A stretch of 64,000 nt of DNA from Bradyrhizobium barranii subsp. barranii (GTDB lineage Bacteria > Pseudomonadota > Alphaproteobacteria > Rhizobiales > Xanthobacteraceae), in contig NZ_CP086136.1 in the NCBI RefSeq assembly GCF_017565645.3, positions 10,089,501-10,153,500 on the forward strand, in the 5' to 3' direction. The notes below the pieces were generated by a model, which ran no database searches, was not told the origin of the DNA, and saw only the letters and a list, made by a program, of their open reading frames with translations. The stretch's first letter is position 1, and every line of letters starts with the position of its first letter. Shown piece by piece: positions 1 to 64,000 of the stretch. The translations under genes were made by a program, and so were the position numbers.

Positions 1-57
1 CAGCGCGATCCGCACCCGATAGGCGGCGCTGGAGCGGAAATAGCCGTGCAGCTTCAT
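1..57 (-). CDS. Maleylacetoacetate/maleylpyruvate isomerase (zeta-class GST), N-terminus only
   Basis: The first 19 codons of a leftward gene are present, running off the window edge. They read MKLHGYFRSSAAYRVRIAL, which matches the start of zeta-class glutathione S-transferases. The S-S-A-A-Y-R-V-R segment is the catalytic serine/glutathione-binding loop of this family. These enzymes do glutathione-dependent cis-trans isomerisation of maleylpyruvate or maleylacetoacetate in the cytoplasm. Being divergent from a gentisate dioxygenase gene favours the maleylpyruvate role, because that is the next step of gentisate degradation. The substrate assignment is inference. Confidence 0.75.
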   Translation of the reverse strand, partial: MKLHGYFRSSAAYRVRIAL

Positions 58-80
58 CGGAACCCTCCCTGTATTTTGTT

Positions 81-183
81 CGTCATTCCGGGGCGACGCG
101 TTAGCGTCGAGCCCGGAATCCATAACCACGATCGGGAGTATGGATTCCGGGCTCGCGCCTTTCGGCGCGCCCCGGAATGACAG
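81..183. repeat. Dispersed palindromic repeat in divergent intergenic region
   Basis: A 100-bp imperfect palindrome has outer arms CGTCATTCCGGGGCG / cgCCCCGGAATGAC and inner arms GAGCCCGGAATCCATA / TATGGATTCCGGGCTC. A shorter relative lies at 3036-3078. This is the kind of dispersed REP-like palindrome common in Bradyrhizobium and Rhodopseudomonas intergenic DNA. It sits between the divergent isomerase and dioxygenase genes and would form a strong hairpin in either leader transcript. Confidence 0.75.
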
Positions 184-266
184 CGGCTTTGTAGGCCGTT
201 CGTCACGTTGACGCTACCTAGATCGTCAGCATACTGTCAATCAACAAAACGAACGGGAGCCGTACC

Positions 267-1308
267 ATGGAAGCCGTGACCAAGACGCCGGAACGCGAGG
301 CGTTCTACCGGAAGATCGACGGCGAAAACCTCACCGCGCTGTGGACGGTGATGGGCGATTTGATCACGCCGGAGCCGAAGAGCGCCTGCCGCCCGCATCT
401 GTGGAAATTCGACGTCATCCGCGACTACATGACGGAAGCGGGCCGACTGATCACGGCCAAGGAAGCCGAGCGGCGCGTGCTGGTGCTGGAGAACCCCGGC
501 CTGCGCGGCCAGTCGAAAATCACGACCTCGCTCTATGCCGGCGTGCAGATGGTGGTGCCCGGCGACGTCGCGCCCGCACACCGGCACAGCCAGTCGGCGC
601 TGCGCTTCGTGCTCGAAGGCAAGGGCGCTCACACCGCGGTCGACGGCGAGCGTACCGCGATGGAGCCCGGCGATTTCATCATCACGCCGTCGATGACCTG
701 GCACGACCATTCCAACGAGACCGATGAGCCGATGTTCTGGCTCGACGGCCTCGACATCCCGCTGGTGCAGTTCTTCGACTGCTCTTTTGCGGAAGGCTCC
801 AAGGAAGACCAGCAGAGGATCACAAGGCCTGCCGGCGACAGCTTTGCGCGCTACGGCCACAATCCGCTGCCGGTCGACGCGAAGCGATCGTCCAAGACCT
901 CACCGATCTTCAGCTATCCCTATGCCTACACCCGCGAGGCGCTGGAGAAGGCCCGCGCGAGCCAGGAGTGGGACGCCTGCCACGGATTGAAGCTGAAATT
1001 CAGCAACCCCGAGACCGGCGATTTCGCAATGCCGACCATCGGCACCTTCATCCAGCTGCTGCCAAAGGGTTTCGAGACCGCACGCTACCGCGCGACCGAT
1101 GCGACGGTGTTCTGTCCGATCGAGGGCAAGGGACGCAGCCGGATCGGCGATGCCGTTTTTCGAATGGGGCCCGCGCGATCTGTTCGTGGTGCCGAGTTGG
1201 CAGTGGGTGACGCACGAGGCCGAAGACGACGCCGTGCTGTTCAGCTTCTCGGATCGCCCGGTGCAGCAGAAGCTGGATCTGTTTCGCGAGGATCGCGGGA
1301 ACGCGTGA
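267..1308 (+). pseudogene. Gentisate 1,2-dioxygenase, frameshifted near the C-terminus
   Basis: The gene encodes a two-cupin gentisate 1,2-dioxygenase, which opens the gentisate ring to maleylpyruvate using Fe(II) and O2. The first cupin shows the metal-binding H-R-H of PAHRHSQSALRF and a later WHDHSNETDEPMFW segment. The frame is intact to about residue 297. A run of five T at 1156-1160, where the family needs four (GTT TTC GAA TGG), then shifts it. The expected C-terminus (FEWGPRDLFVVPSWQWVTHE) continues in the +1 frame to TGA at 1306-1308. Removing one T gives about 346 aa, the usual length. It may be a true pseudogene or a homopolymer sequencing error. The divergent isomerase supports the gentisate assignment. 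Confidence 0.8.
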
Positions 1309-1320
1309 GCCGCCGGTCTC

Positions 1321-1420
1321 GTAGGGTGGGCAAAGGCGCCCTTGCGCCGTGCCCACCACAGTTCAGCGACTGATGAAGAGATGGTGGGCACGCTTAGGCT
1401 TTGCCCACCCTACGGTCGCA
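1321..1420. repeat. Inverted pair of GTAGGGTGGGCAAAG repeats
   Basis: GTAGGGTGGGCAAAG at about 1322 is mirrored by CTTTGCCCACCCTAC ending near 1414, with inner GTGCCCACCA / TGGTGGGCAC arms. It lies between the 3' ends of the convergent dioxygenase and permease genes. It could act as a bidirectional terminator or be a dispersed intergenic element. I see no coding content. Confidence 0.65.
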
Positions 1421-1430
1421 CGGGTTGTGG

Positions 1431-2249
1431 CTACCGCCAGTGCAGCAACCGCGTCTCCAGCCAGCCAATCACCTTCCCCACCACAAGCCCGAACACCGAC
1501 AGGATCACCACGCCCGCGAGCAGCTGGTCCGTCTGCATCAGATTGCCGGCCTGAAGCACAAAGGCGCCGATGCCGTATTGGGCGCCGATCATCTCGGCAC
1601 TGACGACCAGCAGCAGTGCGACGGACGCGGTGATGCGGAAGCCGGCGAGGATGGCGGGCAGCGCGCCGGGCCAGATCACCTTGCGCACGATGGTGGCGAA
1701 GGGAACGTTGAAACTCTGCGCCATGCGGATGAGGTTGCGCGGCACCGCATCGACGCCGCTATAGACCGAGATCGCGGTCGAGAAGAACACGCCGAGCGCA
1801 ATGGTCGCGATCTTCGGCTCTTCGCCGATGCCGAGCCAGAGAATGAGCAATGGCAGCAGTGCGATCTTCGGGATCGGGAACAGCGCCGAGATGAAGGTGA
1901 TGCCGACGCTGCGCGCAAGCCGCGACAGGCCGATGGCGAAGCCGACCGCGACGCCGGCCGCCGTTCCCAGCACCCAGCCGACGCCGATGCGCAGGATAGA
2001 GGCCGACAGATGCTGCCAGAGCGCGCCTGACATCGCGAGCTCGTAGATCGCCCGCGCGATCGCAGCCGGCGCCGGCAGGAACAGCGGATTGACCAGCCCG
2101 GCGCTGCCGGCCGCCTGCCAGATCGCGATGACGAGGGCGAGCGCGATCCAGCCGCCGAAGCGGCTGCTGGCGGGCACGAAGCCGGCGCCGCGAAAACGGA
2201 CGCGCCGCGTCGTGTCGTCCTTCGCAGACATCCCCGCGCGATCAAGCAT
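1431..2249 (-). CDS. ABC transporter permease, SsuC/TauC type
   Basis: A 272-aa inner-membrane permease of the BPD_transp_1 family with about six membrane segments. The EAA-like cytoplasmic loop lies around PRNLIRMAQSFNVPFATIVRKVIWPGALP, the usual SsuC/TauC location. It is the third gene of a leftward operon, binding protein then ATPase then permease. Its ATG overlaps the ATPase stop (ATGCTTGA), which suggests translational coupling. An alternative start is the ATG at 2231. Family members import sulfonates, nitrate, or pyrimidine-like and aromatic compounds. The substrate cannot be read here. Confidence 0.88.
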   Translation of the reverse strand: MLDRAGMSAKDDTTRRVRFRGAGFVPASSRFGGWIALALVIAIWQAAGSAGLVNPLFLPAPAAIARAIYELAMSGALWQHLSASILRIGVGWVLGTAAGVAVGFAIGLSRLARSVGITFISALFPIPKIALLPLLILWLGIGEEPKIATIALGVFFSTAISVYSGVDAVPRNLIRMAQSFNVPFATIVRKVIWPGALPAILAGFRITASVALLLVVSAEMIGAQYGIGAFVLQAGNLMQTDQLLAGVVILSVFGLVVGKVIGWLETRLLHWR

Positions 2250-3015
2250 GCTGAACCTCGCGCTCGGCGTCGATCGCCTCGTTGCGGATCAGCGACCAGA
2301 TCTGGTTCTGAAGCGCCAGCAGCTTTTCACGCGCAGCGATCTCGCCGCGCTCGGTGCGCGTCATCGGTACGGTCACGACCTCGCGAATGCGGCCCGGCCG
2401 CCGCGACAGCACCACGATGCGGTCGGCGAGCCGTGCGGCTTCCTCGAGATTGTGGGTGACATAGACCGCGCCCATGCCGCCATCGGCGAGCAGGCGGACG
2501 AAATCTTCCATCAGCAGCTCGCGTGTTTGTGAATCCAGCGCCGACAGCGGCTCGTCCATCAGCAGGATGGCGGGCTTGACCGCAAGCGCGCGCGAAATGC
2601 CGACGCGCTGGCGCATGCCGCCGGAGAGCTGCTTCGGATAGGTTGTGCGGAAGTCGGTCAGGCCGGTGCGACGCAAGGCATCGTCGACCAGCGCGCGGCG
2701 CTGCACGGCCGAGAGCTGGGTATGCAGCAGCGGGAATTCGACATTCTCCTCCACCGTCGCCCAGGGCAGCAGCGCGAAATCCTGGAACACGAAGGTCAGC
2801 GGATTGAGGCTGTCCGCCGGCGGAGACCCGCGCAGCTCGGGTGCGCCCGAAGTCGGCTGCAACAGCCCGCCGAGAATCGACAGCAGCGTGCTTTTGCCAC
2901 ATCCCGAAGGCCCGACGATCGCCACCACTTCGCCGGCGCTGACGGTGAAGGAAACGTCGTCGAGCACGGCGAGGTCACCGAAGCGATGGCTGATGTGGTT
3001 GGCGATCAGGTCCAT
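2242..3015 (-). CDS. ABC transporter ATP-binding protein, SsuB/TauB type
   Basis: A 257-aa nucleotide-binding subunit. Walker A is GPSGCGKST (about residues 35-43), the Q-loop lies in VFQDFALLPW, the signature is LSGGMRQRVGISRAL, Walker B is ILLMDEPLSALD, and the H-switch is in VYVTHNLEEA. All catalytic motifs are intact. It powers import through the adjacent permease at the cytoplasmic face of the inner membrane. It overlaps the permease gene by 8 bp and lies 68 bp after the binding protein, with a small palindrome in between. Confidence 0.92.
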   Translation of the reverse strand: MDLIANHISHRFGDLAVLDDVSFTVSAGEVVAIVGPSGCGKSTLLSILGGLLQPTSGAPELRGSPPADSLNPLTFVFQDFALLPWATVEENVEFPLLHTQLSAVQRRALVDDALRRTGLTDFRTTYPKQLSGGMRQRVGISRALAVKPAILLMDEPLSALDSQTRELLMEDFVRLLADGGMGAVYVTHNLEEAARLADRIVVLSRRPGRIREVVTVPMTRTERGEIAAREKLLALQNQIWSLIRNEAIDAEREVQHA

Positions 3016-3035
3016 TCTATCTCTGTCGTCTGTTC

Positions 3036-3078
3036 CGGTCGTTCCGGGATGGTCCGAAGGACCAGCCCCGGAATGACA
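3036..3078. repeat. Short palindrome between binding protein and ATPase genes
   Basis: The sequence TTCCGGGATGGTCC-gaa-GGACCAGCCCCGGAATGAC forms a hairpin in the operon transcript between the binding-protein and ATPase genes. It is related to the repeat at 81-183. In this position it may set stoichiometry by protecting the upstream mRNA or slowing read-through. That role is inferred from position only. Confidence 0.6.
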
Positions 3079-3083
3079 AAGGT

Positions 3084-4088
3084 TTAGTCCGCCTTCACAA
3101 AATCCTTGGCGATGATCGTGTTCACATCAAAGCCCTTGTCGGCAAAGCCCTGCTCCTGGAGCCATTTGATCTGGTTGTCGACGTTCTTGACGTCCAGCTT
3201 GCCGTCGGGATCGATATAGGCGCAATTGCCGACCACCTGCTCGACCGGCAAGTTGGTGTATTTGGCGATGATCTCCAGCAGCGGCTTGGTCTTGTCGTTG
3301 ATGGGCGCGACGCCGTCCTTCATGGCGGCGAGGATGACGTCGTGATATTCGCGGTCGGCTTTCGCGAGCACGCCGAGAAATTTTGTCACCAGCACCTTGT
3401 TGGTCAGCGTCTTGGGCGAGGCGAACACCGCGCCCAATTGCCAGGGCGTCTCGTCGCCGACCCATCCCAAAAACTTCGCGCCGCCCTCGTCCATCAGCTT
3501 TCGCGCGGTGGAGATCGGCAGCAGCGCCGCATCCACGGTTTCGCCCTTCAAGGCGGCGGCTGCGTTCGACAGCGATTGCAGCGGCACGATCTTCACGTCT
3601 GCGAGCTTGAAGCCGAATTTGTCGGCGAGCAGCCCCAGCGAATAGTGAAAGGATGAGCCAACCTGCGTCACGGCTATGCGCTTGCCCGCGAGGTCCTTCG
3701 GAGTCTTCAACCCGGCGGCATAGGCGTTGTTGCTGGCGAAATAGCCGATCAGGGGATAACCGGCCTTCTCGCGGCTCATGCCGCCGATCACTTTCAGCGT
3801 GCCTTTGCCGGCGAGATTGTAGAGACCGGCGGTGAAGGCGGTGACGCCGAAATCGATGTCGCCCGAGGTCGTCGCGACCGCGATCGGCTGCGCCGCATCG
3901 AAGAACTTCAGCTCGACGTCGAGACCGGCCTCGCGGAAATAGCCCTTGTCCTGCGCAATGAAGACGGGCGCGGACGACGACAGGCGGAGCACGCCGACCC
4001 TGGCCTTCAGCGCGTCTTCGGCCCGGGCCGTGCCCATCGCTGTGATCGCCATCAGGCCAGCCAGTGCGAGCCGCGCAATCCCGATCAT
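3084..4088 (-). CDS. ABC transporter substrate-binding protein, NMT1/SsuA-like
   Basis: A 334-aa periplasmic binding protein. Residues 1-23 (MIGIARLALAGLMAITAMGTARA) form a Sec signal peptide. The mature part has the NMT1/SsuA fold pattern, for example FIAQDKGYFREAGLDVELKFF near the start and DLAGKRIAVTQVGSSFHY mid-protein. Such proteins capture sulfonate, nitrate, thiamine-precursor or aromatic ligands. It is followed by its ATPase and permease and preceded, 45 bp away, by an FAD oxidoreductase. The imported compound may therefore feed that enzyme; this is inference. Confidence 0.88.
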   Translation of the reverse strand: MIGIARLALAGLMAITAMGTARAEDALKARVGVLRLSSSAPVFIAQDKGYFREAGLDVELKFFDAAQPIAVATTSGDIDFGVTAFTAGLYNLAGKGTLKVIGGMSREKAGYPLIGYFASNNAYAAGLKTPKDLAGKRIAVTQVGSSFHYSLGLLADKFGFKLADVKIVPLQSLSNAAAALKGETVDAALLPISTARKLMDEGGAKFLGWVGDETPWQLGAVFASPKTLTNKVLVTKFLGVLAKADREYHDVILAAMKDGVAPINDKTKPLLEIIAKYTNLPVEQVVGNCAYIDPDGKLDVKNVDNQIKWLQEQGFADKGFDVNTIIAKDFVKAD

Positions 4089-4133
4089 CCCGTGTCCTCC
4101 GTCGTCGTTCTCTCGGTCGTAATGTTACAACCG

Positions 4134-5501
4134 TCACAAACCTTCGGGCACGGGCTGGTCCCGCCCGATGAAGGCGCCCTGTTGTTTCAACGTTTCCTGT
4201 AATTTTTCAATGGGGATGTCGCGCGGGATGCGGTTTCCTGAGAGCGCGAGCGCCGCGGCGGAACCTGCGGCCTCCCCCATCACGAAACAGGCACCGGAAA
4301 CCCGCGCCGCCGACTGGCCCTCATGGGTCATCGAGGCGCAGCGGCCAGCGACGAGGAGATTGTCGACGCCTTCGGGCACCAGCATCCGGTAAGGCAGCTC
4401 GTTATAGCCGCGCGATTCCGGGATTGGCGGGAACGTGAAGACGACGTCGCCGGGAACATGGGCCTCGATCGGCCAGCCATTGACGCCGATCGAATCCGCG
4501 AACGAGGCACAGCCGAGCACGTCCTCGCCGCTGAGCTGGTAGCCGCCCTTGATGCGGCGGGTCTCGCGGATGCCGAGCTGCGGCGGCAAATCGACGATGT
4601 AGGATTTTTCAAAGCCCGGCACGGTGCTGCGCAGGAACTCGAATGCGGCCAGCGCCTGCTTGCGGCCCTCGATCTCGCCGCGGGTGAGGTCGTCGGGCTC
4701 GATGCCGTTGATGGCATGGCCGTCCTCGCGCGCCACTTGCGTGAAATTCACCCGCCATTCGATGCCTGACTTCTGCGGCCGCACGATCGCGCTCTTGCGC
4801 GGGAATGTGTGGGTGCCGGCGGCGATCGCCTTCTCCATCAATTGCGGGATGGTCCGCCAGGCATCGCCCGCCTTGTCGGGATCGATGCCGTTGAGGCGGA
4901 GCATCATCGAGGGGTACATCGGATGGCCGTGCTCGTCGCCGAGCTCGAACGGCGCCCCGGCCCAGACCGCGAGGTCGCCGTCGCCGGAGCAATCGATGAA
5001 GATCTCGGCGCGGACCGCCTGCCGTCCGGCCTTGGTCTCGACCATCAGCGCATCGATGCGGCTGTTATCGCCCATCACGACGCCGGCACCGAGCGCATGG
5101 AAGAGGATGTGCACCTTGTGGCTTGCGAGCAGCTCGTCGGCCGCGATCTTGTAGGCCGCGGTGTCATAGGCCTGGGCGAAGACCTTGCCGAGGATCAGAT
5201 GCGGCGCGTTGAGGCCGTTCAAATGATCGATCCGCGCCAGCAGCTCGGACGCCATGCCCTGCACCAGCCGGTGGGCCTGGCCGTAGACATTGCCATGCAG
5301 GCCGCAGAAATTGGTGACGCCGGCAGCCGTGCCCATGCCGCCGAGGAAGCCGTAGCGCTCGATCAGCAGCGTCTTTCGACCCGCGCGCGCCGCTGACGCC
5401 GCCGCCACGATGCCGGCAGGGCCGCCGCCGAGAACGACGACTTCATATTCGCCGTAGAGCGGCACCTGGCGTGCCGGTTCTTCGATCATCATGGCCCGCA
5501 T
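4134..5501 (-). CDS. FAD-dependent oxidoreductase
   Basis: A 455-aa flavoprotein. An N-terminal Rossmann dinucleotide-binding motif VVLGGGPAGIVAAASAARAG (about residues 22-41) is followed by ERYGFLGGMGTAAGV. Near the C-terminus is a second FAD contact, NLLVAGRCASMTHEGQSAARV. It fits the FAD_oxidored family (PF12831), soluble oxidoreductases or hydroxylases of uncertain substrate. It is the first gene of the leftward operon with the ABC importer and is divergent from a LysR regulator. It probably acts on the imported compound. The start could be the ATG at 5501 or one at 5492-5489. Confidence 0.85.
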   Translation of the reverse strand: MRAMMIEEPARQVPLYGEYEVVVLGGGPAGIVAAASAARAGRKTLLIERYGFLGGMGTAAGVTNFCGLHGNVYGQAHRLVQGMASELLARIDHLNGLNAPHLILGKVFAQAYDTAAYKIAADELLASHKVHILFHALGAGVVMGDNSRIDALMVETKAGRQAVRAEIFIDCSGDGDLAVWAGAPFELGDEHGHPMYPSMMLRLNGIDPDKAGDAWRTIPQLMEKAIAAGTHTFPRKSAIVRPQKSGIEWRVNFTQVAREDGHAINGIEPDDLTRGEIEGRKQALAAFEFLRSTVPGFEKSYIVDLPPQLGIRETRRIKGGYQLSGEDVLGCASFADSIGVNGWPIEAHVPGDVVFTFPPIPESRGYNELPYRMLVPEGVDNLLVAGRCASMTHEGQSAARVSGACFVMGEAAGSAAALALSGNRIPRDIPIEKLQETLKQQGAFIGRDQPVPEGL

Positions 5502-5587
5502 GCGCGTCCGCTCCCAAAATCTCTTGCTTGAAGCCGACTATGAATTAACGCAGGGCGAGCTACAATCCACCAAAATACGCGATCAGC

Positions 5588-5604
5588 TTTCTCGAATCGA
5601 GAAA
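5588..5604. promoter_or_regulatory. Perfect palindrome at the LysR start, likely operator
   Basis: TTTCTCGA-a-TCGAGAAA is a perfect 17-bp palindrome ending 7 bp before the LysR ATG and overlapping its ribosome-binding region. It lies in the 110-bp gap between the divergent LysR gene and the FAD/ABC operon. It has the T-N11-A core of LysR sites. An operator for autoregulation and control of the divergent operon is likely but untested. Confidence 0.55.
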
Positions 5605-5611
5605 GGTCGAC

Positions 5612-6496
5612 ATGGACATCCTGGTAAACCTTCAGGCCTTCCTCGCCACGGCGGATACGGCCGGATTCTCTGCCGCCGCGCGCAAACTCAATGTCTCGAC
5701 CTCGGTCGTCGCCAAGCGCGTCACGCAACTGGAGGCACGGATTGGCGCGCCGCTGTTCCATCGCTCGACCCGGCAACTGCGCCTGACGGAGGCCGGCCAG
5801 CGCTATGTGCATCGCGCCCGCAGTGTCGTCGCCGATGCCACCGACCTGCTCTCGCGAATGGGCGAGAAGGGACACGATCTCGTCGATCACCTCCGCATCA
5901 AGGCGCCGACCTCGCTCACCGTGGCGCGCCTTGCCGACGCCTTCAGCGCCTTCCAGACGCAGAACCCGCGATTGAAACTCGAGATCGTGCTGATCGACCG
6001 CCCGGTCGATCCCGTCACCGAAGGCTTTGACATCGCCATCGGCGCCTTCCCTCATTCCTTCGGCGGCGTGGTCGACGAGCCGCTGTGTCCGCTGAAGCGG
6101 CTGCTCTGCGCCTCACCGGCCTATTTGAAGAAACACGGCGCGCCAAAGCACCCGCGCGACCTCGTCGACCATCGCTGCCTCAGCTTCCTGCCGACGGGAC
6201 CGGAGTGGATCTTCGACGGCCCGCGCGGGCGCATCAGCATCCAGGTCAGCCCGCTGCTCTCCTCCAACGAGGGCCATGTGCTGGCGCGCAGCGCGATCGC
6301 CGGCAACGGCATCGCGCTGATCTCCCATTATCTCGTGGCGGATGCCCTGCGCGACGGTACGCTCAAGCCGGTGCTGCGCGACTTTCCAATTCCCGAGCTG
6401 TGGATCAAGGCCGCGATCCCCGAGCGGCGGCGCAACGCCGCCGCGGTGCAGGCTCTCTTGCGCGAATTGAAGAGCGCGCTGCTACCGGTGCTGTAA
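5612..6496 (+). CDS. LysR-family transcriptional regulator
   Basis: A 294-aa LysR regulator. Residues 1-60 hold the winged HTH (FLATADTAGFSAAARKLNVSTSVVAKRVTQLEARIGAPLFHRSTRQLRLT). Residues 90-290 form the periplasmic-binding-like effector domain. AAAGG lies upstream of the ATG. It is divergent from the FAD oxidoreductase/ABC operon, the standard layout for a LysR activator of that operon. The effector is presumably the imported or oxidised compound. Confidence 0.9.
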   Translation: MDILVNLQAFLATADTAGFSAAARKLNVSTSVVAKRVTQLEARIGAPLFHRSTRQLRLTEAGQRYVHRARSVVADATDLLSRMGEKGHDLVDHLRIKAPTSLTVARLADAFSAFQTQNPRLKLEIVLIDRPVDPVTEGFDIAIGAFPHSFGGVVDEPLCPLKRLLCASPAYLKKHGAPKHPRDLVDHRCLSFLPTGPEWIFDGPRGRISIQVSPLLSSNEGHVLARSAIAGNGIALISHYLVADALRDGTLKPVLRDFPIPELWIKAAIPERRRNAAAVQALLRELKSALLPVL

Positions 6497-6539
6497 GGCC
6501 GCCTCGTGCGCCCCCATGGCGTCGCCGGCTTCTCCGGGT

Positions 6540-8576
6540 TCAGGCCGCCGAGCGGATGGTGTGGAGGAAATCGTCGACGTTCGACCTCATCGAATCCGCC
6601 TGCTGCTTCAGGGCGGCTGCGACCGTCAGGGCGGCTTCGGCACCGGCGTCGGTCTCGCCCGCCACGGCGCGCACCTGACCGATTTCCTGCGTCACCGCCG
6701 TGGTGCCGTTGGCCGCCTCCTCGACGTTGCGCGCGATTTCGCCAGTGGCCGCGCCCTGCTCTTCGACGGCCGCGGCAATCGCCGTGGCGATGTCGGCCAG
6801 TTCCTTGACGGTGGAGCCGAACTGCCTGATCGCCTGAACCGATTGGCCGGTCGCGCTCTGGATGGTCGCGATCTGGCTGGCGATCTGCTCGGTCGCCTGC
6901 GCCGTCTGGGTGGCGAGACTCTTGACCTCGCTGGCGACGATCGCGAAGCCTCGTCCGGCGTCGCCGGCGCGCGCCGCTTCGATGGTCGCGTTCAGCGCCA
7001 GCAGATTGGTCTGGCTGGCGATGGCCTGAATCAGCTGAATGATGGTGCCGATCTTCTCAGCCGCATCCGACAGCCCATGCATCAATTCGGAGGTGCGGTT
7101 GGTCTCGTCGGTCGCCCTGTTCGAGACCGCGACGGAGCGGTGCACCTGGCTCGAGATTTCACGGATCGAGGCCGCGAGTTGCTGGGTGGCGGAGGCGACG
7201 GTCTGCACATTCATCGATGCCTGCTCGGCGCGGGTCGCGACCGCTTCGGCGAGCCCGCGTCCGCGTTCGGCGACCTTTGCCAACTCCTCGGCGCTGCGCC
7301 CCATGTCGTCGGCACGGCCGCCGACACCGGAAATGACTCCCTGCATGCCCTGCTCGAAGCGGCCGGCAAGATCCGACATCATGCGGGCGCGGTCAGCCTC
7401 GCTGGCTTCGCGCTGTGCCGTCGCCTCACCTTCCATGCGGCGAACCGCCAGCGCGTTTTCGCGGAACACCTCGACGGCGCGCGCCATGCGGCCGATTTCG
7501 TCGCGCGAGTCGCCGCCCGGGATCGGCTCATCGAGCTCGCCCGCCGCCAGCGATTGCATCCGGTCGGTCATGCTGCGAATCGGACCGGACACGCTGGCGC
7601 CGATCAACCACGCCAGCACCGCTCCCAGCAGCAGCGCGCCGGCCGCGGTCGCGATGACGGTCTGCTTGGTCTGATCGACCGCTGCCGCGGTCTTGTCGCC
7701 CTGCTCGGCGCGCACGGTGCCGAGCTTCGCGTTGATCTTGTTGACGTGGTCGTCGATTGCCGCACTGGCTTTCTTCAATTCGGCCTGCCTGGCGCGCAGA
7801 TCGGCGGCCACCTTGATGACCTCGTCCAGCGCGGCCGCGTCGGCAGTGATCGCGGTCTTGAGCGCGGCGACCAGCGCCTTCAGTTTGGCGTCGCTCGCCC
7901 CCGCCAGCTCAGCCTCGGTGTCTGCGATCGCCAGCTGGGCATAGGACAACGCCTGCCTGGCGTCGTCGGCATCGCCCGTCGACAAAGTGGAGCCATAGCG
8001 CATCACGGTGATCCGCAGTGCGTCAACGACGCCGGCCAGACGCATCGGGTTGACCAGCCGTTCCGCGTCTTCGGACCGGTTGGCGAGCGCAACCTGGATA
8101 CCGCTGACATTGAGGCCGGCGGCTGCACCCTGGGCGTCGGTTTTCGTGGTCGCGGCGCGCAGCCGATCCGCCGCCTCCGCTGCCGCGGTGAACGACGAGC
8201 GATAGGTTTCCAGCGCGGTCTTGACCGGGCCGATGCCTTCCGCGATCGCTTGCAGCTTGCCGAACTGCCGGTCGACCTGATCGGCCAGTTTGCCGACGCC
8301 GTCGATGGCCTTGGCCGCGGCATCCTTGTCGCCGACATTCCAGGTTCGGATGAATTTCTCGACCGCCGAGTTCGCCTCCAGAAGCGCGGCCCGCGCCTGT
8401 GACATGCCGGCGTCGCCGGCAGCGCTGGTCACGAGCTCATTGACCGTTCCGCCGATCCGCTCGACCTGGACCATGGCGAAGCCCGCGAGCAGGACCAGAA
8501 AGCTGAGAACCAGCGCGAAGCCGCCGAACACGCGCGGACGAACGCCGACGCGGGACATCATGTGCGATAATTTCAT
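6540..8576 (-). CDS. Methyl-accepting chemotaxis protein
   Basis: A 678-aa transmembrane chemoreceptor. One membrane segment is near the N-terminus ([21 protein letters not shown]) and another near residue 310 ([21 protein letters not shown]), flanking a helical periplasmic domain of about 260 aa. A HAMP domain and a long signalling coiled coil follow, with the conserved hairpin tip around [40 protein letters not shown]. It reports ligand state to CheA/CheW. It directly follows a TRAP binding-protein gene on the same strand: a TTG at 8597 overlaps that stop (TTGA), or translation starts at the ATG at 8576. The pairing suggests chemotaxis towards the ligand of the binding protein. Confidence 0.9.
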
Positions 8577-8593
8577 GGCAAATCCGAAATTCT

Positions 8594-9583
8594 TCAACGG
8601 GTGGAGCGGATGGCGGCGAGCAGATCCTTGCCAAACCGCTTCTCGAATTCCTGATCGAGCGGCTTGACCGCGTCGACGAAGGGCTGGCGATCGAATGTCT
8701 CGATGACGTCCATGCCGCCGCTACGCACTTGCTCGAGCGATGCGGCATCGAGCTTCGCCTGCCAGGTCGCCTCCGCTCCCTCCTTCGCCAGCGCGATCAG
8801 CATGGCCTGGTCGGCCGGCGGAAGCTGTTCGAACATGGCACGGTTGGCGACGAACGCGATCGGCGCGAAGAAGTGACCGGTCAGCGTGAGGTATTTCTGG
8901 ACTTCGTAGAGCCGGGAGCCGGCGATGGTCGGCACCGGATTTTCCTGCCCATCGAGCCGGCCGTCCTTCAGCGCGGTATAGACCAGCGGAAATTCCATCG
9001 GGACCACTTCGGCGCCGAGCGCCTTGAACGTCATCTGGTAGATCTCGTTCGGAATGACGCGAATCTTGAGACCTTTGATATCCTCGGGCGTGCGAACCGG
9101 CCGTTTGGAATTCGTGACGTTGCGAAATCCCTGTCGGCCGATTGCCAGCAGCGTCAGCCCCTTGTCAGCGAATTTGGTGGCGATTGCCGCGCCGGCCGGA
9201 CCTTGTGCCACGGCCTTCGCGTGGGCTGTGTCGCGGAACAGGAAGGGAATGTCGAACACGCCAAGTTCGGGGACGACCGAACTGACCACAGACCCCGACA
9301 GCACCGCCATATCGACCGAGCCGGCCCGGGTCGCCGCCAGGATGGCGTTCTCGCTGCCGAGCGCGTTGGTGGCACGCTCGTCGATCACGATGCGCTTGCC
9401 GGCCGATGCCACCAGCTTCTGGCGAAACTCATCGGCCCCGATTTGCTGCGGGCTCCCCAGCTGGGAATTGAATGCCAGAGAGATCAATCGCGGTGAAGCG
9501 GCAGCCGGTTGCAGAACCAGCAGCCCTGCCGCCGCGGCGACGATCGATCCGGCTTTCCAAAGTCCCAAAACTCGTCTGTGCAT
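8594..9583 (-). CDS. TRAP transporter solute-binding protein, DctP family
   Basis: A 329-aa periplasmic DctP-family protein. The chosen ATG at 9583 gives a clean Sec signal (residues 1 to about 27, ending PAAASP). The upstream extension of the open frame has no signal-peptide character. Family features include the central [47 protein letters not shown] block with the conserved Arg that binds carboxylate ligands. No DctQ/DctM membrane subunits are next to it. Instead the gene runs into a chemoreceptor, so it may serve as a ligand-sensing partner rather than in transport. That is inference. Confidence 0.88.
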
Positions 9584-9764
9584 TCGACACCATGGCGTGA
9601 CAATTGTCGTAACCCTAATGGCGGGGAATGATTGAACCCTTAAGGAAGGCCCCGCGGAATTACGGAGATTCGCCTCGATCCGTCGCCGACGAAATTTGGG
9701 ACGGAGGTCCGATGCAGATGGTATCGGATTGCTGTCTGATAATGAGTGGTTCGAGGGAATTACG

Positions 9765-10031
9765 ATGGGATCAAGGATACACGTGGCCGCCGCCATCGCG
9801 ATCTGCATCATGGGAGGTACGGCCCCGGCCCGCGCCGAGGTCGCGCAATGCCGGTTCATCCAGGCCAAGCCGGAGCGCGAAGCGTGCTACCAACGTCAGG
9901 AAGCCGCGCTGGCCGCCAAGCGCAAGCCGGAGCCCAGCGCGGAAAGCAAGACGCTCGAATCGATGCGCCAGATGCGGCAGGACGACGATGCCGTCTATCG
10001 CAGCATCAACAACATCTGCCGCGGCTGCTGA
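9765..10031 (+). CDS. Small secreted cysteine-containing protein
   Basis: An 88-aa protein starting at the ATG at 9765. Residues 1-24 form a signal peptide ending APARAEV. The mature 64 residues are charged, with Cys at CRFIQAK, ACYQRQ and the C-terminal CRGC, so periplasmic disulfides are plausible. I recognise no domain. It stands alone, divergent from the TRAP binding protein and 40 bp before the broken NADAR gene. Confidence 0.65.
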   Translation: MGSRIHVAAAIAICIMGGTAPARAEVAQCRFIQAKPEREACYQRQEAALAAKRKPEPSAESKTLESMRQMRQDDDAVYRSINNICRGC

Positions 10032-10071
10032 ACGGTGCAACTTGTCACCGAAGTGACGGAAGGGAACGTCG

Positions 10072-10647
10072 ATGCAAATTGAGGACGTTGGGGCCCTGAA
10101 GAGCGCAATAGACTCCGGGTGGGCTCCCGAATTTCTGCTGTTTTGGGGGCATACCCCAAAGGATCAAAGGATCGATAAGCACGTGCTCAGCCAGTGGTGG
10201 CCGGCAACGTTCTCCGTTGACGCTCGGACATACGCGACCGCCGAACACTAAATGATGGTCCGGAAGGCCGAGCTGTTCGGGGATCAAGAGACTCTCGCTG
10301 CCATTCTGTCTTCGTCCAGCCCCTCTGAGGCGAAGAGCCTTGGCCGGGCCGTGCGCGGCTTTGATGAAGAGCATTGGATTGCACATCGCTTCGAGACGGC
10401 GGTACGCGGCAATTTTGCGAAGTTCGGCCAAAACGCCGAGCTTGAAGACTGGCTGCTGGCGACGGGCGATGCGGTGCTTGTGGAGGCCAGCCCTGTCGAC
10501 AGGATTTGGGGCATCGGTCTTGCTGCCGACGACAAGCGGGCAAGAGAGCCTCACAAATGGCGCGGACTGAATCTGCTGGGTTTTGCGCTCATGAAAGTTC
10601 GCCACTTGCTGAGATCAAAACGGTTGGCGAGCCCCCCTTTCCCCTAG
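10072..10647 (+). pseudogene. NADAR-family (RibX/YbiA-like) gene with in-frame stop
   Basis: Read through one stop, this is a 191-aa NADAR protein (DUF1768), a family that hydrolyses ADP-ribosyl or riboflavin-intermediate N-glycosides. Residues 24-60 (FLLFWGH, SQWWPATFSV, YATAEH) match the N-terminal half. Codon 60 is TAA where the family has Tyr (A-E-H-Y-M-M). The frame then continues MMVRKAELFGD and the C-terminal WRGLNLLGFALMKVR block without further lesions. A single TAC/TAT to TAA change explains it. The two halves could be expressed separately, but the N-half lacks the rest of the fold. Its stop overlaps that of the convergent enoyl-CoA hydratase gene. Confidence 0.8.
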
Positions 10648-11441
10648 CCGCTACCCCAATTCGCCGCTCGCTTCTCCGCGAACGACGCCAGGCCCTCCGC
10701 CGCCTCGGCGCTCTGGCGCTTGACCGAATGCAGGCGCACGAGCCGCTTGTACGCGGCATCGTCCACGGCCATCCCGCCGAACGAGCTCTCCAGCGCGAGC
10801 CGCTTGGTCTCGGCCATCGCCTCCGGTCCGTTGGCAAGGAGCTGCTCGACCACCTTGGCGCCGGCGGCTTCGAGGTCGGCGAGCGGGACGACCTCGTGGA
10901 CGAGGCCGATGCGACGGGCGTCTTCGGCACCGAAACGTTCGCCGGTCAGCGCGTAACGGCGGACTTGCCGTACACTAATGGCATCGCAAAGCTGCGGGAT
11001 GATGATCGCGGCGGTCAGGCCCCAGCGCACCTCCGTGATCGAGAACAGCGCATTGTCCGCCGCGATCACGACATCGCAGGCGGCAATCACGCCGGTGCCG
11101 CCGCCAAAACAGCCGCCCTGCACCAGCGCGACCGTCGGGATTGGCAAGGTATTGAGCCGCTGCACGGCCTCGAAGGTCGCCCGCGACGCCGCCTCGTTCG
11201 CCTCAGGCGATTGCGGCCGCACGCCGTTGATCCATTTGAGGTCGGCGCCGGCCTGGAAATGCTTGCCGTTGCCCCGGAGCACGACGACGCGAAGGTTGGA
11301 CTTCCCGCCGAGATCGTCCATGGCTGCGAGCACGCCTGCGATCAATGCGCCGTCATAGGCATTGTTCACTTCAGGCCGGTTCAACGTGACGGTCGCAACC
11401 CCACGCTCATCGAGGGTCCACAGGACGGGGTTGGCAGTCAT
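10644..11441 (-). CDS. Enoyl-CoA hydratase/isomerase family protein
   Basis: A 265-aa crotonase-fold enzyme. The start at 11441 is set by GGAGGATCGCC just upstream. Typical motifs are VTLNRPEVNNAYDG, the oxyanion-hole region HFQAGADLKWI, and IPTVALVQGGCFGGGTGVIAACDVVIAADNALF. Position in the family suggests a methylglutaconyl- or enoyl-CoA hydratase of fatty-acid or amino-acid catabolism. The exact acyl-CoA is not determinable. It is monocistronic as far as visible. Confidence 0.88.
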   Translation of the reverse strand: MTANPVLWTLDERGVATVTLNRPEVNNAYDGALIAGVLAAMDDLGGKSNLRVVVLRGNGKHFQAGADLKWINGVRPQSPEANEAASRATFEAVQRLNTLPIPTVALVQGGCFGGGTGVIAACDVVIAADNALFSITEVRWGLTAAIIIPQLCDAISVRQVRRYALTGERFGAEDARRIGLVHEVVPLADLEAAGAKVVEQLLANGPEAMAETKRLALESSFGGMAVDDAAYKRLVRLHSVKRQSAEAAEGLASFAEKRAANWGSG

Positions 11442-11600
11442 CGGCGATCCTCCGGGCATCTTGTTTGCCGCCCACTATGGCTGAGGCAACTCATCCCGAT
11501 CCATATCTTTCCGGCGTAGGGCGGCCGCGTCCATCGCATGGCGGCTTGTGTCATGCTGCTGCCGGGCGACATCACGGGATCAGGGACGGGACATCACACC

Positions 11601-12575
11601 ATGCGCATCTGCATTTTCGGCGCGGGCGCCGTCGGCAGCCATATCGCGGTCAGGCTGGCCCGCGCCGGCCATGAGGTCTCGTGCGTGATGCGCGGCGCCC
11701 ATCTGGAGGCGGTCCGCGCCAATGGCCTGAAGCTGCGCGTCGGCGATTCCGAGGTCACCGCCAAGGTGAGCGCCTCCGGCGATGCGGCCCAGCTCGGCCC
11801 GCAGGACGTCGTGATCAGCACGCTCAAGGCGACCGCGCTGACGGGGCTGGTCGCCAGCATAAAACCGCTGCTCCATGACGACACCGCGATCGTCTTTGCG
11901 CAGAACGGTATTCCCTGGTGGTACGGCATCGGCCTGCCGCCGCGGCATCCGACGCCGCCCGACATTTCCTTCCTCGACCCCGGCGGGCGCTTGCGCGCAT
12001 GCATTCCGAAAGAGCGGATCGTCGGCGGCGTCGTCTTCTCCTCCAACGAGGTGATCGCGCCCGGTGTGGTGCAGAACCTGACGCCGGACCGCAACCGCCT
12101 GCTGATCGGCGAATGCGACGACCGCAATTGCGAGCGCATCACCAGGCTTCGCGGCGTTCTCAACGACGCACGGCTGGAATCGCCGCCGGTGGCGGAGATC
12201 CGCGAGGCGATCTGGTCAAAGCTCCTGACCAACATGTCACTGTCGGTGCTGTGCCTGCTCACCGGCCAGACCGCGCGCGGCGTGCGCGACGACCCCGCCT
12301 TTGCCGAGGTCATTCCGCGCATGCTGAACGAGGCCAACGACATCGCGCAGCACTTCATCCCCGAGGTCAAGCGCGTGACGCGCAGCGGCCCCGCCCCCAA
12401 CCACAAGCCGTCGCTGCTCCAGGATTACGAGCTTGGCCGCGCCATGGAGATCGACGTGCTGGTGAAGGCGCCCGCCGCCTTCGCCCGCACCGCCGGCCTG
12501 TCGACGCCGACGCTCGACCTGATCGCCGCGCTCGCGATCCAGAAGGCGCGCGACAAAGGGCTTTATTCCGCTTGA
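11601..12575 (+). CDS. 2-dehydropantoate 2-reductase family protein
   Basis: A 324-aa ketopantoate reductase-like (PanE/ApbA) protein. The N-terminus MRICIFGAGAVGSHIAVRLARAGHEV is a GxGxxG NADPH-binding Rossmann fold. The C-terminal helical domain contains NHKPSLLQDYELGRAMEIDVL, the family substrate-binding block. True PanE makes pantoate for CoA synthesis. Bradyrhizobium carries several paralogues, so this may be a hydroxyacid dehydrogenase of other specificity. The ATG at 11601 is chosen because the dinucleotide fold begins there. Confidence 0.85.
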   Translation: MRICIFGAGAVGSHIAVRLARAGHEVSCVMRGAHLEAVRANGLKLRVGDSEVTAKVSASGDAAQLGPQDVVISTLKATALTGLVASIKPLLHDDTAIVFAQNGIPWWYGIGLPPRHPTPPDISFLDPGGRLRACIPKERIVGGVVFSSNEVIAPGVVQNLTPDRNRLLIGECDDRNCERITRLRGVLNDARLESPPVAEIREAIWSKLLTNMSLSVLCLLTGQTARGVRDDPAFAEVIPRMLNEANDIAQHFIPEVKRVTRSGPAPNHKPSLLQDYELGRAMEIDVLVKAPAAFARTAGLSTPTLDLIAALAIQKARDKGLYSA

Positions 12576-12578
12576 GCC

Positions 12579-13256
12579 TTAAGCGAGCTCATCGATCCAG
12601 GCCGTGAGCGTGTCGAGCACCTCTGCAAGCGCCTCTTCATTGGTCCGGCCGGACTTCTTCAGCACCGCGAAGGAATGATCGCCGCCGGCGACCTCGTGCA
12701 GCGTCGCCTTCGGGCCGAGCTGCGCAATCACGGGCTTGAGGAGGCCGAGATCGGCAAGCCCGTCGCGCGTGCCTTGCAGGAACAGCATCGGGATCTCGAC
12801 ATGGGCCAGGTGCTCGGCGCGCTCCGTCGACGGCTTCTTGTCGGCGTGCAGGGGAAAGCCGAGGAAGGCGAGCCCTTTGACGTCAGGCAGCGGCGCCTTG
12901 GACTGCGCCTGCGAGGTCATGCGCCCGCCGAAGGATTTTCCGCCGGCGACAAGCTTCAGACCGGGGCAGAGCCGCGCTGCGTCCGCGACTGCCGCGCGGA
13001 TGGTGGCGTGGGCGACCGCCGGCTGGTCAGGACGGCCCTGCTTGTTTTCCATGTAGGGAAAATTGAAGCGGAACGTCGCGATGCCACGATCGGCGAGCCC
13101 CTCCGCAATCTTGTCCATCGATGCATGCCGCATCCCTGCACCGGCGCCGTGCGCAAGGACGTAGCAGGCGCGCGCATTGGCCGGCTGCACCAGGATCGCG
13201 GAGACCGTGCCGATGCGCTCGATGTCGAGCTTGAGCTCTTGAGTTTTGGTCGCCAC
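12579..13256 (-). CDS. Alpha/beta hydrolase, KANL3/Tex30-like
   Basis: A 225-aa alpha/beta hydrolase. Family signals are YVLAHGAGAGMRHASMDKIAEGL, FRFNFPYMENKQGRPD, the nucleophile elbow GGKSFGGRM (Ser about residue 108), FLQGTRDGLAD (acid) and GGDHSFAVLKKSG (His). The substrate is unknown. It is convergent with the reductase gene, 3 bp apart, and divergent from the acyl-CoA dehydrogenase gene. Confidence 0.85.
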   Translation of the reverse strand: MATKTQELKLDIERIGTVSAILVQPANARACYVLAHGAGAGMRHASMDKIAEGLADRGIATFRFNFPYMENKQGRPDQPAVAHATIRAAVADAARLCPGLKLVAGGKSFGGRMTSQAQSKAPLPDVKGLAFLGFPLHADKKPSTERAEHLAHVEIPMLFLQGTRDGLADLGLLKPVIAQLGPKATLHEVAGGDHSFAVLKKSGRTNEEALAEVLDTLTAWIDELA

Positions 13257-13383
13257 AATCAGCCATCCCGACAGACGCGTTTTCCGGCCGCCTTGGTAGC
13301 GTCACCGGCGCAGCGTGAAAACACAATAATTGCCGCCGCCGACCAGCCTACCAAGCCGGAAAGCCGCATTGACCGAGGTGACC

Positions 13384-14529
13384 ATGTCCTACCGCTCCTC
13401 CTGGATGACCGGAGAGCTCGAAATCTTCCGCGACCAGTTCCGGAAATATCTGGCCAAGGATCTGGCACCGCATGCCGAGAAATGGCGCGAGCAGAAGATG
13501 GTCGACCGCTTCGCCTGGCGCGGGCTCGGCGAGATGGGCGCCCTGCTGGCCAGCGTGCCGGAGGAATATGGCGGCCTCGGCGCCACCTTCGCCTATGACG
13601 CCGCCGTGCTCGACGACCTCGAGAGCACGGTGCCGGAGCTTACGACCGGCGTCTCCGTGCACAGTGCCATCGTCGCGCACTACATCCTCAATTATGGCTC
13701 GGAGGAGCAGAGGAAGCGCTGGCTGCCGAAGATGGCTTCCGGCGAGATGGTCGGTGCCATCGCCATGACCGAGCCCGGCACCGGCTCGGACCTGCAGGCC
13801 GTCAAGACCACCGCGAAAAAACAGGGCAATTCCTACGTCATCAACGGGCAGAAGACTTTTATTACCAACGGCCAGGCTGCCGATCTCGTCGTCGTCGTGG
13901 CACGCACGGGTGAAGCAGGTGCAAAAGGCATTTCGCTGATCGTGGTCGAGACCGCGGGCGCCGACGGTTACAAGCGCGGGCGCAACCTCGACAAGATCGG
14001 CCTGCACGCCTCCGACACGTCAGAGCTGTTCTTCGACAACGTCACGGTGCCGCCGGAAAACCTGCTCGGCAAGGAGGAGGGCCAGGGCTTCGTACAGCTG
14101 ATGCAGCAATTGCCGCAGGAGCGCCTCGCGCTTGCGGTTGGCGCGGTCGCCTCGATGGAGCGCGCGGTCAAGCTCACCACCGAATACACCAAGGAACGGA
14201 AGGCGTTCGGCAAGCCGCTGATGGATTTCCAGAACACCGCCTTCACGCTCGCCGAGCGCAAGACCGAAGCGATGATCGCGCGCGTCTTCGTCGACTGGTG
14301 CATCGAGCGCCTCGTCGCCGGGGATCTCGACACCGTCACGGCGTCGATGGCGAAATACTGGTGCTCGGACAAGCAGGTCCAGACCGCCGACGAATGCCTC
14401 CAGCTGTTCGGCGGCTACGGCTACATGCAGGAATATCCGATCTCGCGCATCTTCATCGATTCCCGCATCCAGAAGATCTATGGCGGCACCAACGAGATCA
14501 TGAAGCTGCTGATCGCGAGGTCGCTGTAG
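13384..14529 (+). CDS. Acyl-CoA dehydrogenase, long-chain/isovaleryl-like
   Basis: A 381-aa FAD acyl-CoA dehydrogenase. GAGGTGACC upstream sets the ATG at 13384. Signatures are AMTEPGTGSDLQAV and, at the C-terminus, QLFGGYGYMQEYPISRIFIDSRIQKIYGGTNEIMK. The IYGGT form lacks the Glu of the medium-chain IYEGT motif. That pattern fits the long-chain/isovaleryl group, where the catalytic Glu sits elsewhere. It introduces the alpha-beta double bond in acyl-CoA oxidation. No electron-transfer flavoprotein genes are adjacent. Confidence 0.9.
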   Translation: MSYRSSWMTGELEIFRDQFRKYLAKDLAPHAEKWREQKMVDRFAWRGLGEMGALLASVPEEYGGLGATFAYDAAVLDDLESTVPELTTGVSVHSAIVAHYILNYGSEEQRKRWLPKMASGEMVGAIAMTEPGTGSDLQAVKTTAKKQGNSYVINGQKTFITNGQAADLVVVVARTGEAGAKGISLIVVETAGADGYKRGRNLDKIGLHASDTSELFFDNVTVPPENLLGKEEGQGFVQLMQQLPQERLALAVGAVASMERAVKLTTEYTKERKAFGKPLMDFQNTAFTLAERKTEAMIARVFVDWCIERLVAGDLDTVTASMAKYWCSDKQVQTADECLQLFGGYGYMQEYPISRIFIDSRIQKIYGGTNEIMKLLIARSL

Positions 14530-14535
14530 CTCTGT

Positions 14536-15510
14536 TCATCGCGCACGCCAATCGCGTGGGCGGCAGCCGAAGCGCTGCTTGAAGCGCCGCGCGAAGTGGG
14601 AGAGATCGGAGAAGCCCCAGTCGAACGCGATGGCGCCGATCGCGCGGCCGCCCGATGCCGGATCCTTCAGATCGGCCGCCGCGCCCACGAGGCGGCGATC
14701 GATCACGTAGTCCGAAAATGTCGTGCCGGAGCGTTCGAACAGCTTGTGGACATAGCGCTCGCTGATGCCGACGGAGCCGGCGACCGCCGCGACCGTCAAC
14801 CCAGGCTCGCGCAGCCGCTCGTGAATGGCGCGGCGCAGCGCCAGCACGGTCGCGTCTGCAAAGCTTGCGGCTTCCGCCGTCTGCGCCCGCGAGCGGCGCG
14901 ACAGGCTGAGCGCAACGAGATCGAGCAGCACGTCGAACAGCCGAATGCTGTCCTCTTCCGCCATCCGCAATGCGCCGGCATTCAGCGATCGTGCGGTCTC
15001 GACGATGAGGTGACCGACATGGGGATCGTCGGAGACGCGCTCGGCCCTGAAATCGAACGACGGCGGCAGCCGGTCGCGTAAGGCGCGCGACGGCACCCAG
15101 AACGAAGCGACCTCCAGTGTCGGACCGCGATCGTGCAGCAGCGTCACCACGCGGTCGCTGTCGACGATGCCGACCTGGCCGCGCGACAGGCTGACCTCGC
15201 TGTCGCCCTGGAGCATGCGGCAGCGCCCGGCGAGCTTGAAGTTGAGATAGAAGCAGCTCTCGCGCGATGCCGCGATATCGGCACGCGAGCGATTGACGGT
15301 ATGCTCGGGAAACATCACCCGGTTGATTGCGCCGGCGCCGAGCCCGATCGTCTCCACCTTGGCCGGGAAGCGCGACGTCGTGGCCGATTCCGGCGTCAGG
15401 TTCATGAATGCCTGGCAGATCGCCTCGCGGTAATAGGAAAACTGCTCGTCCGGCCGGGTCACTGCGGTGTTCCAGACGACGTGCCGCGGCCGGCTTGTGA
15501 CCTGCTCCAT
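14536..15510 (-). CDS. AraC-family transcriptional regulator
   Basis: A 324-aa regulator with an AraC-binding-like N-terminal domain (about residues 20-190) and a C-terminal double HTH (LRRAIHERLREPGLTVAAVAGSVGISERYVHKLFERSG ... IGAIAFDWGFSDLSHFARRFKQRFG). GGAG upstream supports the ATG at 15510 over the longer open frame to 15633. It is divergent from an alpha/beta hydrolase gene, which it may control. Confidence 0.88.
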   Translation of the reverse strand: MEQVTSRPRHVVWNTAVTRPDEQFSYYREAICQAFMNLTPESATTSRFPAKVETIGLGAGAINRVMFPEHTVNRSRADIAASRESCFYLNFKLAGRCRMLQGDSEVSLSRGQVGIVDSDRVVTLLHDRGPTLEVASFWVPSRALRDRLPPSFDFRAERVSDDPHVGHLIVETARSLNAGALRMAEEDSIRLFDVLLDLVALSLSRRSRAQTAEAASFADATVLALRRAIHERLREPGLTVAAVAGSVGISERYVHKLFERSGTTFSDYVIDRRLVGAAADLKDPASGGRAIGAIAFDWGFSDLSHFARRFKQRFGCRPRDWRAR

Positions 15511-15666
15511 CAGTTCGCTCCGAGACCAATCCGGTTCAGCGCCAGCCAAGCGGAAAATGGCCGGCCGGTTCACACTTCGCACAACAAGAATTGTCCGCCG
15601 CGCCTCGCGAGCGCCGCAAAGGACCCACGTCATGCCGATCTAACCACACTCGGGAGCAGCTACAAC

Positions 15667-16392
15667 ATGTCGACCTACGTTCTCGTCCATGGCGCCTGGC
15701 ACACCGGTGCCGAGTTCGAACCCGTCGCGGCCCCGATCCGCGCCGCCGGCCACAAGGTCTATACGCCGACAATCAAGGGCAATCGCCCCGGCGATGCCAA
15801 GACGACCGGGCTGAAGGACGCGATCCAGTCGATCGCCGACTATCTCGCCGAAAACAATCTGAAGGACATCGTCCTGCTCGGCCATTCCTATGGCGGCATG
15901 ATCATCACCGGCGTCGCCGACCTCGCGCCCGAGCGCATTCGCCGCCTGGTGTATTGGAATGCCTTCGTGCCCAACAACGGCGAATGCCTCAACGACATGG
16001 TGCCGCCGCACTTTATCGGGCTGTTCGAAGCGATCGCGGCCGAACGCGGCGACAGCTCCGTGGTGTTGCCCTTCCCGATCTGGCGCGAAGCCTTCATCAA
16101 CGATGCCGATCTCGAGACCGCGCAGCGCGCCTATGACGTGCTCAATCCGCATCCGTTCGCGACTTTCACCGACAAGATCGCGCTCAAGACCAATCCGGCG
16201 GAGATGCCGCTGGCAAAGTCCTATATCAACTGCACCGAGGACGTCGCGATGCCGCACAGCCATCCCTGGCATCCGCGGCTCTCGGAGAAGCTCGGCCTGT
16301 TCCGTCTGGTGCAGGTGCCGGGAAGCCACGAGCTCTGCTTCTCCGATCCGGCGCGGCTGGCCAAGGCGATCATGGAGGCGGGGCGCGACTGA
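15667..16392 (+). CDS. Alpha/beta hydrolase, EstC/hydroxynitrile lyase-like
   Basis: A 241-aa alpha/beta hydrolase. MSTYVLVHGAWHTGAEFEPV carries the HGAWH oxyanion-hole motif and LLGHSYGGMIITG the nucleophile Ser (about residue 82). The C-terminal PGSHELCFSDP supplies the His. Relatives include plant hydroxynitrile lyases and the EstC/pyrethroid esterase group. GGGAGC lies upstream of the ATG. Divergent transcription from an AraC gene suggests inducible use of an ester or lactone substrate. Confidence 0.85.
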   Translation: MSTYVLVHGAWHTGAEFEPVAAPIRAAGHKVYTPTIKGNRPGDAKTTGLKDAIQSIADYLAENNLKDIVLLGHSYGGMIITGVADLAPERIRRLVYWNAFVPNNGECLNDMVPPHFIGLFEAIAAERGDSSVVLPFPIWREAFINDADLETAQRAYDVLNPHPFATFTDKIALKTNPAEMPLAKSYINCTEDVAMPHSHPWHPRLSEKLGLFRLVQVPGSHELCFSDPARLAKAIMEAGRD

Positions 16393-16590
16393 GCTGCGTC
16401 CGTCAAGAGCGCGACGACTTTCGACGATTGCTCCTACCGCCGGCTTCGGCGGCACAGCCCTTGCTTGTCCGCTGACGAATCCAGATCGGTAGAAGCAACC
16501 CCTGCTTGTCACGTGTGGCTCCCCGCCATACGCTGCCCGTGTTCGGCAACCGCCATCTGGTTTTGTTTTGCGTCAAGTCAGGAGAAGCGA

Positions 16591-18201
16591 ATGGTTCACG
16601 TCTCGCGACGGAAACTGCTTCAGCTTGCGGCTGTTGCGCCATCGGCACTTCCTCTGGCCTGGACGTCGGTTGTATCTGCCGCGACCGGAAAGAAGACCCT
16701 GAGCGCGGTGATGCAATCGGACCTTCGCGTCACCGACCCTGGCTTCACGACAGCCATCATCACCCGCGACCATGGCTACATGGTCTACGATACGCTGCTC
16801 GGCATCGATTCCAGCTTCAAGGTGCAGCCGCAGATGGCCGACTGGACGGTGTCCGCGGACAAGCTGACCTACACTTTCACCTTGCGCGACGGCCTGAAGT
16901 GGCATGACGGCGCACCGGTGACGGCGGAGGATTGCGTGGCCTCGCTGAAGCGCTGGGGTACGAGCGTCGACGGCATGGCGCGCAAGCTGATGGACTTCAC
17001 GGCCGGTATCGAAGCCGCGGACACCAAAACAATCGTCTTCAAGCTGAAGGAGCCCTATGGCCTGGTGCTGGAGACGATCGCCAAGCCATCGTCGGTCTGC
17101 GCCTTCATGATGCCCAAGCGGCTTGCGGAGACCCCGATCACCAAGCAGATTCCCGAGCAGATCGGCTCCGGCCCGTTCAGATTCGTCGCGGCCGAATTCC
17201 AGCCCGGCGTAAAAGCCGTCTACGAAAAGAACACCGACTATGTGCCGCGCAAGGAGCCGGCCGAATGGACCTCGGGCGGCAAGGTGGCCAAGGTCGACCG
17301 GGTCGAGTGGATCACGATGCCGGACGCGCAGACCGCGCTCAACGCGCTGCAGTCAGGCGATATCGATTTCGTCGAGACGCCGCCGTTCGACATGCTGCCC
17401 GCGCTCGAGTCCAATCCGGACATCAACGTATCCATCCTGAACAAGTTCGGCTTCCAGTCGTTCGGCCGGATGAATTTTCTGCATCCGCCATTCGACAATG
17501 TGAAGATCCGCCGCGCCGCGATGCTGGCGATCAACCAGAAGGACGTGCTCGACGCGCAAATTGGCAATCCCAAATACTACAAGCTGTGCGGCGCGTTCTT
17601 CATCTGCGATACGCCGCTGGCGAGCGACGCCGGCGGCAAGACCCTGATCAAGGGCAACGGCATGGCGGACGCCAGGAAGGCGTTGGCCGAGGCCGGTTAT
17701 GACGGCACGCCCGTGGTGATCCTGGCGCCGACCGATCAGATCCTGCTGAAGGCGCAGCCGGTCGTGGTCGCACAGCTGTTGCGCGACGCCGGCTTCAAGG
17801 TCGATCTGCAGGCCATGGACTGGCAGACCGTGGTCACCCGCCGGGCAATCCAGAAGCCGCCGAAGGAAGGTGGCTGGAACATGTTCTTTACCTACCAGGG
17901 CGCCGCCGACTCATTGAACCCGCTGGTCAACGTCCCGATGGTCGGCAAGGGCACGAGTGGCGGCTGGTACGGCTGGTCCGAGGACCCCAAGCTCGAGGAG
18001 TTGCGCGATTCCTTTGCCCGCGCGACCTCGCCCGAGGAGCGCAAGAAGATCGCGCTTGAGGTGCAGAAGGAAGCCTACGACCAGGTGATCTACGTCCCGC
18101 TCGGCCAGTTCCAGGCGCCGAGCGCCTGGCGCAAATCGCTCACCGGCGTGATCGACGGCCCGGCGACGCCGATGTTCTGGAATGTGGACAAGAACGAGTA
18201 G
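16591..18201 (+). CDS. ABC transporter substrate-binding protein, SBP_bac_5 family
   Basis: A 536-aa periplasmic binding protein of the DppA/OppA type. AGGAGAAGCGA precedes the ATG at 16591. The N-terminus SRRKLLQLAAVAPSALPLAWTSVVSA has a twin-arginine motif, so Tat export is likely. Family blocks include YTFTLRDGLKWHDGAPVTAEDCVASLKRW and VKIRRAAMLAINQKDVL. No permease or ATPase genes adjoin it. It converges on an amidohydrolase gene whose substrate may be related. Confidence 0.9.
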   Translation: MVHVSRRKLLQLAAVAPSALPLAWTSVVSAATGKKTLSAVMQSDLRVTDPGFTTAIITRDHGYMVYDTLLGIDSSFKVQPQMADWTVSADKLTYTFTLRDGLKWHDGAPVTAEDCVASLKRWGTSVDGMARKLMDFTAGIEAADTKTIVFKLKEPYGLVLETIAKPSSVCAFMMPKRLAETPITKQIPEQIGSGPFRFVAAEFQPGVKAVYEKNTDYVPRKEPAEWTSGGKVAKVDRVEWITMPDAQTALNALQSGDIDFVETPPFDMLPALESNPDINVSILNKFGFQSFGRMNFLHPPFDNVKIRRAAMLAINQKDVLDAQIGNPKYYKLCGAFFICDTPLASDAGGKTLIKGNGMADARKALAEAGYDGTPVVILAPTDQILLKAQPVVVAQLLRDAGFKVDLQAMDWQTVVTRRAIQKPPKEGGWNMFFTYQGAADSLNPLVNVPMVGKGTSGGWYGWSEDPKLEELRDSFARATSPEERKKIALEVQKEAYDQVIYVPLGQFQAPSAWRKSLTGVIDGPATPMFWNVDKNE

Positions 18202-18202
18202 C

Positions 18203-18231
18203 TTCCTCTCCCCGTTCTCACGGGAAGAGGC
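18203..18231. terminator. Bidirectional hairpin between convergent genes
   Basis: CCTCT-C-CCCGT / ACGGG-A-AGAGG around 18206-18231 forms an 11-bp stem with one mismatch and a TCTC loop. It fills the 36-bp gap between the binding protein and the convergent amidohydrolase. There is no long U-tract. Confidence 0.5.
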
Positions 18232-18237
18232 AAAGCC

Positions 18238-19377
18238 CTAATTCGGATGCCACCAGCGGCCGCCGATCACGACGCCCTCGGAGACGATCTTGCGATCCCC
18301 GATCAGGTGCTCGCCGACGACGTCCTCGTAGTCGAACTGGCCCTGCCTGACCGTAACAAGCGTGGCGTCGCCGACGCAGCCGGGCTTGAGGCTGCCGAGT
18401 TCGGGCCGGCGCAGCGCCATCGCCGCGTTCACCGTCGAGGCGGCGATCACGTCCGACAGCTCCATGCCCATGCACAGGAATTTCGACATGGTCGTGACCT
18501 GGTCGAAGGCCGGGCCGTCGATGCAGAGCTGATGGATGTCGGAAGAGATGGTGTCGGGATAGAAGCCGTTGGCGAGCATCGCGCGCGCGGTCTTGAAGGC
18601 GAACGAGCCCTTGCCGTGGCCGATATCGAACAGCACGCCGCGCTCGCGCGCATCCAGCACCGCCTTCTTCACCGTGCCTTGCGCGGTCGCCGGCGTATTG
18701 GGGAAGGGACGGAACGCATGGGTCAGCACGTCGCCCGGACGCAGGCGGCCCAGCACCTCCTCGTAGCTCGGCGGCGGATGGTCGATATGCGCCATCAGGG
18801 GCATGCCGACCTCGTTCGCGACCTCGAGCGCGATGTCGAGCGGCACGATCCCCGACGTGCCCGAGGAGTGCAGCCCCACGCGCACCTTGATGCCGACGAT
18901 GAGGTCGCGGTTGGCATCGGCCACCTTGGCCGCCTCGATCGGATTCATCAGCCGCAACTCCTCGCTCTCGCCGACCATGATCCGGTGCGAGAAACCGAAG
19001 ATGCCGGCATGCGAGACATGCAGATAGGCGAGGATGCGAACCTGGCTCGGCTCGATCACGTGCTTGCGGAAGCCCGCGAAATTGCCGGGACCGGCGCTGC
19101 CGGTATCGACCGCCGTGGTGACGCCGGAGAGGCGGCAGAATTCCTCGGCGTCGATGCCGAGCGAGGTGCCGCCCCAATAGACATGGGTGTGCAGATCGAT
19201 CAGCCCCGGCGTCACGATGAACTGCGAGACGTCGCGCACATCGGTGCCCGGATCGGCCTTGAGCCCGGTGCCGATGGCGGCGACCTTGCCGCCCGCAAAG
19301 GCGACATCGGTCACGGCATCGAGCTTCTGGGACGGGTCGACCACACGGCCGCCGCGCAGGATCAAGTCGAAAGGCAT
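18238..19377 (-). CDS. Amidohydrolase/deacetylase family metallohydrolase
   Basis: A 379-aa amidohydrolase-superfamily enzyme. The metal-binding H-x-H is in TPGLIDLHTHVYWGG (about residues 60-62). A candidate carboxylated Lys is in LIVGIKVRVG, further His in LMAHIDHPP, and the catalytic Asp in ISSDIHQLCIDG. The C-terminal beta strand LVTVRQGQFDYEDVVGE is typical. The group, near dihydroorotase and D-aminoacylase, hydrolyses N-acyl or cyclic amide bonds. The exact substrate is unknown. Confidence 0.85.
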   Translation of the reverse strand: MPFDLILRGGRVVDPSQKLDAVTDVAFAGGKVAAIGTGLKADPGTDVRDVSQFIVTPGLIDLHTHVYWGGTSLGIDAEEFCRLSGVTTAVDTGSAGPGNFAGFRKHVIEPSQVRILAYLHVSHAGIFGFSHRIMVGESEELRLMNPIEAAKVADANRDLIVGIKVRVGLHSSGTSGIVPLDIALEVANEVGMPLMAHIDHPPPSYEEVLGRLRPGDVLTHAFRPFPNTPATAQGTVKKAVLDARERGVLFDIGHGKGSFAFKTARAMLANGFYPDTISSDIHQLCIDGPAFDQVTTMSKFLCMGMELSDVIAASTVNAAMALRRPELGSLKPGCVGDATLVTVRQGQFDYEDVVGEHLIGDRKIVSEGVVIGGRWWHPN

Positions 19378-19665
19378 TGTTGTCTCCGGATGGGGTAGCG
19401 AGGCGTGGCCGGCACGTCGGCACGGCCAGGAAGGACTCTTTCGCTTCTAGCAAATTTTGCGCCGACGAGCGTGGCAAACTGCGACGATTGCCCATGACAA
19501 AATGGCGATCCCGGGAAGACACGTGCGAAGCTGAAACATCCGCGGCCTATTGAAAAGACGGCGAGCGCGCATCCGGCAAACATGGAGTCGTCGGCAGGTC
19601 TCGGGCCAATGAGTGTCCGGCAAAGGTCGAGACGTGGCCGACATCATGTAGCTGGAGAAAAAACG
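19378..19665. other. Intergenic region, no gene seen
   Basis: About 290 bp lie between the divergent amidohydrolase and the glycine-rich secreted protein gene. It must hold both promoters. I see no repeat, RNA gene or convincing short ORF. Confidence 0.5.
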
Positions 19666-20181
19666 ATGGAACGACTGAAATTGCTTGGCGTGATCGCTCT
19701 TTGCGCAACCTTGGCGCCGGGAGCGGCCGCCTCTGCGCGCGGCGGCGGACATGGGGGCGGTGGACATGGGGGCGGTGGCGGACATTTCGGAGGCGGCGGC
19801 GGATTTCACGGTGGTGGGCACTTCGGAGGCGGCGGAGGCTTCCACGGCGGAGTTGGTCACTTCCGGGCCGCCGGCGGCTTCCATGCGCCACGTCCCGTCG
19901 CGGCCGGCGCCGGCTTCCATGGCGGTCAATTCCATCATGCCGGATTCCGGCATCGCTACCGCCACGCATTTGCTTACGGCGGGGGTCTTGGCCTTGGCGG
20001 CGCCTTAGCGCTGGGCGCCTATTCGGGCTGGCCTTACTATGGCGGCTACGACGACGGCTACTACGGCGATTACGACGACTCCGCTGATGGCTCGTCCTAT
20101 TGCGAACAAAAATATCGCTCGTACGACCCGGCTTCGGGAACGTATCTCGGCTACGATGGCAAGCGACACCCCTGCCCATAG
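19666..20181 (+). CDS. Secreted Gly/His-rich protein with a Tyr-rich C-terminus
   Basis: A 171-aa exported protein. GGAG upstream sets the ATG at 19666 and residues 1 to about 24 form a signal peptide ending AAASA. Residues 25-85 are tandem GGGH/GGGF units (GGHGGGG, HFGGGGGFHGG). A hydrophobic Gly segment and a Tyr/Asp-rich tail follow (YYGGYDDGYYGDYDD), then SSYCEQKYRSYDPASGTYLGYDGKRHPCP. The CEQKYRSYDPxSGTYxGxDGxRHPC tail resembles BA14K-like periplasmic proteins. The His/Gly repeats could bind metal. Function is unknown. Confidence 0.75.
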   Translation: MERLKLLGVIALCATLAPGAAASARGGGHGGGGHGGGGGHFGGGGGFHGGGHFGGGGGFHGGVGHFRAAGGFHAPRPVAAGAGFHGGQFHHAGFRHRYRHAFAYGGGLGLGGALALGAYSGWPYYGGYDDGYYGDYDDSADGSSYCEQKYRSYDPASGTYLGYDGKRHPCP

Positions 20182-20359
20182 CTCGATGTGGTGATGTCTT
20201 CGAGCCGTGCTCGCCGGCACTTCGGGAGTCCCTGAGATCGCTGACGACGCACGGCCCGAACAATTCGCAACTGGGCGGCCTGGTTCTTTTTTATTGGGGA
20301 CTTGACGGGCAGCAAAACCAGGAGAACAGCCCCTCCGCCACGCGCGTCATAAGGCGGGT

Positions 20360-20976
20360 CTACTTCGTGAACGTATTCGCGACCCTGCGGGAGCGAAGGA
20401 CGTACGTTATCCAAATCGTGGCACTGATTGCACCGACAACCGTTTGTCCGACCTGTCGAGGTTCGATGATGAAAAAATCGCTGAACGGGCGATTGAGGGC
20501 GGCGGAAAAAAACGATGCGACGCAGAGGAGATCGACGAGCGGCATCAGCACCGCGCAGATCATTTGTACGATGAAGAAGGCTGGAAACCTGTGGGAGTGT
20601 CTGAACAGGTGCACCGTTGTCCAGATCGCGAAGCCGATCATGGCGGCGTTTACCAGATTTCACTCCAGATCACCGTGGGAAAGTAAGTCCAGACTTTGTC
20701 GTCGATCGATTGCACATATTGTCCGACGTTGAAGATCAGGCGCAGGATGCCCATCACCTGGCCGAACGCGAGAAGCGCGAGCCAACCGCTGATGCCGGTC
20801 ATCTCGCGCCGGACATCTTTGAAGGCAGTAGCGTCCTCGGCGAGAACGGCGGGCTCCCGAACGGCGGCCGCCGGTGGCGATGCCGGCTCTTGCGGCGGCG
20901 ATTGAAGAAGCTGCTGCGCGATCTGGTGCACCTCCTCGACCGGCTTCCAATCCTCGAAGCCGTGCCGCCGGACCAT
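20360..20976 (-). pseudogene. DUF2569-like membrane protein, frameshifted
   Basis: Two adjacent leftward frames make one protein. The upstream frame (20976 to about 20650) has a Pro/Ala-rich N-terminus and the DUF2569-like ISGWLALLAFGQVMGILRLIFNV segment. It ends IWSEIW-stop. The next frame, beginning V-N-A-A-M-I-G-F-A-I-W, supplies the remaining membrane segments (FPAFFIVQMICAVLMPLVDLL, TVVGAISATIWITYVL). A one-base loss near 20660 accounts for the break. Joined, they give about 205 aa with four membrane helices. It may be a real pseudogene or a sequencing error. Confidence 0.65.
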
Positions 20977-21090
20977 CACACGCCGAGGATCGGCGATACG
21001 AGCGAGGAGCGTAAGGAGTTCCGAAATCGAGATCGGGCCGCGCTGCTGCCCGCCGTCCGCGTAGTATCATAAATCCGTCATGCCGACGCC

Positions 21091-21132
21091 CCCGCACCCG
21101 CACCCGCACCCGCACCCGCACCCGCACCCGCA
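21091..21132. repeat. (CCCGCA)7 hexanucleotide tandem repeat
   Basis: Seven perfect CCCGCA units are followed by one CCCGCC variant. They lie upstream of the DUF2569-like gene and about 100 bp from the island border. A tract like this can change length by slippage. No gene reads through it convincingly. Confidence 0.95.
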
Positions 21133-21227
21133 CCCGCCGTATTCTACCCGACGTAGGTACACGTCACGATAGAAAAACGATTAGTGGGGGGTATTGGCAC
21201 TACACGCCCATGGCGACGCGCGGCAAA

Positions 21228-21272
21228 TGGCGATCCCGGCATGACTCGAACATGCGACCTACGGTTTAGGAA
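21228..21272 (-). other. attL core: 3' fragment of a tRNA-Arg(CCU) gene
   Basis: On the minus strand the 45 bases run from an anticodon loop (TTCCTAA, anticodon CCT) through ACCGT, a T-arm GCATG-TTCGAGT-CATGC and acceptor strand CGGGATC to the encoded G-CCA. The 5' half of the tRNA is absent: the next bases do not pair with the anticodon stem. This is the displaced 3' end left by site-specific integration at a tRNA gene. The adjacent integrase supports that reading. The intact tRNA should lie at the far end of the island, outside this window. Confidence 0.8.
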
Positions 21273-21407
21273 AACGAAAACATTACTTTTCCAACGTTCG
21301 CCAACGTACGTCATAGCCCCCGTAAGGTCCTCTTTATACTTGCTTTTCCCTCCCCAAGGTGCATCCTCGTTAGGCGCTCCAACTCGCCCCTTCGAGGTGC
21401 CAAGGCG

Positions 21408-22526
21408 GTGCCACACATCAAGCTTTCAGACGTCGGCCTTCGGTCTTTGCCTCTCCCTCCGAAAGGGACGGTGGACTATTGGGACCTGAGCCTTCCATCA
21501 TTCGCTTGCCGTGTCTCGCAGGGTGGCGCAAAGACCTTCATCCTCAAGACCTACAACTCGCGCCGAGCGATCGGGAGATGGCCCCTCATCAGCCTTGCGG
21601 CGGCTCGCCGTGAGGCAAAGCGAATTCTCGCCGAGAAGACGCTGGGCCGGATCCAACCTCAATCCATAACCGTCGCGAAAGCGCGGGAGCTCTTCCTCAA
21701 GGAGAAAGGGAAAGCAAGGCGAGTACGGACGGTCCAAGATCTAAAGGACCGCCTCGACCGTCACTTCGACATTCCAGGGCAGCTTGGGAAGGTAACTCAC
21801 AATCAGATCGTTCGACGACTTGAAGCGATCAAAACGCCCCAGGAATTCAACGCGGCGCTCCGCGTGGGACGAACCTTTTTCACGTGGTGCACCAACCGTC
21901 GCTACATCACCGAAAACCCTACAAGGGGTATCGACCGCCGCTCGGTCCTGTCCCGGACGCGGGTCCTCTCCGATGAAGAACTCAAGAAAGTTTGGACTGC
22001 ATGCTCCGAGCCTCATAAGGACATGCCGGAGGGCTATCGCACAATCGTCAAACTATTGATCCTAACGGGCCAACGCAAAACTGAGGTCGCAGGTTTGGAT
22101 AAGGCGCACGTCTCTTATAATCAGAAAACTGTCTCTCTTCCAGGCACCTTAACCAAGAACAAGCGAGGGCATGAACTTCCGGTAGGCAACTTGGCTCAGT
22201 CTATCCTGGCTCCCCTGCTCACATGCAATTCTCTTTTGTTTCCAGCTCGCGGCAGATCAACGCCATTTAATGGTTGGTCGAAGAGCAAGAAAGCACTCGA
22301 CAAAGCGAGTGGTGTCACCAATTGGACGCTTCACGATCTTCGCCGCACATACCGCACAATTCACGCTCGCATCGGCACGATGCCCCACATCGCCGAACGC
22401 CTGATCAATCATGTCTCGTCCCGCTCAGACGTCGAAGATATCTACGACAGGCATACTTACCTACCTGAAATGGCGCGCGCGATGAAAAATTACGAACACT
22501 ACCTCCTTCAGAACGTGCTACCTTAA
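21408..22526 (+). CDS. Tyrosine-type site-specific integrase
   Basis: A 372-aa phage/island integrase. The N-terminal DUF4102-like arm-binding region (about residues 1-90) is short. A core-binding helical domain follows at about 90-180 and the catalytic domain at 190-372. Catalytic residues are R223 (TGQRKTEV), a Lys near 250-252, H309 and R312 (LHDLRRTY), H335 (INHVSS) and Y346 (IYDRHTY), so the set looks complete. It begins 136 bp from the tRNA-fragment att core and probably integrates and excises this island. It is followed by a palindrome and a small excisionase-like gene. Confidence 0.93.
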   Translation: MPHIKLSDVGLRSLPLPPKGTVDYWDLSLPSFACRVSQGGAKTFILKTYNSRRAIGRWPLISLAAARREAKRILAEKTLGRIQPQSITVAKARELFLKEKGKARRVRTVQDLKDRLDRHFDIPGQLGKVTHNQIVRRLEAIKTPQEFNAALRVGRTFFTWCTNRRYITENPTRGIDRRSVLSRTRVLSDEELKKVWTACSEPHKDMPEGYRTIVKLLILTGQRKTEVAGLDKAHVSYNQKTVSLPGTLTKNKRGHELPVGNLAQSILAPLLTCNSLLFPARGRSTPFNGWSKSKKALDKASGVTNWTLHDLRRTYRTIHARIGTMPHIAERLINHVSSRSDVEDIYDRHTYLPEMARAMKNYEHYLLQNVLP

Positions 22527-22546
22527 GTCGTCGGCTGACACTTAAC

Positions 22547-22562
22547 AGCCGTCGCGACGGCT
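22547..22562. promoter_or_regulatory. Perfect 16-bp palindrome before the AlpA-like gene (module A)
   Basis: AGCCGTCG-CGACGGCT is a perfect palindrome 20 bp after the integrase stop and 21 bp before the AlpA-like ATG. It is preceded by gtcggctgac. The module B copy is at 56026-56041. Conservation in both suggests an operator, possibly for the AlpA-like protein itself. A short terminator for the integrase gene is the alternative. Confidence 0.6.
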
Positions 22563-22583
22563 CCCAACAGATGGAGCTAAGCG

Positions 22584-22802
22584 ATGACTGGAAAGGAAGT
22601 GGTCAACTGGCGTGGGGTTAAGGCACTTGGAATTCCCTACAGCCGCACGCACTGGTTTAGGCTCTGTGCATCTGGTGAGGCACCGATGTTTTTCAAACTA
22701 CGTGCTCACAGAAACAGTCCGCCGGTCTGGTGGCTGCACGAGATTATCGAGTGGCTCGAAGCTCGCGCAAAGGCCAAGCCTGCCGACGCTCCGAGAAAGT
22801 AA
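22584..22802 (+). CDS. Small AlpA/excisionase-like DNA-binding protein (module A)
   Basis: A 72-aa basic protein. WRGVKALGIPYSRTHWFRLCASGEAPMFFKLRAHRNSPPVWWLHEIIEWLEARAKAK has the layout of AlpA-type winged-HTH excisionase/regulators. These have a helix pair, then P-x-x-x-K-x wing residues, then a W-x-x-x-E-I-x-x-W helix. GGAGCTAAGCG lies upstream. Directly following the integrase gene, it may act as directionality factor or regulator. The copy at 56063-56281 differs at only three residues. Confidence 0.75.
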   Translation: MTGKEVVNWRGVKALGIPYSRTHWFRLCASGEAPMFFKLRAHRNSPPVWWLHEIIEWLEARAKAKPADAPRK

Positions 22803-22809
22803 GGAGCGG

Positions 22810-22842
22810 GGCTGGCCCTCCAAAGCCAGCCCTTCCTCCTTA
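22810..22842 (+). terminator. Rho-independent terminator after the AlpA-like gene (module A)
   Basis: GGGCTGGC-cctccaaa-GCCAGCCC is a perfect 8-bp stem followed by TTCCTCCTT, 7 bp after the stop. The same structure follows the module B copy at 56288-56320. Confidence 0.8.
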
Positions 22843-22882
22843 GAGGTTTTCCTGGCGATCCAGCCTTATACCCCGCCATACG

Positions 22883-23016
22883 CCCCGCCTTTAGGGTAAG
22901 GCGGGGTCGACGGTTGGCATGCGCTGGCCTGGGGCAGCATGTATGGTCGACAAACCCCGACTTGCCGTGCGACTTTGGTGGTGCTGCCGCACCACGACGC
23001 GCGAAAGCGCGGGCAT
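22883..23016. other. Conserved three-hairpin block (module A), candidate oriT or structured RNA
   Basis: In the 460-bp gap before the 147-aa gene lie three perfect hairpins. They are CCCCGCCTT-tagggt-AAGGCGGGG (22883-22906), GTGGTGC-tgcc-GCACCAC (22978-22995) and CGCGC-GAAA-GCGCG (22998-23011, a GNRA loop). The block recurs at 59531-59664 with only scattered changes, and all three stems are retained. Conservation beyond the rest of the gap argues for a DNA or RNA structure. An origin of transfer, a regulatory leader or a recombination site are possible; the sequence does not decide. Confidence 0.6.
22891..23016 (-). CDS. Possible short leader ORF in the conserved block (module A)
   Basis: A 41-codon frame on the minus strand begins at an ATG with an unusually strong GAGGAGGAACGC upstream. 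Its stop falls in the loop of the first hairpin. The peptide is basic (M-P-A-L-S-R-V-V-V-R-Q-H-H). In module B the same start and ribosome site are kept, with one residue changed, but a CAG-to-TAG change ends the frame after 30 codons (59572-59664). It may be a leader peptide or fortuitous within a conserved non-coding block. Confidence 0.3.
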   Translation of the reverse strand: MPALSRVVVRQHHQSRTASRGLSTIHAAPGQRMPTVDPALP

Positions 23017-23264
23017 GCGTTCCTCCTCATATTGGAGATTGATCCATCTCAGACGTCGTCCGAGCCTCATCAATCTCTTCATCATGAGGACAAGCTTTCA
23101 GCGCAGTGGCTCCGAAGATGCGGGAGAGCTCTGGCTCGGCTTACCACGAGCCGACGGACAGAGCTTAGCCTGATAGGAGTGAGATCGTATGACGGGAAAC
23201 ACTATCTTTTGCTCCTCAAGCGTGCATAATCCTTTCTTTGCTTCCTTTGCAGAGGAGTTATCCC

Positions 23265-23708
23265 ATGCAATTAAAGCTCAAGCGCTCACAGCGCACGGGC
23301 GGCATGCTGGGCGGAAAAGTGATCTTTGCTCTCGATGCACGCACCGATCTGACGTCCGACGAAAAAGGATTGGTGAGTAAGTACGGGCTTGGAAAGCTCG
23401 CCGTATACGACAGCGAGGCGCGTAAGAAACACGGGGAGGCGGCGTACGGTCACTTCGATGAGAGCGCAAGCAGAACCACTGGACGTTCGCTTTGGAAAAG
23501 CGCTCGCGGCATTGCCAGTGCTGCCATGATGGCGCTTTCGCTCCGGATCACTGTCGAGACCTTGATGAGCGGCCAACACATCGAATGCAAGGATCTCGAC
23601 GAGCTGCTTGGCGCCGAAGCGGCCATTCTGAATGCCTGCAAAAACCTCAAGGCGTATCTTGAAACGGCACAGACCTTCGACGGGCGGGAGGACGTCGTTG
23701 AGTTCTAA
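23265..23708 (+). CDS. Conserved 147-aa protein paired with the ATPase (module A)
   Basis: A soluble 147-aa protein that I do not recognise. AGAGGAG upstream sets the ATG at 23265. The N-terminus is basic and beta-like (MQLKLKRSQRTGGMLGGKVIFALDARTDLT). Then come DEKGLVSKYGLGKLAVYDSEARKKHG and a helical second half with IASAAMMALSLRITVETLMSGQHIECKDLDELLGAEAAILNACKNLKAYLE. The final 11 bases overlap the TTG start of the ATPase, so the two are translationally coupled. The module B homologue is about 93% identical. A partner or regulator of the ATPase is the natural inference. Confidence 0.8.
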   Translation: MQLKLKRSQRTGGMLGGKVIFALDARTDLTSDEKGLVSKYGLGKLAVYDSEARKKHGEAAYGHFDESASRTTGRSLWKSARGIASAAMMALSLRITVETLMSGQHIECKDLDELLGAEAAILNACKNLKAYLETAQTFDGREDVVEF

Positions 23709-25821
23709 GCTTCCGAAATACGTGCCTCCGTCCCCGTTCACGCCGTTTCTTCGGCGTTTCACGGACGAACGGGCGCGTGATCTGGCTGAAACGATCGGCC
23801 TCTACAATGAAGTGCGCAATACGTATGTCGGTTCGCTCTGGGCCAATCCCCAGGCGATTGAGCATGTAAATACGTTGATCGCCGAACGGGTCGGCGAGGC
23901 TGTCGATCTGCCGAATTCATCTACGCTCTTGAACGCACTCGACCGCTGTCAGCAAGAGATTCTCGCTCTTGAGACCGCGATCTTTGCCTTCCCGGAAATC
24001 GACCTGAAGACTGCTGTTCTCTCCCTGAAGGAGCATGTTGATCTTCGCCAGTACCTGCGCGCCAAACAGCACTTCCTTGCCAACGACGAGCGCGTCGCCG
24101 AGCTCCTTATGGATACGCTCGCCGGCGTGTTTGAAGCGATTGCCTCGGCGCTACCAAACCTACAGGACACCAATGACACGGCACCGCCACTCACCGTCCC
24201 TGTTGTGTGTCTTCTCCGCAATCCGGGCGATCTCATCGCCCGCCTGATAGCTACGATCTCCCAGCGGGAGACCGCAGAAGCAGGTCTATTTTCAGCGCTC
24301 CAAGACCGCCTGTACAGAAATGTATGTCTCGCCTCGGGCGTTTCCCCGAACGATGAGAAGCCGCGTAAGCGGCTCGTCGAGGCAGACAACTCCGATCTTC
24401 CTCCCATGGAGCTCGCGGAAGCCTATTTGAGGGAAACGCCTTTTCTCGACCTCTTCCTCTGCCCAATACCCTTTTGCATTCCCGCAAAGGCTCGTTTCGA
24501 GCACCAATGGATTGTTGCGCCGCCAGGCGCCGGCAAGTCGACCCTTCTCCAATACCTAATCTTGCGCGACCTTGAGCTTGTAGCCGCAGATCAAGCGTCC
24601 ATCGTCGTCATGGAAAGCAACCGCGATCTGATCAAGGCGATCGAAGGCCTCAGGGTATTTGCGCCCGGTGAACGCCTTGATGGCAAGCTCGTCGTCATCG
24701 ATGCCGAAGATGTCGAATGGCCGGTCGCGCTCAATCTATTTGACGTCGGCATCGGGGAGACGCACTCCTACTCGCCGGCGGAGCACGAAGGCTTCCGAAA
24801 CGCCGTGCTCGCGCTCTACGATTACATCTTCAGTGCCTTACTTTCGGCGGAGATGACCAGTCGCCAGAATACCTTATTTCACTTTACGATCGAACTTCTT
24901 CTCACGATCCCGTCAGCTACAATCGACACGCTCATTGATCTCATGCAGCCCGGAGGCCTTGCCAAATTCAAGGAGCATCTGCTCGTCCTTGATTCTGATG
25001 CGAGGCGCTTTTTCGAGCTGAAGTTCAACAGCAAGGAGTTCGACCGCACCAAGGAGCAGGTCGTTGACCGGCTATTCGCTGTTAAGCGCATCCGCACTCT
25101 GTCTCGGATGTTTGCGGCGCCGAGATCCAAGTTCGACTTTTTCACTGAAATGAGTGCGGGGAAGGTCATTCTCATCAATGTTCCGCAAAGCCTGCTTCAA
25201 GAAGACGGCGTGGAGATCGTGGGTCGTTTTTTCATTTCAATGATCTTGCTCGCTGCACATAAGCGTCAGCTTCTTCCAAAGGATCAGCGTCTCCCCTGTT
25301 TCGTCTACATCGACGAATGCCAGGATTTTATCAAGCGTGACCCAAAGATCCCGGTCATTCTTGACCAGGCGCGTAAGCTGAATGTGGGCGTGGTCCTTGC
25401 GCATCAGCGATTGCAGCAGATGCAACCGCACGTCCTCGATGCACTCTATGGTGCAACTGCAATAAAGTTCGCCTCAAAAATCAGCGACGCGGCGGCCCAT
25501 GCGCTCGCGCGCGACATGCGAACCACCCCCGAATTCATCCTCAATCAGCCGCAGTACCATTTCGCCGCCTATGTCCGCGGGGTGACAAATGCCGCGCTGT
25601 CGGTCGGCATCCCGGCCACCGACCTAAATAGGGCGCCGCGGATGACAGCCGATGAGCACAATGCTGTTCGGAAGAGCATTCGAGAGCGCTACGCGGTCAA
25701 GCCAGTGTCTACGGAAGTTTCTCGGACGGATGTTAGGGAGCGGCAAACCTCATCAGAAGAGCCGCCCAATGCGGGATCGGCGGCTGTCCCTGAGCGGGAC
25801 GGTGATGATTGGCGTTCATAG
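23698..25821 (+). CDS. HerA/TraG-like DNA-translocase ATPase (module A)
   Basis: A 707-aa P-loop ATPase of the HerA/FtsK/VirD4 type. The TTG start at 23698 has GGGAGGACGTCG upstream and is kept in the module B homologue. Walker A is P275-T282 (PPGAGKST) and Walker B is F535-E540 (FVYIDE). Between them lies a TraG/TraD-like region (LDQARKLNVGVVLAHQRLQQMQ follows, a sensor-type block). There is no clear N-terminal membrane anchor, unlike VirD4. It probably pumps DNA during transfer of the element. No VirB genes are visible here. The 270-residue N-terminal domain is unrecognised. Confidence 0.8.
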   Translation: MSSKLPKYVPPSPFTPFLRRFTDERARDLAETIGLYNEVRNTYVGSLWANPQAIEHVNTLIAERVGEAVDLPNSSTLLNALDRCQQEILALETAIFAFPEIDLKTAVLSLKEHVDLRQYLRAKQHFLANDERVAELLMDTLAGVFEAIASALPNLQDTNDTAPPLTVPVVCLLRNPGDLIARLIATISQRETAEAGLFSALQDRLYRNVCLASGVSPNDEKPRKRLVEADNSDLPPMELAEAYLRETPFLDLFLCPIPFCIPAKARFEHQWIVAPPGAGKSTLLQYLILRDLELVAADQASIVVMESNRDLIKAIEGLRVFAPGERLDGKLVVIDAEDVEWPVALNLFDVGIGETHSYSPAEHEGFRNAVLALYDYIFSALLSAEMTSRQNTLFHFTIELLLTIPSATIDTLIDLMQPGGLAKFKEHLLVLDSDARRFFELKFNSKEFDRTKEQVVDRLFAVKRIRTLSRMFAAPRSKFDFFTEMSAGKVILINVPQSLLQEDGVEIVGRFFISMILLAAHKRQLLPKDQRLPCFVYIDECQDFIKRDPKIPVILDQARKLNVGVVLAHQRLQQMQPHVLDALYGATAIKFASKISDAAAHALARDMRTTPEFILNQPQYHFAAYVRGVTNAALSVGIPATDLNRAPRMTADEHNAVRKSIRERYAVKPVSTEVSRTDVRERQTSSEEPPNAGSAAVPERDGDDWRS

Positions 25822-25832
25822 CACACAGAAGA

Positions 25833-25860
25833 AAGCCCGCCGAAGCGGGCTTGTTGTTAG
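25833..25860. terminator. Bidirectional terminator after the ATPase (module A)
   Basis: AAGCCCGC-cgaa-GCGGGCTT (25833-25852) is a perfect 8-bp stem followed by GTTGTT. It separates the rightward ATPase gene from the convergent zinc-knuckle gene, whose stop is at 25857. The same hairpin is at 63788-63807 in module B. Confidence 0.8.
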
Positions 25861-26045
25861 TTCGCTGCGTCGACCGTCTTTGAAGGACATGCGCTCGCGC
25901 GGTGTCCAGGCTCGTTGCATTTCGAGCATTTGGGAACTCGGCGCTCGCGAACCACGCCGCCGAGAAGCTCGCCGAGTTCGGCGTTTAAGTCCTCGCGCTT
26001 GGCGATCAGCTCTTTGACGCGCGCGATCTTGCTGTCCAAATCCAT
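25857..26045 (-). CDS. Small coiled-coil CCHC zinc-knuckle protein (module A)
   Basis: A 62-aa protein. AAAGGAGGTGGTTCAC sets the ATG at 26045. Residues 1-36 form a charged amphipathic helix (SKIARVKELIAKREDLNAELGELL). Then comes a single retroviral-type zinc knuckle, C40-x2-C43-x4-H48-x4-C53 (CSKCNEPGHRASAC). Such knuckles bind single-stranded nucleic acid and are uncommon as stand-alone bacterial proteins. A homologue with the same spacing is at 63813-64000. Nucleic-acid chaperone during element processing is a reasonable guess. Confidence 0.75.
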   Translation of the reverse strand: MDLDSKIARVKELIAKREDLNAELGELLGGVVRERRVPKCSKCNEPGHRASACPSKTVDAAN

Positions 26046-26244
26046 GTGAACCACCTCCTTTCCGACGGAAGAGATAGGCCGTGTAGTATCGCACGTCTGC
26101 TCGATTCAGCCGTGCGAGCGTCGGTTCGTGTTGTGCATGTGCCGGTATGTGGAAGGAAGAGCCGCAGTAATGATTGTTCACTTTTTCTTGGGTACACAGG
26201 GACAGACGGCCTGCATGCGAAGGCATCTGATACATTGCTTTCCG

Positions 26245-27204
26245 ATGGACGAGACCTTAACCCCAGCTTCGAAACGTCGGCCCCGTTTCCGCCGCTCGTC
26301 AGAACCCGTTCTCTTTCGCATCACTGACGGTGACGCGCTTATCCTGCAGCAACTAGCTCGCTATCGCTTCTTGCGATCCACTCACATTGCAGCGCTGGTT
26401 GGGCGCTCACTGGATCGCGCTAACGATCGACTATGCCGCCTATATCATGCTGGATATGTGGATAGGCCGCGGGCGCAGCTCGACTACTACCCCACGTCCG
26501 GATCGACACCTATGGTCTACGCCCTTGGTGACCTCGGTATACAATTTCTTGCCGAGCGAGGAATGGAGTTCGCAAATCTCGAGTGGAGCCGGAAAAACCG
26601 GGAAGCGGGCCGGCCGTTCATTCAGCATCAGCTGGAGGTCGTCGACTTTCACGTCGCCCTGGAACAGTCCACGCGTCGTCGGAATGACGTAAGGCTGCTT
26701 CATCCCGAGGAGATTATCACGAGTTCACCTGAGAGCACCCGCAAGAAGCGAAATCCGTTCGCGCTGCGGGGCAGCATCTCGCGCGACGGGAGTTCGCTCG
26801 ATATCGGCGTGATTCCCGACCTTGTGTTCGGCCTGATGTTTCCGGACGGGTCCCGCCGCTGCTTTATGGTAGAGATCGACCGTGGCATCATGCCCATCAC
26901 GCGAGCAGATGTCACCCAATCCGGCTTTGAGCGAAAGATGCGCGCGTATCTCGCCGCTTATGCCGAGGGGCGACATATGCAGCAATTCGGTTGGAAGACA
27001 TTCCGCGTACTCGTTGTGACAACCGATCAACAGCGCCTTCAATCCATGCTCGGAGCACTGCAACGGCTTAAGGCGGAAGATCCGGGCCCGACTTTGTTCT
27101 TCTTCGCGTTGCGGGACGAGCTGCGCGTCGAAGGTCCGATCGAACAGGTATGGCGCGATGGATTGGAGAAGAATACGAGATTGACACCAGGCCCACGCGC
27201 ATGA
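26245..27204 (+). CDS. Replication-relaxation family protein
   Basis: A protein of about 319 aa matching the replication-relaxation family (PF13814), typical of conjugative plasmids and ICEs. Residues 15-80 carry a winged HTH (ITDGDALILQQLARYRFLRSTHIAALVGRSLDRANDRLCRLYHAGYVDRP). The C-terminal half has a nuclease-like alpha/beta region (GVIPDLVFGLMFPDGSRRCFMVEIDRG with D and E residues). The start is uncertain: the frame is open to ATGs at 26215 and 26170, the latter with GGAAG upstream. It probably acts in initiation or nicking of element DNA. The module B counterpart would be beyond the window. Confidence 0.7.
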   Translation: MDETLTPASKRRPRFRRSSEPVLFRITDGDALILQQLARYRFLRSTHIAALVGRSLDRANDRLCRLYHAGYVDRPRAQLDYYPTSGSTPMVYALGDLGIQFLAERGMEFANLEWSRKNREAGRPFIQHQLEVVDFHVALEQSTRRRNDVRLLHPEEIITSSPESTRKKRNPFALRGSISRDGSSLDIGVIPDLVFGLMFPDGSRRCFMVEIDRGIMPITRADVTQSGFERKMRAYLAAYAEGRHMQQFGWKTFRVLVVTTDQQRLQSMLGALQRLKAEDPGPTLFFFALRDELRVEGPIEQVWRDGLEKNTRLTPGPRA

Positions 27205-27966
27205 GGCGAACTGCGCGCAATTTGCGCTTCCGAAAAGAGTGAGCTCAAGAAAGACCTCGACAGCCTTATAATTGGCCTCGTACTTAGGCACCCTGTTGAG
27301 CATAGCTGGTACTTATGTTTAAAGCGCAAGCAGCAGCAGCGACCAAGAGCACAAGAACTCCTCTGCGCATGATTCGCCTCCGATTCAAAAACGACTTTGC
27401 CGCACAACTTGGTTATTCGAAATTTTGAGCAAGCAAGGGATACCAGGAATCTTCCCCGGTATTGCGGGTCAACCTTCGCGTTAGTAGGGATGCCGATCAA
27501 CACCTAAAATTAGTGGTGGGAGGAATTGTCTCCGCTCGGGCCCTCAGAGACTGCCACGTTTCGCTTAAGCCGGACACGGGCCGTAGCGGCGAGGGACGCC
27601 GTTGATGCTGCAACTTGGATCATCCAAGACCTCCCGGTGCCGCCGCAGTTGGCAAGAAATCCTCCCGATCTACTTGCGCGCCAGATCTCTGAAGATGTCT
27701 TGCGAGGGGCCGCCATAGAGTACCTCGACAACCCATCTCGCTGACCTGTCCTCGCCGCCTTTGGACTGACGGGCTTTCTCGCTGAGTCCTATGTCGCTCA
27801 GTGCCATACCTCGCCATATCCCCATCTTGAGATCGGACTTCTTTGCCAAACTCGGCAATCCGGTGGGCGCGGCCCGCTTCTAAGTCATGACCAAGTCGCT
27901 GACGCCAACGCCGGTCCTGGACTTACGGCTTTTCCGCTTCTCTGGCTGCAGGTCCAAACAACCCAA
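27205..27966. other. Non-coding/unassigned stretch after module A
   Basis: I see no convincing gene. A 72-codon frame at 27526-27744 and its antisense twin have no recognisable domain and poor start signals. Similarity to module B stops somewhere before here, so this may be a junction with unrelated DNA. Confidence 0.4.
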
Positions 27967-28608
27967 TTGACCCAGAGGCCCAGGCCTGCAGCCAGCCAGC
28001 AAAGCTTCCTGCGCATACATTGCGGATATCGGCTTGCACGCGTTATCAAAAAGACCTCTGCTGATCGTGCGGAAGCCTTTCGAGCTGTGGGCCTCCGCGA
28101 ACGCCATCGTATTCCCGCCGGAGCGCCTTTGCCTTTTTCGGAGGAAATTTCGAGGCAAGAACAGGTGGTGTTTGAAGCTAGGAAATCGGACTTTGAAGGG
28201 GTTCTGCCCGGGTCAATGGTCAGCCACGTCTTCGTATATCGCCGGCCGCAGTGCGGTTTCACCCGCCTCGAAAAGCAGGTCCTAGAGCGTGCCGCGGATC
28301 ATCTGACCGACGAGGAATTTTCTTCAGCACTTGGGATCAAACCCGGAGCCGTTGCGCCGCGTTGGCGATCCATTTACGCGCGCGTCGCGGAGCATGTGCC
28401 CTCTTGGCTCGACGCTGGGGCGAGCGTCGGAAGTGCGGCCCGCGGAAAGGAAAGGCGGCAGCGAGTTATCGCGTTCGTTACTGAACACCCGGAAGCACTT
28501 CGGCCATATCATGCGGGGCAGGCCAACTCTTGCACGCATTTGACATTGCGTGTGCGTGCGCTACAATACACCCGCAAGTCGTATCGGCAGAATTGCTTTG
28601 CCTCGTGA
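27967..28608 (+). CDS. Probable HTH regulator, possibly N-terminally truncated
   Basis: A frame of up to 213 aa. Its C-terminal half (LEKQVLERAADHLTDEEFSSALGIKPGAVAPRWRSIYARVAEHVPSW, then RGKERRQRVIAFVTEHPEALRPY) resembles the LuxR-like HTH and tail of a regulator family common in Bradyrhizobium. The first 100 residues are not recognisable and no good ribosome site is seen. The usual N-terminal sensory region may be missing. The real start is unknown. Confidence 0.4.
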   Translation: MTQRPRPAASQQSFLRIHCGYRLARVIKKTSADRAEAFRAVGLRERHRIPAGAPLPFSEEISRQEQVVFEARKSDFEGVLPGSMVSHVFVYRRPQCGFTRLEKQVLERAADHLTDEEFSSALGIKPGAVAPRWRSIYARVAEHVPSWLDAGASVGSAARGKERRQRVIAFVTEHPEALRPYHAGQANSCTHLTLRVRALQYTRKSYRQNCFAS

Positions 28609-28664
28609 GACGAACGTCGGCCCTGAAATTGTTCGGGACGACGTGACGTCTCAGGAGGTTCAAT

Positions 28665-28964
28665 ATGCCAGACGTGAATGAAGAATTGCGTCCAGCACGC
28701 CGAGCAATTCGAGCGCTGGGGATGTACAGTGATCTCTCTAAAAGTGAACGCGGAAGGCTCATTGAGATAATCACTGAAAGCACGAATCCCGGGGACTCGT
28801 TCGACGGACTCATTCAAGCGAACAGTCTCAGCCCGGAAGAGAGAGAAAAGCTCGTGAGGGCAGCAAGCAAGAATCCCTGGACAGCATTTGACGCGTTGCA
28901 CTTCCTTAAGGGGTTGACGCCTCATGAGAGGGACATTCTGCGCGCTGCCGCAAATAACATTTAG
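28665..28964 (+). CDS. Hypothetical 99-aa helical protein
   Basis: AGGAGGTTCAAT directly before the ATG makes expression likely. The protein is soluble, helical and charged. It has two similar segments, SKSERGRLIEII and SPEEREKLVRAASK, then TPHERDILRAAANN, spaced like a short internal repeat. I recognise no family. The DNA is visibly more AT-rich than the flanking chromosome. A strong terminator follows and then a membrane-protein gene. Confidence 0.65.
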   Translation: MPDVNEELRPARRAIRALGMYSDLSKSERGRLIEIITESTNPGDSFDGLIQANSLSPEEREKLVRAASKNPWTAFDALHFLKGLTPHERDILRAAANNI

Positions 28965-28973
28965 TGTGAACTC

Positions 28974-29000
28974 AAAGGCCGACACCGTCGGCCTTTATAT
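28974..29000 (+). terminator. Strong terminator between the two small genes
   Basis: AAAGGCCGAC-acc-GTCGGCCTTT is a perfect 10-bp stem followed by ATATTT, 10 bp after the 99-aa gene. The next gene's ribosome site (GGGAGAA) begins immediately after it. Read-through would therefore be limited. Confidence 0.85.
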
Positions 29001-29015
29001 TTGGGAGAATTGGCC

Positions 29016-29645
29016 GTGAGTGATACCAGTTCCAGACTCAATACTGTTTCAGCAGATGCCCGTTATCTTGCTGCTTGGAGCGAAGTGAACACCAGAATTG
29101 CTCAGAGGCAGAATGCCTTTTATATCTTTCTGACGATTTCTCTCCTCGTCATCGCATTCAGTTTCTCAAAGGATGGGACCGAGGAACTGCGCACTAGGGC
29201 ACTCGTGTTACTCGCTGTGCCGCTAACTGGTCTTGCTATGGCCCTGCTCAATGATAAGCATGATCAGACCATCTCTTTGTTGCGATCTTTCTTGCGTGAG
29301 TGTGAGAAGCTAGGTGTGACAGAGGAAACTTTGCATCTGGGTAACATCAGCTACAACCTTAACGTGCATTTTGCGGATCCTGCCGCAGAGTTTCGTCGTC
29401 ATCATAACAAAGCGTTTGTGATCGCAATCGCTCTAATAAGCATGGTCGCGTTTCTCATACTTGTGTCAAAGAACTCAAGCGCAATTGTTTCTCTGGATTT
29501 GCTATCGTTCGCAGTGACGTACGTGATCGGCTACGTTGCACTTACAACCGCTGCCATGTATGTAGTGTGGAAGCCTGTTCAGTATGATGAAATAACACCG
29601 ATTGAACGGCAACAGAACAGGTTCAAGGCGGCGACCGATCGATAA
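29016..29645 (+). CDS. Four-helix membrane protein of unknown function
   Basis: A 209-aa protein with a GTG start at 29016, GGGAGAA upstream. Membrane segments pair at about residues 35-55 (FYIFLTISLLVIAFSF) and 65-85 (ALVLLAVPLTGLAMALL), then about 140-160 (AFVIAIALISMVAFLIL) and 170-195 (LLSFAVTYVIGYVALTTAAMYVVW). A cytoplasmic helical linker of about 55 aa separates the pairs. Two hairpins around a soluble linker recall small membrane effectors of defence or toxin systems, but no family match is claimed. The region is AT-rich and looks acquired. Confidence 0.6.
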   Translation: MSDTSSRLNTVSADARYLAAWSEVNTRIAQRQNAFYIFLTISLLVIAFSFSKDGTEELRTRALVLLAVPLTGLAMALLNDKHDQTISLLRSFLRECEKLGVTEETLHLGNISYNLNVHFADPAAEFRRHHNKAFVIAIALISMVAFLILVSKNSSAIVSLDLLSFAVTYVIGYVALTTAAMYVVWKPVQYDEITPIERQQNRFKAATDR

Positions 29646-29672
29646 CGAAGCGCGGGTCGATATAGTCGGCCG

Positions 29673-29822
29673 TTAAGAAGCCCAACTGACTGCCGGCATG
29701 GCGGCGAATGGCTGCCATAGGGCGAGCAGGATTGGGCGCAGCAGAGCTCTCAGCCAGGCGAGGACGCGGCGGAGATTGTGGCCGATGGCGGAGAGGATGA
29801 CGTTTGCAGCGTCGCGCACGGC
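29673..29822 (-). pseudogene. IS5-family transposase, C-terminal fragment
   Basis: About 50 codons remain: D-A-A-N-V-I-L-S-A-I-G-H-N-L-R-R-V-L-A-W and on to the stop at 29673. This is the C-terminus of IS5/IS1182-like transposases common in rhizobia. The upstream portion is missing. Confidence 0.7.
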
Positions 29823-29965
29823 CTACGAGATGGCAGCGGGACCAGGACAACCGTCTGCCGCCTTCTGGCAAGGCTGGGCCATGAAGGCGTTGCCGCTCGG
29901 TCGCGATCCGTTGGAGCGCCTCGATATCGATGCCCTCCAAAGCATCCAAACTGCGCCTAAACAGT

Positions 29966-30520
29966 GCCAAGCTCCGTCAGGCCGCCACCATCGAGAATGT
30001 CGACTATCGGACCGCTTGCGGTCTCGACCGCTCCCTCTTTCAGAGCCTCACCACCTGCCAATGAATCCGCGAGCACAACCATCTCGTCATCGGTCCGACC
30101 GGCACTGGCAAGTCTTTGCTGGCTTGCGCGCTCGGCAACAGGGCCTGCCGCGATGGCTTCTCGCCCCCCCCTACGAGCGCGTGCCCCGCTTGTTCGCCGA
30201 TCTCGCCCAGGCGCGTGGCGAAGGTCGTCTCGCTCGGCTGATCGCGGCGCTGGAGCGCGTCACTCTACTCATCTTGGACGACCGGGGACGAAGCGCTCAC
30301 TGCCGACCAGCGCCGTGATCTACTCGAGGTCGTCGATGATCGTTACGACAAAGGATCATTGTTGATCACAAGTCAGCTCCCCGTGTCGCAATGGCATGAC
30401 GTGATTGCCGATCCCTCGCTCGGAGACGCCATATTGGACCGCATCATTCACAACGCCCACCGCATCGAGCTCAAGGGTGATAGCCTGCGTCGTCGGGCCG
30501 ACGATAGGACAACAGCTTGA
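29966..30520 (+). pseudogene. IstB-like ATPase (IS21 family), degraded
   Basis: The IstB helper ATPase of an IS21 element. The N-part ATIENVDYRTACGLDRSLFQSL meets TGA at 30062, where the family has Trp (C-Q-W-I-R). The frame resumes with Walker A GPTGTGKSLLACALGNRACRDG. It then shifts (VPRLFADLAQARGEGRLARL, LLILDD) and shifts again into the C-terminus DQRRDLLEVVDDRYDKGSLLITSQLPVSQWHDVI. At least one nonsense change and two frameshifts make it non-functional. Confidence 0.85.
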
Positions 30521-30535
30521 ATACCGCGCGCCCGA

Positions 30536-30813
30536 TCGCCCCAGAGCTCTCAGGCTGTTTGTCGCGCGAAGAGTGGTCGACATCGGACGACCTTGGCTTC
30601 GATTTCTCGGTTGGTGGCGTGAACCGACCGTTGTGTTCCGGTACCACAACCAACTCGACCGGTATGTGACATGGATGCGCGATGAGCGCGGATTCTCGCC
30701 ATCGACGGTGGAGCAATGGAGCCGGATGATCGGCAGCTTGCTGCGCTGGTGCGACCAGACCAACCGGCAACTCAGGGAGCTTCAGCCCGAGGACATCGAC
30801 GCCTATTTCGTCG
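30536..30813 (+). pseudogene. Tyrosine recombinase, N-terminal fragment
   Basis: About 93 codons of a SAM-like core-binding domain: YHNQLDRYVTWMRDERGFSPSTVEQWSRMIGSLLRWC, then LRELQPEDIDAYF. This is the N-terminal region of the three-gene tandem recombinase clusters found on rhizobial elements. The catalytic domain is gone; IS21 remnants follow. Confidence 0.7.
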
Positions 30814-30847
30814 CCCCGTCGACGGGACGATGGTCCCGCGTTTCGGT

Positions 30848-30965
30848 GGCCCACACGCACCGCAGCGCGGCGACAACCAGCATCGGTTGAGGTACTTGTT
30901 AACCGTGCCCTGGGCCAGGCCGAGGCTCCGGGCAACCGCGTGCTGCGATATTGTCATTCGGCCCT
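30848..30965 (-). pseudogene. IstA transposase (IS21 family), N-terminal HTH fragment
   Basis: About 39 codons reading G-R-M-T-I-S-Q-H-A-V-A-R-S-L-G-L-A-Q-G-T then VNKYLNR, the IstA N-terminal HTH. It is opposite in strand to the istB remnant, so the IS21 debris is rearranged. Confidence 0.6.
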
Positions 30966-31418
30966 TTAATTGCAGTTTGTTGTCAAGCTTACATTTCTGA
31001 ACTCGCCCACGGCTCGGTGGTAGTGCTCGCGCCGTCGGAGCTGGTCCGGTTGCGGAGACGGCGCGGGCGCGGCTTACTTGCCTGTCGGCCAGGCATTAGA
31101 TCGCCCGGGTTTTGTGATGTCTTCGCTAGGGTCATGGTCCTTTATATGGACGCCTCCCGCTTGCCAAGGCTCGCTTAGAAGGGATGCCACACAGAATACG
31201 GCTGCGGTTTTATATCCGGCCTGTTTGTGCAGGTGGGATACCTGCTGGCCCTGATGGAATTCGCTGATCCACGCCTCATTTTCCGAGAGGGCTCGAAGCC
31301 CAAAGGACCATTCAGGTTTAGTGGATCACGGTCCGACCTGTTTGCCATCACTCTTCACGGGACTTACGCAACCTCAGAAGATCCACCCTTTCGCTGGCTG
31401 AATTGCGGGGCGAACGAC
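30966..31418. other. Gene-free stretch between IS remnants
   Basis: No credible gene. It contains GGGACTTACGCAACCTC at about 31360, a 17-mer found again near 52496. It is probably leftover transposon flank. Confidence 0.4.
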
Positions 31419-32444
31419 CTACGCCGGCGAGCTGTTGTGTTCACGCTGGTACAGCTGGCCATGGGCCAGAAGCGCCCATAGCGTACGCGCAGTCTTGTTT
31501 GCCATCGCCACGATGGCCACATTGATCGGTCGGCGCTTGACCAGTTTCACAATCCACTCTGGAGGTGATTTGCTGTGTGTTAGCACGGACCGCGCGCCAT
31601 GGATCAACAGCGTGCGTAAGTAAGTGTCGCCGCGCTTGCTGATGCCGAGCAACTTCACACGCCCACCCGTGCCGGTCTGACAAGGCACCAGCCCCAGCCA
31701 TGCGGCAAACTCGCGCCCAGACTTGAACGTTTTGGCATCACCGACCGCCGCAACCACTGCCGTGGCCGTCAGCAGACCGACGCCCGGAACCTCCGCCAGC
31801 CGCCGGCAGGCATCGTCCTGTCTGTACCAATCACGTAGTCGGCGCTCGATCTCGACAACCTCTTCATCGAGCCGACCGATCCGCGCGAATTGTTCGCGCA
31901 GCGTATCGACCAATACGGCGGGTAATCGATCCGCCAAGTTGGCGAGGATGCCCGGTAGACGCCTGGCAATGCCACTGCGTCCTAGCGGCATGACCTCGCC
32001 GTACTCAGTCAATAGGCCACGCAGCGCGTTGATCTGCGCGGTGCGAAACTTTACTAGCTGCTGCCGTATCCGGTGCATCGCGAGCACCGCCTGTTGTGCT
32101 TCTGTCTTGATCGCTGCCGTCCTGACGCCTGGCTGCTGCACCGCCATCCAAATTGCCCGAGCGTCAGCCATGTCATTTTTGTTGCCGGAGACAAACGCCT
32201 TGACCTGCAGAGCGGGCAGTAGTCTTACCTCGTGGCCCAATGCGACCAACTTTCGTGCCCAATGCTGCGCGCCGCCACAGGCCTCCATACCGATTAGGCA
32301 TGTCGGACGATTCGCGAAGTGTGCCAGAAATGTCTTGCGCTTGAGTCGGACGCTGGTGATTTCGCCAGTCTCTTTGCTGACCTCGTGCAACTGGAAAACA
32401 TGCTTGGCTATATCTACGCCAACGACCGCTCGAATATCTTTCAT
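31419..32444 (-). CDS. IS110-family transposase, intact
   Basis: A 341-aa IS110 transposase. The N-terminal RuvC-like DEDD domain begins VVGVDIAKHVFQLHEV, with GMEACGGAQHWARKL and NKNDMADARAIW supplying acidic residues. The C-terminal Transposase_20 domain has RLAEVPGVGLLTATAVVAAVGDAKTFKSGREFAAWLGLVP. The start is the ATG at 32444; the frame is open to 32486. No lesion is seen. Confidence 0.9.
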   Translation of the reverse strand: MKDIRAVVGVDIAKHVFQLHEVSKETGEITSVRLKRKTFLAHFANRPTCLIGMEACGGAQHWARKLVALGHEVRLLPALQVKAFVSGNKNDMADARAIWMAVQQPGVRTAAIKTEAQQAVLAMHRIRQQLVKFRTAQINALRGLLTEYGEVMPLGRSGIARRLPGILANLADRLPAVLVDTLREQFARIGRLDEEVVEIERRLRDWYRQDDACRRLAEVPGVGLLTATAVVAAVGDAKTFKSGREFAAWLGLVPCQTGTGGRVKLLGISKRGDTYLRTLLIHGARSVLTHSKSPPEWIVKLVKRRPINVAIVAMANKTARTLWALLAHGQLYQREHNSSPA

Positions 32445-32730
32445 GCTCGGTCTCCTATTTTGCTGCAAGCGCGCTGACCCAGGCATCTTTGATCCTCCCT
32501 GCCGGGTGGCACGCTCTCTTGACGCTCCTACCGATTTGGGAGGGAGGCGTCCATTTCATTTTCCGAGTTCGCAAAACGCGCCTCATGATGATGTCCGGAT
32601 CGGGTGCCTCAACGTGTGCAGCGGAGCGCGGGCCAGCCGCCACCAGCCGATTGACCGAGGTCACCACGACTACCGTCCCAGCGGGACATCGCCAGCCCGG
32701 CGGACCGGACCAGTAACTTGCGAGCAAATA

Positions 32731-33685
32731 TCAGATTGGCTTCGGCTGGCCCCAGTCGAACGATGTGCCATCGACCCAGATGCAGTGGAGAATCACGGCG
32801 ATTTTTCGGGCGATGGCGACCTTTGCCTCCTCATGCCGATCCGCTTGGCGAGCTTCATGCCCCAGGCCTTGAGGGAAGACCACTTTTTGGTTCGATATAG
32901 TAAGGACAGTGGCGGCCTCGAACAAGTAAGTTCGGAGAAGCCGGTCGCCCCATCGAGATATCTTTCCGTTGGTGTCCGTTTCGCCGGACTGGCTGCGCCG
33001 CGGCGTAAGGCCGAGGTAGACGCCGACTGTCGAAGCCGATCGGAAGCGCGAGGGGTCATCGATCGTGTGGCGGAACGTTAGGGCCGTCACGACGCCGACA
33101 CCTGGGACCGTCATCAGGCGACGCGTCGTCTCGTCCAGCTTTGCCAACCGGCGGACCTCGTTGTCGAACTTACCCTGTTGTTGACAGACGTTCTCATGGA
33201 TCGAGAGCAGCGGCGATATCACGCTGAGAAGTAAATGATCAACGCCCAAGAGTTCGCTGACCTGGTCGCGGAACTGTTGGCCGATCGCGCGAGGGAATAG
33301 TAATCCACATTCCTTGATCAAGCTGCGGACCTGGTTCTCGATGTCTCGGCGCATGGACACTAGCCGAGATCTGGCGACGAGGATCGCTCGGATCTTCTGG
33401 CTTTCCTCGCTTTTGACTTTGACCTCTCGATACCATCCAACCCGCACCAGTTCGGCAAGGCCTCGTGCATCATTTTGATCGCTCTTGTTCATACGGACCG
33501 ACAAAGCTGCGTGCGCATGCCGAGCGTCGATGCAGACCACCGGAAGCTCAACCCTGCGGAGTTCATGCCATAGCCAACTCGCCATCGCCCCGGTCTCAAA
33601 GCCGATACGCTCGGCATGAGCGCGCATGTTTGCGAAGCAGGTCAGTCAAGGCACCAGGATTAAGAGGCCGACCGGAAACTAAAGT
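32731..33685 (-). pseudogene. IS110/IS1111-type transposase, 5'-truncated and frameshifted
   Basis: A continuous 298-aa C-terminal portion runs from 33627 ([45 protein letters not shown]). Upstream, the expected [17 protein letters not shown] sits in another frame to about 33685, so a frameshift lies near 33620. The first catalytic Asp segment is missing where the IS5-type element begins. Non-functional. Confidence 0.8.
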
Positions 33686-33742
33686 TGGGTGATTTCAGCA
33701 GGTTGTGATTCTTCGAGGTGTTCGAAGCCATCGGAGAAGCAG

Positions 33743-34582
33743 ATGACCTGGACCGAAATCACCCGCTGTCAGCATGACAGACGAGAGCTCCGCTATGCAA
33801 GCGATTGTACGGATGCGGAATGGGCCTTGATCGAGCTTTTGATGCCAAGGCCGAGCAAGGTCGGTCGCCCGCGCAAGACCTGCATGCGATCGGTATGGGA
33901 TGCGATCCAGTACATTGCGACGACTGGATGCCAATGGGCGCTTCTGCCGAAGGATTTTCCTCCCTTCACGACGGTCCAGTACTATTTTTATGGCTTGCGC
34001 GACAGCGAGGCGTTGGATTTGATCAATGAAGCCTTGGTTGAAATCGCGCGTGGACTTGCTGGACGGGAGCCGCAACCAACGGCGGCGATCATCGACAGTC
34101 AATCAGTCAAGACGACCGAGAGCGGAGGGCCGCGCGGCTTTGATGCGGGCAAGAAGATCAAAGGTAGCAAGCGCCACATCGTCACCGATACACAAGGAAA
34201 TTTGCTGAGCGCCATCGTGCACCCGGCCAATGTTCAGGATCGGGACGGTGCCCCGGCCGTCGTCACTTTGGCGTGTGCGAGTTACCCGACTATTGCACAC
34301 TTGTTTGCTGACGGCGGCTACGCCGGAGAAAAGCTTGAACACGCACTCCGGAAAATCGACGGGCCCACGATTGAAATTGTCAAACGCCCGGATGACGCAA
34401 AAGGCTTCGTTATTGTTGCCCGACGCTGGGTCGTCGAACGCACCTTGGCATGGCTCAACCGCTGCCGACGTCTCGCCAAGGATTGGGAGGCTTCCGTCAC
34501 CTCGGCTGAAGCATGGCTCCTTGTCGCATCAACCCGACAGCTGCTGCGCCGCATCGCCAGATCGGCCAACGTTAAGTCATGA
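33743..34582 (+). CDS. IS5-family transposase
   Basis: A 279-aa DDE transposase of the IS5 (IS427-like) group. RYASDCTDAEWALIELLMP is the DUF4096-like N-terminus. Catalytic D residues are in AAIIDSQSVKTTE and HLFADGGYAGEK, and E is in VVERTLAWLNRCRRLAKDWE. Single-frame and complete from the ATG at 33743. It abuts the truncated IS110 gene, so its insertion may have caused that truncation. Confidence 0.88.
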   Translation: MTWTEITRCQHDRRELRYASDCTDAEWALIELLMPRPSKVGRPRKTCMRSVWDAIQYIATTGCQWALLPKDFPPFTTVQYYFYGLRDSEALDLINEALVEIARGLAGREPQPTAAIIDSQSVKTTESGGPRGFDAGKKIKGSKRHIVTDTQGNLLSAIVHPANVQDRDGAPAVVTLACASYPTIAHLFADGGYAGEKLEHALRKIDGPTIEIVKRPDDAKGFVIVARRWVVERTLAWLNRCRRLAKDWEASVTSAEAWLLVASTRQLLRRIARSANVKS

Positions 34583-34708
34583 ATTTTGAGTCAGATGGGG
34601 TATTCGGCCTGTTGCTGAGCCCCGCGTTAGCAGGGTGCTGCGCTTCAGGTTGATGATAAACGTGGTCTGTTTTCGAACAGCCACAAGCATCAGACGGAGA
34701 AGCGCAGC

Positions 34709-35746
34709 ATGAAACATTACGCTGGACTGGACGTGTCGGTCAAAGAGACGTCCCTGTGCATTGTCGACGAAACGGGCCGCATTTGCCGGGAAGCGAAGTT
34801 GGTGAGTCACCCGGACGATCTTCTTGCTGCACTCAACGATCCGATTTGGCGGTTTGATCGGATTGGGCTCGAGGCTGGACCGCTGTCGCAATGGCTGTTC
34901 AGCGGGCTGGCGGAGGCTGGCCTGCCGGTAATCTGCATCGAGACGCGACATGCCAAGGCGTTCCTCAAGGCGCAGGTGAACAAGAGCGACCGCAATGATG
35001 CGCGTGGCATTGCGCAGATGATGCGCGTCGGCTTGTTCCGGCCTGTCCACGTCAAGACCCTGATCAGCCAAAAGCGACGGGTCCTGCTTGCCGGTCGCAA
35101 GCTGCTTCAGGAGAAGGCCATTGCCATCGAGAATGACATTCGTGGGCTGTTACGCAACTTCGGCTTGAAGGTCGGAATTGTGGGGGTGATCGGCTTTGAA
35201 CAACGTATCCACGAACTCGTCGGCGGTCAGCCGGAGCTGGCCGAACTCATGGAACCGCTTCTCGTCGCCCGACGCGTTTTACGCGAACAGTTCACACAAC
35301 TGCATCGCAAAGTGCTTCTACTTGCCCGGGAAAGCGAGGTCTGTCGTCGGTTGATGACGATCCCTGGTGTCGGCCCCGTCACGTCGCTGGCCTTTATCAG
35401 CACGATCGACGTTCCCGCCCGCTTCAAGAGTTCGAAAGCCGTCGGGCCGTCCCTTGGATTGACGCCAGTTCTCAACCAGTCCGGCGAAAGCCACCGCATC
35501 GGCCGGATTTCGCTGTGCGGTGATGAAGCCATGCGAGCGCTACTCTATGAGGCCGCACAGGTCATGCTGACGCGGGTGCAGAAATGGTCCTGGCTCAAGG
35601 CGTGGGCCATGCAGATCGCCAAACGACGCGGGCAGCAGAAGGCGATCGTCGCTTTGGCGCGGCGGCTCGCCGTCATCATGCACCGCATGTGGAGCGACGG
35701 AACGGAATTCCGCTGGACACGGGAGGCCACGCCCGCGGCACAATAG
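34709..35746 (+). CDS. IS110-family transposase, intact
   Basis: A 345-aa transposase starting MKHYAGLDVSVKETSLCIVDE. It has NKSDRNDARGIAQMMRVG in the DEDD domain and LMTIPGVGPVTSLAFISTID in the Transposase_20 domain. It is the same subgroup as the truncated copy at 32731, but intact and on the other strand. Confidence 0.9.
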   Translation: MKHYAGLDVSVKETSLCIVDETGRICREAKLVSHPDDLLAALNDPIWRFDRIGLEAGPLSQWLFSGLAEAGLPVICIETRHAKAFLKAQVNKSDRNDARGIAQMMRVGLFRPVHVKTLISQKRRVLLAGRKLLQEKAIAIENDIRGLLRNFGLKVGIVGVIGFEQRIHELVGGQPELAELMEPLLVARRVLREQFTQLHRKVLLLARESEVCRRLMTIPGVGPVTSLAFISTIDVPARFKSSKAVGPSLGLTPVLNQSGESHRIGRISLCGDEAMRALLYEAAQVMLTRVQKWSWLKAWAMQIAKRRGQQKAIVALARRLAVIMHRMWSDGTEFRWTREATPAAQ

Positions 35747-36004
35747 TGCGACGCGCGGTCCACGCACCCGTTGTTTAGCGGGAGGAGGTCCCTCGCGGGA
35801 CGATGGACGAGATGAGTTCGCTTTGGGCTCTTGTACGGTCGCGTCCTTGCGATCAGCACGCGAGTCAGATTGTTCCGTCTCGTTCTACTGATCCCATGCT
35901 GGGAGAGCCATACGGCTGATCCCGAAGAGAAGCACGGCCCCGCGAGCGGTACCGAACCCAAGGAGGCACCCAATCAAGCCCTTGACTAAATCCGGCCGAA
36001 TAGA

Positions 36005-36530
36005 GAAGACTCTTAGGAATGTAGTTATAGCCATAGAGAGCCTCACTCACGAGGATGTGGCCCTCTTTTACTTTGCGAAGTTTCCCGAGCCGAAAGCGTT
36101 CCGCGATTTTTGCGCGCTCATACTCAGCAAACAGACCTCGCACACCATGCAAAATTTTCTCTTCGCTATTCTTCGGGGCAGAAACAGTAACAAATATGAT
36201 TTCAATTTCGGCCTCTCGCAATTCGTCCATCACCAGTTCTTGGTAGGAATATCGTCGAGCTAGCCGATCAGGGTCATAGACCAAAACGGCTTGCCATGTT
36301 TTTTCTCGCGCATCCTGGCGGAGCTGATCCAGCGACGGTCTGACAAGAATGTCTCCACTCCAGCCCTCATCAATGTATTCTTTGACGATGCTATAACCGC
36401 GCTGACGAGCGAAATCTCGGAGCGCTGTTAACTGGGTCTCGACGGCTCCCTCCTCCTCTTGTCGCGTAGTCGAGACCCTCGCGTATATTGCAATCAGCTT
36501 TGTGCTTGGTACCAATTCTTCGTGGTTCAT
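36005..36530 (-). pseudogene. Large serine recombinase, N-terminal catalytic part
   Basis: Starting at the ATG at 36530, LIAIYARVSTTRQEEEGAVETQL carries the catalytic Ser of resolvase/invertases (Y-A-R-V-S). LVYDPDRLARR and LFAEYERAKIAERFRLGK follow. Homology ends near YGYNYIPK. After that the frame reads unrelated sequence to 35865. The recombinase domain and zinc ribbon expected of this class are absent. A zinc-ribbon remnant at 39597-39890 may come from a relative. Confidence 0.8.
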
Positions 36531-36840
36531 ACTCTCTATAGAGATAAGTTTAGTCCCGACCCCCGGTATGAGTCGACTCGGTTGGTGCAACGTGATGATG
36601 AACACATCCAATAACGGAGCGCATTCTCAGGACTCAAATAGAAGATCAAAAGCGCTAGCTAACCGCATATGGTGTCCAGCTGGTGGCTCGTCATGTAATT
36701 GATAGTGGACTTGAGGCATCGTCCTTGTTCCCATCCTCGCATCATGTACTTTCCAGCAGCTAAAATGCTAGGCGGCAAACAATGCGGGGATGTCCCGATC
36801 GGTGTTGAACTACGTCGGGCCGACGTTGCCGGCATGAATG

Positions 36841-37490
36841 TTATGCGACCCTCGTGATGTGGGCAACGGGCTTGATCGTCATGCGATCGTGGTGAGCTTG
36901 AAGGGCCGCACGCAGAACCGACAATTGCCTATGCGCCTTCAATCGTCGGGAAGCCCTTGTTGGCCTCGATCGTGCCGGCCGCGACCCATCGCAAGGCCAT
37001 ACCGGCGTTCCGCCAGCGTTTGACGTTGCGCGTGACGCGGCGAATGGTGCCCATCATGTTCTCGGCGATGTTGGTACAGGCGAGCGATCGACGAAGCTCC
37101 TTCGGCAGCTTCAACCGGACGACAGTTAGGATTTCGTCGAGGCCTTCGAGGATGCTCGCCGCTACGCCGGGCCATTGCTGGTCGAGCCGACGCGCGAGAT
37201 TGCGGATCAATTTTTCAGCCTTGTCGGCGTCATCGAGCTCCCAGGCCTGGCGCAGCACCCGACGGGTGGCCGCATGATGCTCTTTCGGCAGGCGTTCCAT
37301 GATGTTGCGCGCCTTGTGGATCTGGCAGCGCTGGATCGCAGCGGCCGAACCGAAGGTGCGGCGGATCGCCTTCGACAACGCTTTCGCCGTCGGCGATGAA
37401 CAGTCTTGGCACCGTCGGGTCGAGCCCGCGCGAGACCAAATTGTCCAGCAGGGCCTGAACCGTTGCGGCATTCTCGGTCGCCCCTTGTAT
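36841..37490 (-). pseudogene. IS256-type transposase, 3' half, frameshifted
   Basis: The C-terminal half of an IS256-like (Mutator) transposase. NAATVQALLDNLVSRGLDPTVPRLFIADG shifts near 37385 into KALSKAIRRTFGSAAAIQRCQIHKARNIMERLP and continues to NIAENMMGTIRRVTRNVKRW. A second shift near 36952 leads to the true tail, stopping at TAA 36841. The 5' half lies 1.7 kb away (39203-39405), separated by an IS110-like element. Confidence 0.8.
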
Positions 37491-37975
37491 GAGGCTTCTT
37501 TTGTCAAGAAGTTCGGCAGTGCAACGCATGTCTTGTCCTTCGTCAGTTTCTTTGTTCGATCTGAAAGCCCGTTTCTTCGTCCCGACCCGCGGCAGCGCCA
37601 GGCCGTCGCGCGCAGGGGCTGTCAAGGTTGGCCGGCGGACCAACCTTTCGAGATGCTTCGCTCTTGCGAGGCCATACCTTGACAGCTTCGAGCACGCCGG
37701 CACGGTGGGTGCGGTCGGGATGACGATCAGAGGGGAGCCCGCTTTCGGGCGCGGATCAGTCGCGCCACAACCTTGTATCCGGTGGGTCCAGGGACCCGAA
37801 CCATGATGCAGTCATGCGCATCGGCAGCGAAGCTCCGAGGCGGCGGACCCATTCTTCCTCTCGGCATGACAGCCATGGGGCAACTCGGGACCCCGCCACC
37901 TCGAACCGTCATCGGCGGCCCGTCACAAGCGGACGGACTGGGCCGAAACTGTCGGGTGCCTTCAGTGACCTCCGT

Positions 37976-39147
37976 TCATTGCGCCGGGCGCAGAACGACG
38001 CCGTCCGGTACCACGCCCTCGCGCACCAGCCGCCACAGGGCGATCAGAAGCTTGCGCGCCAAGGCCACGATCATGGTCTTGCGAGTGCCGCGGGCGCTCT
38101 CAGTGCGGCCTCGAAACCACTGCGCCAAGGTGCTGTCCTTCTGGAACATGAGAAATCGCCACGCCAATTGGATCATGCCGCGTCGAACCCGAGCGTTGCC
38201 GGAACGGGCCAGCCCTTTCTCTCGCCGTTTTATGCCACTCTCGTCGGGCGAACCCGTGAGGCCCGCATAACGTGCGACGGCCCGTCGATCGCGCATGTTT
38301 CGCGCCAGCACCTCCTGCACCAGCATGTCGGCCGTCTCGATGCCAACCCCGATCACCGCGCCAGTAGGAGCACCATGGCGTTTGGTCCATCACCGGGCGC
38401 TTGCTCGATGCGTTCCAGGCGAGCATCCTCGATTTGGCGGATCTGATCATTGATCAGCCGGCGGCGCTCCATGTCGCGACGCAGCTCAGCCAACATGTTG
38501 GGCAGTATTGGCTCTCCCTCAGGAGTGCGCAAATCTTCAAGGCGTCCGGCTGCCTTCTTTAGCTTGGGATTGAAGCCGCGGATGCCGAGCCGAATTAACG
38601 CTGCTTTCATTCGGTTGACGATCCGACTCCGATCTCCAACGAGGCTCTCGTGCTCGCGGTTGGGCCGCTTGGCGTCTTCGTCCTTGATTGTCGGGATCGC
38701 CACCATCTTGCAGTGATCACGCTCGCCGCGCAGCCAGCCGAGAAAAGAGCGTTTGAGCAAGCTGGTGTCGAGCCGATCGGTCTTGGCGCGCCGGTGCTCG
38801 CGCGATACCGCGACGCTCGATGCGTGAATGACGTGGACCTCAATATCATGTGCCCTGAGCCAGCGCGCCAGCCAGAAGCCGTCACGGCCGGCCTCGAAAG
38901 CGACAGCGATGCGTTTGATGTGATGCCCAACCTTCGCCGCTTCGTCTCGCCATCGATGCAGCAATTTCAGCAATGCGCTCTCATCGACCGCGAGCTTCTT
39001 CAATGGCTGGCGCTCGACACCAGGCACAATGCCGGCGACGAGCCAGCTCGACAGGCTCAGTTCGATAACGGCGATCAGCGTGCCGTCCGGATCGAGTGGG
39101 CTCGGCGATCGGCTCAGATCGTTCAACTTTTGCATGGGGCGCTCCAT
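37976..39147 (-). pseudogene. IS110-family transposase, one-base frameshift
   Basis: Two frames give one IS110 transposase of about 390 aa. The N-part (39147-38353) has VAFEAGRDGFWLARWLRAHDIEVHVI and AKTDRLDTSLLKRSF. The C-part (38356-37976) has VIGVGIETADMLVQEVLARNMRDRRAVARYAGLTG. At the join CGGTGATC appears where CGGGTGATC is needed, a one-G loss. The ATGG overlap could tempt one to see programmed frameshifting, but no slippery run is visible. The element sits inside an IS256-like gene. Confidence 0.8.
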
Positions 39148-39202
39148 CGGTTCACATTAGCAACGATAGATGCAATATCCTCGCCACCGCCCCATAGCAT
39201 CT

Positions 39203-39405
39203 TCCACCAGCGCCAGCGGATGCTTGTTGCCTTCGCCGTCAACCCCGATCGCGGCGACCAGCACGAGATCGTCGCCGAGATGCAGCCCATCGATTTGGAC
39301 CACCAGAAGGTCGAGCGCGGACAGATCGGCAGCCATGAAGTCGGCCAGCCGCGCCGCCGACAGCGCGACGAACCTCCGCGAGGCCGCCGACTTCGAAACC
39401 CCCGA
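39203..39405 (-). pseudogene. IS256-type transposase, 5' part, interrupted
   Basis: Contains V-S-K-S-A-A-S-R-R-F-V-A-L then DLLVVQIDGLHLGDDLVLVAAIGVDGEGNKHPLALVE. It breaks exactly where the 3' half at 37490 resumes (E-G-A-T-E-N-A). The IS110-like element therefore landed within this gene. Confidence 0.75.
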
Positions 39406-39596
39406 TCCGGGCGGTGCCGGCACGTCACCCTCGGGCTCTCAACCTCGGCGACATGGGCAAGCGAACGGTTCCAGCTGCCCCAAGCTCCCCGGCGACCAGA
39501 CGATTCGCTGGATTGCCGAAGGGCGCGGTCGGACTTCGCGGACCTGATCCCTCTGCTGCGTGGCCGCAGCAGCCGCGGTCGTCACCGCGGCGATGG

Positions 39597-39890
39597 CGCC
39601 AAGGCAAACCACGCCGGGAAGCGCTCCTCGATGGCGTCGTCGACGCGCAGGCTGCCAGAGGCGCTGCAATGGGAACTACCATTGTCCATCCAGGCCCGGT
39701 TGCAGCTGTAACGCGGGATGTGATTGCGTGTGCCGGAGTAACGAAGCGTCAGCTTCCGGCCGCAGCGCCTGCAGCGGATCAGGCCAGCGAGCAGCGCATC
39801 GCCATGCTTGGGCGCGCCGTGATGCTTGCCGGTTGGAACGTTGCCGGAGACCATGGTGCGGATCGCTTCGAACCTTTCCCAGCTCACGTA
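39597..39890 (-). pseudogene. Serine recombinase zinc-ribbon fragment
   Basis: WERFEAIRTMVSGNV, then HGDALLAGLIRCRRCGRKLTLRYSGT and YSCNRAWMDNGSSHCSA. This is the recombinase zinc beta-ribbon with paired C-x2-C and C..C ligands. It lacks the N-terminal catalytic domain. The N-terminal remnant at 36005-36530 is in the wrong relative order to be the same uninterrupted gene. Confidence 0.75.
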
Positions 39891-41103
39891 AAGCCATCGG
39901 CTGCTGCACCCGGGCGGACGATACCGGCCTTCGCCAGCGCATGAGGCGCAATCGCCCAGGACGCGCGCCTGTTCAATATGCACCGTGAACGTGCAGAGAA
40001 TGCGGCACATTCATGATGCTGAGCACTCGCACAGGGGCGCAGAGGCCTTTGTTCAGAAGAAGCCTTTCCCACTGTCTATCTTGACTTGGATACGGACCCT
40101 CTGGTTAGGATTCGATATGGCGTGAATGCCTAGCTGCCAGCCCGCCTTCCCGGTTTCGAAGGAGAAGCCACAAATGACAGAGACCGGCAACGATGCACCG
40201 GAAGACTATGAATTAGATCTTCAAGAAGGCGTTGACGACGAAGCAGACAACGACACTGAGGACATAGTCGGCTTTAACATTACCAGCTATGGCGCGGACT
40301 ACACGGTCGACTCATTGGTGAAGCGTCTCAATACTGGTGCATTCTTTGTACCCCCGTTTCAGCGCGCATACATTTGGAATCAAAATCAGGCTTCACGATT
40401 TATCGAATCTCTGCTGCTTGGCCTCCCTGTGCCGGGCATCTTTCTCTACAAGGAGCCTGACACCAATAAGCATTTGATCATTGATGGACAGCAGCGACTA
40501 AAGACGCTTCAGTATTTTTGGTCGGGCTTGTTCTTTGAAAAGAAGTTTAGGCTCACGAATATCAGCAAGAAATGGCTGGGCAAAACGTACGAAGAGCTGG
40601 AGGAGCCGGATAGGCAGAAGTTAGAAGATTCGATCGTCCACGCAACCATTTTCCAACAAGACGAGCCAAGATTTGGTGATCAAAGCATCTACTATGTCTT
40701 CGAACGAATCAACACCGGAGGGTTGCGACTCTCTTCTCAAGAGATTCGCGTCTGTCTGAACTACGGGCCGTTCGCCAAGATGCTTCACGATGTGAACGCG
40801 CATGAATCTTGGCGCGACATTTTTGGAAGCCCGAGCAAGCGCCTCAAAGATCAAGAGCTGATACTTCGATTCTTTGCTTTCTACTTCTCTGACGTAACGT
40901 ATGAACGCCCCATGAATGTGTTCTTCAATAATTTCATGGCGAAGAACAGAAACCTCAACGTTCGGCCCGAGGCCGAATTCGTAAATGCGTTTAAATCCAG
41001 CATCGATTTTATTCGAAACTCCGTCGGAGAAAAGGCCTTTCGACCGCGCGGCACACTCAACGCAGCCGTCTTTGACTCAGTAATGGTCGCTACCGCCAGA
41101 AGG

Positions 41104-42728
41104 CTAGCCCGTCCTATTCGTGAGAGTGCGGCTTTTGGGCCCGATTGATGCGGCCGCACATCTTGTCTGACGAGGCGCACAGGATTGCCTTCGGCTTTTC
41201 GCCGCCTGACGACCGGTACTTTGCAACGCGCTTGAGGGATAGGTTGGGCGAACGGGGGGCGGACGCCCCGCCGGTCAAGGACCGAGCGGCAGCAGCGCAC
41301 CTGGCAAGCCGCGGATCAGGTCGGCTTCGGGACATGCCGCGGCGAACGCAAGGCGAATGCGGCTCGTGGTCTCGACGACACGGGCGGCGAGCTTCAAGAG
41401 CCGAAGACGCAGCGTCGCGAACTCGGCAGCGGCCAATTCCCGGGCTTTGGGAATGGCGTCGCGCACGGTCAGCATCAGCCAATAAGCGGCCGTATGGAGC
41501 ACGAGACGGACCTGGTTGGCGAGCGCCGAACGGCAGCTGGTGCGATCGGAGGCGAGCTGCGTCTTATGCAGCTTGATCAGATTCTCGGCTTGGCCGCGCG
41601 CGCAATACAGGCTGTCGTAGATCCACTCGGCCGAGCCGACATCGAGGCTGGTGACGACGAAGCGGATGTCGAGGCCGAGCATCGTCGCCTCAATACGGGC
41701 GACAGTGCGCCGTTCGCGATCCCAGGACTTTGCCTTGTGGCGCGTCTCGGTATAGCCACGCAGAACCGGCAGGTTCTCGATGGCGCGTCGGGTGCGGATG
41801 TCGTCGGCGACCTCGTCGACTTTTCTGGCGAGCGGCTTGGTACCGGACAGACCGAAGATGTAGTCGATGCCGTTGGTCTCGCACCACGCCATGGCCTCCG
41901 GCCGGGCATAGTGCCCGTCGCCACGGAACGTAATTCGCGTGTTGTGCCACCGCGTCCGGATATGCCGTACCAGGCGGCGCAGAAGGGCACGCACCTCGAC
42001 GCCGCCCGGCGTCTTGCCGGGCCGCAGCACGACCGCCACGGGCCGGCTCTTCTCCGTGTCGTAGACGTGGATCGGCAGGAAGCAGCGTTCGTCATAATGA
42101 GCGTTGAACAGCGAGAGCTGCTGATGGCCGTGGACGACGTCGCAGGTATCATCGATGTCGAGCGTGACGGATGCCGGCTCGCGCGGGTAGCTATCCATCC
42201 ATGCGTCGACCAAAATGTAGGTCAGCCGGATCACGTCGCGCAGGCGCGGAGCATTCTCCAGCCGCGACAGCGTCGGCTGGGAACACAAATCCCGGCCCGT
42301 GTCCGGCAGCCGTCCGCAGGCCAGTTTGAATGCCGGATCGGACCTCAGATGATCGAGGTCGTCGGCGTCCTCGTAGCCGCAGCAGATCGCGAACATGCGA
42401 GCGCGGAGCATATCGACCAGGCTGTGCACGACCCGCGTCGGATCGCGCCGATCCGGGAACACCCGGGCCAGATTGTTGGCCAAACCGAGACGCCGCTCGG
42501 CCATCGCCAGAAGCATCACGCCCCCGTTCGAGGTTAGGCGCCCACCATCGAAGGCAGCTGTGACTTTCTTGGCGTGAACGGCTGGAAACGAGAAGGGCGG
42601 AATCGTATCGTCGGTCATGGCGGGCGTGGCGTTCGCGGTTGGAGGTGATGGGGTTGGCTTCGCAACCGAATCCTACGCCGCATCAGCGCTTTACCCCTCA
42701 GGCGCACTCTTACGAATAAGACGGGCTA
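41104..42728. mobile_element. IS1380-family insertion sequence
   Basis: The ends are imperfect inverted repeats. CTAGCCCGTCCTATTCGTGA at 41104 matches the reverse complement of the right end (CTAGCCCGTCTTATTCGTAA), continuing GAGTGCG in both. Length of about 1.6 kb and a single transposase fit IS1380. I could not see a clear 4-bp target duplication. It interrupts the DUF262 gene. Confidence 0.8.
41275..42618 (-). CDS. IS1380-family transposase
   Basis: A 447-aa DDE transposase. FDGGRLTSNGGVMLLAMAERRLGL is the family N-terminus. Catalytic Asp residues are in VTLDIDDTCDVVHG and ITFRGDGHYARPEAM. Y-C-A-R-G-Q-A-E-N-L-I-K-L-H-K carries the catalytic Glu, and TSCRSALANQVRLVLHTAAYWL follows. It is intact, so the element may still be active. 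Confidence 0.92.
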   Translation of the reverse strand: MTDDTIPPFSFPAVHAKKVTAAFDGGRLTSNGGVMLLAMAERRLGLANNLARVFPDRRDPTRVVHSLVDMLRARMFAICCGYEDADDLDHLRSDPAFKLACGRLPDTGRDLCSQPTLSRLENAPRLRDVIRLTYILVDAWMDSYPREPASVTLDIDDTCDVVHGHQQLSLFNAHYDERCFLPIHVYDTEKSRPVAVVLRPGKTPGGVEVRALLRRLVRHIRTRWHNTRITFRGDGHYARPEAMAWCETNGIDYIFGLSGTKPLARKVDEVADDIRTRRAIENLPVLRGYTETRHKAKSWDRERRTVARIEATMLGLDIRFVVTSLDVGSAEWIYDSLYCARGQAENLIKLHKTQLASDRTSCRSALANQVRLVLHTAAYWLMLTVRDAIPKARELAAAEFATLRLRLLKLAARVVETTSRIRLAFAAACPEADLIRGLPGALLPLGP

Positions 42729-42886
42729 GGTGCGTCGCCAATAACGCAGCCTGAAAGCTTCCTCAGCTGCTACAGTGAACTCCTCGCGGCTCCACAATTT
42801 GCGGAGAGTATAAATCGCTCGACGGCGGACGAAGTGCGCGTCATGGAGCGGATGAAGCTGGCGTACGACTATATATCGAAAGCGCG

Positions 42887-43354
42887 ATGATAAACGCAGA
42901 CCTTGATAAGTTGGTCAAGCGAGCGCGCAGCTATATTGATTTAATTGACGCCTCTGCCCTCGATCCCCAAATCGTTACGCTGTTGCATCGCTATATTTGC
43001 GTTCTACTTTCATCCAACATCGATAAGTCTATACAGCTCATTCTGATAGAATACGCCAGAATCAGTGGGAACGGCGCGGTAAAGCGGTTTGTCTCCAAGA
43101 AACTAGAGCGCGGCACAAATTATCAGACCGAAAAAGTTACTCAGCTGCTGGGGTCCTTTGATCCACGCTGGGCAGAGCAATTTGAGGCCACCGCGAAGCA
43201 GTCGGATCTCAAAGAGAAGTTGGATTCTCTGTACGGGTTAAGGAACTCCATTTCGCATGGAGAACAAATCAATATAAGCCGTCCATCGCTTGATGGATAC
43301 TGGGACGCTCACAACAGAGCAGTGGGCCTGATACGCAAGATAGTGCTTGGATGA
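42887..43354 (+). CDS. HEPN-domain (RiboL-PSP type) putative RNase
   Basis: A 155-aa helical protein. R119-x4-H124 (RNSISH) is the HEPN catalytic Rx4H motif of metal-independent RNases, and the layout fits the RiboL-PSP/MAE_28990 group. Its ATG overlaps the DUF262 stop (ATGA), so the two are one operon with coupled translation. In this island, DUF262 plus HEPN is likely an anti-phage or toxin-antitoxin type system. With DUF262 disrupted upstream, coupled expression is probably lost. Confidence 0.8.
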   Translation: MINADLDKLVKRARSYIDLIDASALDPQIVTLLHRYICVLLSSNIDKSIQLILIEYARISGNGAVKRFVSKKLERGTNYQTEKVTQLLGSFDPRWAEQFEATAKQSDLKEKLDSLYGLRNSISHGEQINISRPSLDGYWDAHNRAVGLIRKIVLG

Positions 43355-43499
43355 CCTGCCACTGCTTTTTACGAGCCGAACGGTATTCTTTAGCTAGGCG
43401 CAGACATAGAAGCTCACATCGGCTCACGAACTCAGCAGCCGATAGCCGATCGCTCACCCACTCCGCCAGACGGGGTCTCTTTGCTTTGAATTACCCACA

Positions 43500-43800
43500 T
43501 CTGCAGTTGCAGGTACCTGCACGGCCTCGAAAGCCACCGAGGCGAATGCCTCGCGCCTTGGCGGCCGCCAGAGCCACTCTGGTCCGCTGGGATATCGCTT
43601 GAGCTTCGTTTTCGGCGACGGCGGCCAAAATGTGGTTAGTCTGTTCGCCTGAGGAAAATCGATGGCTTCGAAGTCGGTCCCCGACTCCATGAGATTGGAA
43701 ACGAAGGCAACGTTTCGAGCCAAGCGGTCGAGCTTGGCAATGATGAGGGTGGCCCGGCGGGGATGTCCCGGGTTGTGTTGAATTTCTGAAGAGGTCGGCG
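43500..43800 (-). pseudogene. Resolvase-type serine recombinase remnant, frameshifted
   Basis: LIIAKLDRLARNVAFVSNLMESGTDFEAIDFPQANRLT in one frame is continued by NHILAAVAENEAQAISQRTRVALAAAKARGIRLGG in another. This is the middle of a Tn3-type resolvase. The catalytic Ser region and HTH are missing. Non-functional. Confidence 0.8.
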
Positions 43801-43957
43801 TTGCCCAACAGCGTCCGAACGCCGACGCGACCGCGTTTGCCTGCTTCTCCGAATATGTTTTAGGCAAAGAGTGTGATATAGATTACACTTTCTGATTGAT
43901 AAGGCGCGCTACGATCGCGTTGTGATTTTGCGGCTGATGCTAACGCGGATGCCAGAC

Positions 43958-44998
43958 ATGCATATTCTTAATCGTCATTTCATGACGCGACGTCAGGGGT
44001 GCATTGCACTGGGCGGTCTTGTGCTCGCCGCGATGACGGGCCAGTCCCGCGCCCACCAATCCCAGCTCTATCCTCTGGAAGAGAAGAAGCGCGACAAGGC
44101 GCGCGGGCGCACCGACAGTCAGTCGTCCAAGAGCAAGAAGAAGGACGCCGGCATTGAGACGGTCATCGGCAAGATCGACAGCGCCCGCATGAACGAAACG
44201 CTAAAGGCGCTGACGGCATTCCCGACCCGCTGGTCGAAGTCGCCGACGCTCGCCCAGGCCTGCGATTTCATCAAGCAGCAATTCATCGGCTTTGGTTACG
44301 ACGCCAGCCGCGTCCAGCTTGTCGAGTACAAACTGGGCGACGGAACGGTCGGCCGCAGCGTGATATGCGCGCCGGAGCGGCTAGATCAGGGCTTTGTCCT
44401 GATCGGCGCCCATTACGACTCGATTTCGGAAACGCCGGGCGTGTCGGCTCCCGGCGCCGACGACGACGGCAGCGGAATTGCCGTGGTGCTGGAGATGGCG
44501 CGCATCTTCGCCGGCGTCGGCCTGAAACGCGGCGTGATGTTCGCGGCTTTCGGCGGCGAGGAGCAGGGGCTGTTCGGCAGCCAGGCGGTCGCCGATCAGG
44601 CCGCCAGGGACAGATGGGCTATCGACGTCATGGTCAACCTCGACATGGTCGGCTTTGTCGATCCGCAACGCCCGACCAACATCGTGGTCGAATACGACAT
44701 GGGCAACAAGGACCCGAAAAACGACGCCGCGGCGAAGGCTTTCGGGCTGCAGATGGCGCAACATGCGGCCGACTATACCGGCATGACGGTCGAGCACACC
44801 GACATCTGGAGCAGCGACTACATGCCGTTCGAGGCCAAGGGCTTCCCCTGCATCGGTCTCTACGACGGCGGGGCGGATGCGCCTTTCTATCATACGACGC
44901 AGGACAAGATCGCACAGGTCGATATGGCGCGGCTGACCGACGTGGCCCGCCTTGTCTGCGCCTTCCTGGCCACCACTGCGGAACTCAAATCATCCTGA
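43958..44998 (+). CDS. Secreted M28-family zinc aminopeptidase
   Basis: About 346 aa. The N-terminus MTRRQGCIALGGLVLAAMTGQSRA carries a twin-arginine motif and hydrophobic core, so Tat export is likely. The M28 metal ligands are visible: GAHYDS (His), PGADDDGSG (Asp), GGEEQGLFGS (catalytic Glu and Glu ligand), NLDMVG (Asp) and FYHTTQD (His). The start is uncertain (ATG at 43958 or 43982). A second secreted protease gene follows after 13 bp, so they form an operon for extracellular peptide digestion. Confidence 0.85.
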   Translation: MHILNRHFMTRRQGCIALGGLVLAAMTGQSRAHQSQLYPLEEKKRDKARGRTDSQSSKSKKKDAGIETVIGKIDSARMNETLKALTAFPTRWSKSPTLAQACDFIKQQFIGFGYDASRVQLVEYKLGDGTVGRSVICAPERLDQGFVLIGAHYDSISETPGVSAPGADDDGSGIAVVLEMARIFAGVGLKRGVMFAAFGGEEQGLFGSQAVADQAARDRWAIDVMVNLDMVGFVDPQRPTNIVVEYDMGNKDPKNDAAAKAFGLQMAQHAADYTGMTVEHTDIWSSDYMPFEAKGFPCIGLYDGGADAPFYHTTQDKIAQVDMARLTDVARLVCAFLATTAELKSS

Positions 44999-45011
44999 CC
45001 GGAGCACGCCA

Positions 45012-46868
45012 ATGTTGATAACGACAGGAAGTGCCACTTTCCGCGAGAAGATAATCATCTCATGTCTGGCTGCGTTTGCCGCAGGCGCGGCCTGGCCCGC
45101 CGCCGCCCAGACGCGCGACACCATCAACCGTCTGCCGAACACGATCTACCTGCCGGACGCCGCCCCGGCCGCGCCCTCGGCGGACAAGAACGTCGTCAAG
45201 AGCCTGTCGGCGTTGCCGTCGGCAACGCTCGATCTCAAGGGCACGGCGCCAAATCCGGCGGCGATTTCCGCCCAGGTTCAAAGCTTCGTCGCACAGAACG
45301 CGAAGGAACTCGGTCTTGAGGGCAACGCCGCCAAGCTGGTCGTCAAGAGTACCCGCGAGACCCTGACCGGCCGCTATGTCAGCATGGAACAGAGGCTGGA
45401 TGACATCCCGATCATCGACAGCCAGGTCCAGTTGACGGTGAGCGATCAGGGCGCCGTGCAATCCGTCGCGCGCAATGTGGTCGACGTCCCAACGGCGAGC
45501 GTCGCCTCCGTCAAGAAGACGGCGGAGGTCTCGCAAAAAGCCGCGGAAGACATCGTGTGGAAGGACCTGAATGCGAGCGGCGAATATCTGGAGCCGCCGA
45601 CGGCCGAGAAGGCCTATTTGAATGAGAACAATGTCCTGACGCTGGTCTACGTCGTCAAGATGGCGGTCTCGAAGCCCTTCGGCTACTGGGAATACCGTGT
45701 GGATGCGAATACCGGTCGCATCGTCTCTAAGAAAGACAGGGCCATCAAGGAAGGCAAGCACAAGCGCGACTTGCCCGGCAGCCCCGATCTCTCCGCCGCC
45801 GGCGTACCCGCGGATCGGGAGGCCGCGCTGGCGAAATTCAATCAGCGCATGAAAAGCATGATGCCGGTCGACAAGAAGACAGCGAAGGTCGCCACCGGCA
45901 AGGGACTGGTGTTCGAGCCCAATCCGGTATCCAGCCTGAACGATACCGGTTTGGAGGACAATGACCCGCCTTCCAAGTTCGACAAAGCCTATGTTGAAGT
46001 CGCCCTCGTCGGGCTGAGCGAGGCCGGAGGCAAGCTCAACCTGCAGGGTCCGCTGGTTCGCATAGATGATTTCGAACCCGGCGACGGAGGCGTCAGCCGT
46101 CCGCCCTCGACATCGACGGGGACATGGACCGCACGCCGCGGCGACAACGCGTTCAACGACGTCATGACCTATTTCTACATTAATAGCAGCATCACCTATC
46201 TTCAGAAGATCGGATACACCGGAACGCGAGATCTGTTTCCGAATGGCATCGCTGTCGACACTGACGGTCTCAATGGAGCCGACAATTCACACTTCGTGCC
46301 CGGCTCTGACCGGCTGGCCTTCGGCCATGGCTGCGTGGACGACAACGAGGACACTGACGTGATCTTCCACGAACTCGGCCACGCGATTCATGACCATATC
46401 AACGTTGACTGGGGCGGCGGAGACTCCGGCGCGATCGGCGAGGGTTTTGGCGATTACTGGGCGATCAGCCAGCGCAAACAGATCAAGAATGGTTTTCAGG
46501 TCGATCCGGTAAAAGTGTTCGAGTGGGACGGGATCGATGCGTGCTGGGGCGGACGACGGGCCGACCGGCTCAATGCGAGGTATGATCCCAATCGCACCTA
46601 CGGCGCACACCAGTCGATGGGCAGCTTCGAATCCGACGAGCTGTGGTCGACGCCATTAGTGAGCTCGTTGCTCGAACTCACCGGCGCCGGCGAAACCATC
46701 GAGTCGGTCGACCAGGTCGTGCTCGAAGGCATGTCCGGCATCGGCAGCAATTTCACGATGCGGACGCTGGCACTGGCGACGGTCGCCAAGGCGAAGGCGC
46801 TGTTTCCCGGCGAGCCGCACGCGGCCGTGTTCGAGAAACACTTCAAGCATCACAAGATCATTCCATGA
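45012..46868 (+). CDS. Secreted zinc metalloprotease, M36 fungalysin-like
   Basis: A 618-aa protein. GGAG lies upstream of the ATG at 45012 and residues 1-33 form a Sec signal. Residues 60-230 are an FTP/PepSY-like propeptide (LTGRYVSMEQRLDDIPIIDSQVQLTVSDQGAVQSV). The catalytic domain has H453-E-L-G-H457 (FHELGHAIHDH) and the third ligand E477 in GAIGEGFGDYWA. This matches fungalysin/M36 or gluzincin-type peptidases. It is co-transcribed with the M28 aminopeptidase, so an endo- plus exopeptidase pair is likely. Confidence 0.85.
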   Translation: MLITTGSATFREKIIISCLAAFAAGAAWPAAAQTRDTINRLPNTIYLPDAAPAAPSADKNVVKSLSALPSATLDLKGTAPNPAAISAQVQSFVAQNAKELGLEGNAAKLVVKSTRETLTGRYVSMEQRLDDIPIIDSQVQLTVSDQGAVQSVARNVVDVPTASVASVKKTAEVSQKAAEDIVWKDLNASGEYLEPPTAEKAYLNENNVLTLVYVVKMAVSKPFGYWEYRVDANTGRIVSKKDRAIKEGKHKRDLPGSPDLSAAGVPADREAALAKFNQRMKSMMPVDKKTAKVATGKGLVFEPNPVSSLNDTGLEDNDPPSKFDKAYVEVALVGLSEAGGKLNLQGPLVRIDDFEPGDGGVSRPPSTSTGTWTARRGDNAFNDVMTYFYINSSITYLQKIGYTGTRDLFPNGIAVDTDGLNGADNSHFVPGSDRLAFGHGCVDDNEDTDVIFHELGHAIHDHINVDWGGGDSGAIGEGFGDYWAISQRKQIKNGFQVDPVKVFEWDGIDACWGGRRADRLNARYDPNRTYGAHQSMGSFESDELWSTPLVSSLLELTGAGETIESVDQVVLEGMSGIGSNFTMRTLALATVAKAKALFPGEPHAAVFEKHFKHHKIIP

Positions 46869-46883
46869 TCTTGTGATGGAGGG

Positions 46884-47158
46884 TCACGCGGCGGTGGCTT
46901 GTTCTGCGAGCCATTGCCGCACCCGCGCGTCGGGGTCGACGTTCTGCGTGACGTCGCTGACGCGGCAATCGAGTCCGCGCCCGCGGCAAAGATCTCGGCT
47001 GACTGCTCGAACTTGATGCCGCCGATCGCGACCAGCGGGATGTCGCCGATGCGCTTTTTCCACTCGGTGATTTTTGGAATGCCCTGCGGCGCGAAGCGCA
47101 TCGATTTCAGCGTGGTCGGAAAAATCGGGCCGAGCGCGATGTAGTCCGGCTTCGCCGG
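46884..47158 (-). pseudogene. Thiamine-phosphate synthase (ThiE) C-terminal fragment
   Basis: K-P-D-Y-I-A-L-G-P-I-F-P-T-T-L-K, PLVAIGGIKFEQSAEIFAAGADSIA, then after a frameshift near 46970 SDVTQNVDPDARVRQWL. These are the phosphate-binding C-terminal strands of ThiE. The N-terminal half is absent. A housekeeping gene piece inside the island was probably carried in or left by a past recombination. Confidence 0.75.
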
Positions 47159-47193
47159 CGGGGAACAAGCCGTCAGAAACTGCAAGGTAGAAA

Positions 47194-47535
47194 TCACCTT
47201 TGAGGATATGGGATCATCGTCTTCGATAATAATATCGCCGACGTGAATGCCGATGCGAAGCCGCCGATCAACTGCTTGGCATTGGTCGCGATCGCTTCGA
47301 ACACCGGCGTCGTGTCCGAAGGTGAACTGGCAATCACCTTCATCTCGGCCGTCGCCGCCTGTTGCTCGCGGGACTGCAAGTCTTTGCTGGGATCGGAGAT
47401 CGAATGACGCTTAGCTCGGGTGGCCGCTGGCGCAATGCGGGGCTTGGTCTTGGTGGTCTTGCGGCCCTTTGCTGGGCCAGCGTTGCGGGCGATCGCCGCG
47501 CTCGTTTTGCCGCCCGTTCTCGATGGCCGCGCCAT
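47194..47535 (-). pseudogene. GAF-sensor / class III cyclase composite fragment
   Basis: From the ATG at 47535, MARPSRTGGKTSAA ... HSISDPSKDLQSREQQAATAEMKVIASSPSD ... VFEAIATNAKQLIGGF matches the linker and GAF start of Bradyrhizobium sensor proteins. It is joined out of frame to L-R-I-G-I-H-V-G-D-I-I-I-E-D-D-D, a class III adenylate cyclase motif. The intervening domain is deleted. Non-functional. Confidence 0.6.
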
Positions 47536-47693
47536 ATCTGCCCCAGGGGTCAAGAAGAGCATCCTATCGGGCTAGACCGTCCTTCAGGAAGGGGCGGATC
47601 AGGCTGTGTCGTATGTTGCCAGCAGGCCAAGCTGTTTTCCGCTAAGGGTCCTTCGCGACCTGGTTGAGCCAGTATCAGGCCCGGCCATGTCCG

Positions 47694-47894
47694 TCAGCGC
47701 CAGAAGTCCTTGAACCTGCCCGGCGACAACTCGGTGTATCGCACCGTGTGCTGGATGTTGCGGTGGCCGAGGTAAGCCTGCAACGCTCGCGTATCGTGGC
47801 CCTTGTTGGCCAGCGCAAAACCACAGGCGTGGCGCAGCATGTGAGGATGAGCCGGAAAGCCTAGCTTGGCTTCGACACCAGCGCGCTCCACCAT
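47694..47894 (-). pseudogene. Tyrosine recombinase C-terminal fragment
   Basis: 66 codons hold H-P-H-M-L-R-H-A-C-G-F (HxxR), LQAYLGHRNIQHTVRYTELSPGRF (H and catalytic Tyr) and a natural stop. The N-terminal and Arg-I regions are lost. It is similar to small fimbrial-type invertases or plasmid recombinases. Confidence 0.8.
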
Positions 47895-48462
47895 ACCGCC
47901 TTCGGCGGAACAAGCGTCCCTGCCGGGACGAAGGTGTTGGCAATCTCGAAGTCGTCCCTGCGGGCGTTATGCACCGCGCTCTTCACATCGAGATGCACAC
48001 CTCTTGAACGCCATCATGCGGCGGCTGTAGAGACGACCGCGGAAAGAACCATGAACCCGGCAGTGGATGATTTTTGTCTAATCGGGGTTGACACCGTACC
48101 CGCGATTAAAGAACGGACGACTAGTTCGTGGCCACCGAAGCGTGAGAGGTGCGGCGTATCGCGGATGCGCGCTTGACCGACGCCCTCACTAGGATCGTCA
48201 ACGGCGATCCAAACAGCGACATCGACGAGCTGCTTCCGTCGGTCCATTGCCGAAACACCTCAAAGCCGTGGCTGAGAACGACGCTCACCTCGAAAGTGCT
48301 GGATACGGCGTCTTGAGAAAGGCGTTGACCTCGCGAAGTCCGCTGTTTCCGTGCTTGCATATTTGGAGAAAGAGAGAGACCCGAACAGGATTATTGTGGC
48401 GATCGGATTGCGGAGGACATCCATCACGGCGCTATCGCATTTCAAGGCTCCGTTCGCGCACG
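47895..48462. other. Gene-free stretch
   Basis: About 570 bp with only overlapping low-quality frames and no recognisable domain or RNA. It sits between the recombinase fragment and the SH3 protein gene. Confidence 0.4.
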
Positions 48463-49371
48463 CTAGACTACAGGAGCCATGTCGTCGGCCGGCTCGGGGA
48501 CGTCCTCTCGTCCGGCCACGTGTCGTTCAGCCGGCGCGAGGAAGCTCGCAAAGACGTATCCGTCCAGAAGACCGTCTCCTTCCAAATCCACGCATACCCA
48601 AGACGGTTCCTGGCTGTCGTTCTCGACCACGTTCAGTTCGGTGCCGGCTGGAAGCGTCTTTTCGGACTCGAAGTTTGCTCCTGGTCCGCCTCGCAATTTG
48701 AGACCTCCCCGTGCGATCACTACGTAGCGCCCGGCCGCAAGCGCTCTCCCAGCGGCCACGGTACGGCACAATTCCAGGAAGTCAAAGATTCGTTCGCCGT
48801 AATATTTTTTCGCCGTCGAAGTGCCCTGCTTCAACCCCTTGGCCGAGTTGTAGCCGCCGGTGTTATAGACGATCGCGACCTTGGCGAATTCGAGGTCGGT
48901 GAGGCTTGTCCTGGACTCAAAGCCGAATTTTCTCAGTCGGCGCTGTAATTCGCCGAGACAATGCTTGAGCGAATTGGCGAAGCTCTCATAACGCCGCTCG
49001 AGGAAGTACTCGGGGTCGTCCTTGAAGAACTGCAGATCGCGCTGAAACACACCGAAGCCATGGCAGAATTTCTTAGGATTGGCGACCGCGCCCTGATAGC
49101 CGGGAACGAAGGCCGCCATATCCTCAAGCGCCTTGCGAGCAATGTCGAACATCGCCTGCCCGTTCGTCTTTGCAATTAGTTCCTCCTTGTTGTGTGGGAA
49201 GGCCTGCCGGCCCCGGCCCGGTCCCCTGAAGTCGATCGTGTCCCCGACGCAGAGCGCAACTATGCGCTCGAGCGGAAGCGTCCGTCTGCGGAGCGCGGCC
49301 CAGCATGGTCTCTTCCTTCCTGGAAGAGCACCTACGGCCGAACGAAACGAGTTTAAAATGATAATCCCCAC
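48463..49371 (-). CDS. SH3-domain protein with a helical hydrolase-like N-terminal region
   Basis: Up to 302 aa. The N-terminal 60 residues look non-native, so the start is uncertain. Residues 70-195 (KALEDMAAFVPGYQGAVANPKKFCHGFGVFQRDLQFF ... AIVYNTGGYNSAKGLKQG) are helical, in the style of a lysozyme-like cell-wall hydrolase. Residues 215-280 (LRGGPGANFESEKTLPAGTELNVVE ... WVCVDLEGDGLLDGYVFASFL) are a bacterial SH3 domain. No signal peptide is seen in this form, so the 5' end may have been replaced. Confidence 0.6.
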   Translation of the reverse strand: MGIIILNSFRSAVGALPGRKRPCWAALRRRTLPLERIVALCVGDTIDFRGPGRGRQAFPHNKEELIAKTNGQAMFDIARKALEDMAAFVPGYQGAVANPKKFCHGFGVFQRDLQFFKDDPEYFLERRYESFANSLKHCLGELQRRLRKFGFESRTSLTDLEFAKVAIVYNTGGYNSAKGLKQGTSTAKKYYGERIFDFLELCRTVAAGRALAAGRYVVIARGGLKLRGGPGANFESEKTLPAGTELNVVENDSQEPSWVCVDLEGDGLLDGYVFASFLAPAERHVAGREDVPEPADDMAPVV

Positions 49372-49741
49372 AACCTTAGGGCACTATCTTTGGCAGCTCA
49401 AGGTTCAGGGTGAAAATCTGGTGCGACTTTAGCGCGCAGTTTAGTCGATCGCAGAAAAGGGATCCCCACTCCCCCCGAAAGCGAGAAGCCTCACAGGCGG
49501 GGCCAATTCGAAGGATTGAACTGACGAGCGCGCCTCCTTCCGACGTGCTGTCCATTCCAGCCGCAGCAGACGACCAATCAAGAGGCGGTTGCACATGGTC
49601 CCAACGTGTACTATCTTGTCTAATGTAATTAAGATTGCACATTGCGGAAGCCCCAACGCTTCGCCCGTAATTACAATTGCATCTCAAAGCTTCCGGCTAA
49701 TGAAATAGCGCACCTTTTCTGCAGGCCAGAGAGGAACGGCT
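49372..49741. other. Gene-free stretch upstream of the DUF3616 gene
   Basis: 370 bp between divergent genes. It must hold the promoter of the DUF3616 gene. No repeat or RNA is identified. Confidence 0.4.
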
Positions 49742-50728
49742 ATGAAGCGCCTCCGCGTTATCGGGTTTGTCCTCGCGATGACCTGTAGCACAGCTGCAGG
49801 TCAGCAGCACGCAGCGATTGTCGAATATTCCGATATGTGCGACGCATCGGCTGCAGCTGCAGTATCAGCGGACATGTTTATTGTTGCAAACGATGAAGAC
49901 AACGTTTTGCGTGTCTACCGCCGCGGCGAGCCGACAGTCGTACAGGCATTTTCGCTTGACCAGTTTCTCAGACCCGACCCCGACGAACCAGAAGCCGACA
50001 TCGAGGGCGCGACGCGCATAGATGAGCGAGTATATTGGGTTACGTCGCACGGTCAGAACAAGAACGGCAAGAACCGCCCTAGCAGGCATCGACTATTTGC
50101 GACCACGGTAGCGGTCCAAGACGGCAAGGTCACACTCACATTTGTAGGCACCGCCTATAGGGATCTACGGGCCGATCTGATCGCCGCGCCGCAGCTCGCA
50201 AAATACAACTTGAAGGTTGCGGCAACCATTGCGCCTGAGGATCCGGGCGGGTTCAATATCGAAGGCCTAGCCGCAACGCCCGATGGTCGCCTTCTGCTGG
50301 GATTCCGCAACCCCATCACCGAGAAGGGTAAGGCGCTAGTTGTGCCGGTCGAGAATCCCAAAGAGGTGATCCTGGGTAAAAAGGCCCAGATCGGATTGCC
50401 GATCGAAATTGTGCTCGACGGTCGAGGCATTCGAAGTATCGAATTCAACCAAGAGCGTAACCTCTATTTTATCGTCGCTGGGCCCTACGGCGACGTTGGG
50501 TCCTTTGCACTCTACACTTGGTCCGGACAACCAGAGAAAGACCCTGAGATTGTCAAGGGAATGGACCTTAGCACGCTGAGTGTTGAGGCAATCTACTTCG
50601 CACCAGGTGACAAGATGCACCTCCACGCAATTAGCGATGATGGTGGTCGCAAAATCAACGGTAAGGATTGCAAGAAAGTCGACCGGAAAGCGCAAAGCTT
50701 TAGAGCAATGTCTCTGATCATTCCCTAG
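49742..50728 (+). CDS. Exported DUF3616 protein
   Basis: A 328-aa protein with a signal peptide (MKRLRVIGFVLAMTCSTAAG). It reads as a DUF3616 beta-propeller-like domain: SADMFIVANDEDNVLRVYRRG, DIEGATRIDERVYWVTSHGQNKNGKNRPSRHRLF and NIEGLAATPDGRLLLGFRNP are family hallmarks. Biochemical role is unknown. It is followed after 70 bp by a subtilase gene and its I9-type partner, so it may be exported with or regulate them. Confidence 0.75.
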   Translation: MKRLRVIGFVLAMTCSTAAGQQHAAIVEYSDMCDASAAAAVSADMFIVANDEDNVLRVYRRGEPTVVQAFSLDQFLRPDPDEPEADIEGATRIDERVYWVTSHGQNKNGKNRPSRHRLFATTVAVQDGKVTLTFVGTAYRDLRADLIAAPQLAKYNLKVAATIAPEDPGGFNIEGLAATPDGRLLLGFRNPITEKGKALVVPVENPKEVILGKKAQIGLPIEIVLDGRGIRSIEFNQERNLYFIVAGPYGDVGSFALYTWSGQPEKDPEIVKGMDLSTLSVEAIYFAPGDKMHLHAISDDGGRKINGKDCKKVDRKAQSFRAMSLIIP

Positions 50729-50798
50729 GTAGAGCCACTACTCTTTAGCCTTCGATTCTGGCCGATAGGAGGAAGTCCATTCACATTAGGAGGGATTT

Positions 50799-52148
50799 AT
50801 GGCTAAGCGATCGACACGCCGAATTTCTAGCGAGCAGGCTGAAGGCACGCCACGCCTCGGCACCGTGGTGCGGTTTACGCCGCAGGCAACCCGCACAGGT
50901 GTCAAACAACTCGAAGGAAGTGGCTTTCGCGTGGCCTCATCGAAGGATTTCCGTTCAGCCGATGCAGTGCCAAATAATTTCGATGGCGCTGATGTACAGT
51001 ACTTTGAGCGCTTCGGTATCGCCATCGTCAGGCGGGACGGCGAACGGCTGAGACCCATGGTGGAAAGGGCTATGCAGCAGAAAATCGTAAGCGCCGTCCG
51101 GCCCGAGCGGACGTACCGCGCTCTTGGTGGGGCCGGAATGCAACGAGCTGAGGCCCCGCAAGCGTCATTCGCTGGAGTCGCGACACTGGATCAAGACTAC
51201 CTGCGGGGCTACCGCGATGGCATTAGTGAATTAGTTGACCGCCTGCTGGGCAACGAAGTGGCAGAAGGCGAGCGGGCGGCTGTGGCACGGGTTGACGAGA
51301 CAGCGGCCACTTGGGGACTGCAGGCGACAAGGGTCATGGGCAGCAGTCTGACGGGTGCCGGCATCAGGGTCGCGGTGCTTGACACTGGCTTCGATCACAC
51401 TCATCAGGATTTCGTCGGTCGTGCCGTCACCAAGAAGCTGTTTGCGAGCCGCAGTAGCGAGAATGATGTGCACGGCCATGGCACACACTGCATCGGTACC
51501 GCTTGCGGTCCGATGCGTCCAACCTCCGGCCCGCGCTACGGCATTGCCTACGAGGCAGAAATTTACGCGGGAAAAGTACTAGGTGATGACGGCTTCGGCA
51601 CCGATCGCTCGATAATCGCCGGCATGGATTGGGCACTGGATCAGGGCTGCCAAGTTATTTCGATGTCGCTCGGCGCCGCGACCCGACTTGGAGACCAGCC
51701 GAGCGACGACTACGAGCAGATCGGACAGGTCTGTCTGGATGCAGGGACGCTGGTAATCGCCGCCTCCGGCAACGAAAGCCTACGTCCGCAGCGGATCGCC
51801 CCAGTGGGTTCGCCGGCGAATGCATCCACGATTATGGCGGTGGCGGCCGTGGATAGTGCCCTCCGCATCGCCTCCTTCTCCTGCGGTGGAATGAACCCAG
51901 ACCAGGAGGTGGACATTGCCGCACCTGGTGTTGCCATACTTTCGAGTATACCTGGAAATAACTATGACCGCTGGGATGGAACCAGTATGGCGACACCCCA
52001 CGTGACCGGGGTTGCAGCTCTACTTGCTCAATCCAATAATGCCTTTCGCGGCTGGGCGTTATGGGCGCGCCTGCTTCAGATTTCAAAGCGGCTGCGGTTT
52101 CCGGCGCGTGACGTTGGCAAAGGATTTGTCCAAGCGCCACCTTCGTGA
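50799..52148 (+). CDS. Subtilisin-like S8 serine protease
   Basis: A 449-aa S8 peptidase. Catalytic residues are D195 (VAVLDTGFDH), H227 (HGHGTHCIG), N325 (AASGNES) and S396 (GTSMATPHVTG). AGGAGGGATTT precedes the ATG. There is no signal peptide, so it appears cytoplasmic, unlike secreted subtilisins. Residues 20-150 form a long N-terminal region not resembling the usual I9 propeptide. A free-standing I9-like protein is encoded 24 bp downstream. Together this suggests a regulated intracellular protease. Confidence 0.88.
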   Translation: MAKRSTRRISSEQAEGTPRLGTVVRFTPQATRTGVKQLEGSGFRVASSKDFRSADAVPNNFDGADVQYFERFGIAIVRRDGERLRPMVERAMQQKIVSAVRPERTYRALGGAGMQRAEAPQASFAGVATLDQDYLRGYRDGISELVDRLLGNEVAEGERAAVARVDETAATWGLQATRVMGSSLTGAGIRVAVLDTGFDHTHQDFVGRAVTKKLFASRSSENDVHGHGTHCIGTACGPMRPTSGPRYGIAYEAEIYAGKVLGDDGFGTDRSIIAGMDWALDQGCQVISMSLGAATRLGDQPSDDYEQIGQVCLDAGTLVIAASGNESLRPQRIAPVGSPANASTIMAVAAVDSALRIASFSCGGMNPDQEVDIAAPGVAILSSIPGNNYDRWDGTSMATPHVTGVAALLAQSNNAFRGWALWARLLQISKRLRFPARDVGKGFVQAPPS

Positions 52149-52172
52149 ACCGCAAATCCAGGTGATCTATGT

Positions 52173-52400
52173 ATGGTGGAAAAAGTTAACGTCACGATCC
52201 GAATAGAGAAGTCGGAGCAAAATCGAATGGACGAGATCATCGACGCCCTCAAGGTTAGCGGGCTCGACGATGTCGAAAGCCATAAACGGTTCATGATCGT
52301 CAACGGTAGCGTCAACGCTGATGCCCTTGATGAACTCCGCAAAGTGAAGGGCGTTGCGTCGGTTCATCAAGACCGCGCCTATAAGACGCAGAAGCCCTAA
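52173..52400 (+). CDS. Stand-alone I9/propeptide-like inhibitor of the S8 protease
   Basis: A 75-aa protein with a ferredoxin-like propeptide pattern: VNVTIRIEKSEQNRMDEIIDALKVSGL, then FMIVNGSVNADALDELRKVKGVASVHQDR. The C-terminal V-x-x-V-x-x-D-R end resembles subtilisin prosegments that insert into the active site. AGGTGA lies upstream. Encoded directly after the protease, it is probably a trans-acting chaperone or inhibitor. Confidence 0.7.
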   Translation: MVEKVNVTIRIEKSEQNRMDEIIDALKVSGLDDVESHKRFMIVNGSVNADALDELRKVKGVASVHQDRAYKTQKP

Positions 52401-52871
52401 GAAGCAAAACCCGTCGCAAATTTGAAGTGCCGCCCATCAGTCTTGAAGGTCACCTCCATCCGGACCGCGCGCGTGCGCGAGCCGTGTCACACGCCGGGAC
52501 TTACGCAACCTCCGTCGATCACCGCGATAGGAAACTATCCTCGCAGTTGAGCAACCCGAGTTCGAAGAGACGAACGCTTTGGTCGCGTATTGGCTAATCC
52601 GCTCGACCGTGCCTACGACGTTGGCGCCCGGCGGCGAGGGCCTGCGCGCCGTGACCAACTGCAGCGAAGCCGGGCTTGCGCACCAGCACCTATGGTTCGG
52701 GTTCGGAGGGCTCCGTCGGCGAATGCGGCTATCTCGTCAACATCGAGGCGAGCGCGGCCCGAGCGGCTTTGCTTTCTCGCCTCGCTCACGCGGGTGCCTG
52801 GCGCCCGGGAAACCATCTTGGTGCGAGGATGAAGTCAAGCAATCATATGGTAACCGCTCGGGAGCTGTCCA
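52401..52871. other. Gene-free stretch with IS-like debris
   Basis: No credible gene. The 17-mer GGGACTTACGCAACCTC recurs from about 31360, hinting at an old transposon end. Confidence 0.4.
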
Positions 52872-54914
52872 ATGAGCATACCGGCTTTTCTAGGATTCTT
52901 GATCGGCGCCGCGATCGGGGCTGTTGCCACGTCAACGTCCGGCCCGGAGCTTCGCGCGGAAGCCGTTCGGTGGATTACCGAGGCGCGCTGGACAATCTAT
53001 CTCAACCGGCCGACCTGGCGATTTCCTGCGGTGCTCTCAGCAATACTCAACCTGCTTCAGGTAGAAATCCTGCTTATTCTCGTCTCTTTATGGTTGCTGG
53101 GACTGGTTTGGGCAATTTTCAGTTCGCCGACATGGAGCGATCAGACCTATATTCGGTACATCGTCGGCTCGCTGGTAGGTATGGCGGCAGCTCCGTGGAT
53201 CTGGTTGCATTTTTCACGGAGCTTCGACGTCAGCAAAACTGATGGCGGGGTTGCAAGCGAAAGCGGTCAGCTTCCTAGGTATCGGTTTGTTAGTTTCGTG
53301 CTGGGTGCCGCACTACTTGTCGCGATGTTGCATCCTTATATGGCGACGTGGTTGACCCGCACAAATAAGATCGAAGGCTTTGGCGTCGCACTAAGCTTCG
53401 TACAACCTCGGAACGAACGTGGATCACAGATCCTGCAGGTTGGACAGCAGGCCCCAACGTCTCTCGGTCAGACATCAAGCCGCCTGGCCAGCGCGACGTC
53501 CCGCGCCCATCTGGTCGCGACCGGTCATCCTGATCAGAAGCCGGGAACGACACGCCGGACATTGAAGGACGTCACGACCAATCTGGAAGGATTCAGCGAC
53601 CTTTCGGTGATCGATCGCGACAAGGTGTATATCGCGTATTTTGAACACGAACGTAGCGCTAGGCGCGGACAACCCACGCTGAGTTTGACTTTCGCTAACC
53701 TTCAAGAATACGTCAACGCTGCAAGTCCGAAAATTGATCAGGGGCCCGACGACGCATTCCTGGCAGAGCTAGCGGATTTCTCAGAGTGCATTTCACTGTA
53801 CGCAGAAAATGTTCGCGATTTCCGGCTGTTTCTCGTCGAATCCAACGTCTTCTTGCGATCGCTGCTGGTTGATGTAGCCGCACAGTGGAGCGAGAGAGGC
53901 GTGACATTCCCCGCCCCGCAGCAGATGCCCATTAATCAACGGGAAGGCTCAACGCTGAATTTGAAGAAATTCGATGCGCTCGCGCTCCAAGTGGTGCAGG
54001 CGTTAAAGAAGCGCAATGTTCATACTAGCTCAGATGTCTGCGGTAGTGTCGACAAGCTGACGAAAAAAGTCATCTTGCTGAACGGCGTAGGTAAGACCCC
54101 CTATCCCGCGTACCAGATAGCCCACTACATGGCAGCGATCGATTCGGTCGAAACCGGAGTTCTGATCCTCCGGGATTGGATCTTCCGGCAGCACACGCAG
54201 TACAAGCCCGACTTTATTCGAAGCGACCCGGAGCAAGGTTGGTACGCGATTCGCGCTATGCTGACGTCAAGCCAACTTCCCTATCGTTTCGGAAGCGTGT
54301 CTCCGACCCACCGGTCATTGGTAAAGTTTCAGCAGGAAACGACCGAACGCATTGCCGCGCTACTGAACGTTCGCGACGGGCGGTCATGGCGCTCCTTATG
54401 CGAACGGCTCAGCGAGCGCGGATTGCACGCTCAAATAGGCCGATATCTCGCCATGACCTACGCCGACGAACGAAATTACCTTTACGAACTGCTTCGGCCC
54501 GAGGATTTTGGTCTAGCACCCGGCGAGGACGCCCTGAAAAGCACAGACCTTTCACCGGCGACCTACCTTGAGGAAGCCGAAGCGATACTGGGTGCGTCGG
54601 GATGCTTTGAGGGAGTTCCGAGATTCAATCGCCAATTGATCAGTGTATATTACCTCAATGCAGCTCAACTGCGGTACTCACTTCGCATCCTTAAGGAGGG
54701 GGACGAAAAGCTTGCCTTGACGCAAAAAATCCGGGCTGACCTGGAGCAGGCAAGACAGCTCGACGCCGAGCGAGAGCGTGAAAACTCTCGTCAAATCAGT
54801 ATCGTCGAGGCCCGGATCCTGGACTTGTTGCGCCAACCCGAGGAGTTTGAACCGCACCGAGCCCGATTGGCCGAATTCCGCAAGATACTCGACAAGGAAA
54901 GCGCTAAGGACTAA
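52872..54914 (+). CDS. Large membrane-anchored protein of unknown function
   Basis: A 680-aa protein; GGGAGCTGTCC precedes the ATG. Membrane segments are at about residues 4-22 (IPAFLGFLIGAAIGAVAT), 55-83 (AVLSAILNLLQVEILLILVSLWLLGLVWAIF), 95-112 and 140-160 (FVSFVLGAALLVAMLHPYMATWL). A soluble region of about 500 aa follows, largely helical, ending in a charged coiled coil (LTQKIRADLEQARQLDAERERENS). I recognise no family. It is the last long gene of the protease/DUF3616 run. Confidence 0.65.
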   Translation: MSIPAFLGFLIGAAIGAVATSTSGPELRAEAVRWITEARWTIYLNRPTWRFPAVLSAILNLLQVEILLILVSLWLLGLVWAIFSSPTWSDQTYIRYIVGSLVGMAAAPWIWLHFSRSFDVSKTDGGVASESGQLPRYRFVSFVLGAALLVAMLHPYMATWLTRTNKIEGFGVALSFVQPRNERGSQILQVGQQAPTSLGQTSSRLASATSRAHLVATGHPDQKPGTTRRTLKDVTTNLEGFSDLSVIDRDKVYIAYFEHERSARRGQPTLSLTFANLQEYVNAASPKIDQGPDDAFLAELADFSECISLYAENVRDFRLFLVESNVFLRSLLVDVAAQWSERGVTFPAPQQMPINQREGSTLNLKKFDALALQVVQALKKRNVHTSSDVCGSVDKLTKKVILLNGVGKTPYPAYQIAHYMAAIDSVETGVLILRDWIFRQHTQYKPDFIRSDPEQGWYAIRAMLTSSQLPYRFGSVSPTHRSLVKFQQETTERIAALLNVRDGRSWRSLCERLSERGLHAQIGRYLAMTYADERNYLYELLRPEDFGLAPGEDALKSTDLSPATYLEEAEAILGASGCFEGVPRFNRQLISVYYLNAAQLRYSLRILKEGDEKLALTQKIRADLEQARQLDAERERENSRQISIVEARILDLLRQPEEFEPHRARLAEFRKILDKESAKD

Positions 54915-54950
54915 AGTTACTAGCATAGCGACTTTCAGTGAGTTCGGATC

Positions 54951-55037
54951 ATGCTGCGCACGCTGACGTTCGTACTTTTCACGCTACTCATTGCATGGGC
55001 ACCGATTTTCGAAGTATTGGCCCGCACCGATCCGTAG
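54951..55037 (+). CDS. Possible 28-aa membrane peptide
   Basis: An ATG at 54951 opens a 28-codon frame with one hydrophobic stretch (LTFVLFTLLIAWAPIF), 37 bp after the large membrane protein. The ribosome site is weak. It could be a small membrane peptide or chance. Confidence 0.25.
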   Translation: MLRTLTFVLFTLLIAWAPIFEVLARTDP

Positions 55038-55399
55038 CAGAAAACCCGCTGGGTCAAAGACCCAAAATTGATACTGCGGTTCGCAACATTGTTGCGACGA
55101 TCATCGTTGTTGCAACAATTGCGGTTGTAAGATCGCCATTTCCGTTATTGCTCACACCTTTGCTGTGATCTGGGCCGCAGTACCTACGTGCTAGTTGGTC
55201 TGCAAAAGTTGCGCACCGGCAATTCGGCATCTTGCCCCGAGAATGGAGAGACTCCATCTCCCGCGATCCATGCTTAGGGCGCGAAGCTGACTACCAATAT
55301 CCATTCGCGGGTATGACTACATCTGCGTGCGCGGGCAAACCATACGTGATGCGGTTGCATGCTCAGGGATGCGACAACGACAATGTCCTTGCCGGAGTC
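55038..55399. other. Gene-free stretch
   Basis: AT-rich short palindromic runs (GCAACATTGTTGC, TTGTTGCAACAA) occur near 55084-55120. No gene is seen. Confidence 0.4.
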
Positions 55400-55785
55400 C
55401 TCGATCCAACGATGGCAAGGACGCGGGTGGAATCCCAGTAGACGTCAATCAGTCCGCGCCACACAGTATCCAGCTCGCGGCGCAATGCGATCGGCTCGCG
55501 CGTAAACCGCAGATAATCCGACACTGCTCGGTCGGTGCTCGGTCCATCCCACCAGATCTGGAGTTTGCCGGCACCCGTCGAATCATCCCAGTATTTGTCT
55601 TTGAGGAACTCCTGACCCATGAACAGCAGAGGCACGCCCAACCCGGTTATGAGTAGGCCTGCGATCTGGGCTCGGCTGCGAGCATACCATGATATGGGAT
55701 TGCTAGGGTCGGCTGCGACGGGAATGCGCGGCTTCTTGTCTGCGTCCGAGTGGGAGGCGAGCAGGAGATCATGGTGCTCGAGCAT
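55400..55785 (-). pseudogene. GH13 glucan-branching/amylase-type fragment
   Basis: HHDLLLASHSDADKKPRIPVAADPSNPISWYARSRAQIAG, LGVPLLFMGQEFLKDKYWDD and LQIWWDG, then DYLRFTREPIALRR. This is the C-terminal part of a GH13 (GlgB-like) catalytic barrel. Both ends are missing and no catalytic core remains. It is a stranded chromosomal or island gene remnant just before module B. Confidence 0.75.
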
Positions 55786-56025
55786 GGCGACGGCGCGCGG
55801 TCCTCAGGGACTTGGAGCAAAAGGAACGCTAGCCCTTCAACTCACCAAGCCAATGATGTTCTGCACTTTAGAAACTTAGAATCGCTGGGAGAAACGATCT
55901 CGGCACGATCTACGAAAAATAGCATAATCATCGGAGGAGCGTGCTGCATTGCAAAATTCAAAGCTCACCGAAGAATTTCACAGAGGTCGTCAATTTAAGA
56001 TAGCATCACTCGTCGGCTGACTAAC

Positions 56026-56041
56026 AGCCGTCGCAACGGCT
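56026..56041. promoter_or_regulatory. Palindrome before the AlpA-like gene (module B)
   Basis: AGCCGTCGCAACGGCT matches the module A palindrome (22547-22562) with one change in the centre. The flanking gtcggctgac is also conserved, but no integrase gene precedes it here. Confidence 0.55.
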
Positions 56042-56062
56042 CCAACCCAACGGAGCTAAGCG

Positions 56063-56281
56063 ATGACTGGAAAGGAAGTGGTCAACTGGCGTGGACTTAA
56101 GGCACTCGGAATTCCCTACAGCCGCACGCACTGGTTCAGGCTCTGCGCGTCTGGTGAGGCACCGATGTTTTTCAAACTACGTGCTCACAGAAACAGTCCT
56201 CCTGTGTGGTGGTTGCACGAGATTGTCGAGTGGCTTGAGGCTCGCGCCAAAACCAAGCCTGCCGACGCTCCGAGAAAGTAA
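56063..56281 (+). CDS. Small AlpA/excisionase-like DNA-binding protein (module B)
   Basis: A 72-aa protein identical to the module A copy except V12L, I55V and A63T. It has the same GGAGCTAAGCG ribosome site. Near-identity with silent DNA changes indicates selection on the protein. Here it lacks an upstream integrase. It may still act on the palindrome or att sites of either module. Confidence 0.75.
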   Translation: MTGKEVVNWRGLKALGIPYSRTHWFRLCASGEAPMFFKLRAHRNSPPVWWLHEIVEWLEARAKTKPADAPRK

Positions 56282-56287
56282 GGAGCG

Positions 56288-56320
56288 GGGCTGGCCCTCC
56301 AAAGCCAGCCCTTTCTCCTT
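56288..56320 (+). terminator. Terminator after the AlpA-like gene (module B)
   Basis: GGGCTGGC-cctccaaa-GCCAGCCC then CTTTCTCCTT, the same structure as at 22810-22842. The IS66 element begins 20 bp further on. Confidence 0.8.
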
Positions 56321-56387
56321 AGAGGCTTTCCTGTCGATCGTAAACGGTACGAGAGGCCCACGGAGCCACGGACTTGGTGCGGACGGC

Positions 56388-57038
56388 CTACGCACCGCGC
56401 TTGAAGCGTATAGGCATCCAGAACTGCCGGAGGGCCTCGACGGTTGCTGGAATGTTGCGCCAGGCGTTTTGGATGATGGGCTGCGTTCCCAGCGTGCGCC
56501 GGGCCGGGGGTAGCAAGGGTCGACCGGCGTCGTCGATGCAATGGACCAAGATCGGCCGCAGCATAAGGTGTTCGGTTCCATTCGGGGGGAGAAGCCGCGA
56601 CCAGACGAGAAGCCGAAGCTTCATGACGGCGTAGAAGCCCATGCACCAGGGCTGCGGGTCGACTTCGCCGTCCGGTGATCGCACGAACAGCGGCTCGAAG
56701 CTCTCCGGTCTCGTCGACAGCGTCTCGCTGATAGCGTTGTGGCGCATCAGCGTGGCGGCGATTGCCGAGAACTCCTCGGTGTCGTGATTGAAGGCGTCGG
56801 GATCTACGCCGAGGAGCGGGCACACCCATTCCTCGGACGCCATCGAGACCGGCCCGGCGACGACCGCGGCCACCGCGCCATCGAGCATGGAGAGCGACGT
56901 CGCCCGCGGATGCCGAAGCGTCGGCGACCTGGCGCGCTTGCTGATCCATTGCCCGAGCCGTTCGAACGACATGGCATAGTCCGCCATCGTCGTCTTGCGT
57001 GCTTTTCGCGTTCCCCGCCCTTGCTTCGGCTTCGTCAT
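56388..57038 (-). CDS. UPF0149/YecA-family passenger protein of IS66
   Basis: A 216-aa protein. LSMLDGAVAAVVAGPVSMASEEWVCPLLG is the UPF0149/YecA signature, and the C-half has WCMGFYAVMKLRLLVWSRLL. Such genes are often carried at the end of IS66 elements in rhizobia. It overlaps the tnpC stop by 4 bp. Role in transposition is unknown. Confidence 0.8.
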   Translation of the reverse strand: MTKPKQGRGTRKARKTTMADYAMSFERLGQWISKRARSPTLRHPRATSLSMLDGAVAAVVAGPVSMASEEWVCPLLGVDPDAFNHDTEEFSAIAATLMRHNAISETLSTRPESFEPLFVRSPDGEVDPQPWCMGFYAVMKLRLLVWSRLLPPNGTEHLMLRPILVHCIDDAGRPLLPPARRTLGTQPIIQNAWRNIPATVEALRQFWMPIRFKRGA

Positions 57039-58585
57039 GCCACGGCCCGCTTTTCGGCTTCGCGTGCGGCCTTCCAGTTCCAGGCCAGAAGTTCGTGAAG
57101 CTGGTTGGTCTTCGTGGCGCCGCTCACCATGCGATCGAGAACGTCGACGAGATACGCCTCGGGGTCGAGGCCATTCAATTTCGCTGTGTTAAGAAGCGAA
57201 GCGAGTATCGCCCAGGTCTCGCCCCCGCCTTCGTCACCACTGAACAACGAGTTCTTTTTTCCGATCGCAATTGGCCTGATCGATCGTTCGACCGTGTTGG
57301 TGTCCGGCTCGAGCCGCCCGTCATCCAGGAACGTCGTCAGGCCCTGCCAGCGTTCGAGCATGTAGTCGATCGCCTTGATGAGCGTCGAGCGGCGGGAGAT
57401 CCCGTCCTTCACCGCGATCAGACGGGCCCTCAACGCCTCCATCAGCGGCTTCGTCTCGGCCTGTCGCGTCGCGCGGCGTTCCCCAGCATCGAGACCGCGG
57501 ATCCTCTCCTCGATCGCGTAGACGGCCGCAATGCGCTCGATGACCTCCGCGGCGAAGGGTGAGTTCGTCGTCTTGTGCACCCTCACGAAGTTGCGGCGCG
57601 CGTGAACGAGACAATACGCCAGCTGGATCTGGCCCGACATCATCGCATCGCCCGCCAGCGAGGCGTAGGCGGCATAGCCGTCGACTTGCAGCACGCCTTC
57701 GAAGCCGGCTAACTGCGCCACGATCTCCTTTTTGCCGCGACCACCTGCGAACACGTAGGCGACCGCCGGCGGCGCCGGCCCCTTCCACGCCCGATCGTCC
57801 GTCGCGTGCGCCCAGAACTGGCAGATCCTCGTGCGGCCGCGTCCCGGATCGAGCACTGGCATCGGCGTCTCGTCGCAGAACAGCCGCTCGAAGCCGTGCA
57901 TAGTCTTCAGTTGCAGATCGTAGAGGCCCCTGACCAGCCACGCCGCGCTCCCCATCCAGCGCGCCAGCGTCTGACGGTCGACGACGACACCCTGACCCGC
58001 CAGGATCTGCGTCTGGCGATAGAGCGTCGATTGCCAGGCATATTTGGCCGCGGCGATATGCGCGATCAGCGCCGTCGTTGCCATGCCGCCCTCGACGAGC
58101 CGCGCCGGTGCCGGGGCCTGGACAATCGGGCCCTCACAGGAGCGGCAGGCGTATTTTGGACGGATCGTGCGGAGCACACGCAGCCACGCGGGAACCCGAT
58201 CGAGCGCTTCGCTGCTCTCCTCGCCGATCCGATGCATCTGACCCGTGCAGCACGGGCACAGCGTGGACGCCGGCTCGATCACCCGCTCGACCCGAGGCAG
58301 ATGCGCCGGCAGCGCGCCGATGTTGCGCTTCGCTTTGCGCCGCTCCGGCCGCGGCGCGTCCGGTTTGTCGTCATTGGCCGGGAGCTGTGAGCCGGCGGTC
58401 CGTTCCAGATCAAACGCGATCTGTTCGGCGCAGACGATCGCCGCGCGCTCCGATCGTGCGCCGAAGATCAGGCTCTTCAACGTGGCGATCTCTGCGCGCA
58501 GATCATCGTTCTCGCCTTCGAAAGCCAGCACCATCTCGGCAAGAGCCGCAGGGTCAGAGGGGAGATCTTCGGGGCGAAGCGCCAT
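57035..58585 (-). CDS. IS66 transposase TnpC
   Basis: A 516-aa IS66 transposase. It has an N-terminal leucine-zipper-like region (LAEMVLAFEGENDDLRAEIATLKSLIFG) and a zinc-finger block (STLCPCCTGQMHRIGEE ... KYACRSCEG). The DDE domain has CDETPMPVLDPG, LQVDGYAAYASL and ERSIRPIAIGKKNSLFSGDEGG. All parts are present. Confidence 0.93.
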   Translation of the reverse strand: MALRPEDLPSDPAALAEMVLAFEGENDDLRAEIATLKSLIFGARSERAAIVCAEQIAFDLERTAGSQLPANDDKPDAPRPERRKAKRNIGALPAHLPRVERVIEPASTLCPCCTGQMHRIGEESSEALDRVPAWLRVLRTIRPKYACRSCEGPIVQAPAPARLVEGGMATTALIAHIAAAKYAWQSTLYRQTQILAGQGVVVDRQTLARWMGSAAWLVRGLYDLQLKTMHGFERLFCDETPMPVLDPGRGRTRICQFWAHATDDRAWKGPAPPAVAYVFAGGRGKKEIVAQLAGFEGVLQVDGYAAYASLAGDAMMSGQIQLAYCLVHARRNFVRVHKTTNSPFAAEVIERIAAVYAIEERIRGLDAGERRATRQAETKPLMEALRARLIAVKDGISRRSTLIKAIDYMLERWQGLTTFLDDGRLEPDTNTVERSIRPIAIGKKNSLFSGDEGGGETWAILASLLNTAKLNGLDPEAYLVDVLDRMVSGATKTNQLHELLAWNWKAAREAEKRAVA

Positions 58586-58635
58586 ATCGCAGAGCTACAC
58601 GAACGCACTCGCAATCGCCAGCAAAACAAGACGCT

Positions 58636-58992
58636 TCAGGCAACCTTCGTCGGCCGCTTCGTCACCTTCGGGACCACACGCGACCACTCCGCAAGACCTT
58701 CAATCAGCATCGCCAGTTGCGCCCCCGTCACCGGCATCGTACCCTCGCGAACAGGTGGCCAGGCAAAGCCCCCATTCTCCAGCCACTTCGTCGCTAGAAC
58801 CATTCCCGAGCCGTCAAAAACCAGTAGCTTCAAACGATCCGATCGCTTCGATCGGAAGACATAAACGTCACCGCTGTAGGGCTTGCCGCCTAATCCCTCC
58901 GCTACCAGCGCGACAAGGCCATGAACGCCTTTACGAAAGTCAATCGGCTGCGTCGCGACGAACACACGGACCATTGGACCGAAAGAGATCAT
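58636..58992 (-). CDS. IS66 accessory protein TnpB
   Basis: A 118-aa IS66 Orf2. VFVATQPIDFRKGVHGLVALV and DVYVFRSKRSDRLKLLVFDGSGMVLATKWLENGGF are diagnostic. Its ATG overlaps the tnpA stop by 4 bp. Required for transposition in studied IS66 members. Confidence 0.92.
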   Translation of the reverse strand: MISFGPMVRVFVATQPIDFRKGVHGLVALVAEGLGGKPYSGDVYVFRSKRSDRLKLLVFDGSGMVLATKWLENGGFAWPPVREGTMPVTGAQLAMLIEGLAEWSRVVPKVTKRPTKVA

Positions 58993-59411
58993 CGCGTCGA
59001 TCTCACCGCCGCCAGCACGCGCTCCAGCGTCGCGGCGTCGACGCCGACGGGCACGCGCACCGTCGCGCCCGCGATCATCACCTCGATCCGCTCGGCCGGA
59101 TCCGTCAGAACATGCGCCTTATCGATCGCGTTCGGCTGCGCCTCGACGGCGGCCTCGAGCCTGACTTGCACGAACTGCGGCGCTTCGCTCGACGCGAGCC
59201 GCGCCTGGCGCCGCCACACACTGAGCAGTCCCCGGTTCACCCCGTTGCGTCGAGCCACCTCGGAAATGCTCGTCTCCGGATCGGCACTCTCGGCCACGAT
59301 CCGCGCCTTCTCCGCATCGCTCCAACTGCGCCGTCGCCTCTCCCCTGTGATCACCTCGATCCGCTGATAGGAGGCGGCATCATGCCCGTCTTGATGTCTG
59401 TCTTGATGCAT
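58989..59411 (-). CDS. IS66 accessory protein TnpA
   Basis: A 140-aa IS66 Orf1 with an HTH: RRRSWSDAEKARIVAESADPETSISEVARRNGVNRGLLSVWRRQ. It is the first gene of the IS66 operon. The start may be the ATG at 59411 or one slightly downstream. Confidence 0.88.
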   Translation of the reverse strand: MHQDRHQDGHDAASYQRIEVITGERRRRSWSDAEKARIVAESADPETSISEVARRNGVNRGLLSVWRRQARLASSEAPQFVQVRLEAAVEAQPNAIDKAHVLTDPAERIEVMIAGATVRVPVGVDAATLERVLAAVRSTR

Positions 59412-59530
59412 GGAACGAGCGTCCCTCGCGTTGTCAAATCCACGCGCGAGTCTCGCTCATCCCGTCCACCTAAACGAGGTGGGGTCGTCGTACCGCTATC
59501 TGTCGATCCAGCCTTATGCCCCGCCATACG

Positions 59531-59664
59531 CCCCGCCTTTAGGGTAAGGCGGGGTCGACAGTTGGCATGTGCTAGCCTGGGGCAGCATGTATGGTCGACA
59601 AACCGCGACTTGCCGTGCGACTTCCGTGGTGCTGCCGCACCACGACGCGCGAAAGCGCGGGCAT
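59531..59664. other. Conserved three-hairpin block (module B)
   Basis: Repeats the module A block with the same three stems at 59531-59554, 59626-59643 and 59646-59659. Base changes between copies fall outside the stems. IS66 inserted just upstream without breaking it. A candidate short minus-strand ORF (59572-59664) keeps the strong GAGGAGGAACGC site but ends after 30 codons at TAG. Confidence 0.6.
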
Positions 59665-59900
59665 GCGTTCCTCCTCTGATGCGAGATTGATTCCATCTCA
59701 GACTTCGTCCGAGCCTCATCAATCTCTTCATTAGGAGGACAAGCTCAGCGAGTCCTCAAAAATGTAGGGGCACTTGCTCGGGCTCTCCGGAGCAGATGGT
59801 CAGCGCTCAAGTTGGAGGAGCAAGATCGCGCGACGGGAGAGACTATCTTTCTGCGTCTCAAGCGTGCATACTGACTTTTTTTGCACAGGAGAATTACTCC

Positions 59901-60344
59901 ATGCAACTAAAGCTTAAGCGCTCGCAACGTGCGGGCGGCATGCTCGGCGGCAAAGTCATCTTTGCGCTCGATGCGCGCACCGATCTCACTCCCGATGAAA
60001 AAGGACTGGTGAGCAAGTACGGTCTTGGAAAGCTCGTCGTATACGACAGCGAGGCACGTAAGAAACACGGCGACGCCGCCTATGGTCATTTCGATGAAGG
60101 CGCAAGCAGCACTACCGGGCGCTCACTTTGGAAAAGCACTCGCGGCATTGCCAGTGCAGCCATGATGGCGCTTTCGCTTCGGGTTACCATCGAGACCTTG
60201 ATGAGCGGCCAGCACATCGAATGCAAGGATCTCGACGAGCTGCTTGGTGCCGAAGCAGCCATTCTAAGCGCCTGCAAAAATCTCAAAGCATATCTTGAAA
60301 CGGCCCAGACCTTTGACGGACGGGAGGAGGTCGTTGAGTTCTAA
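59901..60344 (+). CDS. Conserved 147-aa protein paired with the ATPase (module B)
   Basis: A 147-aa homologue of the module A protein with 11 differing residues, mostly conservative. AGGAGAATTACTCC sets the ATG at 59901. Its stop overlaps the ATPase TTG start by 11 bp, as in module A. Strict conservation of length and overlap in both modules supports a functional pair. Confidence 0.8.
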   Translation: MQLKLKRSQRAGGMLGGKVIFALDARTDLTPDEKGLVSKYGLGKLVVYDSEARKKHGDAAYGHFDEGASSTTGRSLWKSTRGIASAAMMALSLRVTIETLMSGQHIECKDLDELLGAEAAILSACKNLKAYLETAQTFDGREEVVEF

Positions 60345-62454
60345 GCTTCCAAAGTACATACCTCCGTCTCCGTTTACGCCGTTTCTTCGGCGTTTTACGG
60401 ACGAACGGGCGCGTGACCTATCTGAAACGATGGTCCTCTACAATGAAGTGCGCGCTACCCATGTTGGTTCGCTGTGGGCCAATCCTAAGGCGATTGAGCA
60501 CATCAATACGTTGGTTGCCGAGCGCGTGGGCGAGCTTGTTGATTTGCCGCAATCATCCACGATTTTGAAGGCGCTCGACCGGTGCCAGCAAGAAGTGCTT
60601 GCCCTTGAGGCCACGATCTTTTCCTTCCCCGAAGTTGACCTGAATGCGGGGGTGCTTTCCCTCAAAGAGCATGTTGATCTTCGCCGCTATCTGCGAGCTA
60701 AACAACACTTTCTCGCCAATGACGATCGCGTAAGCGATCTGCTCATCACGGCCCTCCGTAATGTCAGCTGGGGCTTTATTTCGAGCTTGCCCGCCTTGTC
60801 CGAGAGCATGGATGCTGCGCCACTGACCGTTCCACTCGTCTGTCTGTTGCCTAATTCTCAGGAAGTGGTGGATAGAGTAATCGGAACTATCTGCAAAAAG
60901 GAGCACGTGGAAGCCGGTCTCTTTATCGCGCTGTACGAGCGATTGTACGCCAGTTTGTGCGAGGCCTCCGGGAACTCTCCCGAAGATGAAAAGCCTCGAA
61001 GGCCGATGATCTACGCTGCCGACTCCGAGCTTCCGCCTATAGAGTTGGTCGAGACCTACCTCAAAGGCACACCCTTCCTTGATCTCTTCCTCTGCCCCGT
61101 ACCCTTTAAGCTCCCGCAAAAGTCCCGCTTCGAGCATCAGTGGATCGTTGCGCCGCCAGGTGCTGGCAAGTCGACCCTTCTTCAGTACTTGATCTTGCGC
61201 GACCTTGAACTCGTTGCCGCGGATCAGGCGTCCATTGTCGTGATGGAAAGCAACCGCGATCTCATCAAAGCGATCGAGGGTTTGAAGGTATTTGCGCCTG
61301 GGGAACGCCTTGGTGGCAAATTGGTCGTCATCGATGCCGAGGACGTCGAGTGGCCAGTCGCGCTCAATCTCTTCGACGTCGGCATCGGAGAGATGCATTC
61401 CTACTCGCCGGCTGAGCACGAAGGGTTCCGAAACGCCGTGCTCGCGCTCTATGATTACATCTTCAGCGCGTTGCTTTCAGCCGAAATGACGAGCCGACAG
61501 AACACATTGTTTCATTTCACGATCGAGCTTCTGCTGACTATTCCGTCGGCCACCCTGGACACGCTCATTGACCTCATGCAGCCGGGTGGCCTTGCCAAAT
61601 TCAAGGAGCACCTCACCAAGCTTGATCCGGATGGGCGGCGCTTTTTCGAGCTGAAGTTCAACAGCAAGGAGTTCGACCGGACAAAGGAACAAGTTATCGA
61701 CCGGCTCTTTGCCGTCAAGCGTATCCGGACGCTCTCGAGAATGTTCTCGGCACCAAGATCGAAGTTCGACTTCTTCACTGAAATGAGTGCTGGGAAAGTT
61801 ATTCTCATCAACGTTCCGCAAAGCCTGCTTCAAGAAGACGGCGTGGAGATCGTGGGTCGTTTCTTCATTTCAATGATCCTGCTCGCCGCACACAAGCGTC
61901 AGCTTCTCCCAAAGGGGCAGCGCCTACCTTGCTTCGTGTACATCGATGAATGCCAAGACTTCATAAAGCGCGATCCGAAGATCCCGGTTATCCTCGATCA
62001 AGCACGTAAGCTCAACGTGGGCTTGGTCCTTGCTCATCAGCGATTGCAGCAGATGCAGCCGCACGTACTCGATGCGCTCTATGGTGCGACTGCGATAAAG
62101 TTTGCCTCGAAGATCAGCGACGCTGCGGCTCATGCGCTTGCGCGCGACATGCGAACAACCCCAGATTTCATCCTCAATCAGCCGGCATACCATTTCGCGG
62201 CATACGTCCGCGGCATGACAAATACCGCACTGTCGATCGGCATCCCGGCTACGGACTTTACGAAGCTCCCGCGCATGGCAGCGGCTGAATACACTGCCGT
62301 GCGCAAGCGTATTCGAGAGCGCTATTCGATCAGACCAGAAGCGCCGGGAACTGTTCAGAAGGAAGTCCGTGAGGAGCGAATGAACCGGGAGACAGCCTCA
62401 GAGCCTGCCCGTCCGGCCGAGCCGGACTTTGGGGGCGATGATTGGAGGTCCTAA
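60334..62454 (+). CDS. HerA/TraG-like DNA-translocase ATPase (module B)
   Basis: A 706-aa homologue of the module A ATPase. GGGAGGAGGTCG precedes the TTG. The P-loop (PPGAGKST) and FVYIDECQD Walker B are identical. From the P-loop to near residue 650 the proteins are almost the same, though many codons differ silently. Residues about 140-265 are clearly divergent (for example FISSLPALSESMDAAPLTVP against the module A version). That region may set partner or DNA specificity. Confidence 0.8.
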   Translation: MSSKLPKYIPPSPFTPFLRRFTDERARDLSETMVLYNEVRATHVGSLWANPKAIEHINTLVAERVGELVDLPQSSTILKALDRCQQEVLALEATIFSFPEVDLNAGVLSLKEHVDLRRYLRAKQHFLANDDRVSDLLITALRNVSWGFISSLPALSESMDAAPLTVPLVCLLPNSQEVVDRVIGTICKKEHVEAGLFIALYERLYASLCEASGNSPEDEKPRRPMIYAADSELPPIELVETYLKGTPFLDLFLCPVPFKLPQKSRFEHQWIVAPPGAGKSTLLQYLILRDLELVAADQASIVVMESNRDLIKAIEGLKVFAPGERLGGKLVVIDAEDVEWPVALNLFDVGIGEMHSYSPAEHEGFRNAVLALYDYIFSALLSAEMTSRQNTLFHFTIELLLTIPSATLDTLIDLMQPGGLAKFKEHLTKLDPDGRRFFELKFNSKEFDRTKEQVIDRLFAVKRIRTLSRMFSAPRSKFDFFTEMSAGKVILINVPQSLLQEDGVEIVGRFFISMILLAAHKRQLLPKGQRLPCFVYIDECQDFIKRDPKIPVILDQARKLNVGLVLAHQRLQQMQPHVLDALYGATAIKFASKISDAAAHALARDMRTTPDFILNQPAYHFAAYVRGMTNTALSIGIPATDFTKLPRMAAAEYTAVRKRIRERYSIRPEAPGTVQKEVREERMNRETASEPARPAEPDFGGDDWRS

Positions 62455-62585
62455 GTGCCGAGGCCGAACCTCGTGCGATCAGAAGGCGCTGACGGCGAAC
62501 ATAGCACGTGTGGGCGAAGGTTGATCTCGGTTCCGGACAACCCATCGGGCAAGCTCGACGCTCCCAAGCTAGAGGGGGAAACGAG

Positions 62586-63707
62586 ATGGATTACGCAACG
62601 CGAACACTGCTGAAGTCAGCCGGAATGAATGTAGGGTGGCTGCTTTCCAGCGGGTTCTTCTATTGGCTCGTGGCGTCCTCACCTGCAAGCGCTATAGTTT
62701 CACTTGTGGCAGCTATCGGCTCGGGTCTGCTGCTCTTCTTGGCCATCCGGATTTACTTGCTGTGGTTCGAAAGTATAAAGCAACATCCACCCAGCAATTT
62801 CGCGGTGCCGGCTCTAGCTCTCGTTGTCTATTTCTCTCTCCTGATCGCCATGTGGTCCTACTTGTACGTCTTTCTCGCGCGGACGGCAGAGGATGCAAGC
62901 TTTCCGTTCTGCTCCGGCGCTGATCCGATCGATCCGAAACAGTTCGGTCTTCTCGAATCCATCTATTTCGCCGTCATCTCCTTTGCCACGGTTGGCTACG
63001 GAGATATCTACGCGTGCACGAGCGGATCGCGCTGGGCGCTCGTGGCGGAACTTTCGAATGTCGTGACGATCGGTTTCATCGGGCTTCCTGCCCTCGTGAA
63101 CATGGTGATTGATCTCGCGCAGCGGAAGTTTGCAAACATCAAATCTACCAATGGCGTCACGGATATGCCCTTTGTCACGGGCACGTTGGTCGTCGGTATG
63201 GCAATTATCGCGTTCGCTGAGCCGGTGACTTACGAAGTTCTGACGGCGGGAAATATGCCCGACGGCGAGATTATCCAGATATACGCTGGGATTAGCGCTG
63301 CGATGCTCATCTCTATTGCGTTCGGCGCGCTCATGGTGGCGACTAACCGGATGCTGGGCGGGCATGACACGCGACCGATATTGCTCAAAAGGGCGATCCG
63401 GCTTGTCGTGCTGGGCTACGTGCTTTTCGTCGAGGGCATCGCCTACCTTTACCTTCTTATTGATCGGCCCGGCGCAAACGCCTTCGCGTTCGCAAGAAGC
63501 GGCGAGCATCGACTCGATTTTGGGAGCGCAAGTTATTTCAGCCTGACGACGCTCACGACGACGGGATTTGGCGACATCGCGCCGCTATCGCCGACAGCGC
63601 GGATGGCAACAATCGGGGAGATCATGGTCGGGATCGTGTTTGCCTTGTTCGCTTTCGGGCTCGTCATCTCGGCCATCGTGAGCCAGCGCGTGCAAAGCCG
63701 CGTATGA
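62586..63707 (+). CDS. Two-pore-domain potassium channel, eight predicted membrane segments
   Basis: A 373-aa membrane protein. AGAGGGGGAAACGAG precedes the ATG. Two K+ selectivity filters are visible: T135-D140 (TVGYGD) in ESIYFAVISFATVGYGDIY, and T325-D330 (TTGFGD) in ASYFSLTTLTTTGFGDIAPLS. Hydrophobic segments at about 14-32, 37-60, 73-99, 150-175, 197-222, 232-256, 270-292 and 342-366 place one pore loop after TM3 and one after TM7. There is no RCK or cyclic-nucleotide domain. Two such chains would make a four-filter pore. It is present in module B only, between the ATPase and the terminator. Confidence 0.85.
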   Translation: MDYATRTLLKSAGMNVGWLLSSGFFYWLVASSPASAIVSLVAAIGSGLLLFLAIRIYLLWFESIKQHPPSNFAVPALALVVYFSLLIAMWSYLYVFLARTAEDASFPFCSGADPIDPKQFGLLESIYFAVISFATVGYGDIYACTSGSRWALVAELSNVVTIGFIGLPALVNMVIDLAQRKFANIKSTNGVTDMPFVTGTLVVGMAIIAFAEPVTYEVLTAGNMPDGEIIQIYAGISAAMLISIAFGALMVATNRMLGGHDTRPILLKRAIRLVVLGYVLFVEGIAYLYLLIDRPGANAFAFARSGEHRLDFGSASYFSLTTLTTTGFGDIAPLSPTARMATIGEIMVGIVFALFAFGLVISAIVSQRVQSRV

Positions 63708-63787
63708 GCCAGAGGCCTGGTTCCAGTTCGGCTTTGGGAGATCGAGCGATTCCCCACCACATCTAAAGGCATTCGGGTGAACGGAAG

Positions 63788-63812
63788 AAGCCCGCCGGAG
63801 CGGGCTTAACAG
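63788..63812. terminator. Bidirectional terminator (module B)
   Basis: AAGCCCGC-cgga-GCGGGCTT then AACAGTT. It is the module B version of 25833-25852 and separates the channel gene from the convergent zinc-knuckle gene. Confidence 0.8.
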
Positions 63813-64000
63813 TTAAGCTGTGAGTGCCTGAGTAGCCTTCGTTGGGCAGCCGTTGGCTCGATGTCCGGGCTCATTGCAGATCGAGCATTTGGGAACACGT
63901 CGCTCGCGCGCGGCGCCGCCAAGAAGCTCGTTCAGCTCGGAGTCCAGTTCTTCGCGCTTGGCGATCAACTCCTTAACTCGCGCGATCTTTCCGTCTAGCT
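63813..64000 (-). CDS. CCHC zinc-knuckle protein (module B), start beyond the window
   Basis: The last 61 codons plus TAA of a leftward gene: GKIARVKELIAKREELDSELNELLGG, then RVPKCSICNEPGHRANGCPTK. The C-x2-C-x4-H-x4-C knuckle is conserved with the module A protein. The start codon lies just past position 64000. Confidence 0.75.
   Translation of the reverse strand, partial: LDGKIARVKELIAKREELDSELNELLGGAARERRVPKCSICNEPGHRANGCPTKATQALTA

Follow-up and report, generated by a model that had tools for sequence, protein, structure and literature searches.

A tRNA-associated gene set with a candidate MOBC-family relaxase and a HerA/VirD4-like ATPase in Bradyrhizobium barranii and related bacteria

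Gene content of the module and its second copy

We analyzed a stretch of 64,000 nucleotides (C1:10089501-10153500, hereafter the window) from the 11.4-Mb genome of Bradyrhizobium barranii subsp. barranii. At 21.2-27.2 kb the window contains, in this order, an att fragment, a tyrosine integrase gene, an AlpA-like gene, a gene for a 147-aa protein (the partner), a gene for an ATPase (ATPase A), a convergent zinc-knuckle gene, and a gene for a replication-relaxation protein (RR). The features are listed in Table 1. Since this gene order is retained in many other genomes, which is more than chance would produce, the module is real and widespread.

Table 1. Features of the two module copies (window coordinates)
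Feature	Position	Strand	Evidence or remark
attL	21228..21274	-	3' part of tRNA-Arg(CCT); left end of the 153-kb block
Tyrosine integrase	21408..22526	+	PF00589 E 5.5e-12; PF13356 E 9.3e-8
AlpA-like (excisionase/regulator type)	22584..22802	+	PHROG 2790 E 0.027; homologues match PF05930
147-aa partner	23265..23708	+	family-model matches sub-threshold only; homologues exist
ATPase A (HerA/VirD4-like), 707 aa	23698..25821	+	TTG start
Hairpin	25833..25852	.	8-bp stem between convergent genes, terminator-like; also at 63788-63807
CCHC zinc knuckle	25857..26054	-	PF00098 E 5.8e-6
18-nt block 5' of RR	26176..26193	.	same letters in both copies
RR (replication-relaxation protein)	26218..27204	+	PF13814 E 4.8e-20; MOBC-family relaxase candidate
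Copy 2 AlpA-like	56063..56281	+	protein 95.8% identical
IS66 element	57035..59411	-	PF03050 E 6.4e-88; PF05717 E 3.5e-31; 58989-59411 by position only
Copy 2 147-aa partner	59901..60344	+	92.5% identical
Copy 2 ATPase A	60334..62454	+	80.2% identical
Ion-channel gene (cargo)	62508..63707	+	PF07885 E 2.6e-19; residues read from 62583
Copy 2 zinc knuckle	63813..63998	-	75.4% identical; reaches window edge

The AlpA-like protein of the window matched no Pfam family up to E 1. Among six of its homologues, four scored above the cut-off of PF05930 (Phage_AlpA), one fell short by 0.1 bit, and one had no match at E 0.01. The partner has 475 homologues at E 0.001; its best Pfam model was Kri1_C (12.3 bits, below the cut-off), and PHROGs, NCBIfam and PADLOC gave no match at the thresholds used. 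The TTG start of ATPase A lies inside the end of the partner gene, with an 11-nt overlap whose sequence is identical in copy 2. The hairpin consists of two 8-bp arms (AAGCCCGC/GCGGGCTT) and a 4-nt loop and adjoins the knuckle gene in both copies, while the 18-nt block is a weak candidate for a promoter or oriT.

The second copy occupies 56.0-64.0 kb and shares 80.8% DNA identity with the first over 2.86 kb, rising to 91.6% over 333 bp around alpA. The first-pass annotation held that it keeps the layout of copy 1. This holds for the TTG overlap, the convergent knuckle gene and the hairpin, but the layout is interrupted by the IS66 element, which separates alpA from the partner gene, and by the ion-channel gene, which is inserted between the ATPase and knuckle genes, and copy 2 has no integrase alongside. 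Its RR gene (product 71.6% identical) lies just past the window end, at about C1:10153654-10154652. The two copies account for all RR genes (PF13814, two) and all full-length ATPase A genes (two) that were found in the genome. Downstream of the copy 2 RR lies an NYN-domain gene (L008:1775-2404, PF01936 E 4e-39), which was also seen on plasmid p195_1 (L154:13264-13896). As a separate observation, the interval between ATPase A and RR holds 0.6-7.4 kb of extra DNA in L070, L072, L073, L078 and the window (62508-63707), as if it were a cargo site; it contains a methyltransferase gene in L072 and the ion-channel gene in the window.

Distribution of the gene set and insertion at tRNA genes

The set recurs mainly in Alphaproteobacteria, on islands, on a plasmid and in some prophages; the closely matching proteins that carry a name come from Bradyrhizobium. 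The family was not found described in the literature searched. When 195 genomes of the genus were searched with the ATPase, 23 matched (our own genome included), many of the matches being partial or distant. At least 14 ATPase loci came from genome contigs and three from viral contigs, and 13 records of a plasmid collection matched the ATPase, none of them covering 80% of the query. Using profiles built for the analysis, we tabulated 34 ATPase A loci, including the two in the window and leaving out G134, where the ATPase reads in two frames, and G004, a fragment. The partner gene lies within 100 bp of ATPase A at 27 of the 34 loci. RR is on the same contig stretch at 28, in 20 cases within 200 bp and in all 28 within 8 kb. 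An AlpA-family gene and a tyrosine integrase gene occur within 10 kb at 23 and 15 loci, respectively. The remaining six loci showed no RR on the stretch read, and two of those contigs end 292 and 728 bp downstream. An independent RR search of 385 genomes of the same class returned 15 matches in 10 genomes, two of them being the window's own. Seven of the nine non-window matches above the cut-off adjoin ATPase A, whereas the four sub-threshold ones do not. At E 1e-10, RR relatives were present in 16 of 265 genomes of the genus.

Such co-occurrence at tRNA genes had been proposed as a check in the first-pass annotation, and the genes do co-occur and mark an element family, many of whose members sit at tRNA genes. 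One genome (G348) carries modules at tRNA-Leu, tRNA-Lys and tRNA-Phe, and its compact island (L126) looks complete. The repeat test was positive for three of nine tRNA-bearing contigs; the stretches examined in L068, L069, L071, L073, L078 and L080 contained no repeat. Repeats of tRNA sequence bound the G134 element (a perfect repeat of the 3' 47 bp) and the G139 element (the 5' 41 bp of tRNA-Gly).

In our genome, the attL fragment matches the intact tRNA-Arg(CCT) gene (C1:10263638-10263714) at 42 of 47 nucleotides, and the tRNA and att repeat of Bradyrhizobium G134 at 46 of 47. Empty sites were identified at four of 24 tRNA-Arg(CCT) loci, all in related genomes (L157, L159, L168, L169). There, the amidohydrolase gene of the left flank starts 127-232 bp from the tRNA and a gene of the right flank lies on the opposite side; in our genome the amidohydrolase-to-tRNA distance is 154.8 kb. 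At the remaining 20 loci, our own included, one or both flanks were absent from the 3 kb read. The repeats and the empty sites show that the insertion at the tRNA gene is site-specific. The 153-kb block between attL and the intact tRNA includes two ATPase A genes, two longer copies and short pieces of a second ATPase (ATPase B, described below), several IS-like genes and repeated regulator genes. We therefore interpret it as several elements that have accreted and in part decayed. The two copies in the window, which lie within this IS-rich accretion, may themselves be decayed. A further ATPase B is present as two short fragments immediately ahead of the block end formed by tRNA-Arg (C1:10259236-10259951, L013:5736-6451).

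Many loci carry a second gene cluster, which comprises ATPase B (TrwB_AAD_bind E 1.2e-11), a DUF3768 gene, an HTH_3 regulator followed by a gene for a 158-173-aa protein, a gene for a protein of about 470 aa with no Pfam match at E 0.1, and a serine recombinase gene. ATPase B proteins are shorter relatives of ATPase A; they are encoded at 10184392 and 10243259 in our genome and on the stretch of 16 of the 34 ATPase A loci. Where one contig of another Bradyrhizobium holds both genes, A and B are either about 1 kb or 20-35 kb apart. The island cargo includes restriction and methylation genes. One possible function of ATPase, partner and RR is defence against phages, the island then being a defence island. 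The PADLOC model mad8 matches both ATPase A (window 23698-25821, E 7.3e-12) and ATPase B (L009:10640-11992, E 1.8e-19), and seven of ten cargo proteins of related islands, picked for their defence-like look, match PADLOC models at E 1e-5, four of the seven being DNA methyltransferases. However, the partner and RR have no PADLOC match at E 0.01, and the module keeps alpA, and often int and a tRNA gene, in the company of changing cargo. ATPases of mobile elements may be what the mad8 model picks up, and we regard a defence function of the module as very improbable.

The candidate relaxase, the ATPase and its partner

RR scored 72.9 bits against PF13814 (Replic_Relax; cut-off 25.3), a family given as a MobC relaxase in Table 1 of PMC5357655. 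The statement of the first-pass annotation that no relaxase of known MOB type is visible is thus not supported. The predicted structure of RR (pLDDT 87.6, pTM 0.85) has an N-terminal winged helix followed by a helix, four strands, a helix and a strand. A P-D ... E-x-D motif falls within it, with D201 opening the strand 202-207 and E219 within the next strand, 213-221; its D and E are conserved in all 22 RR proteins compared, phage-borne ones included. Across 44 RR proteins, with phage-borne forms left out, L75, Y101, H137, P200, D201, E219 and Y244 are invariant. Foldseek gave no PDB row at E 0.001, and its top PDB rows were the restriction endonucleases PfoI and MunI (E 1.7e-3 and 8.1e-3, TM-scores 0.20-0.36). 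In the model the second half of RR resembles an endonuclease weakly and is probably PD-(D/E)XK-like. These features are consistent with what has been published on MOBC relaxases but do not prove that RR nicks DNA. RR resembles, by description only, the MOBC relaxase TraX of pAD1, for which an N-terminal winged HTH and an endonuclease-like active site are reported in PMC12857230; TraX, however, is borne on an Enterococcus plasmid. No oriT was identified for the module.

ATPase A has the Walker A motif GAGKS. Its matches to coupling-protein Pfam models are sub-threshold in the window (TrwB_AAD_bind 12.5 bits, cut-off 20.5), and the ATPases of L068 and L082 exceed the TrwB_AAD_bind cut-off. The ATPase had been described as lacking the VirD4 membrane anchor, which is correct for the window protein, whose hydropathy reaches no more than 1.07 over its first 150 residues, but not for the whole family, since six of 31 ATPases clearly carry a membrane segment at the N terminus. 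Among the others, L083 is a borderline case and the L064 gene is truncated at the 5' end. All six anchored ATPases are accompanied by a second type of partner (F21), which is soluble in five cases and hydrophobic in one (G064). Among the other 25 ATPases, 19 have a partner of the 147-aa type (p147; weakly recognised in G017) and six have no recognised partner. A membrane segment (maximum at least 1.8) is present in nine of the 19 p147-type partners and absent from ten, including both partners in the window, where the hydropathy maximum of 1.39 indicates no clear segment. A mildly hydrophobic inner stretch also occurs in the ATPases of L068 and L070. In the p147 alignment, common ends flank an exchanged middle. 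The two partner types may be related, as suggested by an hhalign probability of 91 obtained with small alignments. The idea that the anchor changes sides between ATPase and partner fits part of the family, the window not included.

A more far-reaching idea is that a VirD4-like coupling protein was split in two, its anchor having moved to a small neighbour in part of the family and having stayed on the ATPase elsewhere. The module would then be able to move as a unit among temperate phages, plasmids and mobilizable islands, one set serving both conjugation and phage life. We consider this rather unlikely. Because some members carry the membrane segment on the ATPase and others on the partner, the family lends itself to testing directly what a coupling protein requires. 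CloDF13 MobB has a large membrane domain that is described as essential for transfer and whose removal abolishes mobilization, although TcpA of pCW3 without its membrane domain still supports transfer at lower frequency (both as given in the consulted part of PMC7431656).

The gene set most likely serves the movement or the copying of the elements that carry it. We give about even weight to the view that the module is the DNA-processing set of a family of MOBC-type integrative mobilizable elements. The integrase, together with the AlpA-type factor, would serve insertion of the element at the tRNA gene and presumably its excision. RR would bind the excised circle and nick it at an origin. The partner and ATPase A would act as a dedicated coupling-protein-like pump, through which the DNA, once nicked, would reach a mating pore supplied by a conjugative helper element. 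The first-pass annotation had also considered that the genes might be part of a known type IV secretion system; the island block has no match to the VirB4-type family PF03135 or the relaxase family PF03432. Elsewhere in the strain, VirB4-type matches are found at two loci of the chromosome and on contigs C3 and C4, and three PF03432 relaxase matches lie outside the island; these mark possible helpers in the cell. Without a mating pore of its own the module would depend on a helper, so 'mobilizable' fits better than the 'self-contained' transfer proposed earlier. The main doubts concern the window clade, which has no clear membrane anchor, and the phage-borne copies, for which conjugation is not needed. 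Also weighing against mobilization are the requirement of CloDF13 MobB for its membrane domain, the sub-threshold coupling-protein matches of the window ATPase, the lack of an identified oriT, the modest fold match of RR, the six ATPase loci without RR and the six tRNA-bearing contigs without a repeat.

Prophage-borne modules, alternative functions and related systems

Phage-borne forms of the module (G134, G161, L083, L082, G075b) are accompanied by terminase genes and some also by portal, head or tail genes. PHROG matches include terminase (E 2.9e-14) and major head (E 3.6e-14) in G134; terminase (E 1.6e-20), portal (E 5.1e-79) and major head (E 2.4e-86) in G161; terminase and portal in L083; and terminase (E 4.4e-26) in L082. 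In G075b, a terminase fragment (E 7.2e-11) lies at the very end of the contig. In these prophages int, alpA, ATPase and RR are grouped at one end, followed by a primase-like gene, and lie apart from the terminase. The G134 prophage (C1:441717-486292 of that genome, L090-L092) is 44.5 kb long, uses the same tRNA-Arg(CCT) site next to the same amidohydrolase gene as the island in our genome, and carries ATPase B at the end opposite to the int-alpA-ATPase-RR group. A further possibility mentioned in the first-pass annotation, that the genes belong to a phage packaging operon, is not borne out: the modules of prophages are separate from the terminase genes, and the phage-derived families F48, F56, F61 and F63 have no member in the 170-kb region of the window.

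The grouping at one prophage end is consistent with another function, in which the module serves replication and maintenance of the excised circle. RR would nick an origin, ATPase A would work as a hexamer in translocation or unwinding, and synthesis would in many relatives be primed by a CHC2-type primase; such a role would account for the presence of the set on islands, plasmids and prophages alike. The primase-like family (PF01807, E 1.3e-9 in L075) occurs on nine phage and non-phage contigs (G064, G075a, G075b, G134, G161, L064, L080, L082 and L083), RR matches PHROG 9381, 'replication initiation by nicking' (E 3.5e-4), and its fold matches proteins of Bacillus phages JL and G (E 1.9e-12 and 9.6e-9). 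However, no member of the primase-like family was found in the island block of the window, and membrane segments in many members of the ATPase and partner families point to the envelope. Moreover, in the ATPase tree the window proteins belong to a group of 18 rows (support 99/96) from which the phage rows G161, G075b, L082 and L083 are absent, although long branches make its outer placements unsure. This group includes L081, from the IMG/VR viral collection, in which the phage families used here were not found in the 21 kb examined. Because of the missing anchor and the phage-borne copies, we retain a replication role as a serious, if unlikely, alternative to mobilization.

A third function would be export resembling transjugation, the mode proposed for TdtA of ICETh1 from Thermus thermophilus, in which DNA is expelled by the ATPase and a nuclease and no type IV system takes part. 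According to the part of PMC5365140 consulted, this element, likened here by description only, is also inserted at a tRNA gene and carries a recombinase, a HerA-class hexameric ATPase, a nuclease and no type IV genes. It differs in having a NurA-type nuclease and a type IIG endonuclease in place of RR, and in promoting generalized DNA donation. The VirD4-like N-terminal membrane segment of some ATPases fits a coupling protein better, and we consider such export improbable for the module.

Mobilization by a MOBC relaxase with its own coupling-type ATPase is known from the published systems, and the module described here would be a variant of that pairing. A VirD4-like ATPase and a MOBC relaxase form a mobilization pair in CloDF13 and in streptococcal integrative mobilizable elements (IMEs), as described in the portions of the sources consulted. 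CloDF13, with coupling protein MobB and relaxase MobC (MOBC1), resembles the module, on the reading favoured here, in combining its own VirD4-like ATPase with a MOBC-family relaxase and in having no mating pore of its own, as given in the same part of PMC7431656. It differs in being a plasmid, not tRNA-inserted, for which the record lists no integrase. The RR-profile search of the CloDF13 record, whose mob region reads as short frames, returned nothing above threshold. Class 8 of the streptococcal IMEs, represented by two elements in the 2017 survey (PMC5357655), is likewise integrative, with a PF13814 relaxase (Rel_PF13814/MobC), its own VirD4-family coupling protein and no mating pore; a later count lists 71 PF13814 IMEs in S. 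suis. In contrast to the module, class 8 elements have a serine integrase and belong to Firmicutes, and the consulted text mentions neither a partner gene nor a second ATPase cluster. What is new here is the partner protein, which bears a membrane segment in some members whereas others have one on the ATPase, together with the second ATPase cluster and the occurrence in prophages.

Islands of this type carry varied cargo and have no evident means to move; a MOBC relaxase that brings its own pump would be such a means. Elements like these may be missed by current typing, since the Sulfitobacter plasmid NZ_CP081110.1 (L063), on which the partner, ATPase and RR genes are present together, has the MOB-suite type 'non-mobilizable' in PLSDB.
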